DNA of 64,000 bases from Pseudomonas sp. (lineage in GTDB: Bacteria > Pseudomonadota > Gammaproteobacteria > Pseudomonadales > Pseudomonadaceae). The notes below the pieces were generated by a model. It made no database searches. It had not been told where the DNA came from and worked only from the letters and a program-made list of their open reading frames with translations. Location of the stretch: the NCBI RefSeq assembly GCF_030683065.1, contig NZ_JAUXMX010000037.1, positions 1 through 64,000 on the forward strand, written 5' to 3'. Below are positions 1 to 64,000 of this stretch, piece after piece; positions within the stretch are counted from its first letter, which is position 1, and every line of letters begins with the position of its first letter. A program made the translations under genes and the position numbers.

Positions 1-457
1 GGTGATTGTGCTGGATGGCGATGACTACCACGAGGCCCTGGTTGGCTGGTTCGACACGCAACCACCGCAACTCAGCCGCCTGCCGCGCGGTACTGAACTG
101 GCTGAGGTACTGGCGGACTCGGCCGCCCACCAACGCCTGGCATGGTTCACCAATAGCGTGCTGCGCTACGACCAGATCGGCGAACACCTGGTGGTCACCG
201 ACATACGCCTGGGCATGACCGGCATGCACCCGTTCCGCTTCGACTTTGCCAGCCAACACAACGGCGAATGGCAGATTCATGAGCAGATCAGTCGCTGGCC
301 ATCAGAGCTGACCGATCTGCGGCGCCTGCAAGTGCTGTGGCGACGCATTTGGCAACCGGACGTGCAGGTGCCCCTGACAGCATGGGCCAACGAACTGGGA
401 AAGCCCCTGCTCAGCGCCGCTCGGCAGGCCTGCGCCACCGAGCGTGATGACTGCTGA
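1..457 (+). CDS. Membrane metal-dependent hydrolase, C-terminal part (partial)
   Basis: The reading frame is open from the window edge, so this is the 3' end of a gene that begins upstream; the GTG at base 2 is probably not the true start. The about 150 visible residues contain RYDQIGEHLVVTDIRLGMTG followed by HPFRFDF, the soluble tail typical of the YdjM/DUF457-type inner-membrane metal-dependent hydrolases of pseudomonads. The transmembrane and metal-binding part is outside the window. The last ~25 residues (WQPDVQVPLTAWANELGK) closely match a stub at 6019-6108, so the gene has a decayed paralogue next to the second chemoreceptor locus. The family assignment is inference from remembered similarity; the physiological substrate is unknown. 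Confidence 0.65.
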   Translation, partial: VIVLDGDDYHEALVGWFDTQPPQLSRLPRGTELAEVLADSAAHQRLAWFTNSVLRYDQIGEHLVVTDIRLGMTGMHPFRFDFASQHNGEWQIHEQISRWPSELTDLRRLQVLWRRIWQPDVQVPLTAWANELGKPLLSAARQACATERDDC

Positions 458-646
458 CAGGCCCGCCGGCTTGTGTGCAGCACCGCTGATTCGCGACATC
501 CACCCAGCCCCAGCGCTCTTAGATCCAATGTTCATGCGCAAGGTCTGCAGCATCGGGTGGATGACGCTCTATCCATCCACCCATAGCGATGGCGGATGAA
601 AAAGGCGTCAGCTACGCGCCCCGATCCCCCTACACCGCTCTCGTAG

Positions 647-663
647 CCCGGAGGCAATCCGGG
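647..663. repeat. GTAG-headed REP-like hairpin (CCCGGA..TCCGGG)
   Basis: CCCGGAGGCAATCCGGG is a 6-bp stem preceded by GTAG (644-647). A near-identical copy (CCCGGATGCAATCCGGG, also preceded by GTAG) lies at 61848-61864. It is the only recognisable structure in the 264-bp gap between the hydrolase and the chemoreceptor remnant. The GTAG foot is the feature known from REP sequences mobilised by TnpA-REP (RAYT) proteins; no RAYT gene is in the window. Confidence 0.6.
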
Positions 664-721
664 AAGTTCGGCGTCTGTCAAACCGCTGCCGGATTGCGCA
701 AAGCCCTGGGTTGACTTGACT

Positions 722-931
722 TCAGGTACGGAACTGCGCGACCACGTCTTGCAACTCAAAGCCCAGGCGCGCCAGCTCAGCGCTGGAGGCGGCAGCGGCG
801 ATCTGCTGCAACTGAATCAGTAACGCGGTAACTGCTGCCAGACTGTCATGCAGCCGCTCGGCACGCTCGGTGCCTTGCTCGATAGCACCATTACGCTCCT
901 GTCGGCGCGCCTGGAGAAATTCCATATTCAC
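722..931 (-). pseudogene. Gutted methyl-accepting chemotaxis protein remnant (69 codons)
   Basis: The ORF joins two distant parts of a chemoreceptor. Its first half, NMEFLQARRQERNGAIEQGT.., matches the start of the periplasmic domain of the intact receptor at 6120-8075 ([20 protein letters not shown]..). Its end, [20 protein letters not shown], matches that receptor's extreme C-terminus. All signalling and transmembrane segments between them (about 500 residues) are missing, and the first membrane segment is also absent. The junction falls in QQIAAAA, a sequence also present near the real C-terminal domain. It cannot act as a receptor; I call it a pseudogene even though the frame is open. Confidence 0.8.
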
Positions 932-936
932 GGCAG

Positions 937-1833
937 CTAGCTGGCAGGATCGACAAGCTGGTTGCCCAGGTAATCGAGAAAGCAGCTGATGCGCGAGGCC
1001 AGCGCGGTATTGCGGTAGTACACCGCGTGAATCGGCTGCCGCACCTCGACTGTTTCACGCAGCAGCAGTTGCACCAGCCCACCGCTGGCGCGGTCGGCTG
1101 CGGTCATAAAGTCCGACAGGCAAACGATCCCCACACCGGTCAACGCCAGTTGGCGCAAGGTCTCGCCGCTGGAGGCGCTAAGGCTCGGGGTGATGCTGTA
1201 GGCATCGCCCAAAGCATGGCGCAGCGGCCACTGGTTAAGGCTGTCAGGCTGGGTAAAGCCGAGCAGGCTATGCCGGCTCAGGTCCTCGACGCTTTTCGGC
1301 ATGCCATGAGCCTTGAGGTAGGCCGGGCTGGCGAGAATACGCAGGCGATTGCTGCCCAGCGGCCGCGCATGCAGGGTGGAATCGCGCAGCGGGCCGATGC
1401 GGATGGCGATATCGGTGCGCTGCTCCAGCAGGTCGATAATCTGGTCGCTACTGTGCAGCTCCAGCTGAATCTCCGGGTACTGCGCACGAAACCCCGCCAC
1501 CAGCGGCACCACCGCATGCAGCATAAAGGGTGCGGCAGCATTTACCCGCAAACGCCCGGCGGGCTTCTGCCGGCGCACTTGTATCTGCTCTTCAGCACTT
1601 TCCACCGCATCGAGAATCTTGCGCGCCTGGACCAGAAAGGCCTGGCCCTCCTCGGTCAGCTCCAGACGGCGCGTGGTGCGGCGCAACAGGGTGACATCGA
1701 GCTTTTCTTCCAGCCTGCTCAGGGCGCGACTCACACCGGACGCCGTCTGCGTCAGTTGTTGGGCAGCAGCACTGATCGAACCACAGTCCACCACGCTGAC
1801 AAAGGCCAGCAGTTCATCGAGGGTCGTTTTCAT
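937..1833 (-). CDS. LysR-family transcriptional regulator
   Basis: This 298-aa protein has the standard LysR layout. An N-terminal winged helix-turn-helix (residues ~3-62, with SISAAAQQLTQTASGVSRAL and the following LRRTTRRLELTEEG) is followed by a periplasmic-binding-protein-like effector domain (~90-290). The length is normal for the family. The start is the ATG at 1833; no clear Shine-Dalgarno precedes it. It is divergent from the MFS transporter at 1935, and the ~100-bp gap carries a short palindrome of LysR type (1840-1854), so it most likely controls that transporter and itself. The subgroup resembles the YafC/CrgA-like regulators of small-molecule exporters; the effector is unknown. 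Confidence 0.9.
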   Translation of the reverse strand: MKTTLDELLAFVSVVDCGSISAAAQQLTQTASGVSRALSRLEEKLDVTLLRRTTRRLELTEEGQAFLVQARKILDAVESAEEQIQVRRQKPAGRLRVNAAAPFMLHAVVPLVAGFRAQYPEIQLELHSSDQIIDLLEQRTDIAIRIGPLRDSTLHARPLGSNRLRILASPAYLKAHGMPKSVEDLSRHSLLGFTQPDSLNQWPLRHALGDAYSITPSLSASSGETLRQLALTGVGIVCLSDFMTAADRASGGLVQLLLRETVEVRQPIHAVYYRNTALASRISCFLDYLGNQLVDPAS

Positions 1834-1839
1834 TCATGC

Positions 1840-1854
1840 ATATTAGTCAAATAT
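1840..1854. promoter_or_regulatory. Probable LysR operator between divergent genes
   Basis: ATATTAGTCAAATAT is a perfect ATATT-N5-AATAT palindrome and fits the T-N11-A rule for LysR boxes. It lies just upstream of the lysR start and ~80 bp upstream of the MFS start. The assignment rests on sequence shape and position only. Confidence 0.45.
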
Positions 1855-1934
1855 CTTGTGCTGAAAACCCTATTTTTCTGCATGAGTGTTCCGGTGAGAC
1901 TGCGCGCCACACAACCCTCTGCGGAGTTTCCCCT

Positions 1935-3143
1935 ATGCCCATCGCCCTACTGGCGCTCACCCTCAGCGCTTTCGCCATCGGCACCACCGAGTTCGTGATC
2001 GTCGGCTTGCTGCCCACCATCGCCGCTGACCTAGGTGTCAGCCTGCCCTCTGCCGGCCTGTTGGTCAGTCTCTATGCCCTCGGTGTGGCTATCGGCGCGC
2101 CACTGCTTACCGCCCTCACCGGGAAGGTACCGCGCAAGTCACTGCTGCTCGGCCTGATGGTGCTGTTTACCACCGGCAACCTGCTGGCCTGGCAAGCACC
2201 CGGCTATGAATCACTGTTGATTGCGCGGATCGTCACCGGCCTGGCTCATGGGGTGTTCTTCTCCATCGGCTCGACCATCGCCACCAGCCTGGTCCCGAAA
2301 GAAAAAGCCGCCAGCGCGATTGCCATTATGTTCACCGGCCTGACAGTGGCCCTGGTCACAGGCGTGCCGTTGGGCACCTTTATCGGTCAGCATTTTGGCT
2401 GGCGCGAAACCTTCCTCGCGGTGTCCGCCCTGGGGGTAATCGCCTTTGTCGGCAGCCTGCTGTACGTGCCGAAGAACATTCAACACAACAAACCGGCCTC
2501 GGTACTTCAGCAACTGCAAGTGCTCAAACAACCACGCCTGCTGCTGGTGTACGCGATGACCGCCATCGGCTACGGCGGCACCTTCATTGCCTTCACCTTC
2601 CTTGCGCCGATCCTGCAGGACCTGGCCGGTTTCAGCGCTGGCAGCGTCAGCCTGGTGCTGCTGGTGTATGGCGTGTCTGTGGCCTTCGGCAATATCTGGG
2701 GCGGCAAACTGGCGGATAAACGTGGGCCGATCAGCGCACTGAAAATCATCTTCCTGCTGCTCGCCGCCGTGCTGTTTATGCTCACCTTTACCGCCCACAA
2801 TCCATGGCTAGCGCTGCTGACCGTGCTGCTCTGGGGCGCGGTGGCCTTCGGTAACGTGCCGGGCCTGCAGGTGTATGTGGTGCGCCAGGCCGAACATCAC
2901 ACACCGCACGCTGTGGATGTCGCGTCGGGCCTGAATATCGCTGCCTTCAACCTCGGCATCGCTGGCGGCGCCTGGGGTGGTGGGCTAATCGTTACCCATC
3001 TGGGACTGATCCATACCGCCTGGATCGGCGGCCTGGTAGTGCTGGTGGCGTACGCCCTGACCGTCTGGAGTGGTCATCTGGATCGCAAAAACCCACTGCC
3101 GCAACCGAGCAGCGGTAGCGTCACATTGGTCGCCGGCCACTGA
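1935..3143 (+). CDS. MFS drug/sugar-type efflux transporter (AraJ/YdhP-like)
   Basis: The 402-aa protein has about twelve hydrophobic helices. It opens with LTLSAFAIGTTEFVIVGLLP, the typical first helix of the DHA1 AraJ/YdhP branch of the major facilitator superfamily. The loop after helix 2 (GKVPRKSLLLG) is the family A-motif region. I start at the ATG at 1935, which has GGAG eight bases upstream; the longer ORF from 1836 runs through the divergent promoter region. These proteins usually export sugars, arabinose-like compounds or drugs by proton antiport across the inner membrane; the substrate cannot be read from sequence. The divergent LysR gene is its likely regulator. Confidence 0.88.
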   Translation: MPIALLALTLSAFAIGTTEFVIVGLLPTIAADLGVSLPSAGLLVSLYALGVAIGAPLLTALTGKVPRKSLLLGLMVLFTTGNLLAWQAPGYESLLIARIVTGLAHGVFFSIGSTIATSLVPKEKAASAIAIMFTGLTVALVTGVPLGTFIGQHFGWRETFLAVSALGVIAFVGSLLYVPKNIQHNKPASVLQQLQVLKQPRLLLVYAMTAIGYGGTFIAFTFLAPILQDLAGFSAGSVSLVLLVYGVSVAFGNIWGGKLADKRGPISALKIIFLLLAAVLFMLTFTAHNPWLALLTVLLWGAVAFGNVPGLQVYVVRQAEHHTPHAVDVASGLNIAAFNLGIAGGAWGGGLIVTHLGLIHTAWIGGLVVLVAYALTVWSGHLDRKNPLPQPSSGSVTLVAGH

Positions 3144-3159
3144 GCCCGATCGGCGCTTA

Positions 3160-3490
3160 AAAGGTCGACCTTGCCGCGCCCTGCCTTGATCGTGCCGCGA
3201 ATGCTCTCGTCTTGCAGGCGGCGCTTTTTCGAACCAGGGGAGGCTTGGTCGAGCACCGGGTTTTTTCGGTTTTAGCGGCGCTGCGAATCAGCTCTGCCAG
3301 GCGCTCCAGCGCGTCGGCACGGCTCTGTTCCTGGTTGCGCCAACACGCCTTTGGCGGTGATGAGGCTGGCGCGCAACGCCAGCAGCCGCTCCCTGGAGAA
3401 CGGCGGTAAGCTGGACGCCTGGATGTCGAAGCGCAGATGTACCGCACGGGACACCCTATTGACGTTTTGCTCGCCTGGGTTGCCAAGCGC
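3160..3490 (-). pseudogene. arfB: Decayed arfB (YaeJ-type ribosome-rescue peptidyl-tRNA hydrolase)
   Basis: Three blocks on the minus strand, in order, match ArfB: N-V-N-R-V-S-R-A-V-H-L-R-F-D-I plus LPPFSRERLLALRASLI (frame A), NQEQSRADALERLAELIRSA (frame B) and GSKKRRLQDESIRGTIKAGR..KVD (frame A again). Two compensating frameshifts therefore break the gene. The catalytic GGQ reads GEQ (..PGEQNVNRV), the N-terminal ~25 residues are not recognisable, and the normal stop after KVDF is lost by a further one-base change. ArfB normally releases stalled peptides from non-stop ribosomes as a backup to tmRNA. It lies between the MFS and chemoreceptor genes, which are both intact. Confidence 0.85.
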
Positions 3491-3527
3491 CTATGGGCTT
3501 AAGCGCCGATGGCCTGACCCAAATACC

Positions 3528-3556
3528 GCAGGCCGTGACTAGCTGCCACGGCCTGC
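3528..3556 (-). terminator. Hairpin downstream of chemoreceptor gene
   Basis: GCAGGCCGTG / CACGGCCTGC form a 10-bp perfect stem with a 9-nt loop, 12 bases after the stop of the chemoreceptor at 3568. Only a weak T-containing stretch follows on the minus strand (GGTATTTGGG), so it is a plausible but not textbook rho-independent terminator. Confidence 0.55.
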
Positions 3557-3567
3557 AGGCTTGCGCG

Positions 3568-5490
3568 TTAAACGCGGAAGCGGCTGACCAGCATTTGCAG
3601 TTGATTGCCCAAGCGCGCCAGTTCGGCACTGGAGGCGGCGGTCTCGTCACTGGCAGTGGCGGTTTGCTCGGAAATGTCGCGCACGCTGATGATGCTGCGG
3701 CTAATTTCCTCGGCCACCGCACTCTGCTCCTCGGCAGCAGCGGCGATCTGCTGGTTCATCGACTGAATATTGGACACCGCATGGGTGATGTTGCTCAACG
3801 AGTCGCCCGCCTTGCGCGTCAGTTCGACGCTGCTGTCGGTGAGGCTGCAGCTGTTGCGCATCGCTGCCGCCACCTGCTTGGTACCGTTCTGCAGACCGGC
3901 TATCAGCGCTTCGATTTCCTCGGTGGATTTCTGCGTGCGCTGGGCCAGGCCGCGTACCTCGTCGGCGACCACGGCGAAACCGCGCCCAGCCTCGCCGGCG
4001 CGCGCGGCCTCAATGGCGGCATTGAGCGCGAGCAGATTGGTCTGCTCGGCCACCGCTTTGATCACGTCCATCACGCTGCCAATCTTGTTGCTTTCTTGCT
4101 GTAGCCCATTCATGGCCTCGCTGGAACGGCTGACCTCGGCGGCCAAACGCTCGATCTGAGCGATCACCTCGCCCACTACCTTGTCGCCAAGGCGCGCCTG
4201 GCCGTCCGCCTCGTTGGCGGCCTGCGAAGCCTGTTCGGCGTTGCGCGCCACTTCCTGCACGGTGGCCGACATCTCATGCATGGCGGTGGCCACCTGGTCA
4301 GTCTCGCTTTTCTGGCTATTAGCGCCCGCACTGGTCTGCTCGGTCACGGCAGACAGCTCCTCGGCGGCACTGGCAATCTGCCCCACGCCATCACGGATAC
4401 CGCCGATCAACTCACGCAGGGTCGCGGCCATATGCTGGATACCTTGCTGCAACTGGCCCATCTCATCGCGACGGTCGACCTGCACACTGGCAGTCAGGTC
4501 ACCCTCGGCAATACGCTGCACCGCGCTCAGGGTGTCCTGCAGCGGACGGGTGATCTGGCGGGTAATAACCCAGGCGGCCAGCACACCGAAGAGCATCGCC
4601 AGCAGCGTGGCGCCGATCTGCAAGCTACGCGCCTGGGCGCTCTCGATGGCCAGGCGGTCCATCTGGAACTGGTACAGCGTCTCGCTGATACGCACGATCT
4701 CGCCCTGCTGCACGGTCATTTCCTGACGGGTACGCGCAATGTCGCCAGTGGCCAGTTTGAACGCCTGCAGCGTCTTCTGGTACTGACCCAATGCCGTTGC
4801 GATGCGGCGTACCACATCCTGCTGAGCGACGCCGAAGGCTTGCTCCAACGGGCCGAGACTGGCGTGGGCGGCGGCGATGCGCTCAACCAGCGCCTGCTCG
4901 GTTTGCGCATCTGGGGCGCTGTCGTAACGTTCAAGCAGGTAGCGCAGGCGCAGCAGCTCGCCCTGGGTGCGGGTTAGCGCCTGCAACTGGGCAAAACGGT
5001 CGCCGTCGTACTCCGGCAACAACTCCACACTGCGCTCCATGGCGCCCAGCAACTCGCCGAGTTGTTGCGTCTCGCCGGCTACCTCGCGCCGTGCAGCATC
5101 AGTAGCCGCATAGGCGGCGCGCATGCCACCGAGCGAGCGCTGGTAATCCTGGTTATAGCGATCCTGCTCCTGCAGCAGCTTGACGTTGACCGGATTGGTG
5201 AAACTGCCGAGCAACTTCTTCTGCTGCTGCAAATAGATATCGAGGTTGCTCAGTACGCGATCGCTGCTCGCTGCATCGCCCTTGGCCAGCATGAACTGCA
5301 GGCGGGCAATGCGCAGATTGGTCAGGGTGGTGTTGAGCTGGGTGATATCGCTCATCCAGGTACTGCGCTGGATAAGGCTACCCAGACCGGACCAGGCGAC
5401 CCATGCCAGGGCGAGAGTCAGGGCCAGCACCAGGCCGAAGCCGAGGGCCAGCTTACGGGTGACACTAAGGTTGGCAAACCAGGTGTTCAT
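3568..5490 (-). CDS. Methyl-accepting chemotaxis protein with helical periplasmic domain (HBM-like)
   Basis: This 640-aa inner-membrane chemoreceptor has TM1 at ~13-35 and a long all-helical periplasmic region (~36-288) rich in Gln and Leu, like the helical bimodular (HBM) sensors of Pseudomonas McpS. TM2 is at ~289-311, HAMP at ~309-363 and the cytoplasmic signalling domain runs from ~380 to 640. The hairpin tip carries the invariant [19 protein letters not shown]. No CheR/CheB-tethering pentapeptide is present at the C-terminus, as is common in pseudomonads. The ATG at 5490 has GGAG eight bases upstream. HBM sensors known to me bind TCA intermediates or small acids; the ligand here is unknown. 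It is transcribed alone. Confidence 0.92.
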
Positions 5491-5681
5491 GAAAATTCTC
5501 CAGCTGTGACTAAGACAGGCCGTTCAGGTTTCGCTGGAGAATTATTGTTGTTGAAGCCAGCACAAGGGCTGTGCTGACGCCCTCACACGGGGTTGCGGCA
5601 CAAAAGTGGTATGCGTGCCCGTAACAATCCACAAACAGTTTGTCGCCGGCATTGGGCTGGACTCGCGCCGGTTCCGCATTT

Positions 5682-5950
5682 TTACGGTGCGACGGCTGGC
5701 TGATTCCGACGCTGAATGCGCTTCAGCTCACCTGAGTGGCGCAGCCGCTCCAGAGCACTGGCCCAGGCAGCTACCCGCTCACCGTCACCATCGAGACTGA
5801 AGGCGATATACAGCGATGCGCGATAGGCGTCTGCCGCAGCGTGCCGGGGGCGATGTTCAACGGGTGGCTGCAGTAAGCCTCCCCCGCACCGGGGTCACCG
5901 ATGATGATCCCGGTGCGCCCGGCCAGCAGCATAAGGTAGAGCTACTGACT
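5682..5950 (-). pseudogene. C-terminal remnant of an extracellular solute-binding protein
   Basis: On the minus strand one frame reads GRTGIIIGDPGAGEAY and, after a frameshift, another reads ADAYRASLYIAFSLDGDGER followed by AAWASALERLRHSGELKRI and a TAA stop at 5682. This is the order seen at the end of family-3 (amino-acid type) periplasmic binding proteins: a substrate-lobe segment, the YIAFS-DG strand and the final helix. Everything upstream is missing and there is one frameshift, so it is a non-functional tail. It abuts the hydrolase stub at 6019, which suggests deletion of the intervening DNA. The family call is from pattern recognition. Confidence 0.5.
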
Positions 5951-6018
5951 CGCGGCGGCACTTCGCCCAGCGCCTGACGATGGCCGCGGCTACTTCTAAC
6001 GCCAGCAGCTGTCTTGAT

Positions 6019-6108
6019 CGCACCTGGCAACCCGAAATTCAAGTGCCGTTACTGGCCTGGACCAATGAACTGCGTAAAGCGCCGCTGACCAGCAGCGGCG
6101 TGCAATAA
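6019..6108 (+). pseudogene. Stub of the metal-dependent hydrolase C-terminus
   Basis: The frame RTWQPEIQVPLLAWTNELRK..PLTSSGVQ-stop matches the last part of the hydrolase at 1-457 (RIWQPDVQVPLTAWANELGK). Just upstream, RQQLS in another frame matches its RRLQV. Only the last ~30 codons survive. The stub converges on the chemoreceptor at 6120 exactly as the intact copy converges on the chemoreceptor remnant at 722, which supports a duplicated two-gene unit. Confidence 0.8.
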
Positions 6109-6119
6109 CAGCGTTCTGA

Positions 6120-8075
6120 TCAGGTACGGAACTGCGCGACCAAGTCTTGCAACTCAACGCCCAGACGCGCCAGCTCAGCGCTGGAGGCGGCAGTTTGCTC
6201 GCTGGCTGTGGCACTCTGCTCACCGATATCGCGTACCCGGGTCACGCTTTCACTGATGGTTTCTGCCACTGCGCTCTGCTCTTCGGCGGCGGCGGCGATC
6301 TGCTGATTCATCTGCTCGATGGTGCTCACCGCCTGGGTGATACGGCCCAGAGCGGCGCCGGCTTCGCCAGCCAGGGCGACTGTGCGCTGAGTCAGCTTAC
6401 GGCTGCTTTCCATCTGCTCGACCGCACCACCCGCCATACGCTGCAGGCTGCCGATCAGGCCTTCGATTTCTTCCGTGGAGTCGTGAGTGCGCCGCGCCAG
6501 TGCCCGTACTTCGTCGGCGACCACAGCAAAACCGCGGCCCTGATCCCCGGCCCGAGCTGCCTCGATGGCCGCATTGAGCGCCAGTAGATTGGTTTGCTCG
6601 GCGACCGCACGAATTACCTCCAAGACACTGCCGATACGCGCACTTTCCTGGTTTAACGCCTGAATCGCTGCTGCCGACTGATCGACCTCCAACGCCAGAC
6701 TGCCAATCTGCGCCACCGCCTGCTGCACCACCTGATTGCCCTGCTGCGCCTCACGGTCGGCGTCGCGGGCGGCCATGGACGCCTGCTCGGCGTTCTGCGC
6801 CACTTCCTGCACGGTGGCCGCCATCTGGTGCATGGCAGTGGCTGTCTGTTCGGTTTCCTGACGCTGACGCTGCACCCCGGCGCTGGTTTGCGCGGTGATC
6901 GCCGACAGCTGCTCAGCCGCTGCGGCAATCTGGCTGACGCTGCCACCAATTCGCCCGACCAGGCTGCGCAAGCTGCTGGTCATGGCCTGCATGGCTGCCA
7001 ACAACTGGCCAAGCTCGTCGCGGCGATTAAGCGGTAAGTCCTGGCTGAGGTCGCCTTGGGCGATTCGCTGGGCGAAGGCAACGCTCTGGCGCAAGGGTAT
7101 GATTATCGAACGGGTGATCAACCACGCCGCCAGTAGACCGAAAATCACTGCAGCCGCGCTCATGCCGGCGAGCAGCAGCATGGCTTGGCGACTGCCGGCA
7201 GCCATGCGCTGCTCTTCTGCGGCTTGCGCTGCCTCGGCCAGACCGAGCACTGCCCGTGCGCGCTCGATCATGGCGGTTTCAGTGGTGCGGCTTTGTTCGC
7301 GAACCTGCTGGTAATAACCGAAGGAGCGCTGGTAGGTAGTCAACGATTGCAAAGCCGTTTCGATCGACGCTTTCTGCTCATCGTTAAGCCACACCATCAG
7401 GCTGCGGGCGACACTCTGCAGATCCTCGCTGACGTAGGCCCACTCTTCCAACGCCGCGGCCGAACTGTCGATGATGAACAGGCTCTCCTGCCCACGCAGA
7501 TCAAGCATGCGCTTGCTCATGCCAGATGCCGTTTCAGCCAGCGTCAGTGGGTCGCTGCCACGCAGCCGGTCACCCTGCAGGCGTAATTCACGCACGGCGT
7601 CGTACATATCCAGCTCAAGCGTCTCGAACTGGTCACGCGTTTCGGCTGCAGCATCGCTCATGTCCTGGCGCGCCGCGCTCGCCCGGCTCTGCAGGTCGAC
7701 ATAGGTATCGAACTGGGTCAGGTAGTCGGCAACTGCCTGCTGCATGGTCTGATAATGCTTGGCTTGCGCCGCCGGGACGCCCTGCTCTAACCGCGCCAGC
7801 AGCTCTGTAACTGCCGCCAGGCTCTTGTGCACTCGCTCGGCACTCTCGGTGCTTTGCTCGATGGCGAAACCGCGCTCCAGCCGGCGCGCCTGGAGAATCT
7901 CCGTATTCACGGCCGCCAACTGCCCGGTCAGGTTATGCCCTTGCAGGATGGTCTGCACCGCGATGAAGCCGCTAACGGCCACAGCAATGGTCAGCAACAA
8001 GACCAGGGCGAAGCCACAAAGCAACTTCTTGCTCACGGCAAGATCGGTGAACAGGCGGGAAGCAGTCTGCAACAT
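6120..8075 (-). CDS. Methyl-accepting chemotaxis protein with helical periplasmic domain (HBM-like)
   Basis: The 651-aa receptor has TM1 (~17-38, [20 protein letters not shown]), a ~250-residue helical periplasmic sensor, TM2 ([20 protein letters not shown]), HAMP and a full signalling domain. The signalling tip reads [20 protein letters not shown]. The longest ORF begins at 8150, but the ATG at 8075 ([17 protein letters not shown]) has GGAG at good spacing and begins just before the first helix, so I use it. It is the intact sibling of the 722-931 remnant: both ends match that remnant at about 70% or better by eye. The ligand is unknown; the HBM-like call rests on the helical content and the length of the sensor. 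Confidence 0.92.
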
Positions 8076-8406
8076 ACGCGTAACTCCATTATTGTTATTC
8101 GACACGCCAGCCCGCCTTTGCGCAGAGGGGTGGCTGGCATGCAGATGCACGACATCGACGTTTCAAGCCCAAAACATCGCAACCCTTGTGCCAGCTTTGA
8201 CTTTCGCCTCTCTTTATCATCGGCCGCCAACTGCAAAGCATTAAGACAGAGGGCCTGCAAGGATGCGCGAGCAAGCGGGCAAGACCCTGCCAACCCCTCG
8301 CGCAATCAGCCTAACCGGCTGCTTTCCGCCGATAACCACCTTAAAATGGCGACTATTCGCCATATTAGCGGCGCCAGATATTCGTCAATTCAAATCCCGT
8401 ACGCAT
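8076..8406. other. Intergenic region, no gene seen
   Basis: About 330 bp between the chemoreceptor start and the NSS terminator. No ORF here looks coding. A small perfect palindrome, ATGGCGA..TCGCCAT near 8347-8364, is the only structure noticed. The promoter of the chemoreceptor gene should lie at its left end. Confidence 0.5.
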
Positions 8407-8440
8407 AAAAAAGGGCGCACGATTCAATGTCGGGCGCCCC
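8407..8440 (-). terminator. Rho-independent terminator after NSS symporter
   Basis: Read on the minus strand, GGGCGC ... GCGCCC flanks a 14-19 nt loop and is followed directly by TTTTTT. It lies ~25 bp beyond the stop codon of the gene ending at 8464. Confidence 0.85.
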
Positions 8441-8463
8441 TTGTTGTCGATCTGATCCAGAAC

Positions 8464-9924
8464 TTAGCGGCCGGCGAGTACCGGCAACACACGTGGCCGC
8501 AGCACCTCGCCAAGCACTGTAAGCAGACCGATGGCACCGACGATCCAGTACCACTCGGTGACCGGGTCGAAGCCGAGCCAACCGAGCGCGTGCAGGAACA
8601 CCACCATGATCAGCACCGGACTGACGTAGCGCACCATGAACAACCAGAGGGCATAGCCCAGCGGCGGCAGGCCCAGTTCGTCGCGCATGATTTCGTCGCG
8701 CAGCGCATAGCCCGCCAGGCAGACCAGGAAAATCCCGCCAAGGGGCATCATCCAGCGCGATGTCAGGTAATCCAGCCAGTCGAAGAGGTTCTTGCCCAGC
8801 GGCGTCCAGCCGGCCATCAGGTTGAACGAAAGCATGGCCAGCAGGCTGATCACCAGCAGCACGCCGCCAGCCAGTACCGCAGATTTCATGCGGCTGATGC
8901 CGTGCTTCTCGTTTAGGTAGGCCACCGTGGCTTCGATCATGGAAATCGCTGAGGTCAGCGCGGCGATCGACACCATGGCGAAGAACAACACCCCGAACGC
9001 GGTGCCAAACGGCATCTGCTGGAAGGCCAGCGGCAGGCTCATGAAAATCAAACCTGGCCCTGCTCCCGGACTCATGCCATTGGCAAAGATAATCGGGAAA
9101 ATCGCCAGACCGGCGAGCAGCGCGACGCTGGTGTCGCACAAGGCAACGACGAATGTGGTGCGGGCAATTGACTGGCCATCGGGAATATAGGAGCCGTAGG
9201 TGAGAATCGCCCCGGAGGCCAGACTGAGGGTGAAGAAGGCATGCCCCAACGCGGCGAGCAGGGCCTCGCCGGTGATCTTCGAGGCGTCGAAGCTGAACAG
9301 AAAATCGAAGCCGGCGCTGAAGCCGCCGCTGGTAAAGGCATAGCCCACCAGCACCAGCAGCATTACGGCCAGGCCAGGCATCATCCAGCGCACCGCATTC
9401 TCAATGCCCTGTTGCACCCCCTTGGCTACAATCGCCAGGGTCAACAGCGACACCAGCACGCTCCAGCCGCCGAGTTGCCAAGGATTGGCATTGTGTTGAC
9501 TAAACACCTGACCGAGGGTGTCGACGCTGGTGGCTGCCAGCGAGCCGTCGAGCATCTTCCACGTGTAGGCGAAAGCCCAGCCAGCCACCACCACGTAGAA
9601 ACACAGAATCATAAAGCCGGCCAGCATGGCCATGCCGCCCACCGCCTTCCACAGTGGATTGCCGCTGCTCTCGCGCACCACCCGGCCGATGGCGTCGATC
9701 GGGCTGCCACGCCCACGACGGCCGATAGCGATCTCGGTCATCATCACCGGAATACCAATCGCCAGAATGCAGGCCAGGTACATCAATACAAACGCACCAC
9801 CGCCGTACTCGCCGGTGATGTAGGGGAATTTCCAGATATTGCCCAGGCCCACGGCGGAGCCGGTTGCAGCGAGGATAAAGCCCCAGCGCGAGAGCCAGAG
9901 GTTCTTCGGTTTTTCACGGGTCAT
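8464..9924 (-). CDS. Sodium-dependent NSS-family symporter
   Basis: This 486-aa polytopic protein begins NLWLSRWGFILAATGSAVGL followed by GNIWKFPYITGEYGGGAF. That is the hallmark unwound TM1 and TM2 region of neurotransmitter:sodium symporters (LeuT fold), where the Na+ and substrate sites lie. About twelve hydrophobic helices are visible. Bacterial members take up amino acids or related amines with sodium. The ATG at 9924 has AGGTGACG upstream. It is preceded by a terminator from the maiA operon and followed by its own terminator, so it is probably monocistronic. The exact substrate is unknown; adjacency to tyrosine catabolism is suggestive only. Confidence 0.92.
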   Translation of the reverse strand: MTREKPKNLWLSRWGFILAATGSAVGLGNIWKFPYITGEYGGGAFVLMYLACILAIGIPVMMTEIAIGRRGRGSPIDAIGRVVRESSGNPLWKAVGGMAMLAGFMILCFYVVVAGWAFAYTWKMLDGSLAATSVDTLGQVFSQHNANPWQLGGWSVLVSLLTLAIVAKGVQQGIENAVRWMMPGLAVMLLVLVGYAFTSGGFSAGFDFLFSFDASKITGEALLAALGHAFFTLSLASGAILTYGSYIPDGQSIARTTFVVALCDTSVALLAGLAIFPIIFANGMSPGAGPGLIFMSLPLAFQQMPFGTAFGVLFFAMVSIAALTSAISMIEATVAYLNEKHGISRMKSAVLAGGVLLVISLLAMLSFNLMAGWTPLGKNLFDWLDYLTSRWMMPLGGIFLVCLAGYALRDEIMRDELGLPPLGYALWLFMVRYVSPVLIMVVFLHALGWLGFDPVTEWYWIVGAIGLLTVLGEVLRPRVLPVLAGR

Positions 9925-9953
9925 GCGTCACCTGCTTGTTTTTATCTGTGACG

Positions 9954-9985
9954 AAAAAGAACCCGCCGCGCTTGTGGCGCGGCGG
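9954..9985 (-). terminator. Rho-independent terminator of the hpd-hmgA-fahA-maiA operon
   Basis: CCGCCGCGC / GCGCGGCGG is a perfect 9-bp stem with a 5-nt loop, followed on the minus strand by a GTTCTTTTTCG T-rich tract. It is 65 bp beyond the maiA stop codon. Confidence 0.85.
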
Positions 9986-10050
9986 AATGAGCAGGCCTGG
10001 ATAAAAGCCGGGTTTCGCCAAACCCGCGCAGCGTCAAGCGCGGTGCGAGG

Positions 10051-10701
10051 TTATTGGGCGTCGGGTTGCACCTCAGGCGCCGCCTGTTGGAAGGCATCCA
10101 GAGATTCACAACGCGCCGCCATGGCGAGAATGCGCGGGTACGCATCGAGGTCACAGTTAAAACGGCGGGCATTATACAACTGTGGAACCAGACAGGCTTC
10201 CAGATATCCAGGCCGCTCACCGAGGGACAGCCGATCATTGAACACCGCCAGCCCGGCTTCGACCGCAGCCAGGCCATTGTGCGTCCAATGCCGATACCAG
10301 GCGTCTTTCCCTGCCTCGCTGACCCCCAACTCGCCGGTCAGATATTGCAGCACCCGCAGGTTATTCAGCGGGTGGATATCGCAAGCGATATGCAGGGCCA
10401 GGGCACGCACCTGGGCGCGCTTGGCAGGGTCGTTGGGCAACAGCGCGGGTAGCGGAAACACGTCGTCGAGGTATTCGAGAATCGCCAGCGATTGGGCGAT
10501 ACGCACCCCGCCATTGCCTTCGTCCACTAGCAGCGGCAGCAATTGCTGCGGATTAAGCGCCTGGTACTCGGCCGCATGCTGCTGGCCGCCATCCTTGACC
10601 AGATGCACGGGCACTTGCTGGTAGGCCAGGCCCTTGAGATTAAGGGCAATACGCACTCGGTAGGCGGCGCTGGAGCGCCAGTAAGAATATAGAGTCAGCA
10701 T
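10051..10701 (-). CDS. maiA: Maleylacetoacetate isomerase
   Basis: The 216-aa protein is a zeta-class glutathione S-transferase. It opens MLTLYSYWRSSAAYRVRIAL, where SSxxxR is the zeta signature that places glutathione. QSLAILEYLDD, at the end of the thioredoxin-like domain, contributes the second glutathione contact, and an all-helical C-terminal domain follows. It isomerises maleylacetoacetate to fumarylacetoacetate in the cytoplasm. It is the last gene of the homogentisate operon: fahA and hmgA lie upstream and a strong terminator downstream. The ATG at 10701 has GGAG at six bases. The length equals the family norm. Confidence 0.93.
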   Translation of the reverse strand: MLTLYSYWRSSAAYRVRIALNLKGLAYQQVPVHLVKDGGQQHAAEYQALNPQQLLPLLVDEGNGGVRIAQSLAILEYLDDVFPLPALLPNDPAKRAQVRALALHIACDIHPLNNLRVLQYLTGELGVSEAGKDAWYRHWTHNGLAAVEAGLAVFNDRLSLGERPGYLEACLVPQLYNARRFNCDLDAYPRILAMAARCESLDAFQQAAPEVQPDAQ

Positions 10702-10736
10702 GCAAGCTCCTTTGGCGACCTAACCAAGAGCGAAAC

Positions 10737-10813
10737 GTAGGATGGGTTGAGCGCAGCGATACCCATCACTGCACCCGATGGGTATCGTCGCTACGCTCCT
10801 CGACCCATCCTAC
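10737..10813. repeat. 77-bp GTAG-headed inverted repeat between fahA and maiA
   Basis: The arms GTAGGATGGGT (10737-10747) and ACCCATCCTAC (10803-10813) enclose an inner pair, GCGATACCCATC / GATGGGTATCG. The structure is a paired REP-like unit (BIME-like). It sits in the middle of the operon and could modulate the fahA/maiA expression ratio or protect the upstream mRNA. Confidence 0.75.
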
Positions 10814-10824
10814 GATCTACCCAT

Positions 10825-11808
10825 TCACGGCCTGTACTTTTCCACCACCTGATCGATGGCACCGAACAGGCTATGGCCTGCGGCATCGAACATCTCGATA
10901 CGCACCCGATCGCCGAACGTAAGGAACGGGGTTTTCGCCTCGCCACTCTCGATAATCTCCAGCATGCGTTTCTCCGCCAAGCAGCTGGAACCAGCGCTGC
11001 GGTCGTAGTTCGACACGGTACCCGAACCGATGATGGTGCCTGCTCCCAGCGGCCGGGTCTTGGCAGCGTGGGCGACCAGGGTCGGGAAATTGAAAGTCAT
11101 GTCGGTGCCGGCATCCGGCTGACCGAATAACGCGCCGTTGATGTGCGAGACCAGCGGGCGGTGCACCTTGCCGTCTTTCCAGCAGTCGCCCAGTTCGTCC
11201 GGGGTAATCGCCACAGGCGAGAAGCTGGATGACGGCTTGCTCTGGTAGAAGCCGAAGCCCTTGGCCAGCTCGCCAGGGATCAGGTTGCGCAACGACACGT
11301 CGTTGACCAGCATCAGCAACTGGATGTGCTGCCCGGCCTCGGCCGCAGTGACGCCCATCGGCACGTCGTCGGTGATCAGCGCAATCTCGGCTTCCAGGTC
11401 AATGCCCCAGGCCTCGTCGGCCATTTGGATCGGGCTGTGCGGCGGGATAAAACAGTCGGCACCGCCTTGGTACATCAGCGGGTCATGCCAGAAGCTTTCT
11501 GGAATTTCAGCACCGCGCGCCTTGCGCACCAACTCGACGTGGTTGACGTAAGCGCTGCCGTCCGCCCAGTGGTAAGCACGCGGCAACGGGCTGTGACAGG
11601 CGGCCTGATCGAAGGCGAATGCGCCCTCCTCCAGCCCATCGTTAAGACGCTGATACACCGCTTCCAACTTGGGCTTGGCCACCGCCCAGTTATCCAGCGC
11701 AGCCTGCAGCGTGGCGGCAATAACCGGGACTTTGATAGCGCGGCTGAGGTCGCGGGACACCACGACGAGAACGCCGTCGCGGCCTTTATTCAATGATGCG
11801 AGTTTCAT
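10825..11808 (-). CDS. fahA: Fumarylacetoacetate hydrolase (short bacterial form)
   Basis: The 327-aa FAH-family enzyme cleaves fumarylacetoacetate into fumarate and acetoacetate. Metal-binding acidic residues of the fold are visible in WGIDLEAEIALITDDVPMG, and GAGTIIGSGTVSN is a conserved loop. The form is ~100 residues shorter than the ~430-aa FahA usual in P. aeruginosa and P. putida; it resembles the shorter enzymes of Shewanella or Xanthomonas clusters. I start at the ATG at 11808 (MKLASLNKGR) with GAGG just upstream, because the longer ORF translates the REP-like repeat. It follows hmgA with only a repeat between them. Confidence 0.9.
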   Translation of the reverse strand: MKLASLNKGRDGVLVVVSRDLSRAIKVPVIAATLQAALDNWAVAKPKLEAVYQRLNDGLEEGAFAFDQAACHSPLPRAYHWADGSAYVNHVELVRKARGAEIPESFWHDPLMYQGGADCFIPPHSPIQMADEAWGIDLEAEIALITDDVPMGVTAAEAGQHIQLLMLVNDVSLRNLIPGELAKGFGFYQSKPSSSFSPVAITPDELGDCWKDGKVHRPLVSHINGALFGQPDAGTDMTFNFPTLVAHAAKTRPLGAGTIIGSGTVSNYDRSAGSSCLAEKRMLEIIESGEAKTPFLTFGDRVRIEMFDAAGHSLFGAIDQVVEKYRP

Positions 11809-11819
11809 GCTCAAACCTC

Positions 11820-11876
11820 GTAGGGTGCGCCGTGCGCACCACATATATCCGTCGGGTTGCGGCGCGTGCGGCCTAC
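11820..11876. repeat. GTAG-flanked REP-like pair filling the hmgA-fahA junction
   Basis: On the plus strand GTAGGGTGCGCCGTGCGCACC starts at 11820; on the minus strand a second, more diverged unit starts GTAGGCCGCACGCGCC at 11876. Together they make an inverted pair occupying the whole gap. The hmgA stop codon TAG (11873-11875) lies inside the GTAG of the second unit. The fahA ribosome-binding site directly abuts the first. Confidence 0.75.
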
Positions 11877-13009
11877 TTCAATCCCGGCGCACGCCAGGAG
11901 TTGACGTATTCGGGCACATCGACCTGTGCGGCGGCCGGGTGTATGTCCAGGGCGCGGCGGGTGTCGATCATCACCGCCACCTCGTCGATAAAAGTAGCCG
12001 GATCGACCTGCGCCTTTTTCAACGCCTTGGGGTGCGGCCCGTGGGGAAAGCCGCACGGGTGCAACGTGACCATGCCCTGCTCGATATTGTCGCGGCTGAA
12101 GAAGTTGCCACGGTGGTAGAACAGCACTTCGTCGTAATCGTCGTTGTTGTGATAGAACGGCACCTTGAGCGCACCGGGGTCGCTTTCCACCGGACGCGGA
12201 GTAAAGGTGCAGATCACGAAACCGTTGGCGACAAAGGTGGTGTGGGCCGATGGCGGCAAGTGGTAACGGTGGCTCATCAGCGGGCGAATATCGCGCCAGT
12301 TGAGGCGCACCACAGTGTTGTCGCCATGCCAGCCAACCACATCCAGCGGGTTGTACGGGTAGGTGACGGTGCTGATCTGATTGCGCCGCTTGATCCGCAG
12401 CTGCCAGGTGTTCTCGTCCTGCTGAGCCTTGAAGGCCTCATCAATGCGCGGATGATCGAGCACCGCCGGATCGAAAATCGCCTGCGGACCAAGCAGGCCC
12501 TTGTCCGGCAGCTGGTAGGCGCCATCGGTGCTTTCGATCAACAGCATAAAGGTCGGCGCACTGGTCTCAATCCGCCAGGCGGTGCCACGCGGAATCAGCA
12601 GGTAATCGCCGTCGCGGTAGCTCAGGTGGCCGAAGTCGCAGTAGAACTCCCCTGCCCCCTCATGAATAAACAGCAGGTCGTCGCCATCCGCGTTGCGCAC
12701 CAGGTGGCGCATCGCGCCGTGGGTCCTCCACAGGCGCAACTTCATATCGGCATTGTGCAGGGTCAACGGCGCTTCCAGCGGACAATCGCGCTCACTGGAA
12801 ATATCGTTGAAGTTGAAGGCGTGCGGGCGCAACGGGCCTTGCCAGTCGATCCAGGCAGTCGGCGGATGCTTATGGTGCAAGTGCGCCGTAGGGCCGAAAA
12901 ACCCCTCGCGGCCCATCTCGCGCTCGTAGGTGCCCTCGGGAAAGTCGCAATGCGCCTGGCGCGAACACTCGCCTTCACGCAGGGGAAAGCTGATCCAGTT
13001 ACGGCTCAT
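11873..13009 (-). CDS. hmgA: Homogentisate 1,2-dioxygenase (short form)
   Basis: The 378-aa non-haem iron enzyme opens the aromatic ring of homogentisate to give maleylacetoacetate. The C-terminal cupin carries YHNNDDYDEVLFYHRGNFFS and HPCGFPHGPHP, which correspond to the conserved iron-binding His/Glu region of the family (usual form H-x-GG-x-PHGPHP). Typical Pseudomonas HmgA is about 430-440 aa, so this is the shorter lineage seen in other gammaproteobacteria. The ATG at 13009 is preceded by GGAG; the 19 extra residues of the longest ORF translate a repeat and are rejected. Between hpd and this gene sit a REP-like copy and a MITE-like element. Confidence 0.9.
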   Translation of the reverse strand: MSRNWISFPLREGECSRQAHCDFPEGTYEREMGREGFFGPTAHLHHKHPPTAWIDWQGPLRPHAFNFNDISSERDCPLEAPLTLHNADMKLRLWRTHGAMRHLVRNADGDDLLFIHEGAGEFYCDFGHLSYRDGDYLLIPRGTAWRIETSAPTFMLLIESTDGAYQLPDKGLLGPQAIFDPAVLDHPRIDEAFKAQQDENTWQLRIKRRNQISTVTYPYNPLDVVGWHGDNTVVRLNWRDIRPLMSHRYHLPPSAHTTFVANGFVICTFTPRPVESDPGALKVPFYHNNDDYDEVLFYHRGNFFSRDNIEQGMVTLHPCGFPHGPHPKALKKAQVDPATFIDEVAVMIDTRRALDIHPAAAQVDVPEYVNSWRAPGLK

Positions 13010-13023
13010 GACAGAACTCCATC

Positions 13024-13044
13024 GTAGGGTGCGCCGTGCGCACC
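13024..13044 (+). repeat. GTAG-headed REP-like copy in the hmgA leader
   Basis: GTAGGGTGCGCCGTGCGCACC is identical to the copy at 11820. It lies four bases upstream of the hmgA Shine-Dalgarno sequence (13010-13020). A partial inverted arm, GGTGCGC, follows at ~13052. Confidence 0.75.
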
Positions 13045-13103
13045 TATAATCGGTGCGCCTGCACACTATTAATCATAGGCGCCGGGGCGAAGGCTCATTC
13101 GGC

Positions 13104-13271
13104 CTAGGAGCCTGTCGGACTTGACCGTTCGTAGCGAGGGAAAGCCCGGCTTGAGGCAGTTATGGTGCTTTTCCGAGGCGAATAGCTGGCTATTTAACGA
13201 GGGAAAGCAGCAAAAATGACCAAATCCGGCTTTGCCGCAGTAGAACAGTGTTAAGTCCGACAGGCTCCTAG
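13104..13271. mobile_element. MITE-like element with 19-bp terminal inverted repeats
   Basis: The ends CTAGGAGCCTGTCGGACTT and AAGTCCGACAGGCTCCTAG are perfect inverted complements bounding 168 bp with no transposase. The element sits between hpd and hmgA inside the operon. Its right TIR contains the hpd stop codon. The spurious ORF it carries (SLSDLTLFYCGKAGFGHFCC..) is of a kind I recall seeing over-annotated in Pseudomonas genomes, consistent with a multicopy element. I see no convincing target-site duplication. Confidence 0.7.
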
Positions 13272-14356
13272 AGCACACCGCGCTTGATCTGGTCTTCTTC
13301 GATGGACTCGAACAATGCCTTGAAGTTGCCCTCGCCGAAGCCCTGGTTGCCCTTGCGCTGGATGATCTCGAAGAAGATCGGCCCGATCACCGTATTGGTG
13401 AAAATCTGCAACAGGATGCCGTCGTCCCCCGACGTAGCGACGCCCGGAGCGCCATCGATCAGGATACTCAGCTCACGCAGCACATCAGTCGGCTCGCCAT
13501 GACCGGCCACGCGGGTGTCGACCTTGTCGTAGTAGGTGCCAGGAGTTGCCAGGAACTGCACGCCGCTGGCGCGCAACTGGCGCACGGTGGCATAGATGTC
13601 CTCGGTGGACAGGGCGATGTGCTGAATACCTTCGCCGTGGTACTCGCGGATAAATTCCTCGATCTGCGACTTGTCGTCGGCCGACTCGTTGATCGGGATA
13701 CGGATTTTGCCGCACGGTGAGGTCATGGCCCGTGAAACCAGACCGGTGAGTTTGCCTTCGATGTCGAAATAGCGAATCTCGCGAAAGTTGGCAATCCGCT
13801 CGTAAAAGCCCGACCAGACATCCATCTGCCCGCGCTTGACGTTGTGGGTCAGGTGATCCAGCTCTTTCAGGCCGACCGCGTTGTCCTGCGGGGTGCGGCC
13901 TTCGATGTACTCGAAATCGACGTCATAGATGCTCTTGTCGCCATAGCGATCCACCAGATACAGCAAGGAGCCGCCAATACCTTCGACGCAGGGGATATTC
14001 AACTCGCCGAAGTTAGCGTGACTACCGACCAGCGTGGCCCCTTGCGACTCGACATAAGACGCTGCCTGGGCGGCGTTTTGCACCCGGAATGCCATGGCGC
14101 AGGCGCTTGGCCCGTGCTTCAAACCGAATTCGCGGACATGCCCGGTGGGACTGCCGTTGAGCACAAAGTTGATGTCGTTCTGCTGGAACAGCCAGACTTC
14201 CTTGGAGCGGTGCTTGGCAGTTTCGGTAAAGCCCATGGCAGTGAACAGCTCGCGCAACTGCTGGATGCCTTCGGGCGTCGGCGCGGTGTATTCGACAAAC
14301 TCGAAACCGTCGGTGCCGACGGGGTTGTGCTGTTCGATCTTGTTCACGGCGGTCAT
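13268..14356 (-). CDS. hpd: 4-Hydroxyphenylpyruvate dioxygenase
   Basis: The 362-aa vicinal-oxygen-chelate enzyme converts 4-hydroxyphenylpyruvate to homogentisate, the first dedicated step of tyrosine breakdown here. The iron ligands are readable: His in ELDHLTHNV, His in EGIQHIALST and Glu in PIFFEIIQRKG. The C-terminal gate helix region GFGEGNFKALFESIE is intact. The ATG at 14356 has GGAGG upstream. The protein ends ..IKRGVL at a TAG that lies inside the terminal inverted repeat of the downstream MITE-like element, so a few original residues may have been trimmed. It is the first gene of the hpd-hmgA-fahA-maiA operon; no hmgR regulator is in the window. Confidence 0.95.
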   Translation of the reverse strand: MTAVNKIEQHNPVGTDGFEFVEYTAPTPEGIQQLRELFTAMGFTETAKHRSKEVWLFQQNDINFVLNGSPTGHVREFGLKHGPSACAMAFRVQNAAQAASYVESQGATLVGSHANFGELNIPCVEGIGGSLLYLVDRYGDKSIYDVDFEYIEGRTPQDNAVGLKELDHLTHNVKRGQMDVWSGFYERIANFREIRYFDIEGKLTGLVSRAMTSPCGKIRIPINESADDKSQIEEFIREYHGEGIQHIALSTEDIYATVRQLRASGVQFLATPGTYYDKVDTRVAGHGEPTDVLRELSILIDGAPGVATSGDDGILLQIFTNTVIGPIFFEIIQRKGNQGFGEGNFKALFESIEEDQIKRGVL

Positions 14357-14826
14357 TGCGCCTCCTCGTTATTGTTGTGGACTCAGCGCCATCGCAAAAA
14401 GGCAGGACGACGCGGATAGCTTCATAACAACCGAGGCGGGGACGCCCCACAAGACGACTAGAGCTGCAAGATAGCGGCACCTGGCGCGCACACTGGCAAT
14501 AAAACCTTACAGCCTACTAAACTTGAGCAAAAGCGTCGGGAACGCGGTAAAAACCCGAGCAATGCGTAACGTTTTATTTACACGGCGGCGCATATTACTG
14601 CCAAACAAGCACTGATTTTGCTGAGGCTGCCGCATACACTCTCGATCAGCACCCTAAGGCAGCGCTGAAATACACCGAGCACAGGAGTTACCCGTGAGTC
14701 ATAGCCCACAGCAGACACTCTAATACCCAGAGCAACCAGACGAAGCGTCAGCCACGCTCAAATAGTGGCACAATGCCATTCAAGTAGACGCTACTCAGAC
14801 CGCCACAATCATGCGAGGGTAAAGCC
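14357..14826. other. Intergenic region between divergent hpd and membrane-protein gene
   Basis: This 470-bp gap should hold both promoters. I cannot place a convincing -35/-10 pair. A ten-codon reading frame, GTG..TAA at 14694-14723 (VSHSPQQTL), is preceded by AGGAG at good spacing; it may be a chance ORF or a leader peptide. Nothing else is recognisable. Confidence 0.4.
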
Positions 14827-15390
14827 ATGAGCAATGACCCGAAAGAAACTGGCGACGAACCTGTCAGCGCAGAGCAACGCCTGGAATTGCTGGAGAAAGG
14901 TCGCAAACTAGACCGCATCCTGTTGTTTGCCCTCGCCGCAGTATTGGTCATGACGCTAGTCAGCTGGTTGACCATAGCCTTGCTCAGCAAGCCCGAGGTA
15001 AAACAAGAAAATATCAGTGCCGGGCAGATTCAGGGCTTGCAAGAACAAGCAGCCGCACTGCAGAAACAGATCACCGCACTCGAACAAACATCGCGTCAGC
15101 ACGGCGACCAGTTGGGCAGCCTGCACAGCAGCAAGCCCGCCGTGACACTGGCCAAGGGCGACAACCGAGCCGTGCAGCAACAAGTTGCACAGACCTTGAT
15201 CGGCCAAGAGCAGAGCTTCCAGCTCAGCCTGGCGGCGCTGAAAAACGGCATGCGCGACCTCGCCGGCATGATCGCAGGCTCACGCAGCTGGCTGAGCGAC
15301 TACCAGGAAGCACTGGATAAGCAAATGGCCGACAGCCAGGCACGCGCGAAACACCTGCAGAAGTGGGCCGCCTCGCCAGCCGCGCCCTAG
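14827..15390 (+). CDS. Inner-membrane coiled-coil protein of unknown function
   Basis: This 187-aa protein has a charged N-terminus (~1-28) and one transmembrane helix (~29-54, ILLFALAAVLVMTLVSWLTI). A Gln- and Ala-rich periplasmic helix (~60-110) has the heptad pattern of a coiled coil (LQEQAAALQKQITALEQ), and a second helical stretch ends near 180. No enzymatic motif or named family is recognised. The start ATG has AGGG upstream. It stands alone, divergent from hpd and convergent with the ABC exporter. It could be a structural or scaffolding membrane protein; function is unassigned. Confidence 0.75.
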   Translation: MSNDPKETGDEPVSAEQRLELLEKGRKLDRILLFALAAVLVMTLVSWLTIALLSKPEVKQENISAGQIQGLQEQAAALQKQITALEQTSRQHGDQLGSLHSSKPAVTLAKGDNRAVQQQVAQTLIGQEQSFQLSLAALKNGMRDLAGMIAGSRSWLSDYQEALDKQMADSQARAKHLQKWAASPAAP

Positions 15391-15488
15391 CCTCTGCAAG
15401 GGTAAGGCCGCAGCGGGTGACTTAGCGAGGCAACGGCCAGGCGCACAAGGTAAGAAGCGCGCCAGATAGCATCACTTTGCCCGTTGTC

Positions 15489-17267
15489 TCAATGCTGCAA
15501 ATGTCCATACAGCTTGGCGTATAGCCCGCCATCGGCGATCAGCTGCTGATGATCGCCATCCTCAGCGACGCTGCCGCCATCGAATACCAGGACCCGATCC
15601 GCCTGCTTCACCGCACTCAGGCGGTGGGCGATGATCAGGGTGGTGCGCCCGCGCAGGAACTGATTGAGGGCCTGGTGCAGGGCATATTCGGTGGCGGCAT
15701 CGAGGGCCGAGGTGGCCTCGTCGAGAATCACCACTTTCGGCTCGGCCAACACCATGCGCGCGATGGCCAGGCGCTGGCGCTGGCCGCCGGACAGGCGCAC
15801 GCCGGAGCGGCCGACGATACTGTCCAGACCTTTTGGCAGCGCGCTTATGGTGCCGGCTAACTGGGCGATTTCCAGGGCGCGCCAACAGGCTTCGTCGCTG
15901 CGTTCACGGCCCATGCACAGGTTGGCACGCACCGTATCGTTGAACAGCGCCGGATGCTGCAACACCACCGCGACCTGCTCACGCACGGTTTCCAGACCAA
16001 TCTCCTGCTGGCTGCAGCCGCCGAAGCGAATGATCCCCGCCTGCGGCGTGTAAAGACCCAGTAACAGCTGCACCAGGGTGCTCTTGCCGCCGCCACTGGC
16101 ACCGACGATGGCCACCTTTTCACCCGGCGCAATGCTCAGGTTGAGGTTGTCCAGCACCGGTTCGTCGTTGTACGCGAAGGTCAGGCCACGCACCTCGATG
16201 CCGACGGTTTCGTGCCCGGTGAACGGATCTGCACCGCCTGGATACTGTGGCTCGTCACGCCGCGCGAGCAATTCATTGATCCGCGCCAGCGCACCACCGG
16301 CGGCGTAGAACGCGTATTGCAGGTTGAGCAACTGTTCGACCGGGCCGATCATGAACCACAGGTAGCTGAACACCGCGAGCATCTGGCCAATCGACAGGTC
16401 GGAGAACAGCACGGTGAGCATCGCTGCAGCACGAAACACGTCGATGCCGAACTGAAATAGCAGGCCGCTGGCACGATTCGAGGCGTCGGTTCGCCATTGC
16501 GAGGCCACGGCGTAGTCACGCACCTCCCGCGCTCGCCCGCCAAGACGACCAAGAAAGTATCCCTGGCGATTGCCGGCACGAATTTCCTGGATCGCTTCAA
16601 GGGTTTCGGTGAGCGCCTGGGTAAAGCGCGAGGTACTGTCGTTTTCCAGGCGTTTCAGGTATTTGACCTTTTTGCCCAGCAGCACCGTGGCGTAGATCAC
16701 CAGCGGATTGAACAACAGGATCAACAGCGCCAGTTGCCAATGCATCCACAGCAATATCGCCGATGTGCCTGCCAAGGTCAGCACAGCAACCAGAAAACGA
16801 CTGAGGGTTTCGCCGACGAACTTGTCCAGGGTTTCCAGATCGGTGACCAGGTGGGTGGTCACGGTGCCGCCGCCGAGGCTCTCGTATTCAGTGAGGGAAA
16901 TGCGCTTGAGCCGCTCGAGCAGACGAATGCGAATACGGTAGACAATGTCTTTCGACAAGCGCGCGAACAGGCGTGCCTGCAACACGTTGAAGATCAATGC
17001 GGTGCTCCGCAGCAGCAAGGTCAACACCAGCATCAGGCCAATATAGCCGGCCGCGGTTTCCCAGCCTGTGGGGAGAAAGCGATCCATCACCGTGAGCGCG
17101 GTATCGCCATCATTGAGCAATACTTCGTCGACCAGCAATGGCAGCAGCAGTGGAATAGGCACGCTGCACAGAGTGGCGAAAAACGCCACCAGATTGGCCA
17201 GAACCAGGGCTTTCTTGTGATGCAAGGCCAGGCGGCGGATTTCCGCCCAGCTCAATCGATCAGGCAT
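15489..17267 (-). CDS. ABC exporter, fused membrane and ATPase domains
   Basis: The 592-aa half-transporter has a six-helix membrane domain (~1-310) and a C-terminal ATPase (~350-585). The ATPase shows Walker A GASGGGKST, signature LSGGQRQRLAIARM, Walker B VVILDEATSALD and switch His in IIAHRLS. It would act as a homodimer exporting a lipid, peptide or drug across the inner membrane. The longest ORF starts at 17330, but the ATG at 17267 overlaps the end of the dsbA-like gene in ATGCCTGA, which indicates translational coupling, and is preferred. Its co-translation with a thiol oxidoreductase is unusual; the substrate is unknown. Confidence 0.9.
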   Translation of the reverse strand: MPDRLSWAEIRRLALHHKKALVLANLVAFFATLCSVPIPLLLPLLVDEVLLNDGDTALTVMDRFLPTGWETAAGYIGLMLVLTLLLRSTALIFNVLQARLFARLSKDIVYRIRIRLLERLKRISLTEYESLGGGTVTTHLVTDLETLDKFVGETLSRFLVAVLTLAGTSAILLWMHWQLALLILLFNPLVIYATVLLGKKVKYLKRLENDSTSRFTQALTETLEAIQEIRAGNRQGYFLGRLGGRAREVRDYAVASQWRTDASNRASGLLFQFGIDVFRAAAMLTVLFSDLSIGQMLAVFSYLWFMIGPVEQLLNLQYAFYAAGGALARINELLARRDEPQYPGGADPFTGHETVGIEVRGLTFAYNDEPVLDNLNLSIAPGEKVAIVGASGGGKSTLVQLLLGLYTPQAGIIRFGGCSQQEIGLETVREQVAVVLQHPALFNDTVRANLCMGRERSDEACWRALEIAQLAGTISALPKGLDSIVGRSGVRLSGGQRQRLAIARMVLAEPKVVILDEATSALDAATEYALHQALNQFLRGRTTLIIAHRLSAVKQADRVLVFDGGSVAEDGDHQQLIADGGLYAKLYGHLQH

Positions 17268-17892
17268 GAGCCGCGCGCTCCAACCAACGACCGAGCAAGG
17301 GCGCCAGAACGTCGAGGGGCTGATAGCCATTGGTCAGCAGAGCCAATTGGCCGTTATGCTCGGCCAGCAGGGTGGGGAACCCGGATATACCCAAGTCCTG
17401 CACCCAGCTGAAATCGGCACTGGTGGCTTCACGCTGCTCAGCACTGTCGAACGCGGCGGCAAATGCGATTCGTGGAATCCCCGCACGCTCGGCCAGGCCG
17501 ACCAGCACACTGGCCCGAGTGACGTCTTCGCCCTTGGTATAAAAAGCGTTCTGGATCAACTGGGTCAGCGGCCAGACGCTTTGCGCATCGAGGCTCCGTG
17601 CGGTAACCAGCGCTCGGCAGGCCGGTTCCGTGTCGTAGACCATGCCCTCGGGCAAGCCGTCGATGAAATTGAATAGCTGACCAGTACTGGCATTGACCGC
17701 TTGCCAGTAACCCAGGTAACGCACCCGGGCAGCCGCGTCGATGGCCACGCTATCACGACGCAGACCGCCGAGTACCAGCTGCAAGGGGACACCGGCCGCA
17801 GCCGCCTGCTCGACGAGGGACTCGAGTACCGGGGCAAAGCCCCAGCACCAGGAACACATCGGATCCATCACGTAGAGCAAGCGCGCTTGCAT
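17260..17892 (-). CDS. DsbA-family thiol oxidoreductase (cytoplasmic)
   Basis: The 210-aa protein has the thioredoxin-like DsbA fold with an inserted helical domain. The active-site motif is CSWC at residues ~13-16 (MDPMCSWCWGF), and a cis-Pro loop is visible in GISGFPTLL. There is no signal peptide, so it should act in the cytoplasm, as FrnE- or HCCA-isomerase-like members do. It starts three bases after the trhO stop and its own stop overlaps the ABC exporter start by 8 nt, so the three genes form one operon. The redox partner is unknown. Confidence 0.88.
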   Translation of the reverse strand: MQARLLYVMDPMCSWCWGFAPVLESLVEQAAAAGVPLQLVLGGLRRDSVAIDAAARVRYLGYWQAVNASTGQLFNFIDGLPEGMVYDTEPACRALVTARSLDAQSVWPLTQLIQNAFYTKGEDVTRASVLVGLAERAGIPRIAFAAAFDSAEQREATSADFSWVQDLGISGFPTLLAEHNGQLALLTNGYQPLDVLAPLLGRWLERAAHA

Positions 17893-17895
17893 GGT

Positions 17896-18834
17896 CTATC
17901 CCTCGTTAACGTGGCGTGGGTTGTAACCCAATGGATGCGGTTGGTTACGTGCTTTGGCCAGTTCGATCTGCTTTTGCCGTTCGCGAGCGCCGGCGCGGGT
18001 CTTCTCCGGCAGCGAATCCCAGCAATACGGGCAGCTTACGCCTGCGGTGTAGTACTCGGACTGACGATCTTCCACGGAAATCGGCGTGCGGCAGGCATGA
18101 CACTGGTCATAGTCGCCCGCCGTCAGGTCATGCCGCACCGTGACCCGGTTGTCGAAGACGAAGCAGTCCCCGCGCCACTTGGTCTGTTCCTGCGGCACTT
18201 GCTCCAGGTACTTGAGGATCCCGCCTTTGAGATGGAACACCTCGGCGAAACCAGCACCGAGCATATAGCTGGACGCCTTTTCGCAACGAATCCCGCCGGT
18301 ACAGAACATCGCCACTTTTTTGTGCCTGGCCGGGTCGAAGTGCGCCTTGATGTAATCGGGAAACTCGCGAAACGATTTGGTCTTGGGGTCGACCGCCCCG
18401 TCAAAAGTGCCGATCGCCACTTCATAGTCGTTGCGCGTGTCGATCAACAATACTTCGGGATCGCTGATCAATGCGTTCCAATCTTGGGCGTCAACATAGG
18501 TGCCAACCTGCTGGTTCGGGTCGACGCCCGGCACGCCCAGGGTGACGATTTCCTTCTTCAGTTTGACCTTGGTGCGGTAGAACGGCTGTTCGTCGCAGTA
18601 CGACTCTTTGTGATCGACATCGGCCAGGCGCGGATCCAGGGCGAACCAGGCGAGCAGGCCGTCGATGCCGGCGCGCGAAGCGGAAACGGTGCCATTGATG
18701 CCTTCTTCGGCGATCAGTAAGGTGCCCTTGACACCATTGGCCAGCATGCTTTGCAGCAGGGGCTCGCGCAATGCAAGGTAATCCGGCAGGGAAACGAACT
18801 TGTACAGCGCGGCCACAACTATTTTGTCAGTCAT
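17896..18834 (-). CDS. trhO: tRNA uridine 5-hydroxylase, rhodanese family (TrhO/YceA)
   Basis: This 312-aa protein has the YceA layout: an acylphosphatase-like N-terminal domain (~1-95), a rhodanese domain (~115-225) with catalytic loop [10 protein letters not shown], and a C-terminal Cys-rich region (CHACRTPI.. CPYCWD). Family members hydroxylate U34 of certain tRNAs using O2, a step towards cmo5U/mcmo5U. I use the ATG at 18834; the ORF track's extra residue comes from a TTG one codon earlier. GGAAG lies upstream. It heads the operon with the DsbA-like and ABC exporter genes. Confidence 0.93.
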
Positions 18835-18891
18835 CAAGCTTCTTCCTTCAGTAGTCGCCCACGTAAAGGGCGGACTGGATCTACAAACGAA

Positions 18892-18913
18892 CGCGCCGGC
18901 GTAAGCCGGCGCG
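18892..18913. terminator. GC hairpin between bolA-like gene and trhO
   Basis: CGCGCCGGC / GCCGGCGCG is a 9-bp perfect stem with GTAA loop, 80 bp after the stop of the BolA-family gene. It lacks a strong T run on the minus strand (TTCGTTTG), so termination is likely but not certain. Confidence 0.55.
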
Positions 18914-18992
18914 CTGCGTAGTTTACTTTTCTTGGCGCTTGCCGTGTAGAGCGGATCAACAGAGGTTCAACGCCTGCGCCACTCGCGTAGCG

Positions 18993-19286
18993 TCAATGCC
19001 CGCCCTTGCAGGTCGGCGAGGCTGGCGCGACACCTTGCTGCGCCCACTCCTCGGGGGTATAGGTGTGCAGCGCCAGGGCATGCACCTGGCCCATCAGCTC
19101 ACCAAGGCTGGCGTAGACCTTCTGATGGCGCTTCACTGCATTCAAGCCCGCAAATAAAGGGCTGACGATCACGGCTTTGTAATGGGTTTCCAGCCCCCTG
19201 CTGTGCATGTGACTTTCGTCCAGCACCTCAAGATGCAAAGGATCAAGTGCAGCCAAAGCAGTCTGCAGTTGAGCTAATTTCGACAT
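18993..19286 (-). CDS. BolA-family protein
   Basis: The 97-aa protein has the BolA fold. LEVLDESHMHSRGLETHYKA contains the conserved S/H region, and the helix-turn segment LNAVKRHQKVYASLGELM ends in HALALHTYTPEEW, the invariant BolA C-terminal signature. BolA proteins partner with monothiol glutaredoxins in iron-sulfur cluster handling and may also affect transcription and cell shape. The ATG at 19286 has GGAG upstream. It lies 13 bp after the DUF2059 gene on the same strand, so the two are probably co-transcribed, an arrangement I recall from other Pseudomonas. Confidence 0.92.
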   Translation of the reverse strand: MSKLAQLQTALAALDPLHLEVLDESHMHSRGLETHYKAVIVSPLFAGLNAVKRHQKVYASLGELMGQVHALALHTYTPEEWAQQGVAPASPTCKGGH

Positions 19287-19299
19287 ATTAAAACTCCAT

Positions 19300-19800
19300 T
19301 CACGGTTTTTTCGGCTCCAGCTCAGTGGTCATGTCCGCCAGCAGCTTATTCACTTTCGGCACGGCTGCTTGCAGTTTACCCTGAGTGAGCTGTGCCGACT
19401 GCTCGGTCAACATCGGCATCTTTTGCAAGACTTTCTGGCCCAATGGCGATTGATAGAAGCTAACCAATTCCTGCAATTCCTGCTCGTTGAAATTGCTGGT
19501 ATAGAGTTTGATCATGTCTGGCTTGAGTTTGTCCCAGGCGACCGCCCGATCCAGCTCGGTGTTGGCCTTGGCCTGATAGGTTTCCAGCAGCGCCTGTTTG
19601 TCCTTGCCCGTACCGCTTTCGGCAAACCGCTGGGCGAACATCTGTTGCACCTGGGCATAGACGGGCACCACCAGCTTGTCGGCCTGAGCCAGCTGTAAAA
19701 AACGCTCCGCATCGGCAGCATGGCTGGTGGCATCGGCAAACGCCTGAGCGCTGCCGCAGGTCAATACGGCGACGGCACAGAGGGCAGAAAAACGTGACAT
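19300..19800 (-). CDS. Exported DUF2059 protein
   Basis: This 166-aa protein has a cleavable signal peptide (MSRFSALCAVAVLTCGSAQAFA). The DUF2059 domain follows, visible as FNEQELQELVSFYQSPLGQKVLQKMPML (split here only for reading). The domain is all-helical and its function is unknown. The longer ORF from 19875 is rejected because the ATG at 19800 has GGAG upstream and begins the signal sequence. It is the promoter-proximal gene of a pair with the BolA-family gene. It would be periplasmic. Confidence 0.88.
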   Translation of the reverse strand: MSRFSALCAVAVLTCGSAQAFADATSHAADAERFLQLAQADKLVVPVYAQVQQMFAQRFAESGTGKDKQALLETYQAKANTELDRAVAWDKLKPDMIKLYTSNFNEQELQELVSFYQSPLGQKVLQKMPMLTEQSAQLTQGKLQAAVPKVNKLLADMTTELEPKKP

Positions 19801-19994
19801 TTTAGGCTCCGGATTTAATGGGACGAGTAGGTATGACCCATGGCCGACCATTTTGTGCCCAAGCCCGTCCGCCACTCAAGCAAACGCAGCGCAACGCCGG
19901 CACTTGCCTTACTCTGCAGGTGCGGGCACGTCTACCCGCTTCGATGACAACGAACGCGCTGCGCTATCTGCAGCAACATACATGGATGTAATCG

Positions 19995-20996
19995 ATGAAC
20001 AGCCACCCACACGCCTCATGCGCGATCCCCCTGTGCGACGCTCGAGGCCAGCTCAATCCGCAGGCCATTGGTTGGTCGCCCCGCCCTCGGGTCGACTGCG
20101 CCCTGCCCGGTCACCTCGGCCGCCGTAAACGCTGGAACCACTGGTGTATCACCACCCCGCACTGGATGCTCTCCCTGACCCAGGCCGACCTCGACTATGT
20201 GGGCTACGGCGCCGCCTACTTCCTCGACCTGAGCAACGGGCAGTCAATCGCGCATAGTCAGTTGCGTCTGTTTGGAAAAGAGTGCGGGCTGCCAAGTCAG
20301 CCTGAGCAAAGCCATGAATTCTGCCACCCACGCCTGCAATTTCGCGTTATTGAGCAGCCTGGACGCCTACGCCTGACGGTTGCGGCACCAGATATAGGCG
20401 GCCAACCACTGCAGGTTGACCTGGATATCCAGCGACCCGCTCACCTCGACTCGGTCAACCTGGTCGCTCCGCTCGGCCCGCGACACTTTCACGCGACATG
20501 TCGACAAATGGGGCTGCCTACTCGCGGCAGCGTGCAACTGGGCAACCACCATTACAGTTGCACCGCCGGACAGAGCTTCGCCGCCATGGACTTTGGCCGC
20601 GGTGTCTGGCCATTGCACAGCCGCTGGACGCGCGCCGCCTTTGTCGCGCCGGGCGGCATTGCCGGCAACTTCGGGGCGGGCTGGACCGATCACAGCGGAT
20701 TGTCGGAAAACGCCCTGTGGTTCGGCGGTGAATTGCTGCACCTGGATACCCAGGTACTGATCCAACAACCCCAGACACCACTGGCGCCGTGGCGCCTGAA
20801 CAGCCTCGACGGACGTGTCGACTTGACCTTCACGGCGCAGCAGCTACACAAAGCCTGCCCACGCTTCGGTCCCTTCTACGCCGATACCCAACAGTGGTTT
20901 GGCCATTTTGACGGCATACTCCGCGGGCCAACAGGCGCATGCGTGCCGGTCAATCGAGCGCTGGGCTGGCTGGGGAAAACCCAAGCGCGCTGGTAG
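19995..20996 (+). CDS. DUF2804 family protein
   Basis: This 333-aa protein belongs to DUF2804. Recognisable family features are the N-terminal [19 protein letters not shown], the [11 protein letters not shown] segment and [16 protein letters not shown] in the middle. No signal peptide or transmembrane helix is evident. The biochemical role is unknown; the fold is probably a lipocalin-like β-sandwich, which is inference. It lies upstream of fumC on the same strand with a ~100-bp gap and may share its promoter. The ATG at 19995 is chosen; the ribosome-binding site is weak. Confidence 0.8.
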
Positions 20997-21097
20997 AGCC
21001 ACTGCCGACAGCGCACAAGCACCACAGGCAGCCGGTTAGGGAACCTGCGAACCCTTGCAGCGGCCTAAACTTGCTGAATAGCCTTCTGGAGAGTTCC

Positions 21098-22492
21098 ATG
21101 AGCCGCACCGAAACTGACAGTCTAGGCCCCATTGAAGTACCTGAAACGGCTTACTGGGGCGCGCAAACCCAACGCTCACTGGTCAACTTCGTCATCGGCG
21201 AGGAGCGCATGCCAGTGGCCGTTTTGCATGCCCTGGCCTTGATCAAGAAAGCCGCCGCGCGGGTCAATGACCGCATCGGCGACCTCCCGCCGGACATTGC
21301 CAGGCTGATCGAGCAAGCCGCCGACGAAGTACTGGCCGGCCAGCACGACGCGCAATTTCCGTTGGTGGTCTGGCAAACCGGCAGCGGTACCCAGAGCAAC
21401 ATGAACGTCAACGAGGTAATCGCCGGCCGCGCGAACGAACTGGCCGGCAGCGCGCGCGGCGGCAAGAGTCCGGTGCACCCCAATGATCATGTCAACCGCG
21501 CACAAAGCTCCAACGACAGCTTCCCCACGGCCATGCACATCGCCGCTGCCAGCGCCGTGCTGCATGACTTGCTGCCGGCCCTGGCCGAACTGTCTGGCGG
21601 GCTGGCCGAGCAAGCCGCACGCCACAGTAAACTGGTGAAGACCGGGCGCACTCACATGATGGATGCCACACCGATCACCTTCGGCCAGGAACTCTCTGCT
21701 TTCGTCGCCCAGCTCGACTATGCCGAGCGAGCGATCCGCGCCACCCTGCCGGCGGTTTGCGAGCTGGCTCAAGGCGGCACTGCCGTCGGTACCGGACTCA
21801 ATTCACCGCCGGGTTTTGCCGAAGCCATCGCCGCCGAACTCGCGGCGTTGAGCGGCCTGCCGCTGGTCAGCGCGCCCAACAAATTTGCCGCCCTGGCCGG
21901 CCACGAACCCCTGACCAGCCTTTCCGGGGCGCTGAAAACCCTTGCGGTGGCCCTGATGAAAATCGCCAACGATTTACGTCTGCTCGGCTCAGGCCCGCGT
22001 GCAGGGTTTGCCGAGGTCAAACTACCGGCCAACGAGCCTGGCAGTTCGATCATGCCAGGCAAGGTCAACCCGACCCAATGCGAAGCGCTGTCGATGCTGG
22101 CATGCCAGGTACTGGGCAACGACGTGACCATTGGTTTTGCCGCGAGCCAAGGCCATCTGCAGCTCAACGTGTTCAAACCGGTGATCATCCACAACCTGCT
22201 GCAGTCGATTCGCCTGCTCGCCGACGGCTGTCGCAACTTCCAGCAGCACTGCATCGCCGGCCTGCAACCGGATGCAGCACAAATGGCTAAGCACCTGGAA
22301 CGCGGCCTGATGCTGGTCACGGCCCTGAACCCGCATATCGGTTACGACAAAGCCGCTGAAATCGCCAAGAAAGCCTATCAGGACGGCAGTACCCTGCGCG
22401 AAGCCGCACTGCAACTGGGTTACCTGACAGCACAACAATTCGACGCCTGGGTACGCCCGCACACCATGCTTGGAGCAGGCCACCATGACTGA
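21098..22492 (+). CDS. fumC: Class II fumarate hydratase
   Basis: The 464-aa iron-independent fumarase interconverts fumarate and malate in the TCA cycle as a homotetramer. Signature regions are complete: [12 protein letters not shown], the proton-handling [11 protein letters not shown] and the superfamily signature [13 protein letters not shown] with its catalytic serine loop. The ORF track starts 53 codons early; the ATG at 21098 ([15 protein letters not shown]) has GGAG and gives the normal length. The last 8 bases overlap the next gene (ATGACTGA). FumC would process fumarate released by the nearby FahA reaction, although that link is general metabolism rather than operon logic. Confidence 0.96.
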
Positions 22493-23105
22493 TGCAGGCA
22501 AAAGCGGCGCCACCCCCATCGAAGGCGATGGTAAACGCATCCTGATGATCCTCGGCACACCAAAAACCAATAGCCTCTGCCACGCCCTTGGCGAAGCCTA
22601 TGCCCAGGGCGCGCGCAGCAAAGGGCACGTGGTGCGACAATTGAAACTCGGCGAACTGAGCTTCGACCCAGTGCTGCGCGACGGTTATGACCAGAGCCAG
22701 ACCCTGGAGCCGGACCTGCTCGAAGCCCAACGGCAGATCCACTGGGCCGAACACCTGGTGTTCGTCTACCCCGTCTGGTGGGGCGGCTTACCGGCACTGC
22801 TCAAAGGCTTCTTTGATCGGGTGTTCCTGCCTGGTTTCGCCTTCAAGTACCGCAGTCGCTCGCAACTATGGGACAAGCTGCTGAGTGGCCGTACCGCCGA
22901 TTTGCTGGTAACCCTGGACACCCCGCCCTGGTACTTCCGCTGGATCTATGGCGCGCCGGCGCATCGACAGATGACCCGCACCATCCTCGGTTTCAGCGGC
23001 ATCAAAACCCGACGCCTGAGCGAGTTCGCCCCGGTCCGCAACTCCTCCGAAGAACAACGCCAAAGCTGGCTACGCCGCGCCGAAACCCTCGGCAGCCGCG
23101 CCTGA
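22485..23105 (+). CDS. Flavodoxin-fold NAD(P)H-dependent oxidoreductase
   Basis: This 206-aa protein shows the NQO1/MdaB-type fold. [20 protein letters not shown] is the FMN/FAD phosphate-binding loop, [20 protein letters not shown] is the conserved flavin-binding segment, and [10 protein letters not shown] is the substrate-site motif. Such enzymes reduce quinones by two electrons, or act as KefF-like subunits. I start at the ATG at 22485, inside the fumC end, instead of the upstream TTG. The 8-nt overlap with fumC implies coupled translation. Confidence 0.88.
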
Positions 23106-23142
23106 AACGGCCTGGATATCCATAGAGGAGTACAGACACCAT

Positions 23143-25389
23143 TCAGAACGGCCTCCCCAAGTAGAGGTAGAAACTGTTGTTGCCGTCCTGTGCCCGCCCG
23201 TAACCCAGATATAGCGGCCCCAGGGGACTGTCTGCGCCAACGAAGATGCTGGCGGATTTCAGCCAATCCTCCGAATTGCCACGCACTAGTGGGTTGCCGA
23301 TACGTCCAGCCTCAAGGGATAAGCCGCCATAAGCACCCTCCAGCAGAGTGCCGCGCATAATCCGGTGGTAGTACATAAGACGGCCGAACTGCAGGCTTTC
23401 GCCGAGCAACTGGCCGGTGGAGTAACCAGACTGCTGGAGGAAACCGCCCCACTGGAAGTACTCGTAACGTGGCAAGGGGGCACTGCCCAGCTTGTCTCCC
23501 ACTTTCATGGAGAAGTTGAACGTGTGATTACCGAACGACTTGGCCAGCGTGCCATCAGCAACCACACGGGTGAATGCTTCATCCGCGCCCAGCGCACTGC
23601 GCGAATCATAGATATTCAACCCCGCACGCCAGCCCGAACGGGGGAAATGAACGCTGTCGAGCTGATCAAGTAGTAGGCGGCCGGTCAACGCGCCCAGTTG
23701 TACCCGCGACTCGCCCGGCGACAGGATCTGCGGGCCGGTATCCAGGGTCGGTTCCAAGATACCCCCGAGTATACCCAGACGCAATTCACCATAGCGGCTG
23801 AAATGACTGCCCAGGTCGACCCCGGCGGATTTTTCCAGCACCTCATAGCTGGCGATCCGATCATCTTGCTGATAGAGGTCGGCGGTACGCCGCTCAATAG
23901 TCAGGTGCGGGGCGACAAACAACGGCCCCGTAGCGCTTAAGGGCTGATAGAACTCACTGTACAGGCCACTGGTACGACCAATCTGCAGATCGCTGCGCCA
24001 CTCGGCGCCCAGTTCATTGAGCCAGGTTTTCCGATAGCTGCCGAGCAGGTTGAAGTAGGCGTCGCCACTGAAGTCAGTGGACAGGCCCAGACCGAAACGC
24101 AGGTAGTCAGGCCCCCAGGATTTCTCCGCGGCATCAATGGCCAGCACATGTTTGCCGGCATCATCCAGCAGGCTGTACTTCACATGCTCGAAGTGGCCGG
24201 TGCCATACAGACGACGCAGATCGCGATCCAGGGTGGGCTGATCGATCAACTCGCCCACCCGGGTATCCAGCACTGCCTGGGCATAGTTGGGATTGACCCG
24301 CTGCAGGTTCTCGAAGCGGATCTCATCTACCACCCGCTGCTCAGGCTGCACGGTGATCTGCTGGCGCTGACGCAAAGCGGCATAGTCCGCGGGCGGCATG
24401 GACAGGTGCTGAAGTTGGGCGGACACCTGGCGTGCGGCGGTCTCCCCCAGCGGGGCAATCTGTCTCAGGTTGTCGAAATCGCCAGTAGAGAAATTGCCCA
24501 GCTCCGGGGAAATCAGGATGTCTTGGTCCGTCAGCGTCGCCAGCGAGGCCTGGACGTTCTGCTCGGTCAGGATGCTCAGCATTTGCCCGGTGACGCCGAA
24601 TATACCGTTGATCTCCTCGCGCTTGAGCAGCGGGGTCCCGACATTGACCGCGATGATGATATCCGCCCCCATTTCACGGGCAGTCTGCACGGGCAGGTTG
24701 CTGGTGAGCATGCCATCGACCAGGAGCATGCCATCGACTTCGGCCGGGGCCACAGCACCCGGTACCGACATGCTGGCGCGCATCACGTTCGCCAGTTCGC
24801 CCCGGTCGAAGACCACGGCCTTGCCGGTGACCAAGTCGGTAGCGATCGCACGGAAGGGTATGGGTAGGTCATCGAACACGTAGAAGCCTTTTGCCTTGCT
24901 CAACTGGCGCAGCACAGTTTCCAGTTGCACCCCGGTCACCAAGCCCTTGCCGACCTTCACCTGGCCCTGCTGCAAACCCACCTCGGGGGTGAAGAGAATC
25001 GTGTAGTCATCCTGTTTGCGGCGCATATTCTGCTCTTGCCGCGGCGGGTTTTCCTTGAACAGCAGTTCGGTGGAAATACTACCGAGCAACTGCTCCATCT
25101 CCGGTAGTGACATACCAGTGGCGAAGGCAGCTCCCACCAGCGCCCCCATGCTGGTCCCGGCGATACAGTCGATTGGAATACGGTATTCATCCAGCACTTT
25201 GAGCACACCGACATGGGCAGCACCGCGCGCGCCACCACCGGAAAGCACCAGGCAGATGCGCGGGCGCGCCTCGTCCAAGGCCGCGGATTCGGTCCGCTGG
25301 TGATTGGCGGCCAGAAGGGATGCGGATAAGCATGCAGCCGTAATGGCTATCCATAACGGATACATGTAACGGACAAACCCTGCGTTCAT
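23143..25389 (-). CDS. PlpD-type patatin phospholipase autotransporter (type Vd)
   Basis: This 748-aa protein has a signal peptide (~1-28) followed by a patatin lipase domain (~44-330) with oxyanion loop GGGARG, nucleophile elbow GTSMG and catalytic Asp in LLVDGMLTSN. A POTRA-like region (~340-410) leads into a 16-strand Omp85-like β-barrel ending in NSFYLYLGRPF with a terminal aromatic. This is the architecture of P. aeruginosa PlpD, a secreted lipolytic enzyme. The ATG at 25389 has GGGAGG. It is the distal gene in the run of exported-protein genes that begins with the sulfatase. The lipid substrate is not deducible. Confidence 0.93.
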   Translation of the reverse strand: MNAGFVRYMYPLWIAITAACLSASLLAANHQRTESAALDEARPRICLVLSGGGARGAAHVGVLKVLDEYRIPIDCIAGTSMGALVGAAFATGMSLPEMEQLLGSISTELLFKENPPRQEQNMRRKQDDYTILFTPEVGLQQGQVKVGKGLVTGVQLETVLRQLSKAKGFYVFDDLPIPFRAIATDLVTGKAVVFDRGELANVMRASMSVPGAVAPAEVDGMLLVDGMLTSNLPVQTAREMGADIIIAVNVGTPLLKREEINGIFGVTGQMLSILTEQNVQASLATLTDQDILISPELGNFSTGDFDNLRQIAPLGETAARQVSAQLQHLSMPPADYAALRQRQQITVQPEQRVVDEIRFENLQRVNPNYAQAVLDTRVGELIDQPTLDRDLRRLYGTGHFEHVKYSLLDDAGKHVLAIDAAEKSWGPDYLRFGLGLSTDFSGDAYFNLLGSYRKTWLNELGAEWRSDLQIGRTSGLYSEFYQPLSATGPLFVAPHLTIERRTADLYQQDDRIASYEVLEKSAGVDLGSHFSRYGELRLGILGGILEPTLDTGPQILSPGESRVQLGALTGRLLLDQLDSVHFPRSGWRAGLNIYDSRSALGADEAFTRVVADGTLAKSFGNHTFNFSMKVGDKLGSAPLPRYEYFQWGGFLQQSGYSTGQLLGESLQFGRLMYYHRIMRGTLLEGAYGGLSLEAGRIGNPLVRGNSEDWLKSASIFVGADSPLGPLYLGYGRAQDGNNSFYLYLGRPF

Positions 25390-25452
25390 ACATCCTCCCA
25401 GGGATATTTTTAGCTATGTCTGCGCAGCGGCCAGCAGGCCCCATTCACAGGT

Positions 25453-26460
25453 TCAGGGTGATACGGTTCGGATCAGGCGGGAAAAGTCCGCCGAGTCGCT
25501 CGCCTGGCGGGCTCGCGTGTTGATCAGGGCATCACGCTGCACCTCGCTGAAGGGCCGCTGGGCATTCTGCAGATAGCCGTTTTCATAGAGATATTCGGGC
25601 ACATAACCACTGGCAAGGACTTTCCAGCTAAAGGAAATATGCTGCGGGTTAACCCGTGAACTCATCCAGATGCGCGTCGTGCAATTGGTGGTCAGGGTGT
25701 TGTAGAACTCCGGCCGATCCCTCAGTGAGTTCATCCGGTGCAGGTACTCCAGAAACAAGCGCCGGCCATTCTCGATCGGGGCACGGAGGGAATACAGGTA
25801 GACATCTTCCGGCGGATCGCGCCGATAGTTAGTGCGCAGCCGGATCACGTCGCGCTCGTCGGCTACCACGTAGTAAAGTTCGTACTGGCGAAAAAAACCC
25901 TTGAGGGTGGAGTAGCTCTCGTGGCGTTCCTTGCGCGTCTCGATGGATATGGCCAGATGCGCACCGTCAGCAAACGCGAAGCTGAGAAACACATGGGCAA
26001 TGGCCGGCCCCATCCAATACGAAGTAACCATGTCGACCCCCACCAGCTGGCGTAGATCGAACTCCCGGTCGTAATACGCTGGGGTGTAGTCGGTTTCGCT
26101 GCGGTACTCGAAGTTGCGGATGTTATGCACCGTGACCCGATTCCCGACGATGGTGGCATATGGCAGTACCGCCACATCCGCCTGCCAATGCCTCGCGTTG
26201 GACGGCTCGATGCCCTGATACCAGGAGAACAGCGCAGCCAGGGGCAACAGATAGGCCAGCAGCGCCCGCCTGCGCCAGCGCGCCATACCGAGGCCAAGCA
26301 AGGCGATCAGGCTCGACAGGGCAAACAGTAGGGCCAGGGCTAACCGTAAAAGACCCGCATCGTCCCCGGCGAAGACGATGGCCAATACGCCCCAGGCACC
26401 TAGTGCCAAGATCAGCAGCCCTAGCAGCAGCAGGCCTATGATGGTTGTAATACGCTTCAT
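25453..26460 (-). CDS. Membrane protein with Lnb/DUF4105 periplasmic domain
   Basis: This 335-aa protein has three N-terminal hydrophobic helices (~5-31, ~36-60, ~66-84) and a periplasmic domain from ~90. The domain contains the DUF4105 features RNFEYRSETDYTPAYYDREF, SFAFADGAHLAISIETRKER and NTLTTNCTTRIW with a conserved Cys. DUF4105 is also the N-terminal domain of Lnb, a lipoprotein N-acyltransferase of some Firmicutes and Bacteroidota, and has a papain-like Cys/His arrangement. Whether this protein modifies lipoproteins is inference; a DUF3313 lipoprotein lies nearby in the same run. The ATG has GAGG upstream. Confidence 0.82.
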   Translation of the reverse strand: MKRITTIIGLLLLGLLILALGAWGVLAIVFAGDDAGLLRLALALLFALSSLIALLGLGMARWRRRALLAYLLPLAALFSWYQGIEPSNARHWQADVAVLPYATIVGNRVTVHNIRNFEYRSETDYTPAYYDREFDLRQLVGVDMVTSYWMGPAIAHVFLSFAFADGAHLAISIETRKERHESYSTLKGFFRQYELYYVVADERDVIRLRTNYRRDPPEDVYLYSLRAPIENGRRLFLEYLHRMNSLRDRPEFYNTLTTNCTTRIWMSSRVNPQHISFSWKVLASGYVPEYLYENGYLQNAQRPFSEVQRDALINTRARQASDSADFSRLIRTVSP

Positions 26461-26654
26461 CGTGACTGCCTCATTCTGATCACTTCAAGCCCTGCCTTGG
26501 ACGCTGCGACATGCCACCTGCATGACCACGTCACCATGCACATCTGACTCGCGGCCGAAGAAAGAATAGGGTTCTGCATAGCCTGTAAGGGTTGGACGCA
26601 GCGCATGCAATACGGCGGTCGTTGCCCCTTGCACATGCTGGTTTCAACGGCATG

Positions 26655-28922
26655 CTAGTACAACAGCGGGTCCTCGGGATTGAGGCTAGCCAGTTCCGCG
26701 AACAATGCATTGGCCTGTTGTATGGCACCGGACTCACGCAGGTAACTGATCAGGGCCATACGCAGGGTGCGGTTGGCCGGGGCCAGCACTAGCTGGGCGC
26801 GCAGCAGGGTCAGCGCCGCCTCGACTTGCCCAGCATCGTGCAGGGCAACGGCGAGCACATAGGCGTAATCGCGATTCTCCGGGGCCAGTTCATAAGCCTG
26901 ACGCAATGCCGCCAACGCCTCCTGACGCTGACCACTACGAACCAGTGCCAGGCCCAGTGCGTGGTACAGGCTTGCCTCCTCGGGGTAATTCGCCGTGCTT
27001 TCGTGCAACAGCGCGATACCCTGCCCTGCCTGCCCCTGGGCTTCCAGCCATTGCGCCAGCATTAGCCGTGCGGGATGAAAATTCGGATTACGCTGCAAGG
27101 CCAGGTGCAAACTCGACTCGGCCTGATCGGCGCGCTGGGTCACTTGATAGAGCGCGGCCAGATTGGTCAGCGCCTCGGCACGATCCAGCTGCGCCCGCTG
27201 CGCCTGCTCATAGTCAGCCAGGACCGCCGGCCAGCGCGGCAAGCCTTGGTGCAAGGCGGGCGGTAGTTGTGCCAACTGCCAGGTGGCGGCCAGTCGTACC
27301 GCTCGACGAGGGTCATTCAACAGCGGGCCAAGAGCCTGTACCTGTTGCTCGGGCGTGGTCAGCGCGCCCACCACTTCGATAGCCGCCAGGCGTACGACGG
27401 GGTCGGGATGACGCAGGGCCGCAACCAGTATCTGCCCCGCCTGCGGTGTCGGATACTGGGGCAACTCTGCCAGCAGGGTCGCCTTGCGCAACCCAGGTAA
27501 ATCCGTTCTCGCCAACTGTGCATAGAGCGCGGCAGCTGCACCGGCACGCCCCTTGCGGGCGGAAAACAGGGCCTGAGCATAGCCGCCGTCGGCTGGCGCC
27601 GGCATGCCGTACCAGGCGTTAAACTGCTCAACAAGCTTCCCCGTTTCATCCTGCTGGTGGCACCCCAAGCAGGCGTCGCTGTGACCAAGTTCCAAAGCCT
27701 GGCGCGGGTTGGGCCGGCTAAAGCTGTGGTCATGGCGCAGGTCATTGCCCATGTAGTAACGCCCGGGCATATGGCAGCTCTGACATTGAGCACCTGGCGA
27801 ATCTACAGGGTGATGGTGGTGAGCCGGCGACTGATAGTCCTTGGCCTGCAAACCACCCATTCGAATGCCGCTGCGGATGGCCTGGCCGCTGGGGTTATGA
27901 CACTGGGTACAGACAGCGTCGCCCCTGGCGCGCAGTTCAGTGCTATGGGGGTTGTGGCAATCCGAGCAGCGCACGCCGGCGGTATGCATACGACTCTGGG
28001 TGAAGGAACCGTACTCGAACACTTCGTCTTGAATCTTGCCGTCGACCTCATATACACCGGCAGCCAGGAGGCTGGGCTGGTAATCGTCATACAGCCGATT
28101 TGCTGCGTGGTAGCCCACCTCCAGCGCCGCACGGCGGCTATGGCAGCGGGCACAGGTCTCCACTTCTGTGTGATTGCCGGCATCCTTCAGGTTCACCGGC
28201 AAGCCACGGCCGGTTGTGCCGAAGCCCTGCGGATCGGCCGCCCAAAGCAGATGATTGGAGGCTGGGCCATGACAGCTCTGACAACCCACGCCCAAAGCCT
28301 GCCAACGGCTGGAAAAACTATTGGTTTGACTGTCGAAGCGGCGCTCGAATCCGGTGGTATGGCATTCGATGCACATGGCGTTGGCATTCTGCTGCGCACC
28401 GCTCCAGTGCAGCGGATCACGATGATCCACCTGGGGATAGAGATGGAACCACTGTTGCTGCTCCACATTCCAGGCTGCCCCCAGGGCCTGCAGATGACCA
28501 CCCGGCAGCGCCAGCAGATACTGTTGCAGCGGGCTGACGCCGAATGTATAGGCCACCTTGAAATCGGCTGGCTGGCCGTCTGCCCCCGGCAGGGTGACCC
28601 AGAACTCCTCACCCTTGCGCTTAAAGACTGTGGTTTCTGCCGGCGTATGCAACGGCGCGGCAGTGAAGTCCGCCAGAACGGTCTCAGCACTGGCAAGCTG
28701 CATAGCCAGATGATGATGGGAGCCTTGCCAGTCCTGCACCTGTGAGGAATGACAACCCTGGCATTGCTGCTCATCCACCCAGCGCGCTGCACCCTGAGGG
28801 GTCGGTACCGCTGGTGTGTCCCACCAGATGGCATAAATGCCAGCCACCAGGATCAGGCAAAGAGCCAATAACACTAACCAGAAGCCTTGACGTGGCAGGT
28901 GGGTATGCATAGTGAAAGGCAT
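26655..28922 (-). CDS. Octaheme c-type cytochrome with HEAT and TPR repeats
   Basis: This ~755-aa protein has an N-terminal membrane anchor (WLVLLALCLILVAGIYAIWW) and eight CxxCH haem-binding motifs in the first ~430 residues: CQGCH, CIECH, CQSCH, CARCH, CSDCH, CTQCH, CQSCH and CLGCH. A HEAT-like segment follows (LRHPDPVVRLAAIEVVGAL, LNDPRRAVRLAATWQLAQL). At least four TPR units finish the protein. It should sit in the periplasm anchored to the inner membrane and transfer electrons, or act as a multihaem enzyme, with the repeats docking a partner. I choose the ATG at 28922 over an upstream GTG because the first residues lead into the anchor; the ribosome-binding site is poor for each. Confidence 0.9.
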   Translation of the reverse strand: MPFTMHTHLPRQGFWLVLLALCLILVAGIYAIWWDTPAVPTPQGAARWVDEQQCQGCHSSQVQDWQGSHHHLAMQLASAETVLADFTAAPLHTPAETTVFKRKGEEFWVTLPGADGQPADFKVAYTFGVSPLQQYLLALPGGHLQALGAAWNVEQQQWFHLYPQVDHRDPLHWSGAQQNANAMCIECHTTGFERRFDSQTNSFSSRWQALGVGCQSCHGPASNHLLWAADPQGFGTTGRGLPVNLKDAGNHTEVETCARCHSRRAALEVGYHAANRLYDDYQPSLLAAGVYEVDGKIQDEVFEYGSFTQSRMHTAGVRCSDCHNPHSTELRARGDAVCTQCHNPSGQAIRSGIRMGGLQAKDYQSPAHHHHPVDSPGAQCQSCHMPGRYYMGNDLRHDHSFSRPNPRQALELGHSDACLGCHQQDETGKLVEQFNAWYGMPAPADGGYAQALFSARKGRAGAAAALYAQLARTDLPGLRKATLLAELPQYPTPQAGQILVAALRHPDPVVRLAAIEVVGALTTPEQQVQALGPLLNDPRRAVRLAATWQLAQLPPALHQGLPRWPAVLADYEQAQRAQLDRAEALTNLAALYQVTQRADQAESSLHLALQRNPNFHPARLMLAQWLEAQGQAGQGIALLHESTANYPEEASLYHALGLALVRSGQRQEALAALRQAYELAPENRDYAYVLAVALHDAGQVEAALTLLRAQLVLAPANRTLRMALISYLRESGAIQQANALFAELASLNPEDPLLY

Positions 28923-29013
28923 TCTAAAATCCGGACAGAGAGAACAACGCAATTCACCAGCCCCCGCCACACCAAGCCCAAGAGCGAGGAGTGGGGAGGC
29001 ACCGCCATCGAAC

Positions 29014-29673
29014 TTACTGGAAACTCAATATATCGCGGGTCAGGTTGTCGATCACCGATTTGAAGTCATTGGCAGTTAGCACCTGCTTGTCATTATCCAG
29101 GGTTTTGCCAAGGCCCTTGCGCACAACGCGCAGTAAGGGTTTGCCAGTGGAGGTGTCCACCAGTTCCGCTTCCAGATACAGCTCGGAGTTCTGACTGCGC
29201 CCGCCACTGGCCGCCATGGCACCAGCCACCACCAAGGCTACCGGAATCACCTCATAGGGTTTAAGGCCCTGGGTACTAGCATCGACACCGGTGATGGCCC
29301 CGCGAAACGCCAGGGTACCCGGGCCGGCACCGATACTGGCCGGCTTCAGGCGACTGAACAGGGCAGTACTCACTCTGTCATTGGTGTAATCCAGCAGCTC
29401 CTGCAGGGTCTGCTGGTTGATACGTTCGCTGGAATGAGGCTCTGGATAGAAACGGATGGGCTGGTAAATCACTTGGGTGTAGTTGGCTACGTTGAAATCA
29501 GGGTCGGCCCAGCGCAGCACGCTATCACCACTGGTGGTCTTGGCCGCACTCAAGCCCTCGTAACTGGACAGGAATCCGGAATACTGCGACTGACTGGTGG
29601 TCGTAGTACTGCATCCACCGAGGGCGAAAACAGTGGCCAATAAGCCGCTCAATAGCAGTTTCGTTGTTTTCAT
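29014..29673 (-). CDS. DUF3313 lipoprotein
   Basis: This 219-aa lipoprotein has a lipobox ALGGC at residues ~19-23 after a short signal. The mature part reads YSGFLSSYEGLSAAKTTSGD and later QNSELYLEAELVDTSTGKPL, as in DUF3313 outer-membrane lipoproteins. The ATG at 29673 (MKTTKLLLSG) has GGAG and is preferred to the ORF start at 29691. It lies between the octaheme cytochrome and an outer-membrane protein in the sulfatase run. No function is established for DUF3313; an envelope accessory role is inferred from context. Confidence 0.85.
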   Translation of the reverse strand: MKTTKLLLSGLLATVFALGGCSTTTTSQSQYSGFLSSYEGLSAAKTTSGDSVLRWADPDFNVANYTQVIYQPIRFYPEPHSSERINQQTLQELLDYTNDRVSTALFSRLKPASIGAGPGTLAFRGAITGVDASTQGLKPYEVIPVALVVAGAMAASGGRSQNSELYLEAELVDTSTGKPLLRVVRKGLGKTLDNDKQVLTANDFKSVIDNLTRDILSFQ

Positions 29674-29766
29674 CGTTAACACTCCAGGCAAGTAAACAGG
29701 CGATGTGCTTAAAAGTAGAGTCGATAGATGCCAGCATCATGTGCGCAATGCTGTGCCCTGAAGAGC

Positions 29767-30570
29767 TTAACGTGGGAATAGCAGGGTCACCGCCGCCCTG
29801 AAACCCCAGCCGTATGCACCATTTACCGTACTGTCGAGCCAGTAACGTGGACCGAGCTGAATGCTCAAAGGCTGGCCGCCAATCCTCAGCAGCTGGGTCA
29901 CCGACAGGTTCAGCGGCACGGACCACTCTTTAGTCCGCCAGTCATAAGTTGACTCGGTATTGACACCGAAGCTGGTGTAGGTAGAGGTGGTGTAGGACAC
30001 AAAGGGTTGCAGAAAGGTGGCGTTGATCCTTTCACGGTCATCGGCAGGGCTACCCTCCAGCGACCACAGATGATTAGCCAGAGCGCCAACGGTCCAGCCA
30101 TTGGCCTGTTTCAGGACCACCGCCGTAGGGCCGGCGGCCCACTGATCCTGGGTTAGCAGATCATCGCTACCAGTCGGGATAAGAAATACCGGGCCTGCGC
30201 CCCAGATCCAGCCACTCTCGGTGGCGGCCTTGGGTGAAAAGAACAGACTTTGGGTCACATCACCGATACCTGACTTATCCGCCAATCCATTGGGGGCCAG
30301 GCTGCGCTGATCGATTACCGGCAGAATAGTCCTTGAGATCAAGTTCCAATCTTCATTGATGGAAAACGGCAGTACCGGTTGGATATTGGTCACCGTCTGG
30401 ATGCCGTCGCTGGTTGGCCCCAGCTTCTGGTTCCAGTTGTACTGCACCGGCAGGCTGTAAATCGCGGCGATGGGATTGAGGGATTTTTTCGCCAGCTCCG
30501 CCGCGTCATCAGCCAGTGCCCCACTCGCCACAAGGACCAGGCAGCCCCCTATCAAACCGTTACACTTCAC
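29767..30570 (-). CDS. Outer-membrane β-barrel protein of the 'transporter' (MetA-like) type
   Basis: This 267-aa protein starts with a GTG preceded by GGGG. It has a signal peptide ending SGALA and alternating hydrophobic strands typical of a small barrel (IQPVLPFSINEDWNLISRTI, WIWGAGPVFLIPTGSDD), ending AAVTLLFPR with the C-terminal aromatic region. It resembles the loosely defined outer-membrane 'transporter' proteins related to Phenol_MetA_deg. It follows the FadL-type gene. Passive transport of a hydrophobic compound is possible, but no substrate evidence exists. Confidence 0.7.
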   Translation of the reverse strand: MKCNGLIGGCLVLVASGALADDAAELAKKSLNPIAAIYSLPVQYNWNQKLGPTSDGIQTVTNIQPVLPFSINEDWNLISRTILPVIDQRSLAPNGLADKSGIGDVTQSLFFSPKAATESGWIWGAGPVFLIPTGSDDLLTQDQWAAGPTAVVLKQANGWTVGALANHLWSLEGSPADDRERINATFLQPFVSYTTSTYTSFGVNTESTYDWRTKEWSVPLNLSVTQLLRIGGQPLSIQLGPRYWLDSTVNGAYGWGFRAAVTLLFPR

Positions 30571-30648
30571 CTGCTAACCCCCCATACAAAGAAAAGGCCA
30601 TGTAGCCGTTTTGTGTTGCGCGGCGCCGAAGCACTTTTTATCAGCCAG

Positions 30649-30736
30649 CTTGCTGGCGATCCCCCCACAGGCAGGGTGCACCCTGCGTGCGCACCGGCGA
30701 ATGACCGATGTGGGTGATGCGCACAGCGCACCCTAC
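30649..30736. repeat. Mosaic of REP-like palindromes
   Basis: Within the 213-bp gap between the FadL gene and the next gene, GCCAGCTTGCTGGCGAT (30649-30665) matches a repeat at 60873. GTAGGGTGCGCTGTGCGCAT, read on the minus strand from 30736, is another copy of the family at 11820 and 13024. A third self-complementary stretch, GGGTGCACCC, lies at 30674-30683. Different repeat families have accumulated in one spot. Confidence 0.6.
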
Positions 30737-30783
30737 GAACTCAGGCCACTCAGGCGCAGGCCTTGGTATGAAACAGCCCGGTG

Positions 30784-32049
30784 CTAGAAGCGCCAGGTCG
30801 CACTGGCACTCAGAACCTGGATCCAGGCACCGTCGAAACTGCCAGACACGCGGTCACCATTGGGTTTTTCCTGGGTAACCGGCATGTCACCCATCCAGGC
30901 GAACTCATAGCTCAGATTCAGCTCGGTCTGCTCATCCAGCGCATGGGTAAGGCCGGTAGCGAAACGCCAGTTCTCACCCATTGGCACGGTGATACTGCGA
31001 TCCTTGTCGGCCACCGACGAGCTGTCGTAACCCACACCCGCCGACCACATCCAGCGTGGGTCGAAACGGTATTGGCTACCCAGCGACAGGTGCCAGGTGT
31101 CCTTGAAGTTGGCATTCAGGGAAGCCGACTTGGGCTGGTTGCTGTCCAGGTCGATACCGACCTCACCAAAGCGCGACCAGTCTTGCCAGTTGGCGCTGGC
31201 CAGCAGCGCCCACTGTGGATCCAGTTGGTGATACAGGCTGAAGGTCAGGGTCTGCGGCACCTGCATCTTCAGGGTAGTGGCGGCGTCCAGCACGCCGCGA
31301 TTTTGCAATGCGTTCGTGGCTAGCGGGCCCAGGCCCTCAAGCTTCATGTTGTCCTCGAACTCCAGGTCTATCTCGCTGGTGTAACTGAGACCCAGGCGGG
31401 TACCCGGATTCGGCGAATAGATCAGCCCAAGGCTGGCGCCATAGCTCCAGTCATCGGCTTCGAACTTGGCCCGGCCATCGCTCAGCAGCGGATTGAGATT
31501 GTTCACCGCCAGCTCGTTGCTCAGCATGGCGTAGTAGCCAATCAAGCCGAGGCCAACAGCCCACTGATCGTTGAACTTGTAGGCCACGCTGGGCATAAAG
31601 GTCATGCCCATCAGTGCCCCGTCCTGCAGGAAGTAGCGACCGCTCCAGTCGTCCTCGTAGTCGACACTCAGGCCGAAATCACCATAGTTGGCGAAGCCGA
31701 CGGACCAGCCATTGCCCAGCTCATGGGTGACGAACAGGCTGGCGCCCGGGATCCACTCCACCGCATTGCCACTGTCGCCGCCGCCGACAGTGGTGTTGCC
31801 GTCGACTTCGAAGCGCATATTGCCGTGCAACAGCTGAGCCCCACCACTGACCTGGGTACCGGACAGCAGCGCCATACCTGCCACGTTGCTAGCCAGGGTC
31901 GCCGGCCCCTGGGCACGTGCAGCAGCACCGGCGTTGGCCAGGCCGACGCCGTCGCTGCCAACCTCATAAAGCATCAGGCCACCGGCCAGCGCCGGCAGGG
32001 GCAAGGCCACCAGACAGGCCAGCAGGGTCAGGGGGAAATTCGGTTTCAT
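30784..32049 (-). CDS. FadL/OmpP1/TodX-family outer-membrane channel
   Basis: This 421-aa protein has a signal peptide (~1-22) followed by the FadL N-terminal hatch region, GGLMLYEVGSDGVGLANAGA, with the conserved GLANAGAAARAQG segment where FadL proteins plug the barrel. About fourteen β-strands follow, ending VLSASATWRF with the terminal Phe. FadL-family channels admit hydrophobic molecules such as fatty acids or aromatic hydrocarbons by lateral diffusion. It is directly downstream of the arylsulfatase, separated by a strong hairpin. The two are likely co-transcribed, implying a sulfated or hydrophobic substrate. Confidence 0.92.
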   Translation of the reverse strand: MKPNFPLTLLACLVALPLPALAGGLMLYEVGSDGVGLANAGAAARAQGPATLASNVAGMALLSGTQVSGGAQLLHGNMRFEVDGNTTVGGGDSGNAVEWIPGASLFVTHELGNGWSVGFANYGDFGLSVDYEDDWSGRYFLQDGALMGMTFMPSVAYKFNDQWAVGLGLIGYYAMLSNELAVNNLNPLLSDGRAKFEADDWSYGASLGLIYSPNPGTRLGLSYTSEIDLEFEDNMKLEGLGPLATNALQNRGVLDAATTLKMQVPQTLTFSLYHQLDPQWALLASANWQDWSRFGEVGIDLDSNQPKSASLNANFKDTWHLSLGSQYRFDPRWMWSAGVGYDSSSVADKDRSITVPMGENWRFATGLTHALDEQTELNLSYEFAWMGDMPVTQEKPNGDRVSGSFDGAWIQVLSASATWRF

Positions 32050-32078
32050 GGGTTCAATCCTGCCAAATAGGTTGCGTC

Positions 32079-32107
32079 ACTCCGGCGCGCACCATGCGCG
32101 CCGGAGT
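32079..32107 (-). terminator. Strong intercistronic hairpin between sulfatase and FadL genes
   Basis: ACTCCGGCGCGC / GCGCGCCGGAGT is a 12-bp perfect stem with a 5-nt loop, 8 bp after the sulfatase stop. No T run follows on the minus strand, so it may be an mRNA-stabilising or attenuating hairpin that adjusts the sulfatase-to-channel ratio rather than a full terminator. Confidence 0.6.
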
Positions 32108-32114
32108 CGTCGAG

Positions 32115-34469
32115 TCAATGCACCTGAACGGTGATTGTGTCGATTTTGCCGGTGAAGGCCGAACGCTGGCCGCTGCCGATGCTTTCCACCACCGGGGTGG
32201 CCAGATCGACGCCGACATCAGCCGTTTCATCCGCGGAGAACACCACAGGCTGAGTGCGCTCAATCCGTCCTTCTGCCACCTTCTGCTCATTCACGTAAAG
32301 CGTGCCCTGCCCGCCCTTGCCGAGGCCACCGCCGTCATAGGCGAACTCATAGCGCACAGTGGCCTTGCCCGCCGGCAGTGGTTTACTCGCCTGCAGTGCA
32401 GTCTGCTGCAAACCCAGGTAGTTGTAGGCGTAACCCGGCACGCCGTCCTTGACGTACAGCGACCAGCCACCGAAACGGCCACCCTGAGCGATCAGGGTGC
32501 CATTGGCCCCGCCTGCGGGGATCTCCACCTCGGCGGTGATGGTCTTGGACTTGTTCTTCACGTTGATAAAGACGTTTTCGCTCATGCGCGTCATGCCCTC
32601 GCCCAGGGTCAGGGAGGTACGACCAGCCATCAGATCCAGACGCCCGGCGATTTCCGGCACGGCCCGCTCAAAGCCACGGTCATCGATGGGCAGCACGTGG
32701 TTCTTTTCGGCTTCGGCCATAAACAGGGCCTGCATCTGCTTGAGCTTCTCCGGCTGCTTGGCGGCCAGATCAGTACTCAGGCTGAAGTCATTGCGCACAT
32801 CGAACAGCTCCCAGACATCGTCGGCCAAGGGACGAATCGGCTTGGGCGCCCAGGCCTCGCGGTGGATGGTGCGGGCAAACCAGCCCTCATGGTAGATGGC
32901 GCGGTTGCCCACGATCTCGAAGTACTGGGTGGTGTTGCGCTCGGCTGCCTTGGCATCATCGAAGCTGTACGCCATGCTGGTGCCTTGCATGGGGATCTGC
33001 GGGGTACCATTGACCACTTTCGGCTCCGGCAAGCCGGCCGCCTCGAGAATGGTCGGCGCCACGTCGATCACATGGCTGAACTGGCTGCGTATTTCGCCCT
33101 TGGCCTTGATGCCCTTGGGCCAACTCACCACCAGGCCATTGCGGGTACCACCGAAATCGGAGGCCACCTGCTTGGTCCAGGCGAAGGGCGCGTCGAAGGC
33201 CACGGCCCAACCGGCGGCCATGTGCGGATAGGTGTCCGCACTGCCCCAGCTGTCCAGCTTCTTCAGCATGTCCGCCAGGCTTTCCGGTACACCGTTGAAG
33301 TAGGTGTACTCGTTGCTCATGCCGAACTCGCCGCCTTCGGCGCTGGTACCGTTGTCGCCGATGATGTAGTAGACCAGCGTATTGTCGGCCTGACCGATGT
33401 CGGCGGTAGCCTGCAGCAGGCGGCCGACCTCATGGTCGGTGTAATCGACGAATGCGGCAAAGACTTCGGCCTGATGGCTGAACAAGCGCTTCTCGTCAGC
33501 CGAAAGTTTGTCCCAGTCCTTGATTGCGGTGGGTTTGGGCGGCAGCTTGGTGCCGGCCGGAACGACGCCCTGCTTGATCTGACGGGCCAGGCTTTCTTCG
33601 CGGATCTTGTCCCAGCCCTGATCGAATTTACCCTTCCACTTGGCGATCCACTCCTTGGGCACATGATGCGGCGCATGCACGGCACCCGGCGAAAAGTAGA
33701 CAAAGAACGGTTTATCCGGCGTCAGCGCCTTCTGGTACTTCATCCAGGCCACGGCCTGGTCGGTCATGTCGGTGAGGAAGTGGTAATTCGGGTCCTCCGG
33801 CGCCTCGATCGGCGTGGTGCCATCGTACAGCGCCGGCGCCCAGTGATTGGTCTCACCGCCAAGGAAACCGTAGAACTTGTCGAAGCCCTGCTGAGTAGGC
33901 CAGCGGTTGAACGGGCCAGATACACCGGTTTCCGCCGCAGGCGTTTCATGCCACTTGCCGAAAGCGGCGGTGCTGTAACCATTTAGACGCAGCATCTCGG
34001 CCACGGGTGCAGTGGCGTTGGGAATCTGCCCGGTGTTGCCGGGGAAAGCCGTGGCCAACTCGGTGATCAGGCCCATGTTCACCGTATGGTGATTGCGCCC
34101 GGATTTGAGCGCGGCGCGGGTCGGCGAGCACACCGCCGTGGTGTGGAAGTTGTTGTAGCGCAGACCCTGCTGGGCCAGGCCATCGAGGGTCGGGGTCGTA
34201 ATCGGGCCACCAAAGGTGCTGGTTGCGCCAAAACCCAAATCATCGATCAGCACAATGATCACGTTAGGTGCGCCCTTGGGCGCCTCAATCCGGAAAGGAG
34301 CAGGCGGCGTGGCATTGCGCACGTCCAGTTCGGTGTAGCGAGGACGCTCAGGCTCGGCGATTGGAAGCACCGTGCGCTCGAGCGCCGGAGCGCCGGTTTG
34401 AGCATAAGCACCGATACTCGACAAGCTGCCGAGAAGAAAACAACACAAGACCGATCCGTAACGTTTCAT
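32115..34469 (-). CDS. Periplasmic type I arylsulfatase
   Basis: This 784-aa sulfatase has a signal peptide (MKRYGSVLCCFLLGSLSSIGAYA). Metal ligands lie in VLIDDLGFGA (Asp76/77), and the formylglycine motif CSPTRAALKSGR begins with Cys114, so a maturase is needed to activate it. Other conserved parts are GKWHE and YFSPGAVHAPHH. The C-terminal ~200 residues form a β-rich extension (NKSKTITAEVEIPAGGANGT..). It hydrolyses sulfate esters. The substrate is unknown, but the adjacent FadL channel favours a hydrophobic sulfate ester. No formylglycine-generating enzyme gene is present in the window. It is the first gene of the envelope run. Confidence 0.93.
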   Translation of the reverse strand: MKRYGSVLCCFLLGSLSSIGAYAQTGAPALERTVLPIAEPERPRYTELDVRNATPPAPFRIEAPKGAPNVIIVLIDDLGFGATSTFGGPITTPTLDGLAQQGLRYNNFHTTAVCSPTRAALKSGRNHHTVNMGLITELATAFPGNTGQIPNATAPVAEMLRLNGYSTAAFGKWHETPAAETGVSGPFNRWPTQQGFDKFYGFLGGETNHWAPALYDGTTPIEAPEDPNYHFLTDMTDQAVAWMKYQKALTPDKPFFVYFSPGAVHAPHHVPKEWIAKWKGKFDQGWDKIREESLARQIKQGVVPAGTKLPPKPTAIKDWDKLSADEKRLFSHQAEVFAAFVDYTDHEVGRLLQATADIGQADNTLVYYIIGDNGTSAEGGEFGMSNEYTYFNGVPESLADMLKKLDSWGSADTYPHMAAGWAVAFDAPFAWTKQVASDFGGTRNGLVVSWPKGIKAKGEIRSQFSHVIDVAPTILEAAGLPEPKVVNGTPQIPMQGTSMAYSFDDAKAAERNTTQYFEIVGNRAIYHEGWFARTIHREAWAPKPIRPLADDVWELFDVRNDFSLSTDLAAKQPEKLKQMQALFMAEAEKNHVLPIDDRGFERAVPEIAGRLDLMAGRTSLTLGEGMTRMSENVFINVKNKSKTITAEVEIPAGGANGTLIAQGGRFGGWSLYVKDGVPGYAYNYLGLQQTALQASKPLPAGKATVRYEFAYDGGGLGKGGQGTLYVNEQKVAEGRIERTQPVVFSADETADVGVDLATPVVESIGSGQRSAFTGKIDTITVQVH

Positions 34470-34541
34470 CCTGCTTTCTCCACAATTCCCAAGGTCGCTG
34501 GGTGCAGGATAGTAGTCACGTAGCGGTAGGCGTCAATTTAC

Positions 34542-34560
34542 CTTGGCATTTTGCGCCAAG
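34542..34560. promoter_or_regulatory. Candidate operator upstream of the sulfatase run
   Basis: CTTGGC-N7-GCCAAG is a perfect 6-bp inverted repeat 73 bp upstream of the sulfatase start, in the gap to the araC-type gene. An AT-rich segment with TTGACC lies just upstream on the minus strand and could supply a -35. The regulator is not established; the AraC-family protein next door is a candidate. Confidence 0.35.
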
Positions 34561-34619
34561 ACTGTTTTAGGTCAATTTTCTGACACACGAAACCAAATCA
34601 GAGCGCGTCTTAATTGTTA

Positions 34620-35657
34620 TTAAAGAGGCTGCCTCAGGACTTGTAGACAGTTGCGCCGCAGGGCTCGCCACTGCGAAGGTGGCAAACCGGACCAGCGCCT
34701 GAATGCGCGATTGAACGACCCAGCGTCGGTGTATGCGAGCATGGCGGCGACCGCTTTTACGCTGAGATCTGTTTCCTTCAATAGCCTCTTGCTGATGGCG
34801 TAACGGGCCACATCTACAATTGAAAAATAACTCGCACCCTCCAATTCCAGCTGCCGATTCAGGGAACGTGTACTGAGGCCAAGATGCTGAGCAATATCAG
34901 CCTGGCAACATTTGCCAGACAGTAGCTGCGCATAAATGGCGACCTGCGCACGCTCAGCCAATGCCAGATGACCGGCCGGGTTAGCCGCGCACTCAACACC
35001 GGCCAAGCCAGGTAAGCCTGTAGGCAACACTCTTGCCAGCACCTCCGAAGGGAAGAGCAGTTCGTTATTCAGGCTGTTGAAGTGACATGGCGCCCCCATC
35101 AATTGCTCATATTTCTCGGGCCTAGTCGGTGGGCGATGGGAGAAGTGTAGTGCCTCAGGCCGCCATGTGGGCCCGCACAAATCCTGCATGATGCGTAATG
35201 CGATCATAAGGGCCGCGTCCTGAATCAATGACAACCCACTGAAGCTGCCCTCAAACACGCCATAACCTAATGCCGCGTATCCATCCACATGACGCAGGGT
35301 CACAATTGCGGCACGATCGTGCAGATACAGCATTTGCTGCGCTGCCTCCAAGGCCTGCCCCACTGTCGGCATCATGCCCATCACTTGAGCGACCGGGCCG
35401 AGCTGAGCGACACCGCTGTAATACCCCAGCAATAGCCCCAAGTGTTCGCAATGCAACTGCTGGGCAGCGCGTTCCAAGATGCGCCCCAACGTGACCATCG
35501 GAATACTATTCTCCGGCTGTTGAAGCAGTGCAGGCGAAATATTCAACTCGCGCAAAATGGGCGCCAAGGAGCCGCCCAAAGACTCCATCAGCCTGGGCAA
35601 TGCCATCAGCGGAGCCACCCGCAGTTGCCCTCTAGCCAAAGATAACGACCTATCCAT
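34620..35657 (-). CDS. AraC-family regulator with arabinose-binding-type N-terminal domain
   Basis: This ~345-aa regulator has the OruR/ArgR-like layout: an N-terminal effector domain (~20-210, PF12625 type) with APILRELNISPALLQQPENS and a C-terminal pair of helix-turn-helix units (~240-335). The signature AMLAYTDAGSFNRAFRRWSG is well kept. The ATG at 35657 is used; a GTG two codons upstream is an alternative. Members of this subgroup often control lipid, ester or amino-acid catabolic genes next to them. It is upstream of and co-directional with the sulfatase, so it is the obvious candidate regulator of the exported-protein run. Confidence 0.9.
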   Translation of the reverse strand: MDRSLSLARGQLRVAPLMALPRLMESLGGSLAPILRELNISPALLQQPENSIPMVTLGRILERAAQQLHCEHLGLLLGYYSGVAQLGPVAQVMGMMPTVGQALEAAQQMLYLHDRAAIVTLRHVDGYAALGYGVFEGSFSGLSLIQDAALMIALRIMQDLCGPTWRPEALHFSHRPPTRPEKYEQLMGAPCHFNSLNNELLFPSEVLARVLPTGLPGLAGVECAANPAGHLALAERAQVAIYAQLLSGKCCQADIAQHLGLSTRSLNRQLELEGASYFSIVDVARYAISKRLLKETDLSVKAVAAMLAYTDAGSFNRAFRRWSGLPPSQWRALRRNCLQVLRQPL

Positions 35658-36093
35658 AGCCACCTGCCTTGTTCAATCCGAACGCAATGCCCGCCAAGCG
35701 AGCTGCACCGGATTCTAGGTAGCACGAAGCTTGGCTTTATTAATCCAGATCAACGTAATCAGTGATGCTCAGGTACGTGGCCAGCACGTAATACTGCAGC
35801 CATGTCATTTGACCTAACCGTGTTGGTTGTAAAGTCCTAAGCCGGCGTGCCCCATCTTGATGGTCAATCCATCTCGTCAGGATGTCCCCGGCATACTGAA
35901 TAACCTGCCCGGCAAGCGAGGTGTCAACACAAAAGGCGGCACTGCGGCCGGACAACGCCGTAAGGACGATCCGTGGCCGCGAGCCCTATGAAGGAAGGAT
36001 CTTAACTAACGGATTGAGTTTGCCGTCATGGTGACGCCTACCAACTTTTCCTTCAGGCATCTGGCATGAACGAATACTCGTATTCACGTTACC
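35658..36093. other. Intergenic region, nothing recognised
   Basis: About 435 bp between the AraC gene and the elastin-like gene. A 71-codon open frame at 35740-35955 on the minus strand lacks a ribosome-binding site and any familiar motif, and is not annotated. I see no repeat or terminator. Confidence 0.4.
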
Positions 36094-36426
36094 TCAACGT
36101 CGAACGGAACGTCGGGCAACCCCGCCCACATTGCCGATCACTCCAGGTTGATTAATGCCTGGATCCACCACTCCTACGCCAGGAGCACCGAGGCCAACGC
36201 CAGGTGCTACTCCTAAACCAGGTGCACCCACACCGACGCCGGGGGCCACGCCTACGCCAGGCGCGCCGACTCCAACACCGGGAGCGACGCCTACACCGCG
36301 CGTGACCCCAGGGCCAGGCTTACCAACTCCGAGGCCGGGATCGACCGCTGCAGCTGTACCGGCCAGCACCAGAATCAAACACCCAATCACTGGTACAAAT
36401 ATGCGCTGCGCCGCTTCGTACTTCAT
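36094..36426 (-). CDS. Small exported protein with elastin-like [13 protein letters not shown] repeats
   Basis: This 110-aa protein has a signal peptide (~1-27, [20 protein letters not shown]). About 60 residues then consist of tandem [15 protein letters not shown] and GLGVAPG units. VGVAPG is the well-known hexapeptide of animal elastin. The tail is [15 protein letters not shown], strongly basic. I use the second of two adjacent ATGs because GGGAGG then has better spacing. The composition (Gly, Val, Pro, Ala) predicts a flexible, possibly coacervating polypeptide in the periplasm or outside the cell. It is the third of three co-directional exported genes. No function is known. Confidence 0.72.
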
Positions 36427-36465
36427 CATTGCCTCCCGTTACATATGGCGTCGCCTCAATGGCGA

Positions 36466-36867
36466 CTACTGCACGACATAGACCAGGTTGTTGCCCTGGA
36501 AGCCCGAGCGGTAAAGGACACCACCGCAATTCTGATATTCGACGCCGCTGTTGATCTCGGCCTTGCAGCCAGCTGGCAAGGTACTGACAACGGTACCGAC
36601 CGCCGGAGCGCCTGCCGGGCGTGAAGCGGTGGCCTGCGGTTGCGCTGCAGTAGCAGGCGGAGTTGCTCTCGATGCCGCGGCCGCACGGGCGGTACTACGC
36701 CGCGCAACGCCGGCCACCGACAAGGGAGTGAGGGGCCTGCCAACAACGGCGTGGGCTTCAGGCATCAGTGTCAAACCCGACACTGAATCGGTCGATACTT
36801 GCGCCAGGTACAGCATCGGCACCAACGATGCGACGACGAACGTCTTGAGTATTTTGCTTGCTGCCAT
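36466..36867 (-). CDS. Small secreted protein with C-terminal Cys domain
   Basis: This 133-aa protein has an N-terminal signal or anchor (~8-25) and an Ala/Arg/Thr/Pro-rich linker (~50-92, ARRSTARAAAASRATPPAT). The compact C-terminal module reads LPAGCKAEINSGVEYQNCGG followed by VLYRSGFQGNNLVYVV, with two cysteines likely to pair. The module resembles the C-terminus of DUF6515-type secreted proteins as I recall them. The linker starts with GVARRS, which also occurs at the end of the downstream elastin-like protein. Start and reading frame look sound; function unknown. Confidence 0.72.
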   Translation of the reverse strand: MAASKILKTFVVASLVPMLYLAQVSTDSVSGLTLMPEAHAVVGRPLTPLSVAGVARRSTARAAAASRATPPATAAQPQATASRPAGAPAVGTVVSTLPAGCKAEINSGVEYQNCGGVLYRSGFQGNNLVYVVQ

Positions 36868-36882
36868 GTCGAATTCCTTGAT

Positions 36883-37644
36883 TTAGCGCGGCAGAAAATC
36901 GACTTTGTTGACACCCGCAGGCGCTACGAACGAAAAAGTCTGCGCATCGAAAATCGGCTTCAACTCCCACTTTGTAAGCGTAACCGCGAACTGCGGCGCA
37001 TTGGGCAGGTCGCGCGTGGTGATAATGAGCTTGCGCGGCAACGGCTGCGAGCCTTCCTGAATCCAAACCTGCAAATCGACATGCGGTGCGCGGAAGGCAA
37101 GATGGTCACAGCGCACGCCCTCAATCATGGCCTTACCCACCACGAAACCATCGGTTACGCCGTCCATCAATACATCGAAAGCATTCTTATTAATCAGGTC
37201 ACCTGCTGGCGCGACTATGTCGAGCTTGGTCCGGGCAAATTCGAGCATGGCCTCTAGCGTGTCAGGCGCCGCAACTTGAGCGTAGGCCTTGTCCTGCGGG
37301 TTATGCAGCGTTAGAGATTTGCCGTCGTAGACAAAAACCTGATCAACAAGATCACCGGTGCGTTCGGCACGAAGCTTATCTGGCCGCTGCACCGACACAC
37401 GGGCACTGTGATTGAACTCTATCTTCTGCCCGGAGTTCAGCACGACTTCAAGAGTATTGCGCGTCTCAGCGTTGAACTGCTTCTGACTCGCGAGAAAATC
37501 GGTTGACTCCTTCATCAGCCGCTGTGCCTCAGGATCTATGCCTGCAGGCTGGGCCTGAACCGCCAGCGCAAAACTGGCTAAGACAACTATTGAGCCGCAC
37601 CAAATAAATGTTGCCTCCAGATGCTTGCGAAGAGTGGATTGCAT
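36883..37644 (-). CDS. Exported DUF2092 (LolA-like) protein
   Basis: This 253-aa protein has a long signal segment (~12-33) and then the DUF2092 pattern: DPEAQRLMKESTDFLASQKQ, SVQRPDKLRAERTGDLVDQV, YDGKSLTLHNPQDKAYAQVA and HLAFRAPHVDLQVWIQEGSQ with the final LPRKLIITTR. The fold is expected to be like LolA/LppX, a half-barrel that cradles lipids; that is inference. The ATG at 37644 replaces the longer ORF start. It is 15 bp upstream of the small secreted protein, so the two, and probably the elastin-like gene, form an operon. Confidence 0.85.
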   Translation of the reverse strand: MQSTLRKHLEATFIWCGSIVVLASFALAVQAQPAGIDPEAQRLMKESTDFLASQKQFNAETRNTLEVVLNSGQKIEFNHSARVSVQRPDKLRAERTGDLVDQVFVYDGKSLTLHNPQDKAYAQVAAPDTLEAMLEFARTKLDIVAPAGDLINKNAFDVLMDGVTDGFVVGKAMIEGVRCDHLAFRAPHVDLQVWIQEGSQPLPRKLIITTRDLPNAPQFAVTLTKWELKPIFDAQTFSFVAPAGVNKVDFLPR

Positions 37645-37970
37645 GATGGGTCTATCCTTATTGAGTGATGCCCACTGCAATCGATATGCTCGATCGCTTG
37701 CCAATCCACTAGATGGTGCAACCCCACCCTGAGGTTTAGCTTCGGAGCTTATTTAAACTGTAGGACAGCTTTTTCAGCAGCTGAAAATTTATCTTCTAGC
37801 CTGCTGTAACTTGGCCATCGCGCAGGCAGGTTCGCTCGGCGTATACACATAGCGGCCTAGCCTGGCAAAAGACTGGTAAAGCGCAGATTTTCAGGAAACA
37901 GCCTCTGTGAAAATGAATACCTGTATTGCTATGGGTCGGCATGAGCCAGACGAAATAATCTCCACCGTAG
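37645..37970. other. Intergenic region, no gene seen
   Basis: A 326-bp gap with lower GC than its surroundings. TTTTCAGCAGCTGAAAA near 37770-37786 is a perfect palindrome and could be a protein-binding site in the promoter of the DUF2092 operon. The 78-codon ORF across the gap has no support. Confidence 0.4.
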
Positions 37971-38969
37971 TCAACGCGCTTGTTCAGGCAGCTGCGGCTC
38001 GAATCTGATTGGTGCAGACCAGACCAGGCCACCCTCGATCTGCCCAGACAGGTGATAAACCCCGGCCAGCACTCCTCGCTCGGGACTGCGCATCAGTTCG
38101 AGCCACTCCTCATCAAAGGCGGCATTGATATTCTTGCGTAGCTGCGCTTCTGTTTCCGGCCGGTCATTCTCGCGCGCGATGGCAGTGAAGGCCGCCACGC
38201 CCAGGGAAATAGTCGCGCCGGCCACCCCACCGACTATTGCCGAGACTGCGCTGGCGCCGCCGCTGGTGGTGAAGTCGGCCACCAGCCGTTCGCTGGTTCG
38301 TTGCGCCACCGAGGAAATTCCGGGGTTCGCCGACCAGTTACCCAGGCCCCCGGAGGGGCTGCGGATACTTGTGATCAGAGCCTTATAGGCCGGCAGCCTG
38401 TCGAGCGGGTCGGCGTGCACGAGCTGGTAAAGGGAGGCGCCGGGGGCAAGCGCAATCGCCGGAATCTCCTTGAGGCGCTGGTCGAACTGCTCCTGCGGTA
38501 CGCCATGGCGCGGCCCAATGCCGTGCAGCCGCTGGTCGAGTTGGCGAACGTAGAGCCCGATCGTGCGCTGCATGATCTGCTCCGGGCTGGTCTCCTCGGC
38601 GACCGGCTTCAGCACGCGACTCTGGTACTGCTCCTGCAGATAGAGGGCCAGCCGCTGGACAGTCGAATCCTTCTCGCCATCGGCGCTCAGCTTGTACCAG
38701 GACACCTTCACGCTCAGCCATTGCTGGGTCCAGTAGCTGGAGAACCACGGAATGAAGACGACGTCGGTCTGCCGGTAAACCAGATCCATCCAGCGCTGCA
38801 TATCCTTCAGGGCATGCGCTCTGGCCTGGTCCGAGGCGGCCTGCGAGGCCGCGGCGATGTCGCGGTCGACCTGCTGCCAGGTGCTCGCGGCAATCTGTAT
38901 CGGCGGGTCGCTGGCACAGCCCGCCAGTGCCAGCAGCAGGGCGACGATCAGGACTCGCAGACTGGTCAT
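37971..38969 (-). CDS. Lipoprotein of unknown function
   Basis: This 332-aa protein begins MTSLRVLIVALLLALAGCAS, a clean lipoprotein signal with lipobox LAGC. The mature part is helical (ASTWQQVDRDIAAASQAASD, WMDLVYRQTDVVFIPWFSSY) with one Gly/Ala-rich hydrophobic segment at ~235-262 (ASAVSAIVGGVAGATISLGV) that could insert into a membrane. The 84 upstream codons in the ORF track translate a tandem repeat and are rejected, since the ATG at 38969 has GGAGG at six bases. No named family is recognised. It is co-directional with the DUF2092 group. Confidence 0.8.
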   Translation of the reverse strand: MTSLRVLIVALLLALAGCASDPPIQIAASTWQQVDRDIAAASQAASDQARAHALKDMQRWMDLVYRQTDVVFIPWFSSYWTQQWLSVKVSWYKLSADGEKDSTVQRLALYLQEQYQSRVLKPVAEETSPEQIMQRTIGLYVRQLDQRLHGIGPRHGVPQEQFDQRLKEIPAIALAPGASLYQLVHADPLDRLPAYKALITSIRSPSGGLGNWSANPGISSVAQRTSERLVADFTTSGGASAVSAIVGGVAGATISLGVAAFTAIARENDRPETEAQLRKNINAAFDEEWLELMRSPERGVLAGVYHLSGQIEGGLVWSAPIRFEPQLPEQAR

Positions 38970-39114
38970 CTCAAGCCTCCGCAGCAGCAATGCAAGCACA
39001 TACAGGGGTTGTAGGAGGCCTCCAGCGCTGCTCATGAACCTGCTATCCCGCAGGCCCATGACGCTTGCGCAGCGCTGCCAGCCCCGCGCCAACGGAACGT
39101 CCTGCTCGTCCGGC

Positions 39115-39180
39115 TCTGGTGTTGTGCGTTCTGGTGTTGTGAGTTCTGGTGTTGTGAGTATAGGTGTTGTGAGTATAGGT
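39115..39180. repeat. 15-bp tandem repeat, about 4.4 units
   Basis: Units TCTGGTGTTGTGCGT, TCTGGTGTTGTGAGT (twice), ATAGGTGTTGTGAGT and a partial ATAGGT lie end to end. The period is 15, a multiple of three, so on the minus strand it reads as LTTPE-type pentapeptides. It lies ~150 bp upstream of the lipoprotein start and is a possible variable-number locus. Confidence 0.85.
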
Positions 39181-39279
39181 GCCGGCAAGGCTGTTGCCTT
39201 CACGGTGCCCGGCAACTGCACGCAGGCTCAAGGCTCAGCTGTGGGGAAAATATCGAGCGCCGTAGCGAGGCCGTCATTC

Positions 39280-39600
39280 TAGGAGGCTGTCCGAGAACGG
39301 AGCAGTGTTCAGTACCTCACCTGTTCCGGCGGTGCTGTACTGGCGCTGAAACGGTGCCGCAATGATGGCCTCAGCCAAAGGCCGAGAAATCTATAAAGAT
39401 CGCAAGACCTTCGTTGAACCGCTATTTGGCCAGATCAAAAATTGAGCAGGAGCAGTTGAACACCTGGGTCAGTTTTCGGTCAGCGGCAACAGGTGAAGGG
39501 TTTAGTGCGCCCGGAATACGGAAACTTAGTGCCAAAGCCGACCTAAAGCGCTGAATTTTGCCTTAAAACAGGCAAAAGTGGCCTCGTAAAGCGGCTAACG
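39280..39600 (+). mobile_element. Remnant of an IS1182-like insertion sequence
   Basis: TAGGAGGCTGTCCGAGAACG at 39280 looks like an IS end. From 39365 the frame MASAKGREIYKDRKTFVEPL followed by FGQIKN-stop matches the C-terminal region of IS1182-type transposases, and QFSVSGNR further on matches the next conserved block (normally FSVRGK) in a broken frame. Most of the transposase is gone. The element is non-functional debris. Confidence 0.55.
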
Positions 39601-40049
39601 AAAGTTTTGTTGAGGCTTGGTTGACCGTAGATCACCTTCGGGTGGTCAAGTGGTGCTTTGGGGGCGCCGGGCGGACTGGAACCGCATTCTCAGGCAGCCT
39701 CCTGGGTTTGCAGAAGGCGCAGCGCTGCCGTGTTTATGATCCAAATCAACTTTCCCTTTACCGAGGCGCGCCACTATCGCCACGGCATGTCCTATGAGCT
39801 GTGGATGGCTCAGCATCTGCAAGGTCAATCGAAAGCCCTGCCGACAGAAGAAACCTCTCGGATTAATACGACCTTCATCGCGCTGGGGGATGCATGAGCC
39901 TCGAACATTCCGCGCCTGCAACGACAGGGCTTGCATGCGACCGTGGGTAAAAGCGTCAGACAAAGAAACTCAGGCTCGTCTAGCTTTTTATCGTGCTGTT
40001 GCTATGCAAGAGCAAGTACCCGGATCAATAGCAGCGGATGGAGATTTCA
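39601..40049. other. Gap with unassigned reading frames
   Basis: About 450 bp between IS debris and the DUF1254 gene. Overlapping ORFs of 79 codons (plus) and 105 codons (minus) show no recognisable domain and no good ribosome-binding site. The DNA may be further transposon or recombination debris; the DUF1254 promoter should lie at its right end. Confidence 0.35.
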
Positions 40050-41565
40050 ATGAAGTTCAGCTACTCAACCCCCCTTTGGGTGGCAATCCTCAGTTTGCTG
40101 CTGGGTACAACGACCGTGCAGGCACAACTCACTGCCGCTATGAAAATGAGCACCGAGATTGCACCGGGAATTGCCTCGCCGGACAAGGTGGATACGCGAC
40201 TGGGTACGCTGAACTTCTTTGACGGCTTCCCGGATCAGGACACCGTTACCAAGGTCTACGACAACCTCGACTTCCAGCGCGCGGTGCAGGCCTACCTGCT
40301 GGCACTGCCCGCCGTGAACATGGCCGGTCTGCGCGAGGGTCTGCTGACCGTCGGCCCGGCCAACGTCACCATCCCGACCTTTGAAAACAACCTCAATGCC
40401 CGTTCGATCTTTCTGACCCCGAACGCCACCACGCCCTACACCTGGATCTGGCTCAATCTGCATGAGGGTCCGCTGGTGGTTGAAGTGCCGCCCATGACCC
40501 TCGGCATGATCGATGATTTCTGGTTCAAGTACGTGACCGACATCGGCCTCGTCGGGCCGGACAAGGGCCAGGGCGGCAAGTACCTGCTGCTGCCGCCGAG
40601 CTATGCCGGCGAGGTGCCAGAGGGCTATCTGGTGGTGCGGATGCCGACCTACGAGTCGATCCTGGTGTGGCGCAACATGCCGGTTAAAGGCGACATCAAG
40701 CCGGCCATCGAACGGCTGCACAAACACACCCGCATCTATCCCCTGGCCGAGGCTGCCAACCCACCCGCCAACACCTTCGTCAACGTCTCCGGGCGCGACT
40801 TCTCCACGGTGGCACAAGCCGATTACCGCTTCTGGGAACGGCTCAACTACGTGGTGCAAAACGAACCGGTGGAATCCCTTGATCCGGTCACCCTCGGCTT
40901 CTTCGCCTCGATCGGCATCGAGAAGGGCAAGCCCTTCGCGCCGGACGAGCGCATGAAGAAAATCCTCACCGAGGCAGCTGCAGTAGGTGACGCCACCGCA
41001 CGCACGCTCACCTTCCAGAGCCGCATCCCCGAGGCTTTCTATTACCCGAACAGCACCTGGCGTCAGTGGCTGGGCGGTTACACGTTCCAGTCGCAACCCG
41101 GCGTGGCCTATCTGGATGCCGCGGCTTTCTTCTACTTCTATGCCACCGGGGTAACCCCGGCCATGGAAGCCAAGATGGTGGGCCAAGGCTCGCAGTACGC
41201 CGTCGGTCTGGTGGACGCCAAGGGCAAGCCGCTGGACGGCAGCAAGACCTATCGCCTGCGGGTGATGGCCAATGCGCCGGTAAAGGACTTCTGGTCGGCG
41301 ATTGTCTACGACAACCAAACCCGTTCGATGCTGCAAACCGATCAGGCCTTCCCCCCAGGTGAGCAGCCTGGACAAGGGTTTGCGCGTCAATGACGATGGT
41401 TCGGTGGACGTTTGCTTCGGCCCCGAAGCGCCAGCCGGCATGGAGAAAAACTGGATCCAGACCATTCCGGGCAAAGGCTGGAACATGCTGTTCCGTCTGT
41501 ACGGCCCGCTTGAGCCTTGGTTCGACAAGACCTGGAAACTGAACGAGATCGAACAAATCAAGTAA
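40050..41565 (+). pseudogene. DUF1254/DUF1214 exported protein, frameshifted near the C-terminus
   Basis: The protein has a signal peptide (MKFSYSTPLWVAILSLLLGT) and a DUF1254 domain (FQRAVQAYLLALPAVNMAGL..). The DUF1214 domain begins around YRFWERLNYVV, and its end, VSSLDKGLRVNDDGSVDVCF plus WIQTIPGKGWNMLFRLYGPL, is found only in the +1 frame. The break is in a run of six C's at 41351-41356; five C's would restore a single ~505-aa frame. As given, the product ends early with GEQPGQGFARQ. It could be a true mutation, a phase-variable tract or a sequence error. The ATG at 40050 has GGAG. Function of the family is unknown. Confidence 0.85.
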
Positions 41566-41802
41566 GCCGCATTAGCCAGTCAGAGGGCGGCACCCTGCCC
41601 ACGTTGCGCCTTGACGGCCGGCCGCTATGGATTGAACAGCGAGACGCGCGTACCTGCCCCTGACTGCGCACCGCTTAAAATGATCGGCAGCGGTGAAAAC
41701 TGAGTGCGCAACTAACCGCTGTACCTGGCAGCCCTGATCAACGACCATTGGCCGCAAGCCGGGCTTGCCTGCCCTGCACCCACAGTTACCCAAGGCCGGA
41801 CC

Positions 41803-42744
41803 TTGTTCTCCTCTGAACGTTTAAAAGGTATCGATGTATTTGTATGCGTAGCCGAACTCGGCAGCTTTGCTGCGGCGGCCGAACGCCTGAGCCTCACCAG
41901 TTCGGCGGTGAGCAAAGGCATCGCGCGGCTGGAGACCCGCCTGGGTATCCGCCTCTTCGAGCGCACCACGCGCAGGCTTGCGCTAACCGATGCAGGCACA
42001 GCCTTCTACCGAACCTGCACGCGAGTGCTCACCGATCTGGAAGAGTCGGAGCAGGCCCTGCATGCCGAGCTCTTCGCGCCGCGCGGGCGCATCCGCATTG
42101 ATCTTCCGGCCTCGTATGGGCGCTTGCACGTGTTGCCGGTGATTCTGCAGTTCGTAAAGCAGCATCCGCTGCTGATGCCGCATATTTCCTTTACCGATAG
42201 CTTTGTCGACCCCGCCGATCAGGGCATCGACATCCTGGTGCGGATCGGTGGCTCGGATATTTGGCCGGCAACGTTGGGCCATCGCTTCCTGGGCGCCGAG
42301 CGCCTGATCTACTGCGCCGCCCCCGAGTACCTGTCCACGCGGGGGGCACCGGCAAGCGAAGCGGCACTTGAACAACACGATTGCGTGCTCTACGGCCATA
42401 GCGATGGCCAGGTCAGCCCCTGGTATCGGGAAGGCCCTCAGCCGGGCGATAAAAAGCGCCGAATCATGCCGGCACGAATCGCTGTCGGCGATGGCGATGG
42501 CGAAGTACTGGCCGTTCTGGCGGGATATGGCATTGCGCAACTGCCCACCTGGCTGGTGCAAGGGCATCTGGACAGCGGAGCACTGGTGGAGGTGCTACCG
42601 CAGTTGGCCACCGACGGCCTGCCGATGAACCTGGTCTGGCTAAAGAAACGCGAGGCACTGCCCAAGGTCAGCGCCCTGCTGGAAGTGCTCGCAGTCTGTC
42701 TGACGCCCGCGGGGCACAGCTTGCCTGAGCAATCAGATACGTGA
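41803..42744 (+). CDS. LysR-family transcriptional regulator
   Basis: This 313-aa regulator has the winged HTH at ~5-64 (VAELGSFAAAAERLSLTSSA, followed by RLFERTTRRLALTDAG) and a C-terminal effector domain. It begins with TTG at 41803, the only sensible start for the HTH, and the ribosome-binding site is weak (CCGGA). It resembles the CrgA/DmlR-type LysR group. It is co-directional with the MFS gene 90 bp downstream and may control it. No target site is obvious. Confidence 0.88.
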   Translation: MFSSERLKGIDVFVCVAELGSFAAAAERLSLTSSAVSKGIARLETRLGIRLFERTTRRLALTDAGTAFYRTCTRVLTDLEESEQALHAELFAPRGRIRIDLPASYGRLHVLPVILQFVKQHPLLMPHISFTDSFVDPADQGIDILVRIGGSDIWPATLGHRFLGAERLIYCAAPEYLSTRGAPASEAALEQHDCVLYGHSDGQVSPWYREGPQPGDKKRRIMPARIAVGDGDGEVLAVLAGYGIAQLPTWLVQGHLDSGALVEVLPQLATDGLPMNLVWLKKREALPKVSALLEVLAVCLTPAGHSLPEQSDT

Positions 42745-42833
42745 ATCCAGATCATCAATACTCAGAATAAACACCTGCAATAGGAATCTAAAGAACCAAT
42801 ACCATGGTGCCCCCTTTACTAAAGAGCGGCGTC

Positions 42834-44024
42834 ATGAGTGCTATCGAATCACCCCGGCCACTGGCTTCCACTGCTGAAAGCTCTACGCTGAGTATCACCA
42901 TTCTGTCCATCTCGGCCTTTCTGATCGTCACCACAGAATTTCTGATTATCGGCCTGCTCCCGGCCTTGGCCCGTGACTTTGGCATTTCCATTGCCGCAGC
43001 CGGTCAGTTGGTCACGCTGTTCGCCTTCACCGTCATGTTCTTTGGCCCACCGCTGACCGCCGCCCTCGCCCACCTGGACAGGAAAAAGCTGTTTATTACG
43101 ATCCTGCTGGTCTTCGCCTTTGCCAACGGCTTGGCGGCACTTTCGTCGAACATCTGGGTACTGGCGATCGCGCGTTTTATCCCGGCACTGATGCTGCCGG
43201 TCTTCTGGGGCACAGCCAGTGAAACGGCAGCCCAACTGGCCGGCCCGGCAAAATCGGGGCAGGCGATAGCCCGGGTCTATCTTGGTATCACCGCCGCGCT
43301 CCTGCTGGGCATTCCCCTTGGCACACTGGCGGCCAACGGTATCGGCTGGCGGGGCGCTTTCTGGCTGCTGTCGGGCCTGCCACTGGTGATGGCGATTGCC
43401 ATCGCGCTCTACATGCCGACAGTCGCGCGCAGCCCACGGGTCGATTTCCTCAAGCAAGCGCGCATCTTCAAAGAGCCCCTGTTCCTGGCCAACGTCGCGC
43501 TGTCGATCATCATCTTCAGCGCCATGTTCGTTGCGTACACGTATTTGGCAGACATGCTGGAACGCCTAGTCGGCGTGGCCCCGGCGCATGTCGGCTGGTG
43601 GATGATGGGCTTCGGCGCCATAGGCCTGATTGGTAACTGGATTGGCGGCAAAGCAGTGGATCATTCGCCCCTCAAGGCCACAGCCTTGTTCGTTGCACTG
43701 CTTGCGCTGGGCATGGCGGCGGTCACGCCGCTGGCAGGAGCAGGCTTACTCGTCTGCATTGCGCTCGCGCTCTGGGGCATTGCCAACACCGCGCTGTATC
43801 CGATCTGCCAAGTGCGGGTGATGAACTCGGTGAGCCATTCACAGGCTCTTGCGGGGACGACCAACGTTTCTGCGGCTAATGCGGGGATAGGTATTGGAGC
43901 GATGCTTGGCGGTTTGACTATCCAGACCGCAGGCATAGCCAGCGTTGGCTATGTAGCCGCGGCCGTTGCGGGCCTTGCGCTGCTGGTGATGCCGTTGGTG
44001 GGCCGCCTGGCCGCTCGCAAGTGA
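42834..44024 (+). CDS. MFS transporter (DHA1, AraJ/NepI-like)
   Basis: This 396-aa protein has twelve hydrophobic helices. It opens with ILSISAFLIVTTEFLIIGLL, the same helix-1 pattern as the transporter at 1935, and AHLDRKKLFITILLVF is the A-motif loop. An ATG at 42804 would add ten residues; I prefer 42834, which has AAAGAGCGG upstream. It is a proton-driven exporter or importer of unknown small molecules. With the LysR gene it forms a second regulator-transporter pair in the window, here in tandem rather than divergent. Confidence 0.87.
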   Translation: MSAIESPRPLASTAESSTLSITILSISAFLIVTTEFLIIGLLPALARDFGISIAAAGQLVTLFAFTVMFFGPPLTAALAHLDRKKLFITILLVFAFANGLAALSSNIWVLAIARFIPALMLPVFWGTASETAAQLAGPAKSGQAIARVYLGITAALLLGIPLGTLAANGIGWRGAFWLLSGLPLVMAIAIALYMPTVARSPRVDFLKQARIFKEPLFLANVALSIIIFSAMFVAYTYLADMLERLVGVAPAHVGWWMMGFGAIGLIGNWIGGKAVDHSPLKATALFVALLALGMAAVTPLAGAGLLVCIALALWGIANTALYPICQVRVMNSVSHSQALAGTTNVSAANAGIGIGAMLGGLTIQTAGIASVGYVAAAVAGLALLVMPLVGRLAARK

Positions 44025-44213
44025 TGGCCAGAAAAGGCGAAACCAGCACCTAGCAAAACCGAGAGCAGATGGTTAGTCCTAGCGCTCCCCCCCGTCCTCG
44101 ACCGGGTAGAAACGGCATCCTGATGGTTTCGTCCACTGCATGAATTCGAGGAGGGTGGTGCGCATGGCACATCTGCGCAATGTGCGGCGTTGCTCAGGCC
44201 GCCCCAAACCCTG

Positions 44214-45002
44214 TCAGGCCAGCAGGAAGTCCAGCAGTTGGCGGGTAAACGGCTCACCGACCTCGACATTGGACAGGTGTGCGGCATGAAACTCGATCAG
44301 TTGCGCGCCAGCGATCTGCTGCTGCATAAAGCGGCCGTGCTCGGGCGTGGTCACCACATCGGCGGTGCCACAGACGATCAGGGTCGGCACCTTGATGGCA
44401 GCCAACAGCGCGCGAAAGTCGGCATCACGCACCGCCGCGCAGTTGCCGGCGTAGCCCTGGGCCGAGGTGGCCGCCAGCATCGCGGTAATACGGCTGGCCT
44501 GGGCCGGCTCGGCCGCGGCGAATTCGGGAGTGAACCAGCGCGCAATGGACGCATCGCGAAGATCGCTCATGGCCTGTTGGCCGCCCTGCAGCACCATGTC
44601 GATGCGACTGTTCCACACGTCGTCGCTGCCGATCTTGGCCGCAGTGTTGCACAGCACCAGCTTGTGCAAACGCTCACCGGCATTGATGCCCAGCCACTGG
44701 CCAATCAGCCCGCCCATGGACAGTCCACAGAAATGCACCTGAGCAATATCCAGGTGATCGAGCAGAGCCAGCACATCGCGGCCCAGTTGCTCGACGCTGT
44801 AGAAGCCCGCACTAACCTGCGACTGGCCGTGACCGCGGGTATCGTAACGCAGCACCCGGAAATGCTCGGTAAAGGCCGGCATCTGCGTGTCCCACATACC
44901 CAGGTCAGTGCCCAGGGAATTGCTCAGCAACAGCACCGGCGCGTCCGCCGGGCCTTCGAGTTGGTAATTCAGGTCGCCAGCGGCGAGGTGGACAACAGGC
45001 AC
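44214..45002 (-). CDS. pcaD: 3-Oxoadipate enol-lactonase
   Basis: This 262-aa α/β-hydrolase hydrolyses β-ketoadipate enol-lactone, made by CatC, to β-ketoadipate. The nucleophile elbow reads FCGLSMGGLIGQWL, the oxyanion region LLSNSLGTDLGMWD is the PcaD hallmark, and the catalytic Asp and His lie in CGTADVVTTPEHG and AAHLSNVE. The start is GTG with GGAG at seven bases. It is the last gene of the minus-strand benzoate supercluster, after pcaF and a repeat-containing 180-bp gap. Confidence 0.95.
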   Translation of the reverse strand: MPVVHLAAGDLNYQLEGPADAPVLLLSNSLGTDLGMWDTQMPAFTEHFRVLRYDTRGHGQSQVSAGFYSVEQLGRDVLALLDHLDIAQVHFCGLSMGGLIGQWLGINAGERLHKLVLCNTAAKIGSDDVWNSRIDMVLQGGQQAMSDLRDASIARWFTPEFAAAEPAQASRITAMLAATSAQGYAGNCAAVRDADFRALLAAIKVPTLIVCGTADVVTTPEHGRFMQQQIAGAQLIEFHAAHLSNVEVGEPFTRQLLDFLLA

Positions 45003-45149
45003 GGCAAAACTCCTTCAAATGAATAGGACTCGATGTTCGGCCAGGACACGTTCGCCCCAGCGGCACTGCCGCTTGCGATCAAGCCCTTGCCACGGGCGCC
45101 TGCATGAATGGTGCAGGCAGGCGCGGATCGAGGCAACGCGGTTAGCCTG

Positions 45150-45170
45150 CGGTGCGCAGGGCGCACCCTG
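45150..45170. repeat. Degenerate copy of the GGTGCGC REP-like palindrome
   Basis: GGTGCGCAGGGCGCACCCTG, in the pcaF-pcaD gap, resembles the units at 11820, 13024, 30713 and 57014 but has lost the GTAG head (CCCTGG on the other strand). Confidence 0.5.
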
Positions 45171-45182
45171 GGATCTGGAGGC

Positions 45183-46388
45183 TCAAACCCGTTCGATAGC
45201 CAGCGCCAACCCCTGGCCGACACCCACGCACATGGTCGCCAGGCCACGCTTGCCAGCGGACTTCTCCAGCTGGTGCAAGGCGGTCAGCACCAAGCGTGCG
45301 CCGCTCATGCCCAAGGGATGACCAAGAGCGATGGCACCGCCATTGGGGTTGACCTGGGCCGCGTCGTCGGCCAAGCCGAGGTCGCGGGTTACCGCCAGGC
45401 CTTGCGCGGCGAAGGCTTCGTTGAGTTCGATCACGTCGAAATCGCTGATCTGCAGATCCAGGCGCTGCAGCAGCTTGCGCACCGCCGGCACCGGGCCATA
45501 GCCCATGATCCGCGGCGCCACACCGGCACTGGCCATGCCCAGCACCCGCGCACGCGCGGTCAGGCCGTGCTTTTTCACCGCGTCGGCGGAGGCCAGGATC
45601 AGCGCCGCCGCGCCATCGTTGACCCCCGAGGCGTTGCCGGCGGTGACGGTCTTGCCTTCGCCATTGACCGGCTTGAGCTTGGCCAGGGCTTCAGCCGTGG
45701 TCTCGGGACGCAAGTGCTCGTCCTGGTCGATCACGCTGTCACCCTTCCTGCCCTTGATCGTCACCGGGACGATTTCTTCGGCGAAGAAGCCGGCCTGTTG
45801 GGCGGCGGCGGCGCGCTGCTGGCTGCGCAGGGCGAACGCATCCTGATCGGTGCGGCTGATCCCGAACTGATCGGCGACGTTGTCGGCGGTCTGCGGCATG
45901 GCATCCACACCATACTGCTGCTTCATCAACGGATTGATAAAGCGCCAGCCGATGGTGGTGTCTTCGACCTTCTGATTGCGGCCGTAGGCCGTGTCGGCCT
46001 TGCCCATGACATAGGGCGCACGCGACATCGACTCAACGCCGCCGGCAATCGCCAGCTCCATCTCGCCGCTGGCAATGGCGCGAAAGGCGCTGCCCACCGC
46101 GTCCATGCCCGAAGCGCACAAGCGGTTAAGGGTCACCCCCGGCACGCTGTCCGGCAGGCCGGCCAGCAGCAGGGCCATGCGTGCGACGTTGCGGTTGTCT
46201 TCGCCGGCCTGGTTGGCGCAGCCCATAAACACTTCGTCGATGGCGACCAGATCCAGGCCCGGATTGCGCTCGATCAGCGCCTTGAGCGGCACCGCAGCCA
46301 GGTCGTCGGCACGCACCGGGGCCAAGCCGCCGCCGAAGCGACCGATCGGCGTGCGCACGGCGTCGCAGATGAATACCTCGCGGCTCAT
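45183..46388 (-). CDS. pcaF: 3-Oxoadipyl-CoA thiolase
   Basis: This 401-aa thiolase cleaves β-ketoadipyl-CoA with CoA to succinyl-CoA and acetyl-CoA, the last step of the pathway. The acylated Cys lies in [20 protein letters not shown], the His in [20 protein letters not shown] and the second Cys in [16 protein letters not shown]. The start overlaps the pcaJ stop in ATGA, so translation is coupled. The length equals that of PcaF of P. putida as I know it. Confidence 0.96.
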
Positions 46389-47167
46389 TCCTCACCCCCG
46401 ACCTGGCCGTGGGCGGCTGCGGTACGGGCTTCCAGAGCGCGCAGGGCGCTGAGTTCGACCTCGCTCGGTTCGGCGGTGACGCTAAGGCTCTCGGCGAAAC
46501 GAATCTGCCAGCCGGTGGCCTCGATCACCTGCTCGCGCGTTACGCCCGGGTGCAGCGTGGTGACGATAAATTCGTTGCTGCCGGCTTCCGGTTCCATGAT
46601 GCACAGGTCGGTAATGATGCCCACCGGGCCCGCGCCGGGCAGACCGAGGCGCTGACGATGATCGCCGCCCTCGCCAAAACCGACCGAGGTGATAAAGGCC
46701 AGCTTGTCGACAAAGGTGCGGTGCGACTGCTTGAGGATGATCAGCACCGACTTGGCGCTGCCGGCGATTTCCGGTGCGCCACCGGCGCCGGGCAGGCGCA
46801 CTTTCGGCTGGTGATAGTCACCGATCACGGTGGTGTTGATGTTGCCGAACTTGTCGACCTGGGCGGCGCCGAGGAAGCCAACGTCAATGCGCCCACCCTG
46901 CAGCCAGTAGCGGAAAATCTCGCCGGTGGGCACCACGCTGTCGGCGGTTTCGGCCAGCTCGCCGTCACCGATCGACAGCGGCAGCACGGTTGGCTTGGCG
47001 CCAATTGGGCCGGACTCGTAGATCAGGACCACGTCTGGCGAGGAGGTCAGACGCGCCAGATTGGCGGCCTTGGATGGCAAGCCGATGCCGACAAAACACA
47101 CCGCTCCATTGCGCAGGCGGCGCGCGGCGGCCACGGTCATCATTTCATTGGTGCTGTAGGCGCTCAT
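46385..47167 (-). CDS. pcaJ: 3-Oxoadipate CoA-transferase, subunit B
   Basis: This 260-aa β-subunit carries the catalytic Glu in [14 protein letters not shown] and the conserved [20 protein letters not shown]. With PcaI it transfers CoA from succinyl-CoA to β-ketoadipate. The ORF track starts far upstream in pcaI sequence; the true ATG at 47167 overlaps the pcaI stop by one base (TGATG). Its own stop overlaps pcaF, so pcaIJF are tightly coupled. Confidence 0.96.
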
Positions 47168-48039
47168 CAGTTGGCCTCCTGCTGTGCGGCCAGTTTGTCC
47201 TGGCGCAGTTTTTCTTGAAAAGCGGCGAAATCGGCAGTGCCGCGGATGTACTCGTCGATCCAGGCGCTGAAGGTCTCGCGGTCGCGGGCAATCGGGTCCC
47301 AGGCCTGGTAGAAACGGTTGTCGCGCTCGGAGTAGCCGAGGGCGTAGGACGGATGGGCACCGCCCGGTACGTGGCAGACTGCAGTCAGCGCCCAGCTCGG
47401 CAATACGCAGGCGTTCATCGGCGCATTGAGGTCGTCGACGATTTCTTCCACGGTGACGATGCAACGCTTGGCCGCCAGGGCCGCTTCCTTCTGCACGCCG
47501 AGGATGCCCCAGAGCAGCACGTTGCCCTTGCGGTCGGCCTTCTGCGCGTGGATCACGGTGACGTCCGGACGCACCGACGGCACCGCCGCCAGCACTTCGC
47601 CGGTGAACGGGCAAATGACCGTTTTGATCAGAGGGTTGACCTTGGGCAGGTCGGAGCCGGCGTAGGCACGCAGCACCGCAAACGGCAGGCCCGAGGCCCC
47701 GGCGACGTAGGCGTTGGCCATGTCGGCGTGGCTGTGCTCCTCGATCTCCAGCGGCTTGGGCCAGCCCTTCTCCACCGCGTCACGCAAGCGGTGCAGGGAG
47801 CCGACACCAGGGTTGCCACCCCAAGAGAACACCAGCTTCTTCGCGCAACCGGCACCGATCAGCAGGTCGTAGACCAGGTCGGGAGTCATGCGCACCAGGG
47901 TCAGCTCGCGCTTGTTCTGGCGGATGATCTCGTGGGACGCCGCAGTCGGGATCAGGTGGGTAAAGCCTTCGAGGGCGACGCTGTCGCCGTCGTTGACGAA
48001 GCGCTGTACGGCTTCGGCAAGGGAAATGATTTCGGCCAT
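47167..48039 (-). CDS. pcaI: 3-Oxoadipate CoA-transferase, subunit A
   Basis: This 290-aa α-subunit begins MAEIISLAEAVQRFVNDGDS and has the CoA-binding GGNPGVGSL segment. It is the promoter-proximal gene of pcaIJF. The ATG at 48039 is preferred to an upstream in-frame GTG because GAGAG lies at proper spacing and the N-terminus matches the family. The ~85 bp upstream carry a PcaR-like operator, so induction by β-ketoadipate is expected. Confidence 0.95.
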   Translation of the reverse strand: MAEIISLAEAVQRFVNDGDSVALEGFTHLIPTAASHEIIRQNKRELTLVRMTPDLVYDLLIGAGCAKKLVFSWGGNPGVGSLHRLRDAVEKGWPKPLEIEEHSHADMANAYVAGASGLPFAVLRAYAGSDLPKVNPLIKTVICPFTGEVLAAVPSVRPDVTVIHAQKADRKGNVLLWGILGVQKEAALAAKRCIVTVEEIVDDLNAPMNACVLPSWALTAVCHVPGGAHPSYALGYSERDNRFYQAWDPIARDRETFSAWIDEYIRGTADFAAFQEKLRQDKLAAQQEAN

Positions 48040-48121
48040 CGGTGCTGCTCTCACTGGTTGGACAGTGCCACCGGGTCAAGGTGGCGGGTGCGTCAACAGT
48101 AGGTCGCAGGGCGCGCGCAAA

Positions 48122-48157
48122 CAATCCGATAATCGACTTACCGTTCGATTATCGAAC
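48122..48157 (-). promoter_or_regulatory. PcaR-like operator upstream of pcaI
   Basis: On the minus strand GTTCGATAATCGAAC (48157-48143) is followed by a second, related half, GTCGATTATCGG. The first copy differs by one base from GTTCGATAATCGCAC, which I recall as the PcaR site at the P. putida pcaIJ promoter. It is ~85-120 bp upstream of the pcaI start. PcaR itself is not in the window. Confidence 0.65.
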
Positions 48158-48163
48158 ACAGCT

Positions 48164-49084
48164 TTACTCGACTCGTTCGAGCAAGCAACCCAGGCCTTCG
48201 GCCAGCTCACGTTGACGCTGCAGCCCCTGCATGACCCGACCGACAATCTCCATGCGCTCGCGGGCGCCGATGCGCAGTGCATCCATGGCCTCGTGGGCGG
48301 CGGCCGACGTATTCAGACCGTTATGGGCCGACTGATCGACCTGACCCAGACCAGCGCTGGCCTCATCGGCGGCACTTTTCAGGCCCTTGGCGATCTGCAT
48401 GATCTGCTCGCTGGAGTCGTTGGCACGCACCGCCAGGCTGCGCACCTCGTCAGCCACCACGGCAAAGCCGCGGCCGTGCTCGCCGGCCCGCGCGGCCTCG
48501 ATGGCCGCGTTCAGTGCCAGCAGGTTGGTCTGCCGGGCGATGTCCTGAATACTGCCGACAATCGCGCCAATGCGCCGCGACTGCTCGCCCAGGGTGTTGA
48601 ACACCTCGCCGGTGCGCCGCAGGTAATCGGCCAGTTCGCCGATTGACTGGCGGGTGGCCTGGATGCTCTCGGCACTGCTGCTGACCTTCGCGCCGGACTG
48701 CTGGGCCAGTTGGGTGGCAAAGTGCATGTCGGCCTGGCTCTGCTCGATGGCGTGCAGCAGCTCGCGTTGATGCTGACGCAGCGCAGGGTCTAAAACCACT
48801 TCGGGCGGCGGGCTGGGGGGCACCAACACTGGCGCTTCCGAGTGCGCTGACGGTTGCGACCAGTCGCAGTTCTGCAGCACCCGCTCGATAATCTGCGGCG
48901 GCTGGGTCAGGTAGAAGAAGCCGGCCAGCAGCCCGGTGATCAGCAAGCCTGCGGCCACGCCTGACTCCCAACTGCCACTGGTCATAACTACCAGGGCCAC
49001 AGCCCCCAGCAGGTTGCCGGTCAGCAGCGCGCTGGCCAGATGCTGGCGCCAGCTGCTGCGGCCCATTGTTTGATCGCGCTTCAT
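48164..49084 (-). CDS. Short chemoreceptor-type signalling protein without periplasmic sensor
   Basis: This 306-aa protein has two closely spaced transmembrane helices (~15-35 and ~40-60) with almost no periplasmic loop, and a Pro-rich linker ([12 protein letters not shown]). A shortened MCP signalling domain has the tip [20 protein letters not shown] and [17 protein letters not shown]. No HAMP domain is seen and the C-terminal helix is short. It lies between the aromatic-compound ABC importer and pcaIJ, in the same direction, so it may sense energy state or aromatic metabolism from the cytoplasmic side. Pathway-linked chemoreceptors such as PcaY are known in P. putida, but those have a periplasmic domain. 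Confidence 0.88.
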
Positions 49085-49175
49085 GGATGCTCTCTTATCT
49101 CGTCAAACCAAAATAGGACCTCCCCTCCGTTATGCGCGGCATGAGGGAAGGTGCTTTTGCAGGACCGATGCCGCG

Positions 49176-49246
49176 TTGTAGGAGCAGGTCATGCGGCAGG
49201 GCTGGCTATTTCGCGACCATGGGCCGCGCCTACGAGGGGTCCTGCG
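49176..49246. repeat. GTAG-flanked REP-like pair
   Basis: GTAGGAGCAGG near 49177 and, on the opposite strand, GTAGGCGCGGCCC near 49233 face each other across ~55 bp. The layout matches the pair at 60866-60941. It lies between the chemoreceptor start and the ABC operon end. Confidence 0.5.
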
Positions 49247-49273
49247 GGTACGCTTGGCATGTCCGCCGCCGCC

Positions 49274-49295
49274 AAAACCGGGCACCTGAGTGCCC
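49274..49295 (-). terminator. Terminator of the ABC importer operon
   Basis: GGGCAC-CTGA-GTGCCC hairpin (49280-49295) followed on the minus strand by GGTTTTGG, 26 bp beyond the stop of the ATPase gene at 49321. Modest T run. Confidence 0.6.
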
Positions 49296-49320
49296 TGCCC
49301 TGCCCTGAGGATGATTGAAA

Positions 49321-50049
49321 TTACAGGCCGATATGGCTCTGCAAGATCGCCGGCTGGCCCTTCAGTTCCTGGCTGGGACCGTCATAGACCACTCGGCCCT
49401 TGACCATGATCATGCTGCGATCGGTGAGGTCGAGCAGTACGTTGACGTTCTTGTCGACCACCAACGTAGCAATACCGCTGGCCTTGATCAGGCGGATCAC
49501 GTCCCAGATCTCCTTGCGGATCAGCGGCGCCAGGCCTTCGGTGGCTTCATCGAGAATCATCAGCTCGGGGTTGGTCAGCAGCGCGCGGCCGATCGCGACC
49601 ATCTGCTGCTCGCCGCCGGAAAGGTTGCCGGTGAGATGGCCGAAGCGCTCGGCCAGTCGCGGAAAGGTCGCCAGCACCCGCTCAAGATCCCAGTCGCGGC
49701 GACCGTCCACGCCGGGGCGCGCTGCCATCACCAGGCTTTCGCGCACCGTCAGATTAGGGAACATGCCGCGACCTTCCGGCACATAGCCGATGCCGCGACG
49801 AATCACCTGGTGCGCGGCGCTGCCGGTGAGATTCTCGCCCCTTATCCGTACCTCGCCACTGCGCGGCGGGGTCAGGCCAAGCAGCGAGCGAATGGTGGTG
49901 CTCTTACCCACGCCGTTGCGCCCGAGCAGGGCCAGGGTTTCCCCCGGCGCGATCTGCAGGTCAACGCCATGCAGCACATGGCTGTTGCCATAAAAGGTGT
50001 GCAGTCCGCGCACCTCGACCAGCGGGGTGGCTGTTGTGGTCGTGTTCAT
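49321..50049 (-). CDS. Branched-chain-type ABC importer ATPase (LivF-like)
   Basis: This 242-aa ATPase has Walker A GRNGVGKSTT, signature LSGGEQQMVAIGRALL and Walker B LMILDEATEGLAP, all typical of LivF. Its start overlaps the LivG-like stop by one base (TGATG). It is one of two ATPases powering the five-part importer encoded at 49321-54143. The setting next to ben/cat/pca genes suggests an aromatic acid rather than leucine as the substrate, which is inference. Confidence 0.93.
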   Translation of the reverse strand: MNTTTTATPLVEVRGLHTFYGNSHVLHGVDLQIAPGETLALLGRNGVGKSTTIRSLLGLTPPRSGEVRIRGENLTGSAAHQVIRRGIGYVPEGRGMFPNLTVRESLVMAARPGVDGRRDWDLERVLATFPRLAERFGHLTGNLSGGEQQMVAIGRALLTNPELMILDEATEGLAPLIRKEIWDVIRLIKASGIATLVVDKNVNVLLDLTDRSMIMVKGRVVYDGPSQELKGQPAILQSHIGL

Positions 50050-50807
50050 CAGAATTGCTCCTCGCCGTCGCCCAGATAGGCTTCCTGCACCGCAGGGTCG
50101 TTGCGCACCTGCTCCAGCGGACCGCTGGCCAGCATCTGCCCGTTGACCATCACGGTCAGGGTCTTGGCGATGCTGAACACCGCGTCCATGTCGTGCTCGA
50201 CCAGCACCAGCGAGTAGTCGCGCGCCAGCTCGGCGAGCAGCTCCACGACCCGGCTCGACTCCTCCTTGCCCATGCCAGCCATCGGCTCATCCAGCAACAG
50301 AAAGCTCGGTTCGGTGGCCAGTACCATGCCAATCTCCAACTGGCGCTGCTCGCCATAGCTCATCGAACTGGCGATGCTGTGGCCCTTGCTGCTCAGGCCG
50401 CAGGCCTCCAGGGCTTTTTCCGCACGCTCGCGCACCGCCAGATAGCTGTCGCTGCGACGGAAGAAGCGGAAGGAGTTCTTCATCCGCGACTGCGCGGCGA
50501 GCATGCAGTTTTCCAGACAACTGAAGCTGGGAAAGATATTGGTGCGCTGGAAGCTGCGCCCCACCCCCAGGTGCGACACCTTGTTTGGTGCCAGGCCGGT
50601 GATGTCCTGGCCATTGAAGATCACCTGGCCGCTACTAGGCCGCAGATGGCCCGAGAGCAGGTTAACCATGGTGCTCTTGCCGGCACCGTTGGGGCCGATG
50701 ATGGCGTGGATCTCACAGGGTGCCACTTGCAGGCTGATATCGCTGACGGCGCGCAGCCCGCCGAAGTGCTTGCTCAGGCTACGGGTTTCCAGAATCAGGG
50801 CGCTCAT
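50049..50807 (-). CDS. Branched-chain-type ABC importer ATPase (LivG-like)
   Basis: This 252-aa ATPase has Walker A GPNGAGKSTMVNLLSG, signature MSYGEQRQLEIGMVLA and Walker B FLLLDEPMAGMG, and the LivG-type GLAPNKVSHLGVGRSFQRTN. The start overlaps the permease stop in ATGA. It pairs with the LivF-like subunit. Confidence 0.93.
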   Translation of the reverse strand: MSALILETRSLSKHFGGLRAVSDISLQVAPCEIHAIIGPNGAGKSTMVNLLSGHLRPSSGQVIFNGQDITGLAPNKVSHLGVGRSFQRTNIFPSFSCLENCMLAAQSRMKNSFRFFRRSDSYLAVRERAEKALEACGLSSKGHSIASSMSYGEQRQLEIGMVLATEPSFLLLDEPMAGMGKEESSRVVELLAELARDYSLVLVEHDMDAVFSIAKTLTVMVNGQMLASGPLEQVRNDPAVQEAYLGDGEEQF

Positions 50808-51835
50808 TGTTCGGCCTCCTGTTTGATCGTGCCGGTATGTTTCACCGCTGAAGTTTTAGTGGCCTTGCGCTGCGCCAGTTGCAGCAGCAGGCCGGCGATC
50901 CCGCGCGGCAGCAGCAGCACCATGGCGATCACCACCACGCCCATTGGTAACTCCCAGTGCGGGGTCAGACTGGCGAACCAGTGATGCAGACCCTCGAAAG
51001 CGAAGGCGCCGAGAATCGGCCCGAACAGGGTGCCCATGCCGCCGAGAATCACCATCACCAGGATATGCGCCGACATCTGCCAGCTCAGCTGGCCGGGGCT
51101 GACGAAGCCGTATTGGGTGGCCGACAGCATGCCGGCATAACCGGCGATGGTGCCGGCGATGACGAAGGCCGCCAGCTTGTAGAACAGCGGGTTGAAGCCC
51201 ATGGCACGCACCCGTTGCTCGTTCTCCTTGATCCCCAGCAGCACCCGGCCGAAGGGCGCACGGAGGAAGGTGCGCAGCAGGACGAACAACAGCGCCAGCG
51301 AGGCCAGCACCACATAGAACAAAGTGGTGCGGTTCTCCAGGTCGAGCAGTTGCACCCCGGCGATGGCGACCGTGGGTTTCATGAACAGGTAGGCCCCGTC
51401 CGAGCCGCCGGCAAAAGACGCATCGTGGAACAGGTAATAGAGCATCTGCGAGAAGGCGATGGTCACCATGATGAAGAAGATCCCCGAGGTGCGGATGATC
51501 AGTAGCCCCATCAGCAGTGCGGCCAGAGCGGTAATCCCCAGACACAGCGGCAAAGCGATCCAGATGCTCAGCGCCTCGTATTCGGGGGCGAACAGCACCA
51601 GGGCATAACCGGCCATGCCGAAAAAGGCCGCCGAGGCCAGGCTGACCATGCCACTGACCCCGACCAGCAGGTCGAGGCCCAAGGCGACAATGGCCAGGAT
51701 CATGATGCTGGTCAGTTGCTGAAGGTAGAAGTCGTGTTTGTCGCCAGTCAGGCTGGCACCGAACAACGGGTATGCAGCCATCAGCAGCAACAATAGCGCC
51801 AGCAGCAGCTGGATCGGGCGAGGTAATGCGTGCAT
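50804..51835 (-). CDS. Branched-chain-type ABC importer permease (LivM-like)
   Basis: This 343-aa inner-membrane permease has about ten hydrophobic helices and LivM features (LGLDLLVGVSGMVSLASAAF; the cytoplasmic coupling loop GRVLLGIKENEQRVRAMGFN). The last ~25 residues are a charged tail (RKATKTSAVKHTG). The ATG at 51835 has GGGGA upstream and a 22-bp gap to the LivH-like gene. Confidence 0.92.
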   Translation of the reverse strand: MHALPRPIQLLLALLLLLMAAYPLFGASLTGDKHDFYLQQLTSIMILAIVALGLDLLVGVSGMVSLASAAFFGMAGYALVLFAPEYEALSIWIALPLCLGITALAALLMGLLIIRTSGIFFIMVTIAFSQMLYYLFHDASFAGGSDGAYLFMKPTVAIAGVQLLDLENRTTLFYVVLASLALLFVLLRTFLRAPFGRVLLGIKENEQRVRAMGFNPLFYKLAAFVIAGTIAGYAGMLSATQYGFVSPGQLSWQMSAHILVMVILGGMGTLFGPILGAFAFEGLHHWFASLTPHWELPMGVVVIAMVLLLPRGIAGLLLQLAQRKATKTSAVKHTGTIKQEAEQ

Positions 51836-51857
51836 AAGAAAATCCCCGAAATGGTTA

Positions 51858-52718
51858 TTAGGCGAACAGCCCGCGCGGTTTGAACAACAGCACCACGGCC
51901 ATCAGCACATACACGGCCATGCCGGCGTATTGCGGCACCAGTACCGCGCCCCAGGTGGCGGTCAGTCCGACCAGCAAGGCGCCGAGAAAGGCCCCGCGAA
52001 TCGAGCCCAGGCCGCCGATCACCACCACCACAAAGGCGATGATCAGGATCTGGTTGCCCATGCCCGGATACACCGACGACACCGGCGCGGCGATCATCCC
52101 GGCGAAGGCGGTCAACGCTGCACCCGCGGCGAACACCAGGGTGTAGATGACGCGGATATTGATGCCCAGGCCCTGAACCATCTCGCGGTTGCTCGAACCG
52201 CCGCGGATAATCATGCCCAGGCGGGTGCGTTGCAGGATCAGATACATGGCCAATGCAATCGCCGCGCAGACCGCGGAGATGAATAGGCGATACACCGGGT
52301 AGTCGAGGGTCTCGGTGAGCTGGATCGAGCCGCTGAGCAGCGCCGGGATGGCCACGCTGTGCACGTCGTTGCCCCAGATAATGCTGCGTAGCGAGTCGAT
52401 GACCATGATCAGGCCGAAGGTCATCAGTACCTGGTCGAGGTGCTCGCGCTTGTACAGCGCCTGAATCAGGAAGCGCTCGATCAACACCCCCAGCAGCGCC
52501 GCCAAGGGCACCGCCAGCACAATGGCGATAAAAAAGTTATCGACCAGCCCGCTCAACCAGTACATCAGGTAGGCGCCGACCATATAGAGCGCACCGTGAG
52601 CCAGGTTGATGATGTGCATGATGCCGAAGATCAGGGTCAGGCCGCTGGCAATCAGAAACAGCAGCAGGCCGTACTGCAGACCATTAAGGGTCTGGATAAG
52701 AATCGTGGAAAGTTCCAT
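51858..52718 (-). CDS. Branched-chain-type ABC importer permease (LivH-like)
   Basis: This 286-aa permease opens MELSTILIQTLNGLQYGLLL with the LivH hallmark GLTLIFGIMHIINLAHGALY and the coupling loop RTRLGMIIRGGSSNREMVQG. I use the ATG at 52718 rather than the TTG four codons earlier. It is preceded by a 235-bp gap containing a palindromic element separating it from the binding-protein gene. Confidence 0.92.
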   Translation of the reverse strand: MELSTILIQTLNGLQYGLLLFLIASGLTLIFGIMHIINLAHGALYMVGAYLMYWLSGLVDNFFIAIVLAVPLAALLGVLIERFLIQALYKREHLDQVLMTFGLIMVIDSLRSIIWGNDVHSVAIPALLSGSIQLTETLDYPVYRLFISAVCAAIALAMYLILQRTRLGMIIRGGSSNREMVQGLGINIRVIYTLVFAAGAALTAFAGMIAAPVSSVYPGMGNQILIIAFVVVVIGGLGSIRGAFLGALLVGLTATWGAVLVPQYAGMAVYVLMAVVLLFKPRGLFA

Positions 52719-52804
52719 CGGGCATACCAAGGTCAGGAATGGGGCAGACCCGCCCCCTGGTCATGGCTAAACGGCAAGGCTGATCAGCTGGATCTAACAA
52801 CCCC

Positions 52805-52885
52805 TGCCGAGGTTTGGACAAGGCGCTGCGACGGGTCATAGCCGGCTATGACCAAGTGCAACAACGCGGGATCCAAACCTCGGCA
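52805..52885. repeat. 81-bp nested palindromic element
   Basis: The outer arms TGCCGAGGTTTGGA / TCCAAACCTCGGCA are perfect over 14 bp. In the centre GGTCATAGCCGGCTATGACC (52834-52853) is a perfect 20-bp palindrome. No ORF. It sits between the binding-protein and LivH-like genes, inside the ABC operon, and looks like a small non-coding mobile repeat. Confidence 0.75.
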
Positions 52886-52952
52886 AGCGAACTCGACTCA
52901 GCCAACCCGCCCGCCGACCAACCATTAGCGGCCAGGGCGCGGGGATAACGCG

Positions 52953-54143
52953 CTACTGCAGCTTGCAGCCCGGCGCAGGATCAGCCAGGGCGGCGACAGC
53001 CGTGCTGACTACCACATTGGCGCCGTCACGCACCTCGCGCAGGTAGATGTTCTGCACCGGGTTATGCGCCTTGGAGAAACTCCACTCGCCCCGCGGGCTG
53101 TCGATCCTGGCAGCGGCCATGGCCGCATTCCAGGCAGCACGATCCTTGGTATTACCGTTGACCTTGGCCAACGACTGGACCAGCAACAGACCAGTGTCGT
53201 AGCCCTGCACGGCGTAGATGTCGGCCTCCTTGCCAAACTTCTGCCGGTAGTCCGCGCGAAACTTGTTGTTCTGCGGGGTATCCAGGCTGTCGGCGTAATG
53301 CAGGGTGGTCAGCACACCGCTGGCGGCCGAACCTTGCGCGGCCAGGGTGCCCTCGGTGAGGAAGCCCGAGCCGAGCAGCGGGATCTTGCCTTGCAGGCCA
53401 GCCGCGGCGTAATCCTGAACGAACTTGGCGGCGCCACCGCCGGCAAAGAACACAAACACTGCGTCGGGCTTGAGCGCAGCGATTTCAGTCAGTTGCGACT
53501 GGAACTCGACGTCTGGGAACGGCACGTAGATTTCCTTGCTGACGGTGCCGCCGGCCTTCTCGAATCCTTCCTTGAAGCCGTCTACCGACTCGGTGCCGAA
53601 GCCGTAACGCCAGGCCACAGTGACGATATTCTTGTAACCCTTGTCCGCCGCCACCTGCCCCATCGGGTAGGCGGTCTGCCAGGAGGTAAACGAGGTGCGG
53701 AAGATATTTTCCGCGCACAACGGCCCGGTCGCCGCGTTGAAGCCGGCGTTGGGAATGATCAGCGGCACGCCGGTTTCCCGAGCGACCTTGACCGCGCCCA
53801 TGCCGACCCCGGAGTGCACGGGGCCGACCACCACGTCGACCTGGGAACCAGCGATCAGCTTCTGCATGTTTGGCACGGCCTTGCCGGGGTTGGCTTCGCT
53901 GTCGACCACCACGTATTGCACCGGGCGCCCGCCGAGGCGGTTGTCATGTTGCTCGATGGCCAGTTTCATGCCGTTGGTGGTGGCTTCGCCCAATGCGGCG
54001 AAGGTCCCGGTATACGGCAGCAGCAAGCCGATTTTCACCGGATCGGCCGCCATGGCCAGGCTGTTCATCGACGCACTGAGGGCCAACGCCAGGGCGCTGG
54101 CGCGGAAGCGGGTTGTGCAAGGCATCTTGTTATTGTTGTTCAT
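52953..54143 (-). CDS. ABC importer periplasmic binding protein (Peripla_BP_6)
   Basis: This 396-aa protein has a signal peptide (FRASALALALSASMNSLAMA) and a LivJ-type bilobed fold: VKIGLLLPYTGTFAALGEAT, VVVGPVHSGVGMGAVKVARE and VQGYDTGLLLVQSLAK. The ORF track starts earlier; the ATG at 54143 has GGAGA. Proteins of this branch in aromatic-degradation clusters bind benzoate-type acids, so benzoate or a relative is the likely ligand here; sequence alone does not prove it. It is the first gene of the importer operon, following the porin gene. Confidence 0.9.
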   Translation of the reverse strand: MNNNNKMPCTTRFRASALALALSASMNSLAMAADPVKIGLLLPYTGTFAALGEATTNGMKLAIEQHDNRLGGRPVQYVVVDSEANPGKAVPNMQKLIAGSQVDVVVGPVHSGVGMGAVKVARETGVPLIIPNAGFNAATGPLCAENIFRTSFTSWQTAYPMGQVAADKGYKNIVTVAWRYGFGTESVDGFKEGFEKAGGTVSKEIYVPFPDVEFQSQLTEIAALKPDAVFVFFAGGGAAKFVQDYAAAGLQGKIPLLGSGFLTEGTLAAQGSAASGVLTTLHYADSLDTPQNNKFRADYRQKFGKEADIYAVQGYDTGLLLVQSLAKVNGNTKDRAAWNAAMAAARIDSPRGEWSFSKAHNPVQNIYLREVRDGANVVVSTAVAALADPAPGCKLQ

Positions 54144-54253
54144 TACTATCTCCAGCGGCGCTCTGCGGCGCAGCATTAAAGGAAAACGATCTTCGATTGC
54201 CGTTTTTTGTCGAGCCGCCGACACCAGGCCGACCGCTCGTTGCACGCTTACTG

Positions 54254-55531
54254 TCAGAGCAGATTCCAGGTGTAGTTGAGGATCAGGCGGTTCTCATCAA
54301 CGTCGGTGCGGTAGTTGGAGCGCGCGGTGACGTTGCGCACTTTCATGCCCAAACCCTTGAGTGAGCCGCTCTGCACCACATAGCCGATGTCCAGATCGCG
54401 CTCCCACTCCTTGCCCTCGAAGCCGCGGCCGGTGTCGACGTTGTCACCGGTCAGATAACGCACCCCGGCGATCAGCCCCGGTACGCCCATGGCGCTGAAG
54501 TCATAGTCATAACGCACCTGCCAAGAGCGCTCGTCGGCCGCGTCGAAGGTAAAGGTCGGCACCTCGTTACCCAGCGGGCTGACGTTGGCGAACACCCGCG
54601 GCAATCCGTCGTCGCCAAACATGGCCTGATAACCCAGGAAGAAGGTATGCCCGCCATGCTTGGCCGAGAGCAGCGAGTAGAAGGCCTGGTTGTCGATCTT
54701 GCGCGCCAGTTCGCCGTCTTCGGCGGAGTCGAAATAGCCCAGATTGGCGCCAAGCACCCAGTCGCCGACTGGCTCACTGTGCTTGAGGCTGAGATGACGC
54801 TGGTTGTAGATATCTTCCAGCTGGGCATACCAGGCACCGACCGAGGTACGGTTGGCGTTGAAGGCATAATCTGCGCCGGCATAGTTGAAGCGATCCGTAG
54901 TGATCAACTTGCCTGCATCGCGCAACGGGACAAAGCCGAGCATGGCGCCCAACTCGTCATCGCCAGCCTCGTTGCGCAAGCTGGTGGAGCGCAACTGGCC
55001 GCCTTGCAAGGTAAGACCGGCAAACTCATTGGAAACGACACTGACGCCCTGGTAGGTCGGCGGCAACAGGCGAATATCACCGAAGAACAACACAGGCAGT
55101 ATCAGCTGCTGCTCGCCTACCTTCAGCTCGGTCTTCGATACCTTGACCTTCAACGCCGCACCCAAGCGGCTGTAATCGTCGGGTGCCCGCCCTTGGTCAG
55201 TCACCGGCAGCAAACCGGTGTTGACCCGGTCCGCGCTGCTGTCGAGCTTGACGCCGAGCAAGCCGATGGCGTCGACACCAAAGCCGACAGTGCCCGGGGT
55301 ATAGCCGGACTTGACGTTGAGGATGAAGCCTTGGGCCCACTCCTCGGCCTTAGACTGCTGGTTGGGCCCGACGATGTCGGAGTAGTCGCGGCTGAAGTAG
55401 TAGTTACGGGCTGTCAGGGTGGCCGTAGTGTCTTCGATAAAACCGCCTTCGGCCGCCTGCACCATGGCTGGCAGGCTGAGGGCTACGGCAACGGACAGCA
55501 GAAGGGGCTGCAGCTTCGGATAGTGAGTCAT
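54254..55531 (-). CDS. OprD/OpdK-family outer-membrane porin (BenF-like)
   Basis: This 425-aa porin has a signal peptide (~1-26) and the OprD N-terminus [20 protein letters not shown]. The [20 protein letters not shown] region follows, then eighteen predicted strands ending [12 protein letters not shown]. OpdK-type members carry aromatic acids such as vanillate and benzoate. Position between benE and the binding-protein gene makes benzoate entry its likely role, matching BenF of other pseudomonads. Start ATG at 55531. Confidence 0.92.
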
Positions 55532-55673
55532 GATTTAGCTCTTTGTTGTTATTGAAATTATGCTGTTGCTCCACCTTTGCCGAGGGCAGACCCGGCAACG
55601 CAAGTAGGTGGTGTGACTACCGCCGCGTCGACTTCAGATCGACATGACGGCAATGCTCAGGGGCCAGAGGCGG

Positions 55674-56903
55674 CTAACCGGTCGCCTCCTCCTTGGCCAA
55701 ATTCGTGGTAGGCAGCGGCGCGGTGGCGACCACGGCTTTACGCCGGACACTCAGCAGCAGGTGCGCGGCGATGCCGAACATCAATCCCCAGAAGGCCGCC
55801 GACAGGCCGAGAAATGACATGCCCGATGCTGTCACCAGAAAGGTGATCAGCGCCGCTTCACGATCAGCCGGCTGGGCCATGGCTCCCGCCAGCGAACTGG
55901 CAATCGCGCCGAACAGCGCCAGCCCGGCCAGGGCGGCGATCAGTTCTTTGGGGAAGGCAGTAAACAGCGACACCAGCGTCGCGCCGAACAGGCCCAGCAG
56001 CAGGTAGGCCACGCCACCCACCACCCCGGCGACATAGCGCCGGGCCGGGTCTTCATGGGCTTCGCGGCCGGTGCAAATAGCGGCGGTAATCGCGGCCAGG
56101 TTGAGGCCATGGCAGGCGAAAGGCGCCAGCAGCAACGAACCCAGGGCACTGCTGGTAATGATCGGGCTGGCCGGCGTCTGGTAACCAGCGCCGCGCAACA
56201 CCGCCATGCCCGGCACGAACTGCCCGGTCAATGCCACCATGACCAGCGGCAGGGCGATATTCAGGCTGGCCGACAGACTGAACTCAGGGCTGATCCACAC
56301 CGGCATGGCCAGGCCGATCACCAGTGCCTCCTGACGCAAATCGCCCGTGGCAAAGGCGATGCCGCAGCCGACCAGCAGCACCGCCATCACTGCGTAGCGC
56401 GGCAGTACACGCTTGACCAGCAAGTAAGTGGCGAACATCGCCAGCACCAGAAAGGGCTTAGCCTGCAACGAGACGAACAGACCGGTGCCGAAACTGAACA
56501 GGATGCCGGCCAGCATGCCGGCGGCAATCGCTGCGGGCAGTTTGCTGATGATGCGATCGAAGGCGCCGCTGATACCGACCAGAAAAATGATCAGGCTGGC
56601 AACGATATAGGCACCGACTGCTTCATTCAGGCTGATCTGCGGCAGCAGCGACACCAGCAACGCCGAACCGGGTGCCGACCAGGCGATAATAATGGGCACG
56701 CGGTAACGCAGGCTGAGGCCTATGCCGAGCACCGCACTGCCAATGGAAATCGCCCAGACCCAGGACGACAGCACGGCATGCGACATGCCCGCGCTCTCGG
56801 CCGCCTGGAAAATGATCACCAGAGGGCCGGCATAGGAAATCACGGTGGCGATAAAGCCGGCCACCACGGCGGACAAAGAGAAATCATTGATCAAGGCTTT
56901 CAT
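55674..56903 (-). CDS. benE: Benzoate/H+ symporter BenE
   Basis: This 409-aa inner-membrane transporter has the BenE-family pattern: SAVVAGFIATVISYAGPLVI, PIIIAWSAPGSALLVSL and PFACHGLNLAAITAAICTGR, with about twelve helices. It takes up benzoate with protons. The ATG at 56903 (MKALINDFSLS) with GAGG is preferred to the upstream TTG. It is located between catA and the porin gene on the same strand. Confidence 0.93.
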   Translation of the reverse strand: MKALINDFSLSAVVAGFIATVISYAGPLVIIFQAAESAGMSHAVLSSWVWAISIGSAVLGIGLSLRYRVPIIIAWSAPGSALLVSLLPQISLNEAVGAYIVASLIIFLVGISGAFDRIISKLPAAIAAGMLAGILFSFGTGLFVSLQAKPFLVLAMFATYLLVKRVLPRYAVMAVLLVGCGIAFATGDLRQEALVIGLAMPVWISPEFSLSASLNIALPLVMVALTGQFVPGMAVLRGAGYQTPASPIITSSALGSLLLAPFACHGLNLAAITAAICTGREAHEDPARRYVAGVVGGVAYLLLGLFGATLVSLFTAFPKELIAALAGLALFGAIASSLAGAMAQPADREAALITFLVTASGMSFLGLSAAFWGLMFGIAAHLLLSVRRKAVVATAPLPTTNLAKEEATG

Positions 56904-56957
56904 CGGGCCTCGCAAGGTATTAGTGGCGCTCCTCGGGGAGCGCTCTCGTTGTATGTA

Positions 56958-56996
56958 GGCCCCGTGACCGCGGCTTGAACCGGCTCACACGGGGCC
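56958..56996. terminator. Hairpin between catA and benE
   Basis: GGCCCCGTG / CACGGGGCC is a 9-bp perfect stem extended by GTGACCG/CGG.TCAC pairing, 36 bp downstream of catA. No T run; it may stabilise the cat mRNA end or act as a weak terminator. Confidence 0.5.
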
Positions 56997-57013
56997 AACT
57001 GGCACGGCATCAA

Positions 57014-57035
57014 TGGTGCGCGCGGCGCACCCTAC
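57014..57035 (-). repeat. GTAG-headed REP-like copy providing the catA stop codon
   Basis: On the minus strand GTAGGGTGCGCCGCGCGCAC starts at 57035. The catA stop TAG (57034-57032) is inside the GTAG. It belongs to the same family as the copies at 11820 and 13024. Confidence 0.75.
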
Positions 57036-57973
57036 GCACCCTGCAACGCACGCGGACGGTTGCTGCGCTGTTCGGCTTGTGCCGCGGGAGCCTTCTGCAG
57101 CTGGAAATCGAACTGCAGTTCGGCAAAGCGGCTGCCTTGCACGCCACGGTCATTGGCGACAGCGGCGTCCTCGACGAAGGTGATATCGCCGACCAGGCCA
57201 TCACGGGTGGCGTAGGCGAAGTCGTCCCACAGGTATTGCTCGCCGGCCAGGTTGATCTGGGTGGTCAGGTGACGATGGCCCGGTGCGGAGATGAAGAAGT
57301 GGATGTGCGCTGGACGCTGGCCGTGACGACCGAGCAGATCCAGGCATTCCTGAGTCGGGCCGTCCGGGGAGCAGCCATAACCGCAAGGCACAATGCTGCG
57401 CGCGCGGTAGCGGCCCTCGCTATCGGTGACGATGCGCCGGCGCAGGTTGTACTCGGACTGGCTCTTGTCGAAGTAGGAGTAGTTGCCCTGGGTGTTGGCA
57501 TGCCACAGGTCGACCACCGCACCGGCCACAGGCGCACCGTCGGTGTCGCGCACCACGCCTTCGAGGAACATCACGGTGGCGGAGTCCAGCTCACTGCCAT
57601 CGTCCATGCGCACTTCGCCTTCGGCCAGCGGTGCACCAGCAACATACAGCGGGCCTTCGATGGTGCGTGGAGTGCCGCCGGTCAGTCCGGCTTGAGCATC
57701 CTTGGCATCCTGCAGCACGTCGAGGAAGTGCTCCAGGCCCAGACCTGCAACCAGCAGGCCGGCTTCATTGCGCCCGCCGAGGCGATTGAGGTAATCGACG
57801 CTGTTCCAGAACTCATCGTCGCTGATTTCCAGGTCTTCGATGATCTTCGCCGCATCACTGATGATACGCAGCATGATCTGCTTGAGACGCGGGCTGCCTT
57901 GCTCGCTGTTGAGGCCGCTGGCTTCTTTGAACAGATCCTGGATTTCGGCAGTGTGGCTAACTTTAACGGTCAT
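57032..57973 (-). CDS. catA: Catechol 1,2-dioxygenase
   Basis: This 313-aa intradiol dioxygenase cleaves catechol to cis,cis-muconate using Fe(III). Ligands are visible: Tyr in IEGPLYVAGAP, Tyr in QGNYSYFDKSQ, and His-x-His in QRPAHIHFFISAPGH. The helical N-terminal linker domain (~1-100) is complete. The last ~14 residues (QAEQRSNRPRALQG..) run into a REP-like repeat that supplies the stop codon. It is the last gene of catBCA, 33 bp after catC. Confidence 0.96.
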   Translation of the reverse strand: MTVKVSHTAEIQDLFKEASGLNSEQGSPRLKQIMLRIISDAAKIIEDLEISDDEFWNSVDYLNRLGGRNEAGLLVAGLGLEHFLDVLQDAKDAQAGLTGGTPRTIEGPLYVAGAPLAEGEVRMDDGSELDSATVMFLEGVVRDTDGAPVAGAVVDLWHANTQGNYSYFDKSQSEYNLRRRIVTDSEGRYRARSIVPCGYGCSPDGPTQECLDLLGRHGQRPAHIHFFISAPGHRHLTTQINLAGEQYLWDDFAYATRDGLVGDITFVEDAAVANDRGVQGSRFAELQFDFQLQKAPAAQAEQRSNRPRALQGA

Positions 57974-58006
57974 GGTGGTGTCCTCGGTTTTTTGTTCTAG
58001 GGCTAA

Positions 58007-58297
58007 TCAACGGTCGTCATCACGGATCGACGAGGGGTGACGGCACAGGGCGTCAATCTCGATATCCATGTAGGGAAACAGCGGCAGCTGCATCAGCGTG
58101 TCGTGCAGCTCTTGCACGCTATCCAGGTCGAATACGCTGTAGTTGGCGTACTGCCCGGCGATGCGCCACAGGTGGCGCCACTTGCCCTCGCGCATCAGGC
58201 GCTGGGCCAGTTCCTTCTCATCCGCCTTGATCTGGGCGGCCTTGGCCGGGTCCATATCCAGCGGCAGTTTTACGGTCATCTTTACGTGGAACAGCAT
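58007..58297 (-). CDS. catC: Muconolactone delta-isomerase
   Basis: This 96-aa protein converts (+)-muconolactone to 3-oxoadipate enol-lactone. It begins MLFHVKMTVKLPLDMDPAKA with the conserved active-site Glu in KADEKELAQRLMREGKW, and carries WRIAGQYANYSVFDLDSVQE and LMQLPLFPYMDIEIDALCRH. The length is the family norm; active enzymes are decamers. The ATG has GGAG; there is a 17-bp gap from catB. Confidence 0.97.
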   Translation of the reverse strand: MLFHVKMTVKLPLDMDPAKAAQIKADEKELAQRLMREGKWRHLWRIAGQYANYSVFDLDSVQELHDTLMQLPLFPYMDIEIDALCRHPSSIRDDDR

Positions 58298-58314
58298 GGA
58301 GCTCTCCTCTCGGT

Positions 58315-59436
58315 TCAGGGGCGACGGAAGAACGCCAGGCGTTCTTCGTTCAGGCTCAGGCCGAGGCCCGGGGTACGCGGCACGTGCAGCTGAAAATCGC
58401 GGTACTGCGGCGCTTCGTTGACGATTTCTTCGGTCAGCAGCAGCGGACCGAACAGCTCGGTGTGCCAGGTCAGCTTGTTCAGGGTGAGGAAGGCGTGGGC
58501 CGAGGCCAGGGTGCCGATCGAGCCTTCCAGCATGGTGCCGCCGTACAGGGCGATGCCGGCCGCCTCGGCGATCGCCGCGGTGCGCAGCACGGCGCGCGGG
58601 CCACCGTTCTTGGCAATTTTCAGGGCGAAGATGCTGGCCGCGCCGTCGGCGGCCAGACTGAAGGCGTCCTCGACGCTTTCGATCGATTCGTCGGCCATGA
58701 TCGGCGCCGGACTGCGCTGATTGAGACGGATCTGGCCGCTGCGGTTGATCCGCGAGATCGGCTGTTCGATCAGGTCGATACCATTGTCGCCGAGCACCTG
58801 ACAGGCACGCAGGGCCACCGACTCGTCCCAGGCCTGGTTGACGTCGACGCGCACGCTGGCGCTGTCACCCAGGGCCCGCTTGATCGCGATGACGTGCTGG
58901 AGATCCTGGCTGACCTCGCCCGCACCAATCTTCAGTTTGAAGATGCGGTGGCGACGAATTTCCAGCATGTGCTGGGCTTCGGCGATGTCCTTGGCGGTGT
59001 CGCCGCTGGCCAGGGTCCAGGCCACTTCCAGGCTGTCGCGCACCCGGCCGCCGAGCAGTTCGCTGACCGGCAGGCCGAGGCGCTTGCCCTGGGCATCGAG
59101 CAGCGCGCTTTCCAGGCCGGACTTGGCGAAGGTATTACCCTTGGCGGCTTTATCCAGACGCAGCATGCAGGCGTTGATATTGGCCGCGTCCTGACCGATC
59201 AGCAGCGGCGCCAGGTGGCTGTCGATGTTCTGCTTAATGCTCTCCGGGCTCTCGTTGCCGTAAGCCAGGCCGCCGATGGTGGTGGACTCGCCGAGGCCTT
59301 CGATGCCGTCGGCACAACGCAGGCGAATCACCACCAGGGTCTGCTGCTGCATGGTGTGCATCGCCAGCTTGTGCGGGCGGATGGTCGGCAGATCGACGAT
59401 GATCGCCTCGATGCTTTCGATCAGGGAATGGCTCAT
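58315..59436 (-). CDS. catB: Muconate cycloisomerase
   Basis: This 373-aa enolase-superfamily enzyme lactonises cis,cis-muconate to muconolactone. The KxK catalytic pair is in RIFKLKIGAGEV. The Mn ligands lie around VDVNQAWDE, DLIEQPI and MADESIES, and the general acid/base Lys in IFALKIAKNGGPR. The ATG at 59436 has GGAG. It is the first gene of catBCA. The usual divergent catR is absent; the benzoate MFS gene lies upstream instead. Confidence 0.96.
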   Translation of the reverse strand: MSHSLIESIEAIIVDLPTIRPHKLAMHTMQQQTLVVIRLRCADGIEGLGESTTIGGLAYGNESPESIKQNIDSHLAPLLIGQDAANINACMLRLDKAAKGNTFAKSGLESALLDAQGKRLGLPVSELLGGRVRDSLEVAWTLASGDTAKDIAEAQHMLEIRRHRIFKLKIGAGEVSQDLQHVIAIKRALGDSASVRVDVNQAWDESVALRACQVLGDNGIDLIEQPISRINRSGQIRLNQRSPAPIMADESIESVEDAFSLAADGAASIFALKIAKNGGPRAVLRTAAIAEAAGIALYGGTMLEGSIGTLASAHAFLTLNKLTWHTELFGPLLLTEEIVNEAPQYRDFQLHVPRTPGLGLSLNEERLAFFRRP

Positions 59437-59466
59437 TCAGGCTCCGCTAGATTGCGCAGGTTGGGG

Positions 59467-60804
59467 TCAGGAAGCCGTGGCCGCCGGCAGCGGCGCGGCA
59501 TTGCTGCGCTGGCTGCTGATAGCGAACACGCTCATGGCGATGGCGGCGATGGCGCCAGGAATGGCAAACGCCAGGAAGTTGAGCTGCAGCGGCAGGTTGA
59601 TCCCCAGCAGCGCGCCACCCAGTAGCGGGCCGACGATGGCGCCGTTGCGACCAATACCCGAGGCCCAGCCGAGGCCGGTGGAACGGATCGACAGGCCATA
59701 GAATTGCGCGGCGCAGGCGTACAGCAGGATCTGCGTGCCGATGGTGGTGGCACCGGCCACGCCGATCAGCAGGTACAGCACCGGCGTCGGGCTCTTGATC
59801 CCGAGCAGGCTGATCGACACCGCCGCCACCACGAAGAACACCGCCAGCACCCGAGGCAGGTTCATCCGGTCGCCGAGCAGGCCGCCACCGATGGCACCGA
59901 ACACCGCACCCAGGTTCAGCGCCAGCAGGAACGACAGGCTCGAACCCAGGCTGTAGCCGGCGTTGGCCATCAGCTTCGGCAGCCAGGAACTCAGGGCGTA
60001 GACCATCAGCAGGCAGCAGAAGAACGCCAGCCAGATCATCAGGGTGCGCAAGGCACGGCCCTCGCGGAACAGCTCCAGCACCGAGGCGGCGTTGCCTTTG
60101 GCCTCGGCCATGGTGATGGGATCAGCGTCGCCGATGGCACGGTTCGGATCGACCCGACGCAGGATGCCGCGGGCCTGCTCAGTACGCCCTTCGCGCACCA
60201 GGAAACCGACCGATTCCGGCAGGAACCAGAGAATCAATGGCAGCAGCAGTAACGGCACGCCGGCGATGAAGAACATCGATTCCCAGCCAAAGCGCGGCAG
60301 CATGTAGATGCCCAGGCCGGCGGACAGCATGCCGCCTACCGAGTAGCCGCTGAACATGATGGCGACCAGGGTGCTGCGCAGCTTCTTCGGCGCGTACTCG
60401 TTCATCAACGCCACTACGTTGGGCATCAGGCCACCGCAGCCAAGGCCGGCGATAAAGCGGCAGATGCCGAATTCGGTGGGGTTGCTGGCAAAGCCATTGA
60501 CGATGGTGGCGCAACTGAACAGCAGGAAGCACACGGCGATGCCCTTCTTGCGCCCGATCTTGTCAGCCAAAGTGCCGAAAGCCAGGGCACCGAACATCAT
60601 GCCGAACAGCGCATAGCTGCCCAGGGCACCGGCCTCCAGCGGGGTCAGGCCCCACTCCTGCATGATCACCGGCAACACCACACCGTAGATAAACAGATCG
60701 TAGCCGTCGAAGATCAGCAGCAAGGCGCACCAGAACATCACCATCCAGTGATAACGGTTGAAGCGCGCGTTATCTATGACCTCGTGGACATCAATATTTC
60801 GCAT
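59467..60804 (-). CDS. benK: Benzoate MFS symporter (AAHS family, BenK-like)
   Basis: This 445-aa transporter belongs to the aromatic acid:H+ symporters. The first helix has the required Asp motif LLIFDGYDLFIYGVVLPVI, and the helix 2-3 loop is FGTLADKIGRKKG. Twelve helices are visible. It lies between benD and catB on the same strand, as benK does in Pseudomonas and Acinetobacter clusters. Benzoate is the expected substrate. ATG at 60804 with GAGAGAA upstream. Confidence 0.93.
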   Translation of the reverse strand: MRNIDVHEVIDNARFNRYHWMVMFWCALLLIFDGYDLFIYGVVLPVIMQEWGLTPLEAGALGSYALFGMMFGALAFGTLADKIGRKKGIAVCFLLFSCATIVNGFASNPTEFGICRFIAGLGCGGLMPNVVALMNEYAPKKLRSTLVAIMFSGYSVGGMLSAGLGIYMLPRFGWESMFFIAGVPLLLLPLILWFLPESVGFLVREGRTEQARGILRRVDPNRAIGDADPITMAEAKGNAASVLELFREGRALRTLMIWLAFFCCLLMVYALSSWLPKLMANAGYSLGSSLSFLLALNLGAVFGAIGGGLLGDRMNLPRVLAVFFVVAAVSISLLGIKSPTPVLYLLIGVAGATTIGTQILLYACAAQFYGLSIRSTGLGWASGIGRNGAIVGPLLGGALLGINLPLQLNFLAFAIPGAIAAIAMSVFAISSQRSNAAPLPAATAS

Positions 60805-60865
60805 GGCATCGGTTCTCTCTTTTGTTCTTGTTGTGAACAGCTCGTTGAAGTGGATAGCAGTATTT

Positions 60866-60941
60866 CTGTAGGAGCCAGCTTGCTGGCGATGCTCTGGCTG
60901 ATCGCGACAAGGACTAGGCGTCCCCCTCGCGCCTACAGGGG
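60866..60941. repeat. GTAG-flanked REP-like pair between benD and benK
   Basis: GTAGGAGCCAGCTTGCTGGC begins at 60868 (stem GCCAGC/GCTGGC). On the other strand GTAGGCGCGAGGGGG begins at 60934. It forms a facing pair (BIME-like). The GCCAGCTTGCTGGCGAT core is also found at 30649. Confidence 0.7.
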
Positions 60942-60947
60942 TCGTGC

Positions 60948-61724
60948 TTAGCCCAGATCCCCACCACCCACCGGCAGGGTCACGCCAGTGATATAGGCGG
61001 CGTCGTCCGAGGCCAGAAACAAAATCGCCCCGGCTTGGTCATCGATGCTGCCGTAGCGTTTCATCAGGCTGCTGCTGAGGGTCTGGTCAACGATTTGCTG
61101 GTACCAGAGCTTCTCCTGCTCACTCTGCTCGGCGCTGTTACGCGGGATACGACGTGGCGGTGCTTCGGTGCCGCCCGGTGCGGTGGCGTTGACCCGAATA
61201 CCGCGTCCGGCAGTCTCGAAGGCCAGGCAGGCAGTCAGGGCATTGACCCCGCCCTTGGCTGCGCCGTAGGGCACGCGATTGACCCCGCGGGTGGCGATGG
61301 ACGAAACGTTGACGATGGCCCCGCTGCCCTGCGCGAGCATCTGTGGCAACGCGGCGTGGCAGCACCACAGGGTCGGGAACAGCGAACGGCGCACCTCGGC
61401 CTCGATCTCGTGCGCCTGGTAATGCTCGAACGGCTTGGCCCAGATGGTGCCGCCGACGTTGTTGACCAGGATGTCCAGGCGACCGAAGCGCTCGACCGCC
61501 ATCTGCATCACTCGCTGGCACTCGGTGAACTGCTCGAGGTCGGCGGTCAGGGTCAGCACTTCGCAGATGCCCGCCAGCTCGTCGGCCAGTTCATGCACCA
61601 GCTCGGAACGGTCGACCAGCAACAGCCGGCCACCCTCGGCCGCCATACGTTCGGCGACACGGCGACCGATGCCTTGGGCAGCGCCAGTGATCACGGCGAC
61701 CTTGTCTTGAAAACGCGTATTCAT
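60948..61724 (-). CDS. benD: Benzoate cis-diol (DHB) dehydrogenase
   Basis: This 258-aa short-chain dehydrogenase oxidises and decarboxylates benzoate cis-1,2-dihydrodiol to catechol with NAD+. It shows the Rossmann GAAQGIGRRVAE, the NNVGG strand, catalytic Ser in NVSSIATRG and YGAAKGG. The ORF track adds 70 residues read from repeats; the ATG at 61724 with GAGGTCGGG is the correct start. It is the fourth ben gene, after benC and a repeat-rich 219-bp gap. Confidence 0.95.
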   Translation of the reverse strand: MNTRFQDKVAVITGAAQGIGRRVAERMAAEGGRLLLVDRSELVHELADELAGICEVLTLTADLEQFTECQRVMQMAVERFGRLDILVNNVGGTIWAKPFEHYQAHEIEAEVRRSLFPTLWCCHAALPQMLAQGSGAIVNVSSIATRGVNRVPYGAAKGGVNALTACLAFETAGRGIRVNATAPGGTEAPPRRIPRNSAEQSEQEKLWYQQIVDQTLSSSLMKRYGSIDDQAGAILFLASDDAAYITGVTLPVGGGDLG

Positions 61725-61803
61725 AGTCCCGACCTCGGTGAATGGTTGCGGTGCGCCAACGTCCCGTGGCTGCAAGCTTGCCCGCGATGCGCCTGCTGTC
61801 TTC

Positions 61804-61864
61804 GCGGACAAGTCCGCTCCCACAGAGACGAAGCCTCGGTTGCGTAGCCCGGATGCAATCCGGG
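61804..61864. repeat. REP-like palindromes in the benC-benD gap
   Basis: GCGGACAAGTCCGC (61804-61817) is one perfect hairpin. GTAGCCCGGATGCAATCCGG at 61844 is a second one of the family at 644. The gap holds no gene. Confidence 0.65.
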
Positions 61865-61943
61865 GCAATCCAGCAGATAACTCCCGGGCTATTGCACGAA
61901 TAAAACAGGCCCGCTTACCCAGCAAGCGGACCAAAGGAGCCCT

Positions 61944-62954
61944 TTAAGCGCTGGCGGCGAACTTCTCGTAATAGAAATTGGCCGGCTGGATACCCTGTTC
62001 GCGGATGTAGCCGCTGACCGCCTCGACCATCGGCGGCGGGCCGCACAGGTAGATATCCACGTCGCCGTCGTTAAGGTGCTTGGGCGCGATGTGCTGGGTG
62101 ACATAACCCTTCTGCGGATAACTGCTGTCCGGGCTGGCCACGCAGGCGCTGTAGGTAAAGTTGGGGATGCGCGCGGCCAGGGCCTCAAGCCTGTCCATCT
62201 CAACCAAGTCGAAATCGTTGGTCACCCCGTAGATCAGGTGCAGCGGGTGCGCGCTGCCCTGCTCGGCAATTTTCTCGAGCATCGCGGTGAACGGCGCCAG
62301 ACCGGTGCCGCCGGCAAGCAGCAACAACGGCCGCTTGATTTCGCGCAGGTAGAAACTGCCCAGCGGGCCGGCCAGGGTCATGCTGTCACCGGCCTTGGCA
62401 AGCCCGGTGAGGAAGCTGCTCATCAAGCCGCCCGGCACATTGCGGATCAGGAAGCTGACTTCGCCGTCCTTCTGCAGGCTACTAAACGAATAAGCGCGGC
62501 TCTGCTCGCTACCCGGCACCCTGAGGTTGACGTACTGGCCCGGCAGGAACGCCAGCTTGCTCAGCGCCTCGCCCTTGATCGACAAGGCGATGGTGCTGTC
62601 GGAGAGCTGACGCACCGCGCAGATCGCCGCCTCGAAGCTGGCCTGCTGGGTCTTGCAGACGTCGCTTGAGGCCGGCACGCGCACCACGCAATCACTTTCG
62701 GCGCGCATCTGGCAGGTCAGCACGTAGCCTTGCTCTGCTTCTTCCGCGCTCAGAGCATCTTCAACATATTCCTCGCCCAAGTCGTACTGACCGGCTTCGG
62801 CGAAGCACTTGCAGGCACCGCAGGCGCCATCGCGGCAATCCAGCGGGATATTGATGCCCTGGCGATAGGCGGCATCAGCCACGGTTTCGCCGACATTGGT
62901 GTCAATGAAACGGGTGACCCCGTCTTCGAAATTCAGGGCGATCTTGTGGCTCAT
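61944..62954 (-). CDS. benC: Benzoate 1,2-dioxygenase reductase
   Basis: This 336-aa electron-transfer component has an N-terminal plant-type [2Fe-2S] domain (CRDGACGACKCF.. with the fourth Cys in YVLTCQMRAE). An FAD domain (SRAYSFSSLQ) and a C-terminal NAD domain (LLLAGGTGLAPFTAML and YLCGPPPMVEAV) follow. It passes electrons from NADH to BenAB. The ATG at 62954 has GAGGTG; the 13 extra residues of the ORF are dropped. Confidence 0.96.
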   Translation of the reverse strand: MSHKIALNFEDGVTRFIDTNVGETVADAAYRQGINIPLDCRDGACGACKCFAEAGQYDLGEEYVEDALSAEEAEQGYVLTCQMRAESDCVVRVPASSDVCKTQQASFEAAICAVRQLSDSTIALSIKGEALSKLAFLPGQYVNLRVPGSEQSRAYSFSSLQKDGEVSFLIRNVPGGLMSSFLTGLAKAGDSMTLAGPLGSFYLREIKRPLLLLAGGTGLAPFTAMLEKIAEQGSAHPLHLIYGVTNDFDLVEMDRLEALAARIPNFTYSACVASPDSSYPQKGYVTQHIAPKHLNDGDVDIYLCGPPPMVEAVSGYIREQGIQPANFYYEKFAASA

Positions 62955-63007
62955 GGCACACCTCGCTGTAGCTGATCTGGCGGATTGCGGCATGCACGGC
63001 CCCGTGA

Positions 63008-63026
63008 CGGGAGCAAAGCGCTCCCG
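63008..63026. terminator. Intercistronic hairpin between benB and benC
   Basis: CGGGAGC / GCTCCCG is a perfect 7-bp stem with a short AAAGC loop in the 92-bp benB-benC gap. There is no T run; it is probably a mRNA-processing or stabilising hairpin. Confidence 0.5.
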
Positions 63027-63046
63027 CCGGCAACCCTGCAGCGGAC

Positions 63047-63535
63047 TTAGATGTGATAAACGTCGATGACCTGCCTGACGTAGTCGTTCTTCAGCACCAC
63101 CTGCTTGGCCTTGATCAGTGGGTTCGGCCCGCTGGTGTCGAGGGTGTAGAAGCTGGTGCCGTAGAAGTGGTCGACGACCTTGTAGCGAAAGCTCATGGTG
63201 TGCCAGTTGAAGCGCAGCTTACACACCCCCTCGGCCTGCTCGACGATCTCGATATTGCTGATGTTGTGCGAGGTGCGCGTGTCCGGGATGGTGGCACTGG
63301 AGCGCTCTGTGCGGATGCGGAACACCCGGTCTTCCAGACCGCTACGGTTGCCGTACCAAATCAGCGAGATCTCGGTCTGCGGGTTTTCCACCAGTTGATC
63401 GCGGTCGTCCCAGGCCGGCATCCAGAAGGTCGCGTCGCTGGCATACAGCTCCAGCCACTCGTCCCACTGCTTGTCGTCCAGGTAGCGTGCTTCCCGGTAG
63501 AGGAAGTCGCGCGCGGCTTCATAAGTCAGGCTCAT
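63047..63535 (-). CDS. benB: Benzoate 1,2-dioxygenase, small subunit
   Basis: This 162-aa ring-hydroxylating dioxygenase β-subunit begins MSLTYEAARDFLYREARYLD. It contains WLELYASDATFWMPAWDDRD and ends LKNDYVRQVIDVYHI, as in BenB/XylY. It has a structural role in the α3β3 enzyme. The ATG directly follows the benA stop (TAAATG). Confidence 0.96.
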   Translation of the reverse strand: MSLTYEAARDFLYREARYLDDKQWDEWLELYASDATFWMPAWDDRDQLVENPQTEISLIWYGNRSGLEDRVFRIRTERSSATIPDTRTSHNISNIEIVEQAEGVCKLRFNWHTMSFRYKVVDHFYGTSFYTLDTSGPNPLIKAKQVVLKNDYVRQVIDVYHI

Positions 63536-64000
63536 TTACGCGCCCTCCACGTGAATCAACTGGTCCTGCTGTTCTTGCAGCGCCTTGATCATCTGCTGCT
63601 GCCAGTAGTGATGCTGCAGCACGAACAGCCCTTCGTCCTCGGTACGCACGCCGCTCATCAGCGGATGCAGGTCGATTTGCTTGGCGGCTTCATCGGCACC
63701 GTCAATCCAGTGTTCGGAACCGCGGGACATGTCGTTCCACTCCATCGCACGGCCGGCAAAGCCCTGCTGACAGGCACGGAACTCTTCCAGGTCGTCCGGA
63801 GTGGCCATGCCGCTGACGTTGAAGAAGTCTTCGTACTGACGGATGCGGCGGGCGCGGGCCTCAGCGCACTCGCCTTTCGGCGCGATGCAGTAGATGGTCA
63901 CTTCGGTCCGGTCCACCGACAGCGGCCGGGCGATACGCAACTGCGAGCCGAACTGATCCATCAGGTACAGGTTCGGGTACAGGCACAGGTTGCGCGAGTT
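63536..64000 (-). CDS. benA: Benzoate 1,2-dioxygenase, large subunit (C-terminal part)
   Basis: This is the last ~154 residues of the catalytic α-subunit; the frame runs off the window edge ([20 protein letters not shown] at the boundary), so the track's ATG at 63961 is internal. The Rieske domain and the iron-binding histidines are mostly outside. Visible conserved parts are [20 protein letters not shown] and [20 protein letters not shown]. With BenB it dihydroxylates benzoate to its cis-1,2-diol. It is the first gene of benABCD. Confidence 0.95.

Follow-up and report, generated by a model that had tools for sequence, protein, structure and literature searches.

Formylglycine (FGly) formation in sulfatases is established for two enzymes, FGE (SUMF1; PF03781) and anSME (TIGR03942). 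The conversion of cysteine to FGly is a two-electron oxidation in which sulfide is lost; FGE is a copper enzyme using O2, whereas anSME is a cytosolic radical-SAM enzyme. The Cys-modifying machinery for sulfatases in E. coli has been described as elusive (PMC6189696). In bacteria that have neither FGE nor anSME, the cytochrome described here is a candidate for the activation of exported Cys-type sulfatases.

MoxR/VWA pairs, such as NorQD and RavA-ViaA, serve as cofactor-insertion and remodelling chaperones, and the MccA family has active-site haems. The octahaem sulfite reductase MccA (4RKM) and the nonahaem terminal reductase OcwA (6I5B) have a common beta-sheet domain, and two of the haems of OcwA are five-coordinate, a His-His pair being placed above them (PMC6703420). 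NorQD inserts the FeB cofactor (PMC9976466), and the arylsulfatase of P. aeruginosa is an S1_4 enzyme (PMC5066984). No paper joining multihaem cytochromes with sulfatases or with FGly was found in the literature searched, outside which subscription journals mostly lie, so that prior work could exist. No multihaem cytochrome is known as an FGly-forming enzyme.

Gene content of the locus

The window, a stretch of 64,000 nucleotides, comes from a 4.65 Mb genome (G000, 65 contigs) whose named relatives in its group are Pseudomonas and Halopseudomonas. A block of genes on its minus strand begins with an AraC-family regulator (34620..35663; Arabinose_bd and HTH_18 in Pfam), followed by an exported type I (FGly) sulfatase of 784 aa with a signal peptide (32115..34469; PF00884, E 1e-58), a FadL/TodX-type outer-membrane channel (30784..32049; PF03349, E 5e-72) and a predicted outer-membrane-like barrel protein (29767..30570). 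Next come a DUF3313 lipoprotein with the lipobox LGGC (29014..29691; PF11769, E 4e-51), the likely start of which is the ATG at residue 7, and an octahaem c-type cytochrome with eight CXXCH motifs and HEAT and TPR repeats (26655..28970). An Lnb_N/DUF4105 membrane protein with H156 and C260 (25453..26460; PF13387, E 7e-43) and an adjoining PlpD-type patatin-POTRA-Omp85 protein (23143..25389; PF01734 and PF01103) complete the block.

All of these genes lie at the coordinates given in the initial annotation, which had described seven consecutive minus-strand genes for exported or membrane proteins with AraC at the head. Its label "MetA-like" for the barrel protein is not borne out, given that this protein has no Pfam or NCBIfam match at E 0.001. 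The Lnb_N protein passes the PF13387 cut-off (146.7 bits against 22.2), and the patatin protein is of the PlpD/type Vd kind, with GGGARG, GTSMG at 78, a DG dyad at 219 and a BamA/POTRA-type match. A reading of the locus as a defence system was rejected, as it found only weak patatin matches.

Intergenic gaps in the block measure about 40-215 bp, and promoter-like sites on the minus strand occur only upstream of the sulfatase (34575-34509), features from which a single transcript appears possible. Terminator-like and promoter-like sites in the block are no more frequent than in shuffled sequence.

By PF00884/S1 criteria the window sulfatase is a type I (FGly) enzyme, with the core C114-S-P-T-R (Cys codon 34130-34128) and GKWH at 171. 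Its closest solved relative is the P. aeruginosa arylsulfatase AtsA (1HDH and variants), with which it has the CSPTR core in common and from which it differs in having a signal peptide and additional sequence at the C-terminus. The source genome encodes two FGly sulfatases, the window enzyme and a cytosolic, choline-sulfatase-like CAPSR protein, together with one further PF00884 protein that is lipid-phosphotransferase-like. Counting PF00884 matches as a measure of sulfatases was rejected, because lipid phosphotransferases also match (for example, an 859-aa protein on contig C30); FGly sulfatases were instead counted with a profile (A3) that covers the core of the sulfatases.

A search for anSME (TIGR03942 radical-SAM), which covered the source genome only, gave no match there. 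Nor does this genome encode a canonical FGE, as its sole PF03781 protein is without the FGE Cys pair, defined as a copper-binding C-x4-C before a GFR-type end, with the FGE of genome G024 as positive control. That PF03781 protein is itself exported (G000:C8:31357-31977; L110).

The octahaem cytochrome

The eight CXXCH motifs of the window cytochrome lie at residues 70, 200, 230, 273, 335, 354, 396 and 434. The protein has an N-terminal membrane anchor (Met17 or Met21 may be the true start), beta strands between haems 1 and 2, and then HEAT followed by TPR repeats. Eight CXXCH motifs at near-constant spacing are the hallmark of the family. Comparison of 28 sequences shows all CXXCH motifs to be invariant, along with six histidines outside them and other residues, among them a PLQQY stretch. 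Those six non-motif histidines are too few to ligate all eight haems twice. The window protein also has an HHHH stretch at 384-387. An open haem site is no more than a suggestion, the structural model having been built without haems.

A fold search with the full-length model was dominated by TPR proteins and was rerun with the haem domain alone (pLDDT 83). The best solved fold is OcwA 6I5B (Foldseek E 4e-12, TM 0.60 by query length), which is also matched at profile level (2e-22); MccA 4RKM (E 1.5e-4, TM about 0.4 by query length) and the S-layer undecahaem cytochrome 6QVM are also among the best folds. The beta strands between haems 1 and 2 in the model can be compared with the beta domain of OcwA and MccA. 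However, identity to those enzymes is about 15-17%, they are without HEAT/TPR repeats, and no sulfatase linkage has been reported for them. The cytochrome has no Pfam match to PF03781, the FGE fold, and with its eight haems and HEAT/TPR repeats it has no sequence or fold relation to FGE.

The cytochrome gene is normally present in one copy per genome, even where up to 15 sulfatases are detected. A scan of named genome contigs yielded four cytochrome loci. A separate membrane-anchored protein, about 40% identical and with no haem motifs, matches the HEAT/TPR half alone; in many Pseudomonas its gene is the last of an RND efflux operon (L108 9141-10304 and L109 9101-10198, with matches in most Pseudomonas genomes).

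Association with sulfatases and with FGE

There is good support for a conserved core of the locus that consists of the octahaem HEAT/TPR cytochrome and an exported Cys-type sulfatase. Of 40 further loci in the order, 16 have an FGly sulfatase within about 10 kb of the cytochrome, where the sulfatase counts of the individual genomes predict 1.1 (Poisson 6e-14), and 12 have one within 3 kb, against 0.45; about 50 more cytochrome loci of the order fall outside this count. Linkage was found in 19/24 loci of the first set and in 5/19 elsewhere in the class. Among plasmid records of alpha- and gammaproteobacteria, a sulfatase is near the cytochrome in 10/11 loci, from Methylocystis, Methylosinus, Rhizobium, S. 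meliloti, S. medicae, Pararhizobium, Pseudoalteromonas, two Vibrio and Alisedimentitalea; the Qingshengfaniella plasmid locus is the one without. In Methylosinus, the sulfatase and cytochrome reading frames overlap by 4 nt; such an overlap is present in Methylosinus trichosporium OB3b (CQW49_RS22140/22135).

All linked sulfatases inspected are Cys-type, with the cores CTAGR, CSPTR, CTPGR, CTPSR, CSPSR, CSPGR and CTPTR from several subfamilies, and in nearly all of them a hydrophobic segment at the N-terminus precedes the catalytic domain. In other Pseudomonas the pair occurs in a whole or partial operon of the form MoxR-DUF58-DUF4381-VWA-VWA/TPR-BatD-HAD-sulfatase-(MFS/spermidine-synthase-like)-cytochrome, where the sulfatase belongs to a different subfamily (528 aa, CTAGR), and in a Halopseudomonas locus (L035) a third sulfatase type (CSPSR) directly follows the cytochrome.

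Four queries, run over one common set of 295 genomes from the order, served to score presence and absence. An FGly sulfatase is found in 104/104 genomes with the cytochrome and in 93/191 without it (Fisher 1.3e-24), related species not being independent samples; by genus the figures are 49/49 with the cytochrome against 85/118 overall (p 3e-10). Detected sulfatases average 5.5 per genome with the cytochrome and 1.0 without.

Canonical FGE was sought with one Pseudomonas protein that carries the copper Cys pair (from G024), so that divergent FGEs could be missed. Taking every PF03781 protein as an FGE was rejected, since most Pseudomonas matches are PvdO-like and without the Cys pair. FGE was found in 21 genomes, and all 21 have an FGly sulfatase; the sulfatase-bound distribution of the cytochrome thus resembles that of a known maturase, each occurring always with FGly sulfatases. 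The FGE gene, too, sometimes lies beside a sulfatase gene (L232, L233, L237, L238), and in related species it takes the cytochrome's place.

Among genomes with a sulfatase, 2 have both genes, 19 FGE only, 102 the cytochrome only and 74 neither (p 3e-5). When labels are permuted within genus, the overlap of 2 compares with 6.4 expected (p 0.001), and within families with 8.8 expected (p 5e-5); the within-genus test is weaker among genomes with at least 3 sulfatases (p 0.07). Five genera (g13, g25, g45, g72, g80) contain some species with FGE and others with the cytochrome. Among 25 genomes that encode a sulfatase of the window's own type, 23 carry the cytochrome too; of the two exceptions, G140 has FGE, and neither gene was detected in G087. 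The S. meliloti plasmid pSymA carries the cytochrome. Since a putative FGE has been reported for S. meliloti (PMC6189696), rhizobial carriers of the cytochrome may also have FGE.

The 74 sulfatase genomes with neither gene indicate that there is another route. The majority of them have 1-2 sulfatases, and neither gene is found in 9/93 genomes with at least 3. In three genomes (G059, G087, G308), 5-13 FGly sulfatases were detected but neither of the two genes, and these genomes may rely on anSME or on a different route.

Possible roles of the cytochrome and its neighbours

The conclusion with the best support is that the cytochrome functions jointly with exported Cys-type sulfatases in general. 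Its FGE-like distribution and near-exclusion with FGE, the many sulfatase subfamilies, its presence in one copy and its protein-binding repeats suggest that it acts on the sulfatase protein and not on one substrate. Its distribution suggests an undescribed way to switch on secreted sulfatases. At a probability of roughly 0.5, our main reading is that the cytochrome is a periplasmic haem enzyme that helps to mature exported Cys-type sulfatases, replacing FGE or anSME, and is thus a candidate third route to FGly. Such a family, found with FGly sulfatases in all 104 genomes in which it was detected and exchanged for FGE between species of one genus, is a direct candidate for the activation of exported sulfatases.

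In such a scheme, the cytochrome would be anchored in the inner membrane and face the periplasm, where its HEAT/TPR arm may bind the unfolded or folding sulfatase. It would take part in the conversion of the core cysteine (C114 in the window enzyme) to FGly, electrons would travel along the haems into the respiratory chain, and the cytochrome would thereby stand in for FGE or anSME for secreted sulfatases. As with anSME, the proposed job is FGly formation without FGE, with electrons leaving the cysteine. The fullest version of the proposal, in which the cytochrome is a third class of maturase, a haem-based periplasmic FGly generator that feeds electrons into respiration and replaces both FGE and anSME in many proteobacteria, is held more tentatively. 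If true, it would tie sulfatase activation to respiration and provide a new aldehyde-tag catalyst.

A MoxR/DUF58/VWA/BatD operon that accompanies cytochrome and sulfatase in many loci fits a maturation role, because NorQD inserts the FeB cofactor; however, it is absent beside the window's genes, and a sulfatase link of such systems is not described in the papers found. Against a maturation role, no sulfatase is close by in roughly half of the cytochrome loci, and G087 has seven detected sulfatases with neither cytochrome nor FGE.

The cytochrome could instead be a redox partner in the same catabolic pathway, exchanging electrons with the product of the sulfatase or with a co-occurring compound and not with the sulfatase itself. 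Resemblance of the haem domain to OcwA and MccA, enzymes for small N and S compounds (PMC6703420), speaks for this reading, as does the recurrence nearby of FadL and barrel proteins, which would fit uptake of a compound. Yet the partner sulfatases span several distant subfamilies and gene settings, and neither complementarity to FGE nor service to many different sulfatases from one copy would be expected of an enzyme of one pathway, so that we consider a redox partner the less probable explanation, at about one chance in four. The proposal of the initial annotation that periplasmic electron transfer serves the processing of a sulfated lipid likewise explains less than action on the sulfatase protein.

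It is unlikely, though a real alternative, that the cytochrome is a scaffold, export or folding factor, with the HEAT/TPR arm docking the sulfatase in the periplasm or protecting its cysteine or aldehyde, the haems setting redox poise, and FGly made in the cytosol by an E. coli-type route. TPR and HEAT repeats are protein-binding, an unidentified Cys-modifying route is documented in E. coli (PMC6189696), and the 74 genomes above manage without FGE and without the cytochrome. Such a factor nevertheless leaves unexplained the eight conserved haems, the many invariant non-haem residues and the near-exclusion with FGE.

The remaining genes of the block were compared across neighbourhoods, and the seven-gene cluster is non-random, yet it is not conserved as a whole, the complete set being seen only in the window. 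In P. guryensis (L034), sulfatase, FadL and cytochrome stand together (90, 88 and 58% identity to the window proteins) and the Lnb-patatin pair is divergent from them. Pseudomonas sp. 8AS (L036) has AraC, sulfatase, FadL and cytochrome in the same order, headed by an AraC homologue 48% identical to the window regulator and without Lnb-patatin. In both, FadL is directly downstream of the sulfatase and 83-88% identical to the window FadL. The Lnb gene was found in no cytochrome locus beyond the window and L034, and most cytochrome loci are without the Lnb-patatin pair, which is a separate module.

FadL, the barrel protein, DUF3313 and the patatin are changeable accessories that recur in varying subsets and perhaps serve uptake of the sulfate ester or its product. 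DUF3313 adjoins the cytochrome in several other Pseudomonas, usually in divergent orientation. Relatives of the barrel protein lie near the cytochrome in L270, L275, L280, L288 and L311 (47-55% identity) and L052 (53%), FadL in L272, L276, L280, L288 and L292, and a PlpD-like patatin in L289, L291, L293 and L298; L272 combines FadL, DUF3313, AraC, cytochrome, sulfatase and the MoxR operon. It is thus improbable that the seven genes form one envelope system for a sulfated lipid-like compound, as had been proposed. Their common strand, their short gaps and the recurrence near the pair of subsets of FadL, barrel protein, DUF3313, AraC and patatin speak for such a system. The neighbourhood comparison by which that proposal was to be checked gave the outcome it had named as refuting, namely that the genes move independently. 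What endures is that the sulfatase and the multihaem cytochrome belong together. Last, that both genes are merely common in the large heterotrophic genomes of the same lineages is highly improbable, for the strong difference in sulfatase counts would fit this, but physical linkage far above chance, repeated on alphaproteobacterial plasmids, and the within-genus exchange of cytochrome and FGE would not.

Other genes also occur around the pair. An 870-aa fusion of MFS-like and spermidine-synthase-like parts lies between sulfatase and cytochrome in L037 (6221-8845) and in the same position in ten Pseudomonas loci. A HAD-family hydrolase is found between or beside the two genes in alpha- and gammaproteobacteria (L311, L312, L319, L320, L313), and that of L037 (3384-4406) has a signal-peptide-like start. 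In L205 (6342-8733), two open reading frames that are sulfotransferase-like by sequence lie directly upstream of a cytochrome gene with no sulfatase in its vicinity.

What the first reader, a model, noticed from the sequence alone, without database searches (positions are those of the whole stretch)
26655..28922. Octaheme cytochrome c fused to HEAT and TPR repeats
Eight CxxCH motifs followed by protein-docking repeats in one membrane-anchored periplasmic chain. A catalytic CxxCK (as in nitrite or hydroxylamine-type enzymes) is not seen, so electron transfer or unknown redox chemistry is likely. Clear DMSO-, nitrite- or metal-reductase partners are missing nearby, so its partner may be among the unknown neighbours.
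Basis: partly seen in the sequence, partly recalled or inferred. Interest (0 to 1): 0.5.

Follow-up and report, generated by a model that had tools for sequence, protein, structure and literature searches.

The report
Heme protein partnering exported sulfatases

Summary
In detail: window 26658-28910 (-) encodes a 751-aa membrane-anchored protein with eight CxxCH, HEAT and TPR repeats and no CxxCK. The partner is not unknown. It is the Cys-type, Sec-exported sulfatase in the same gene run (32115-34469). Full-length relatives occur across Gamma- and Alphaproteobacteria. 41 of 65 relatives' loci carry such a sulfatase nearby, of several distant subfamilies, often with a HAD hydrolase and a MoxR/VWA/BatD operon. 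In 149 Pseudomonas genomes, all 47 with one exported sulfatase type have the cytochrome (47/47 versus 5/102). 43 of the 52 cytochrome-bearing genomes lack both known formylglycine makers (FGE with its Cys pair, radical-SAM anSME). The same cassette occurs elsewhere with FGE or anSME in place of the cytochrome, and I never found two of them together in one cassette. I therefore propose a third, heme-based, periplasmic sulfatase maturation factor, docking exported sulfatases by HEAT/TPR and oxidising the active-site Cys to formylglycine. The sulfatase link is strong. The maturase role is inferred (about 0.6). The chemistry is untested. The heme domain resembles OcwA, which has two open-site hemes. 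A third maturation system has been postulated since 2007.

The parts
26658..28910 (-). octaheme cytochrome c with HEAT and TPR repeats (751 aa), proposed sulfatase maturation factor
28821..28892 (-). N-terminal membrane anchor helix (residues 7-30)
   Evidence: AlphaFold/DSSP helix 7-30 and hydrophobic sequence
27621..28775 (-). heme domain, eight CxxCH (residues 46-430)
28431..28643 (-). conserved beta-sheet insertion between heme 1 and heme 2 (residues 90-160) with invariant P127 L128 Q129 Q130 Y131, W147, W154; the most conserved part of the chain
27231..27602 (-). HEAT-repeat region (about residues 437-560)
   Evidence: Pfam HEAT_2 and model helices
26667..27185 (-). TPR region (about residues 576-748)
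   Evidence: Pfam TPR families and model helices
32115..34469 (-). Sec-exported Cys-type sulfatase (784 aa), proposed client; CSPTR motif with Cys114 at 34128-34130
   Evidence: PF00884 1e-58; motif CSPTR; N-terminus MKRYGSVLCCFLLGSLSSIGAYAQ
30784..32049 (-). FadL/TodX-type outer-membrane transporter, between sulfatase and cytochrome; the trio sulfatase-FadL-cytochrome is kept in L060 and L062
   Evidence: PF03349 5e-72
29767..30570 (-). 267-aa predicted secreted protein without Pfam match, in the same run
29014..29691 (-). DUF3313 predicted lipoprotein, also next to the cytochrome in many relatives (cluster c4)
   Evidence: PF11769 4e-51
34620..35663 (-). AraC-family regulator upstream of the run (possible regulator)

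Best explanation
The protein is a sulfatase-dedicated periplasmic cytochrome that most likely matures Sec-exported, Cys-type sulfatases. Proposed steps: (1) it is anchored in the inner membrane by its N-terminal helix; (2) its HEAT/TPR solenoid docks the sulfatase as it emerges from Sec; (3) the CxPxR / CxAxR cysteine is presented to an open-coordination heme near the conserved beta insertion and is oxidised by two electrons, giving formylglycine (FGly) after hydrolysis; (4) the remaining hemes pass the electrons to the respiratory chain. It would thus do the job of FGE (copper, O2) or anSME (radical SAM) by a third chemistry. Shown from sequence: anatomy, conserved linkage and co-occurrence with exported Cys-type sulfatases, genome-wide absence of both known maturases in most hosts tested, and replacement by FGE or anSME in otherwise equivalent cassettes. 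Inferred: that it acts on the sulfatase, that the product is FGly, and steps 2-4.
For: (a) Linkage: 41 of 65 cytochrome loci examined have a sulfatase within the 3-22 kb fetched (within about 8 kb where present), Cys-type wherever the motif was readable; named records include Rhizobium johnstonii 3841 pRL11 and Sinorhizobium meliloti pSymA (arylsulfatase-HAD-cytochrome) and Methylocystis, Methylosinus, Pseudoalteromonas, Vibrio. (b) Client diversity: the partner sulfatases are of distant subfamilies (26-35% identity between some), while the cytochrome is the constant. (c) Co-occurrence in 149 Pseudomonas genomes: 47/47 with the c1 sulfatase have the cytochrome, 5/102 without it; Fisher p 2e-33, not corrected for phylogeny. 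The five extra have another exported Cys-type sulfatase, near the cytochrome in at least four. In genomes without the cytochrome the sulfatases sampled were cytosolic (nine AtsA-like; G013) or sat next to FGE. (d) No known maturase: 43/52 cytochrome-bearing Pseudomonas lack Cys-pair FGE and above-cutoff anSME; 36/36 fetched PF03781 hits were PvdO-like without the Cys pair; G118, G132, G148 have no PF03781 hit at all. The host genome has one PF03781 protein, without the Cys pair, and no anSME. (e) Slot replacement: the same sulfatase/HAD/MoxR-DUF58-VWA-BatD cassette genes come with FGE in Methylobacterium, R. rhizogenes, R. leguminosarum WSM1325, C. metallidurans, Caballeronia, Ensifer and G347/G165/G315, or with anSME in Pantoea, Klebsiella aerogenes and Paraburkholderia; no cytochrome cassette contains FGE or anSME and none of these contains the cytochrome. 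(f) Specificity fits: Ser-type sulfatases (STAGR, STPGR) appear only in anSME cassettes. (g) Compartment fits in the G347, G165, G315 and G314 loci: FGEs beside exported c1-like sulfatases are lipoprotein or membrane-anchored, the FGE beside a cytosolic c1 is cytosolic. (h) The heme domain is OcwA-like, and OcwA has two open-site hemes (PMC6703420).
Against: No biochemical evidence; I recall no cytochrome c reported to make FGly. Exported c1 sulfatases without cytochrome, FGE or anSME occur in one genus (MAGs G160 97%, G313 87% complete). Other Gammaproteobacteria have exported Cys-type sulfatases without the cytochrome, whose FGE/anSME status I could not check. 24 of 65 cytochrome loci show no sulfatase nearby (many are short MAG contigs), and two cytochrome-bearing class genomes (G354, G327) gave no c1-query match. 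Nine of 52 cytochrome-bearing Pseudomonas also have FGE or anSME. Some FGEs in rhizobial and Methylobacterium cassettes have no obvious export signal, so the compartment argument is not uniform. E. coli's postulated third system cannot be this one if, as I recall, E. coli lacks such a cytochrome (not tested). Co-occurrence counts are not phylogenetically independent. The active-site heme is inferred by analogy only.
Confidence: 0.6

Rival explanations
1. Sulfatase companion that does not make FGly: the HEAT/TPR part is a periplasmic chaperone or dock, and the hemes protect or reset the redox state of the active-site cysteine, while FGly is made by a still unknown system of the kind postulated for E. 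coli.
For: Strong sulfatase linkage without proof of the product; E. coli modifies some Cys-type sulfatases with unidentified machinery (PMC6189696); a repeat solenoid is a typical dock.
Against: Does not by itself explain the exclusive swap with FGE and anSME in equivalent cassettes.
Confidence: 0.17
2. Electron-transfer module for catabolism: the sulfatase frees an alcohol or phenol that is oxidised in the periplasm, and the octaheme protein carries those electrons.
For: FadL-type importers near several loci including the window suggest uptake of hydrophobic sulfate esters; the heme fold is that of electron-transfer and reductase cytochromes.
Against: No dehydrogenase is conserved beside it; unrelated sulfatase subfamilies share it; FGE or anSME take its place in otherwise equivalent cassettes.
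Confidence: 0.13
3. An OTR/ONR/HAO/MccA-type octaheme reductase or oxidase of small N or S compounds with docking repeats.
For: Fold relationship to OcwA and weakly to MccA; OcwA reduces nitrite and reacts with hydroxylamine (PMC6703420).
Against: No CxxCK, no MccA-type CX11-17CH; conserved neighbours are sulfatase, HAD and MoxR/VWA, not N or S respiration genes.
Confidence: 0.06

Closest known systems
OcwA, nonaheme cell-surface cytochrome of Thermincola (PDB 6I5B)
   Same: Best solved relative of the heme domain by profile (1e-19) and fold (Foldseek 1.6e-13, TM 0.65 by query length)
   Different: 8 instead of 9 hemes; HEAT/TPR instead of the three-helix bundle; conserved PLQQY beta insertion; sulfatase neighbourhood instead of metal or electrode respiration
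FGE, copper/O2 formylglycine-generating enzyme (PF03781 with GGS.LC....C Cys pair)
   Same: Occupies the same slot in sulfatase-HAD-MoxR/VWA cassettes; serves Cys-type sulfatases
   Different: Unrelated fold and cofactor; the cytochrome has no Cys outside the heme motifs except one in the anchor helix
anSME / AtsB / ChuR radical-SAM sulfatase maturase (TIGR03942)
   Same: Occupies the same slot (Pantoea, Klebsiella, Paraburkholderia)
   Different: Radical-SAM enzyme without export signal; serves Ser- and Cys-type sulfatases
Cytochrome c554 / NrfA / HAO / MccA group
   Same: Heme motif order and local sequence around hemes 2-4 (Pfam C554; PDB 1BVB, 4e-9)
   Different: No CxxCK, no CX11-17CH; different repeats and neighbours

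Membership tests
FGE (aerobic formylglycine-generating enzyme) | SUMF1/PF03781 fold | tested here: not met
   No PF03781 match to the protein
FGE (aerobic formylglycine-generating enzyme) | C-terminal Cys pair (GGS.LC....C) | tested here: not met
   16 of 17 Cys are heme Cys, the other lies in the anchor helix
anSME (radical-SAM sulfatase maturase) | Radical-SAM domain with CxxxCxxC | tested here: not met
   No Pfam or NCBIfam radical-SAM match
Sulfatase maturation systems (functional class) | Gene linkage to or co-occurrence with a Cys/Ser-type sulfatase | tested here: met
   41/65 loci; 47/47 c1-bearing Pseudomonas genomes
Sulfatase maturation systems (functional class) | Occupies the maturase slot and excludes other maturases from the cassette | tested here: met
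Sulfatase maturation systems (functional class) | Converts Cys/Ser to formylglycine | not testable with these tools
   Needs mass spectrometry or enzymology
OcwA/NrfA/HAO/MccA multiheme superfamily | Shared heme-domain fold and motif order | tested here: met
OcwA/NrfA/HAO/MccA multiheme superfamily | Open-coordination catalytic heme | tested here: inconclusive
   Only about seven conserved non-motif His for eight hemes; an HH pair (364/365) aligns roughly with the OcwA heme-5 pocket; no heme-bound model
NrfA / OTR-type reductases | CxxCK or Lys-ligated catalytic heme | tested here: inconclusive
   CxxCK absent; a distal Lys ligand was not tested
MccA sulfite reductase | CX15CH-type eighth heme motif | tested here: not met
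   No CX11-17CH

The most novel reading that the evidence does not exclude
A heme-based, oxygen-independent formylglycine-generating system working in the periplasm: an octaheme cytochrome oxidises the active-site cysteine of exported sulfatases and feeds the electrons to respiration. It would be a third sulfatase maturation chemistry next to FGE and anSME.
Probability: 0.5. Interest if true: 0.93.

Novelty: categorically new. Interest (0 to 1): 0.82.

Why it matters
Sulfatases need a rare active-site residue, formylglycine, and only two enzyme classes are known to make it. A third bacterial system was postulated in 2007 (Benjdia et al., cited in PMC6189696) and the 2015 paper still called its machinery unidentified. 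This family is a concrete candidate in well-studied, tractable bacteria (Pseudomonas, Rhizobium, Sinorhizobium, Methylosinus). If confirmed it adds a new protein-modification chemistry, explains how periplasmic sulfatases are activated in hosts without FGE/anSME, and offers a new tool for formylglycine (aldehyde-tag) protein engineering.

Tried and rejected
Relation to OTR, ONR, HAO, NrfA or MccA as enzyme type: fold kinship only, motifs absent. Whole-chain Foldseek was swamped by TPR proteins, so the heme domain was modelled alone. TPR-less octaheme homologues (L206, L207) sit with triheme and probable cytochrome b genes, not sulfatases, so the sulfatase link seems specific to the HEAT/TPR form. 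The idea that FGE exists elsewhere in the genome was tested in Pseudomonas and rejected for 43 of 52 hosts. Own-genome FGE-like protein checked: no Cys pair. S. meliloti papers mention the arylsulfatase SMa1683 in an expression table only; I did not establish that it is the one beside the cytochrome. Literature searches for a sulfatase/multiheme link found nothing, but subscription papers are largely not held. Promoter/terminator scan was uninformative.

Full report
WHAT IS THERE. The ORF on the minus strand at 26655-28970 encodes, from the ATG at 28910, a 751-residue protein with eight CxxCH motifs; shuffled sequence gives 0.016 on average. Pfam finds c554/c7-type heme stretches, HEAT_2 and several TPR families. 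The AlphaFold model (mean pLDDT 91) has an N-terminal transmembrane helix, a heme domain with a beta-sheet insertion between hemes 1 and 2, and a continuous helical repeat region to the C-terminus.

FAMILY. Full-length relatives were found in 52 of 149 other Pseudomonas genomes sampled and in about 20 of 274 sampled genomes of the class, and on 146 plasmid records, mostly of Rhizobium and Sinorhizobium but also Pseudoalteromonas, Vibrio, Methylosinus and Methylocystis. In an alignment of 50 relatives, 46 keep all eight heme motifs; a small Pseudomonas subgroup has lost heme 8. The beta insertion (with invariant P127-Y131, W147, W154) is the most conserved part of the chain. Closest solved structure of the heme domain is OcwA (profile 1e-19; Foldseek 1.6e-13), which carries two hemes with open coordination sites (PMC6703420).

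PARTNER. In the window the cytochrome lies in a run sulfatase - FadL - unknown - DUF3313 - cytochrome, all on the minus strand. The trio sulfatase-FadL-cytochrome is kept in P. guryensis and Pseudomonas sp. 8AS. Across 65 loci, 41 show a sulfatase close by, Cys-type wherever the motif could be read and with a signal peptide in most. The partner sulfatases are diverse (c1 with CTAGR; c21 with CSPTR; lipoprotein types with CSPSR; rhizobial CTPGR), so the cytochrome serves sulfatases in general rather than one substrate. In named records: Rhizobium johnstonii 3841 pRL11 arylsulfatase-HAD-cytochrome, S. meliloti pSymA the same, Methylocystis and Methylosinus arylsulfatase-cytochrome, Pseudoalteromonas and Vibrio adjacent. 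Qingshengfaniella is an exception.

CO-OCCURRENCE. With the c1 sulfatase as query in the same 149 genomes, all 47 strongly positive genomes have the cytochrome; 5 of 102 others have it, and these five have another exported Cys-type sulfatase (Fisher p 2e-33, not corrected for phylogeny). Several c1 genes lie far from the cytochrome (e.g. G046, G005, G128), so this is not only linkage. In genomes without the cytochrome, nine sampled sulfatases were cytosolic AtsA-like forms, and in G051, G081 and G024 the sulfatase sits next to FGE. Two genomes (G140, G087) show only partial matches to the cytochrome and have no strong c1 sulfatase.

ABSENCE OF KNOWN MATURASES. FGE was called by the C-terminal Cys pair, anSME by the TIGR03942 cut-off. 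Of 52 cytochrome-bearing Pseudomonas genomes, 8 have FGE and 2 anSME (9 in all), 43 neither. The abundant PF03781 hits in this genus are PvdO-like: 36 of 36 fetched lack the Cys pair; the remaining hits were assigned by score only. G118, G132 and G148 have no PF03781 hit at all. The window's own genome has one PF03781 protein without the Cys pair and no anSME. Of 20 cytochrome-bearing class genomes, a clear FGE was found in G363 and anSME in G389 only.

SLOT REPLACEMENT. The strongest argument is the comparison of cassettes. Accessory genes MoxR, DUF58, DUF4381, two VWA, BatD, an exported HAD hydrolase and, in some, an MFS/spermidine-synthase-like protein accompany the sulfatase. In Pseudomonas and rhizobia the cassette has the cytochrome. 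In Methylobacterium nodulans, R. rhizogenes, R. leguminosarum WSM1325, Cupriavidus metallidurans, Caballeronia, Ensifer and three unnamed Gammaproteobacteria it has FGE; in Pantoea, Klebsiella aerogenes and Paraburkholderia it has anSME. No cassette examined has two of the three. Ser-type sulfatases appear only with anSME. In four loci where it could be compared, FGEs beside exported c1-like sulfatases carry a lipoprotein or membrane anchor (G347, G165, G315), while the FGE beside a cytosolic c1 sulfatase (G314) is cytosolic, as expected if modification happens in the compartment where the client folds; the rhizobial and Methylobacterium cassette FGEs show no obvious export signal, so this is not uniform.

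MECHANISM. Inferred: the HEAT/TPR solenoid holds the emerging sulfatase, and an open-site heme takes two electrons from the CxPxR cysteine, giving formylglycine, with electrons leaving through the heme chain. Conserved non-motif His (66, 168, 220, 322, 364, 367, 395) are about one short of full bis-His ligation for eight hemes, which allows but does not prove an open site.

LIMITS. No biochemical data exist. A third maturation system was postulated from E. coli mutants (Benjdia 2007, cited in PMC6189696); this cytochrome probably does not explain E. coli itself.

VERDICT. A sulfatase-dedicated function is very likely (about 0.9). A maturase that makes formylglycine is the best explanation (about 0.6). 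If true it is a new chemistry for a known need, carried by a protein of a known fold superfamily; that is why the proposed function, not the fold, is rated categorically new.

Noticed in passing
L075-L083 (e.g. L075 9006-10097 +): Stand-alone membrane-anchored HEAT/TPR protein (about 350-400 aa, no heme motif) about 40% identical to the C-terminal half of the octaheme protein, found in most Pseudomonas sampled and next to an RND efflux operon in several loci.
   Followed up: partly
L206 3396-4667 and L207 9845-11089: Octaheme homologues without HEAT/TPR, beside a triheme protein and a probable cytochrome b gene, not near sulfatases; perhaps a separate respiratory complex.
   Followed up: partly
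L115, L117, L118, L119: A Pseudomonas subgroup has lost heme 8 of the octaheme protein while keeping the sulfatase cassette.
   Followed up: no
L294/L309, L298, L299, L305-L307: MoxR-DUF58-DUF4381-VWA-VWA-BatD-HAD genes travel with sulfatases whichever maturase is present; perhaps metal (calcium) insertion or folding of the sulfatase, as MoxR-type genes do for methanol dehydrogenase.
   Followed up: partly
L123 865-2466 (-), host genome contig 8: 533-aa FGE-fold protein without the catalytic Cys pair, beside a permease-like gene; function unclear.
   Followed up: no
G160 and G313 (L202, L204): Exported c1 sulfatase in genomes where none of cytochrome, FGE or anSME was detected; either assembly gaps or yet another system.
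   Followed up: partly
window 23143-25389 (-): Patatin-like phospholipase fused to an Omp85-type barrel, directly downstream of the run.
   Followed up: no
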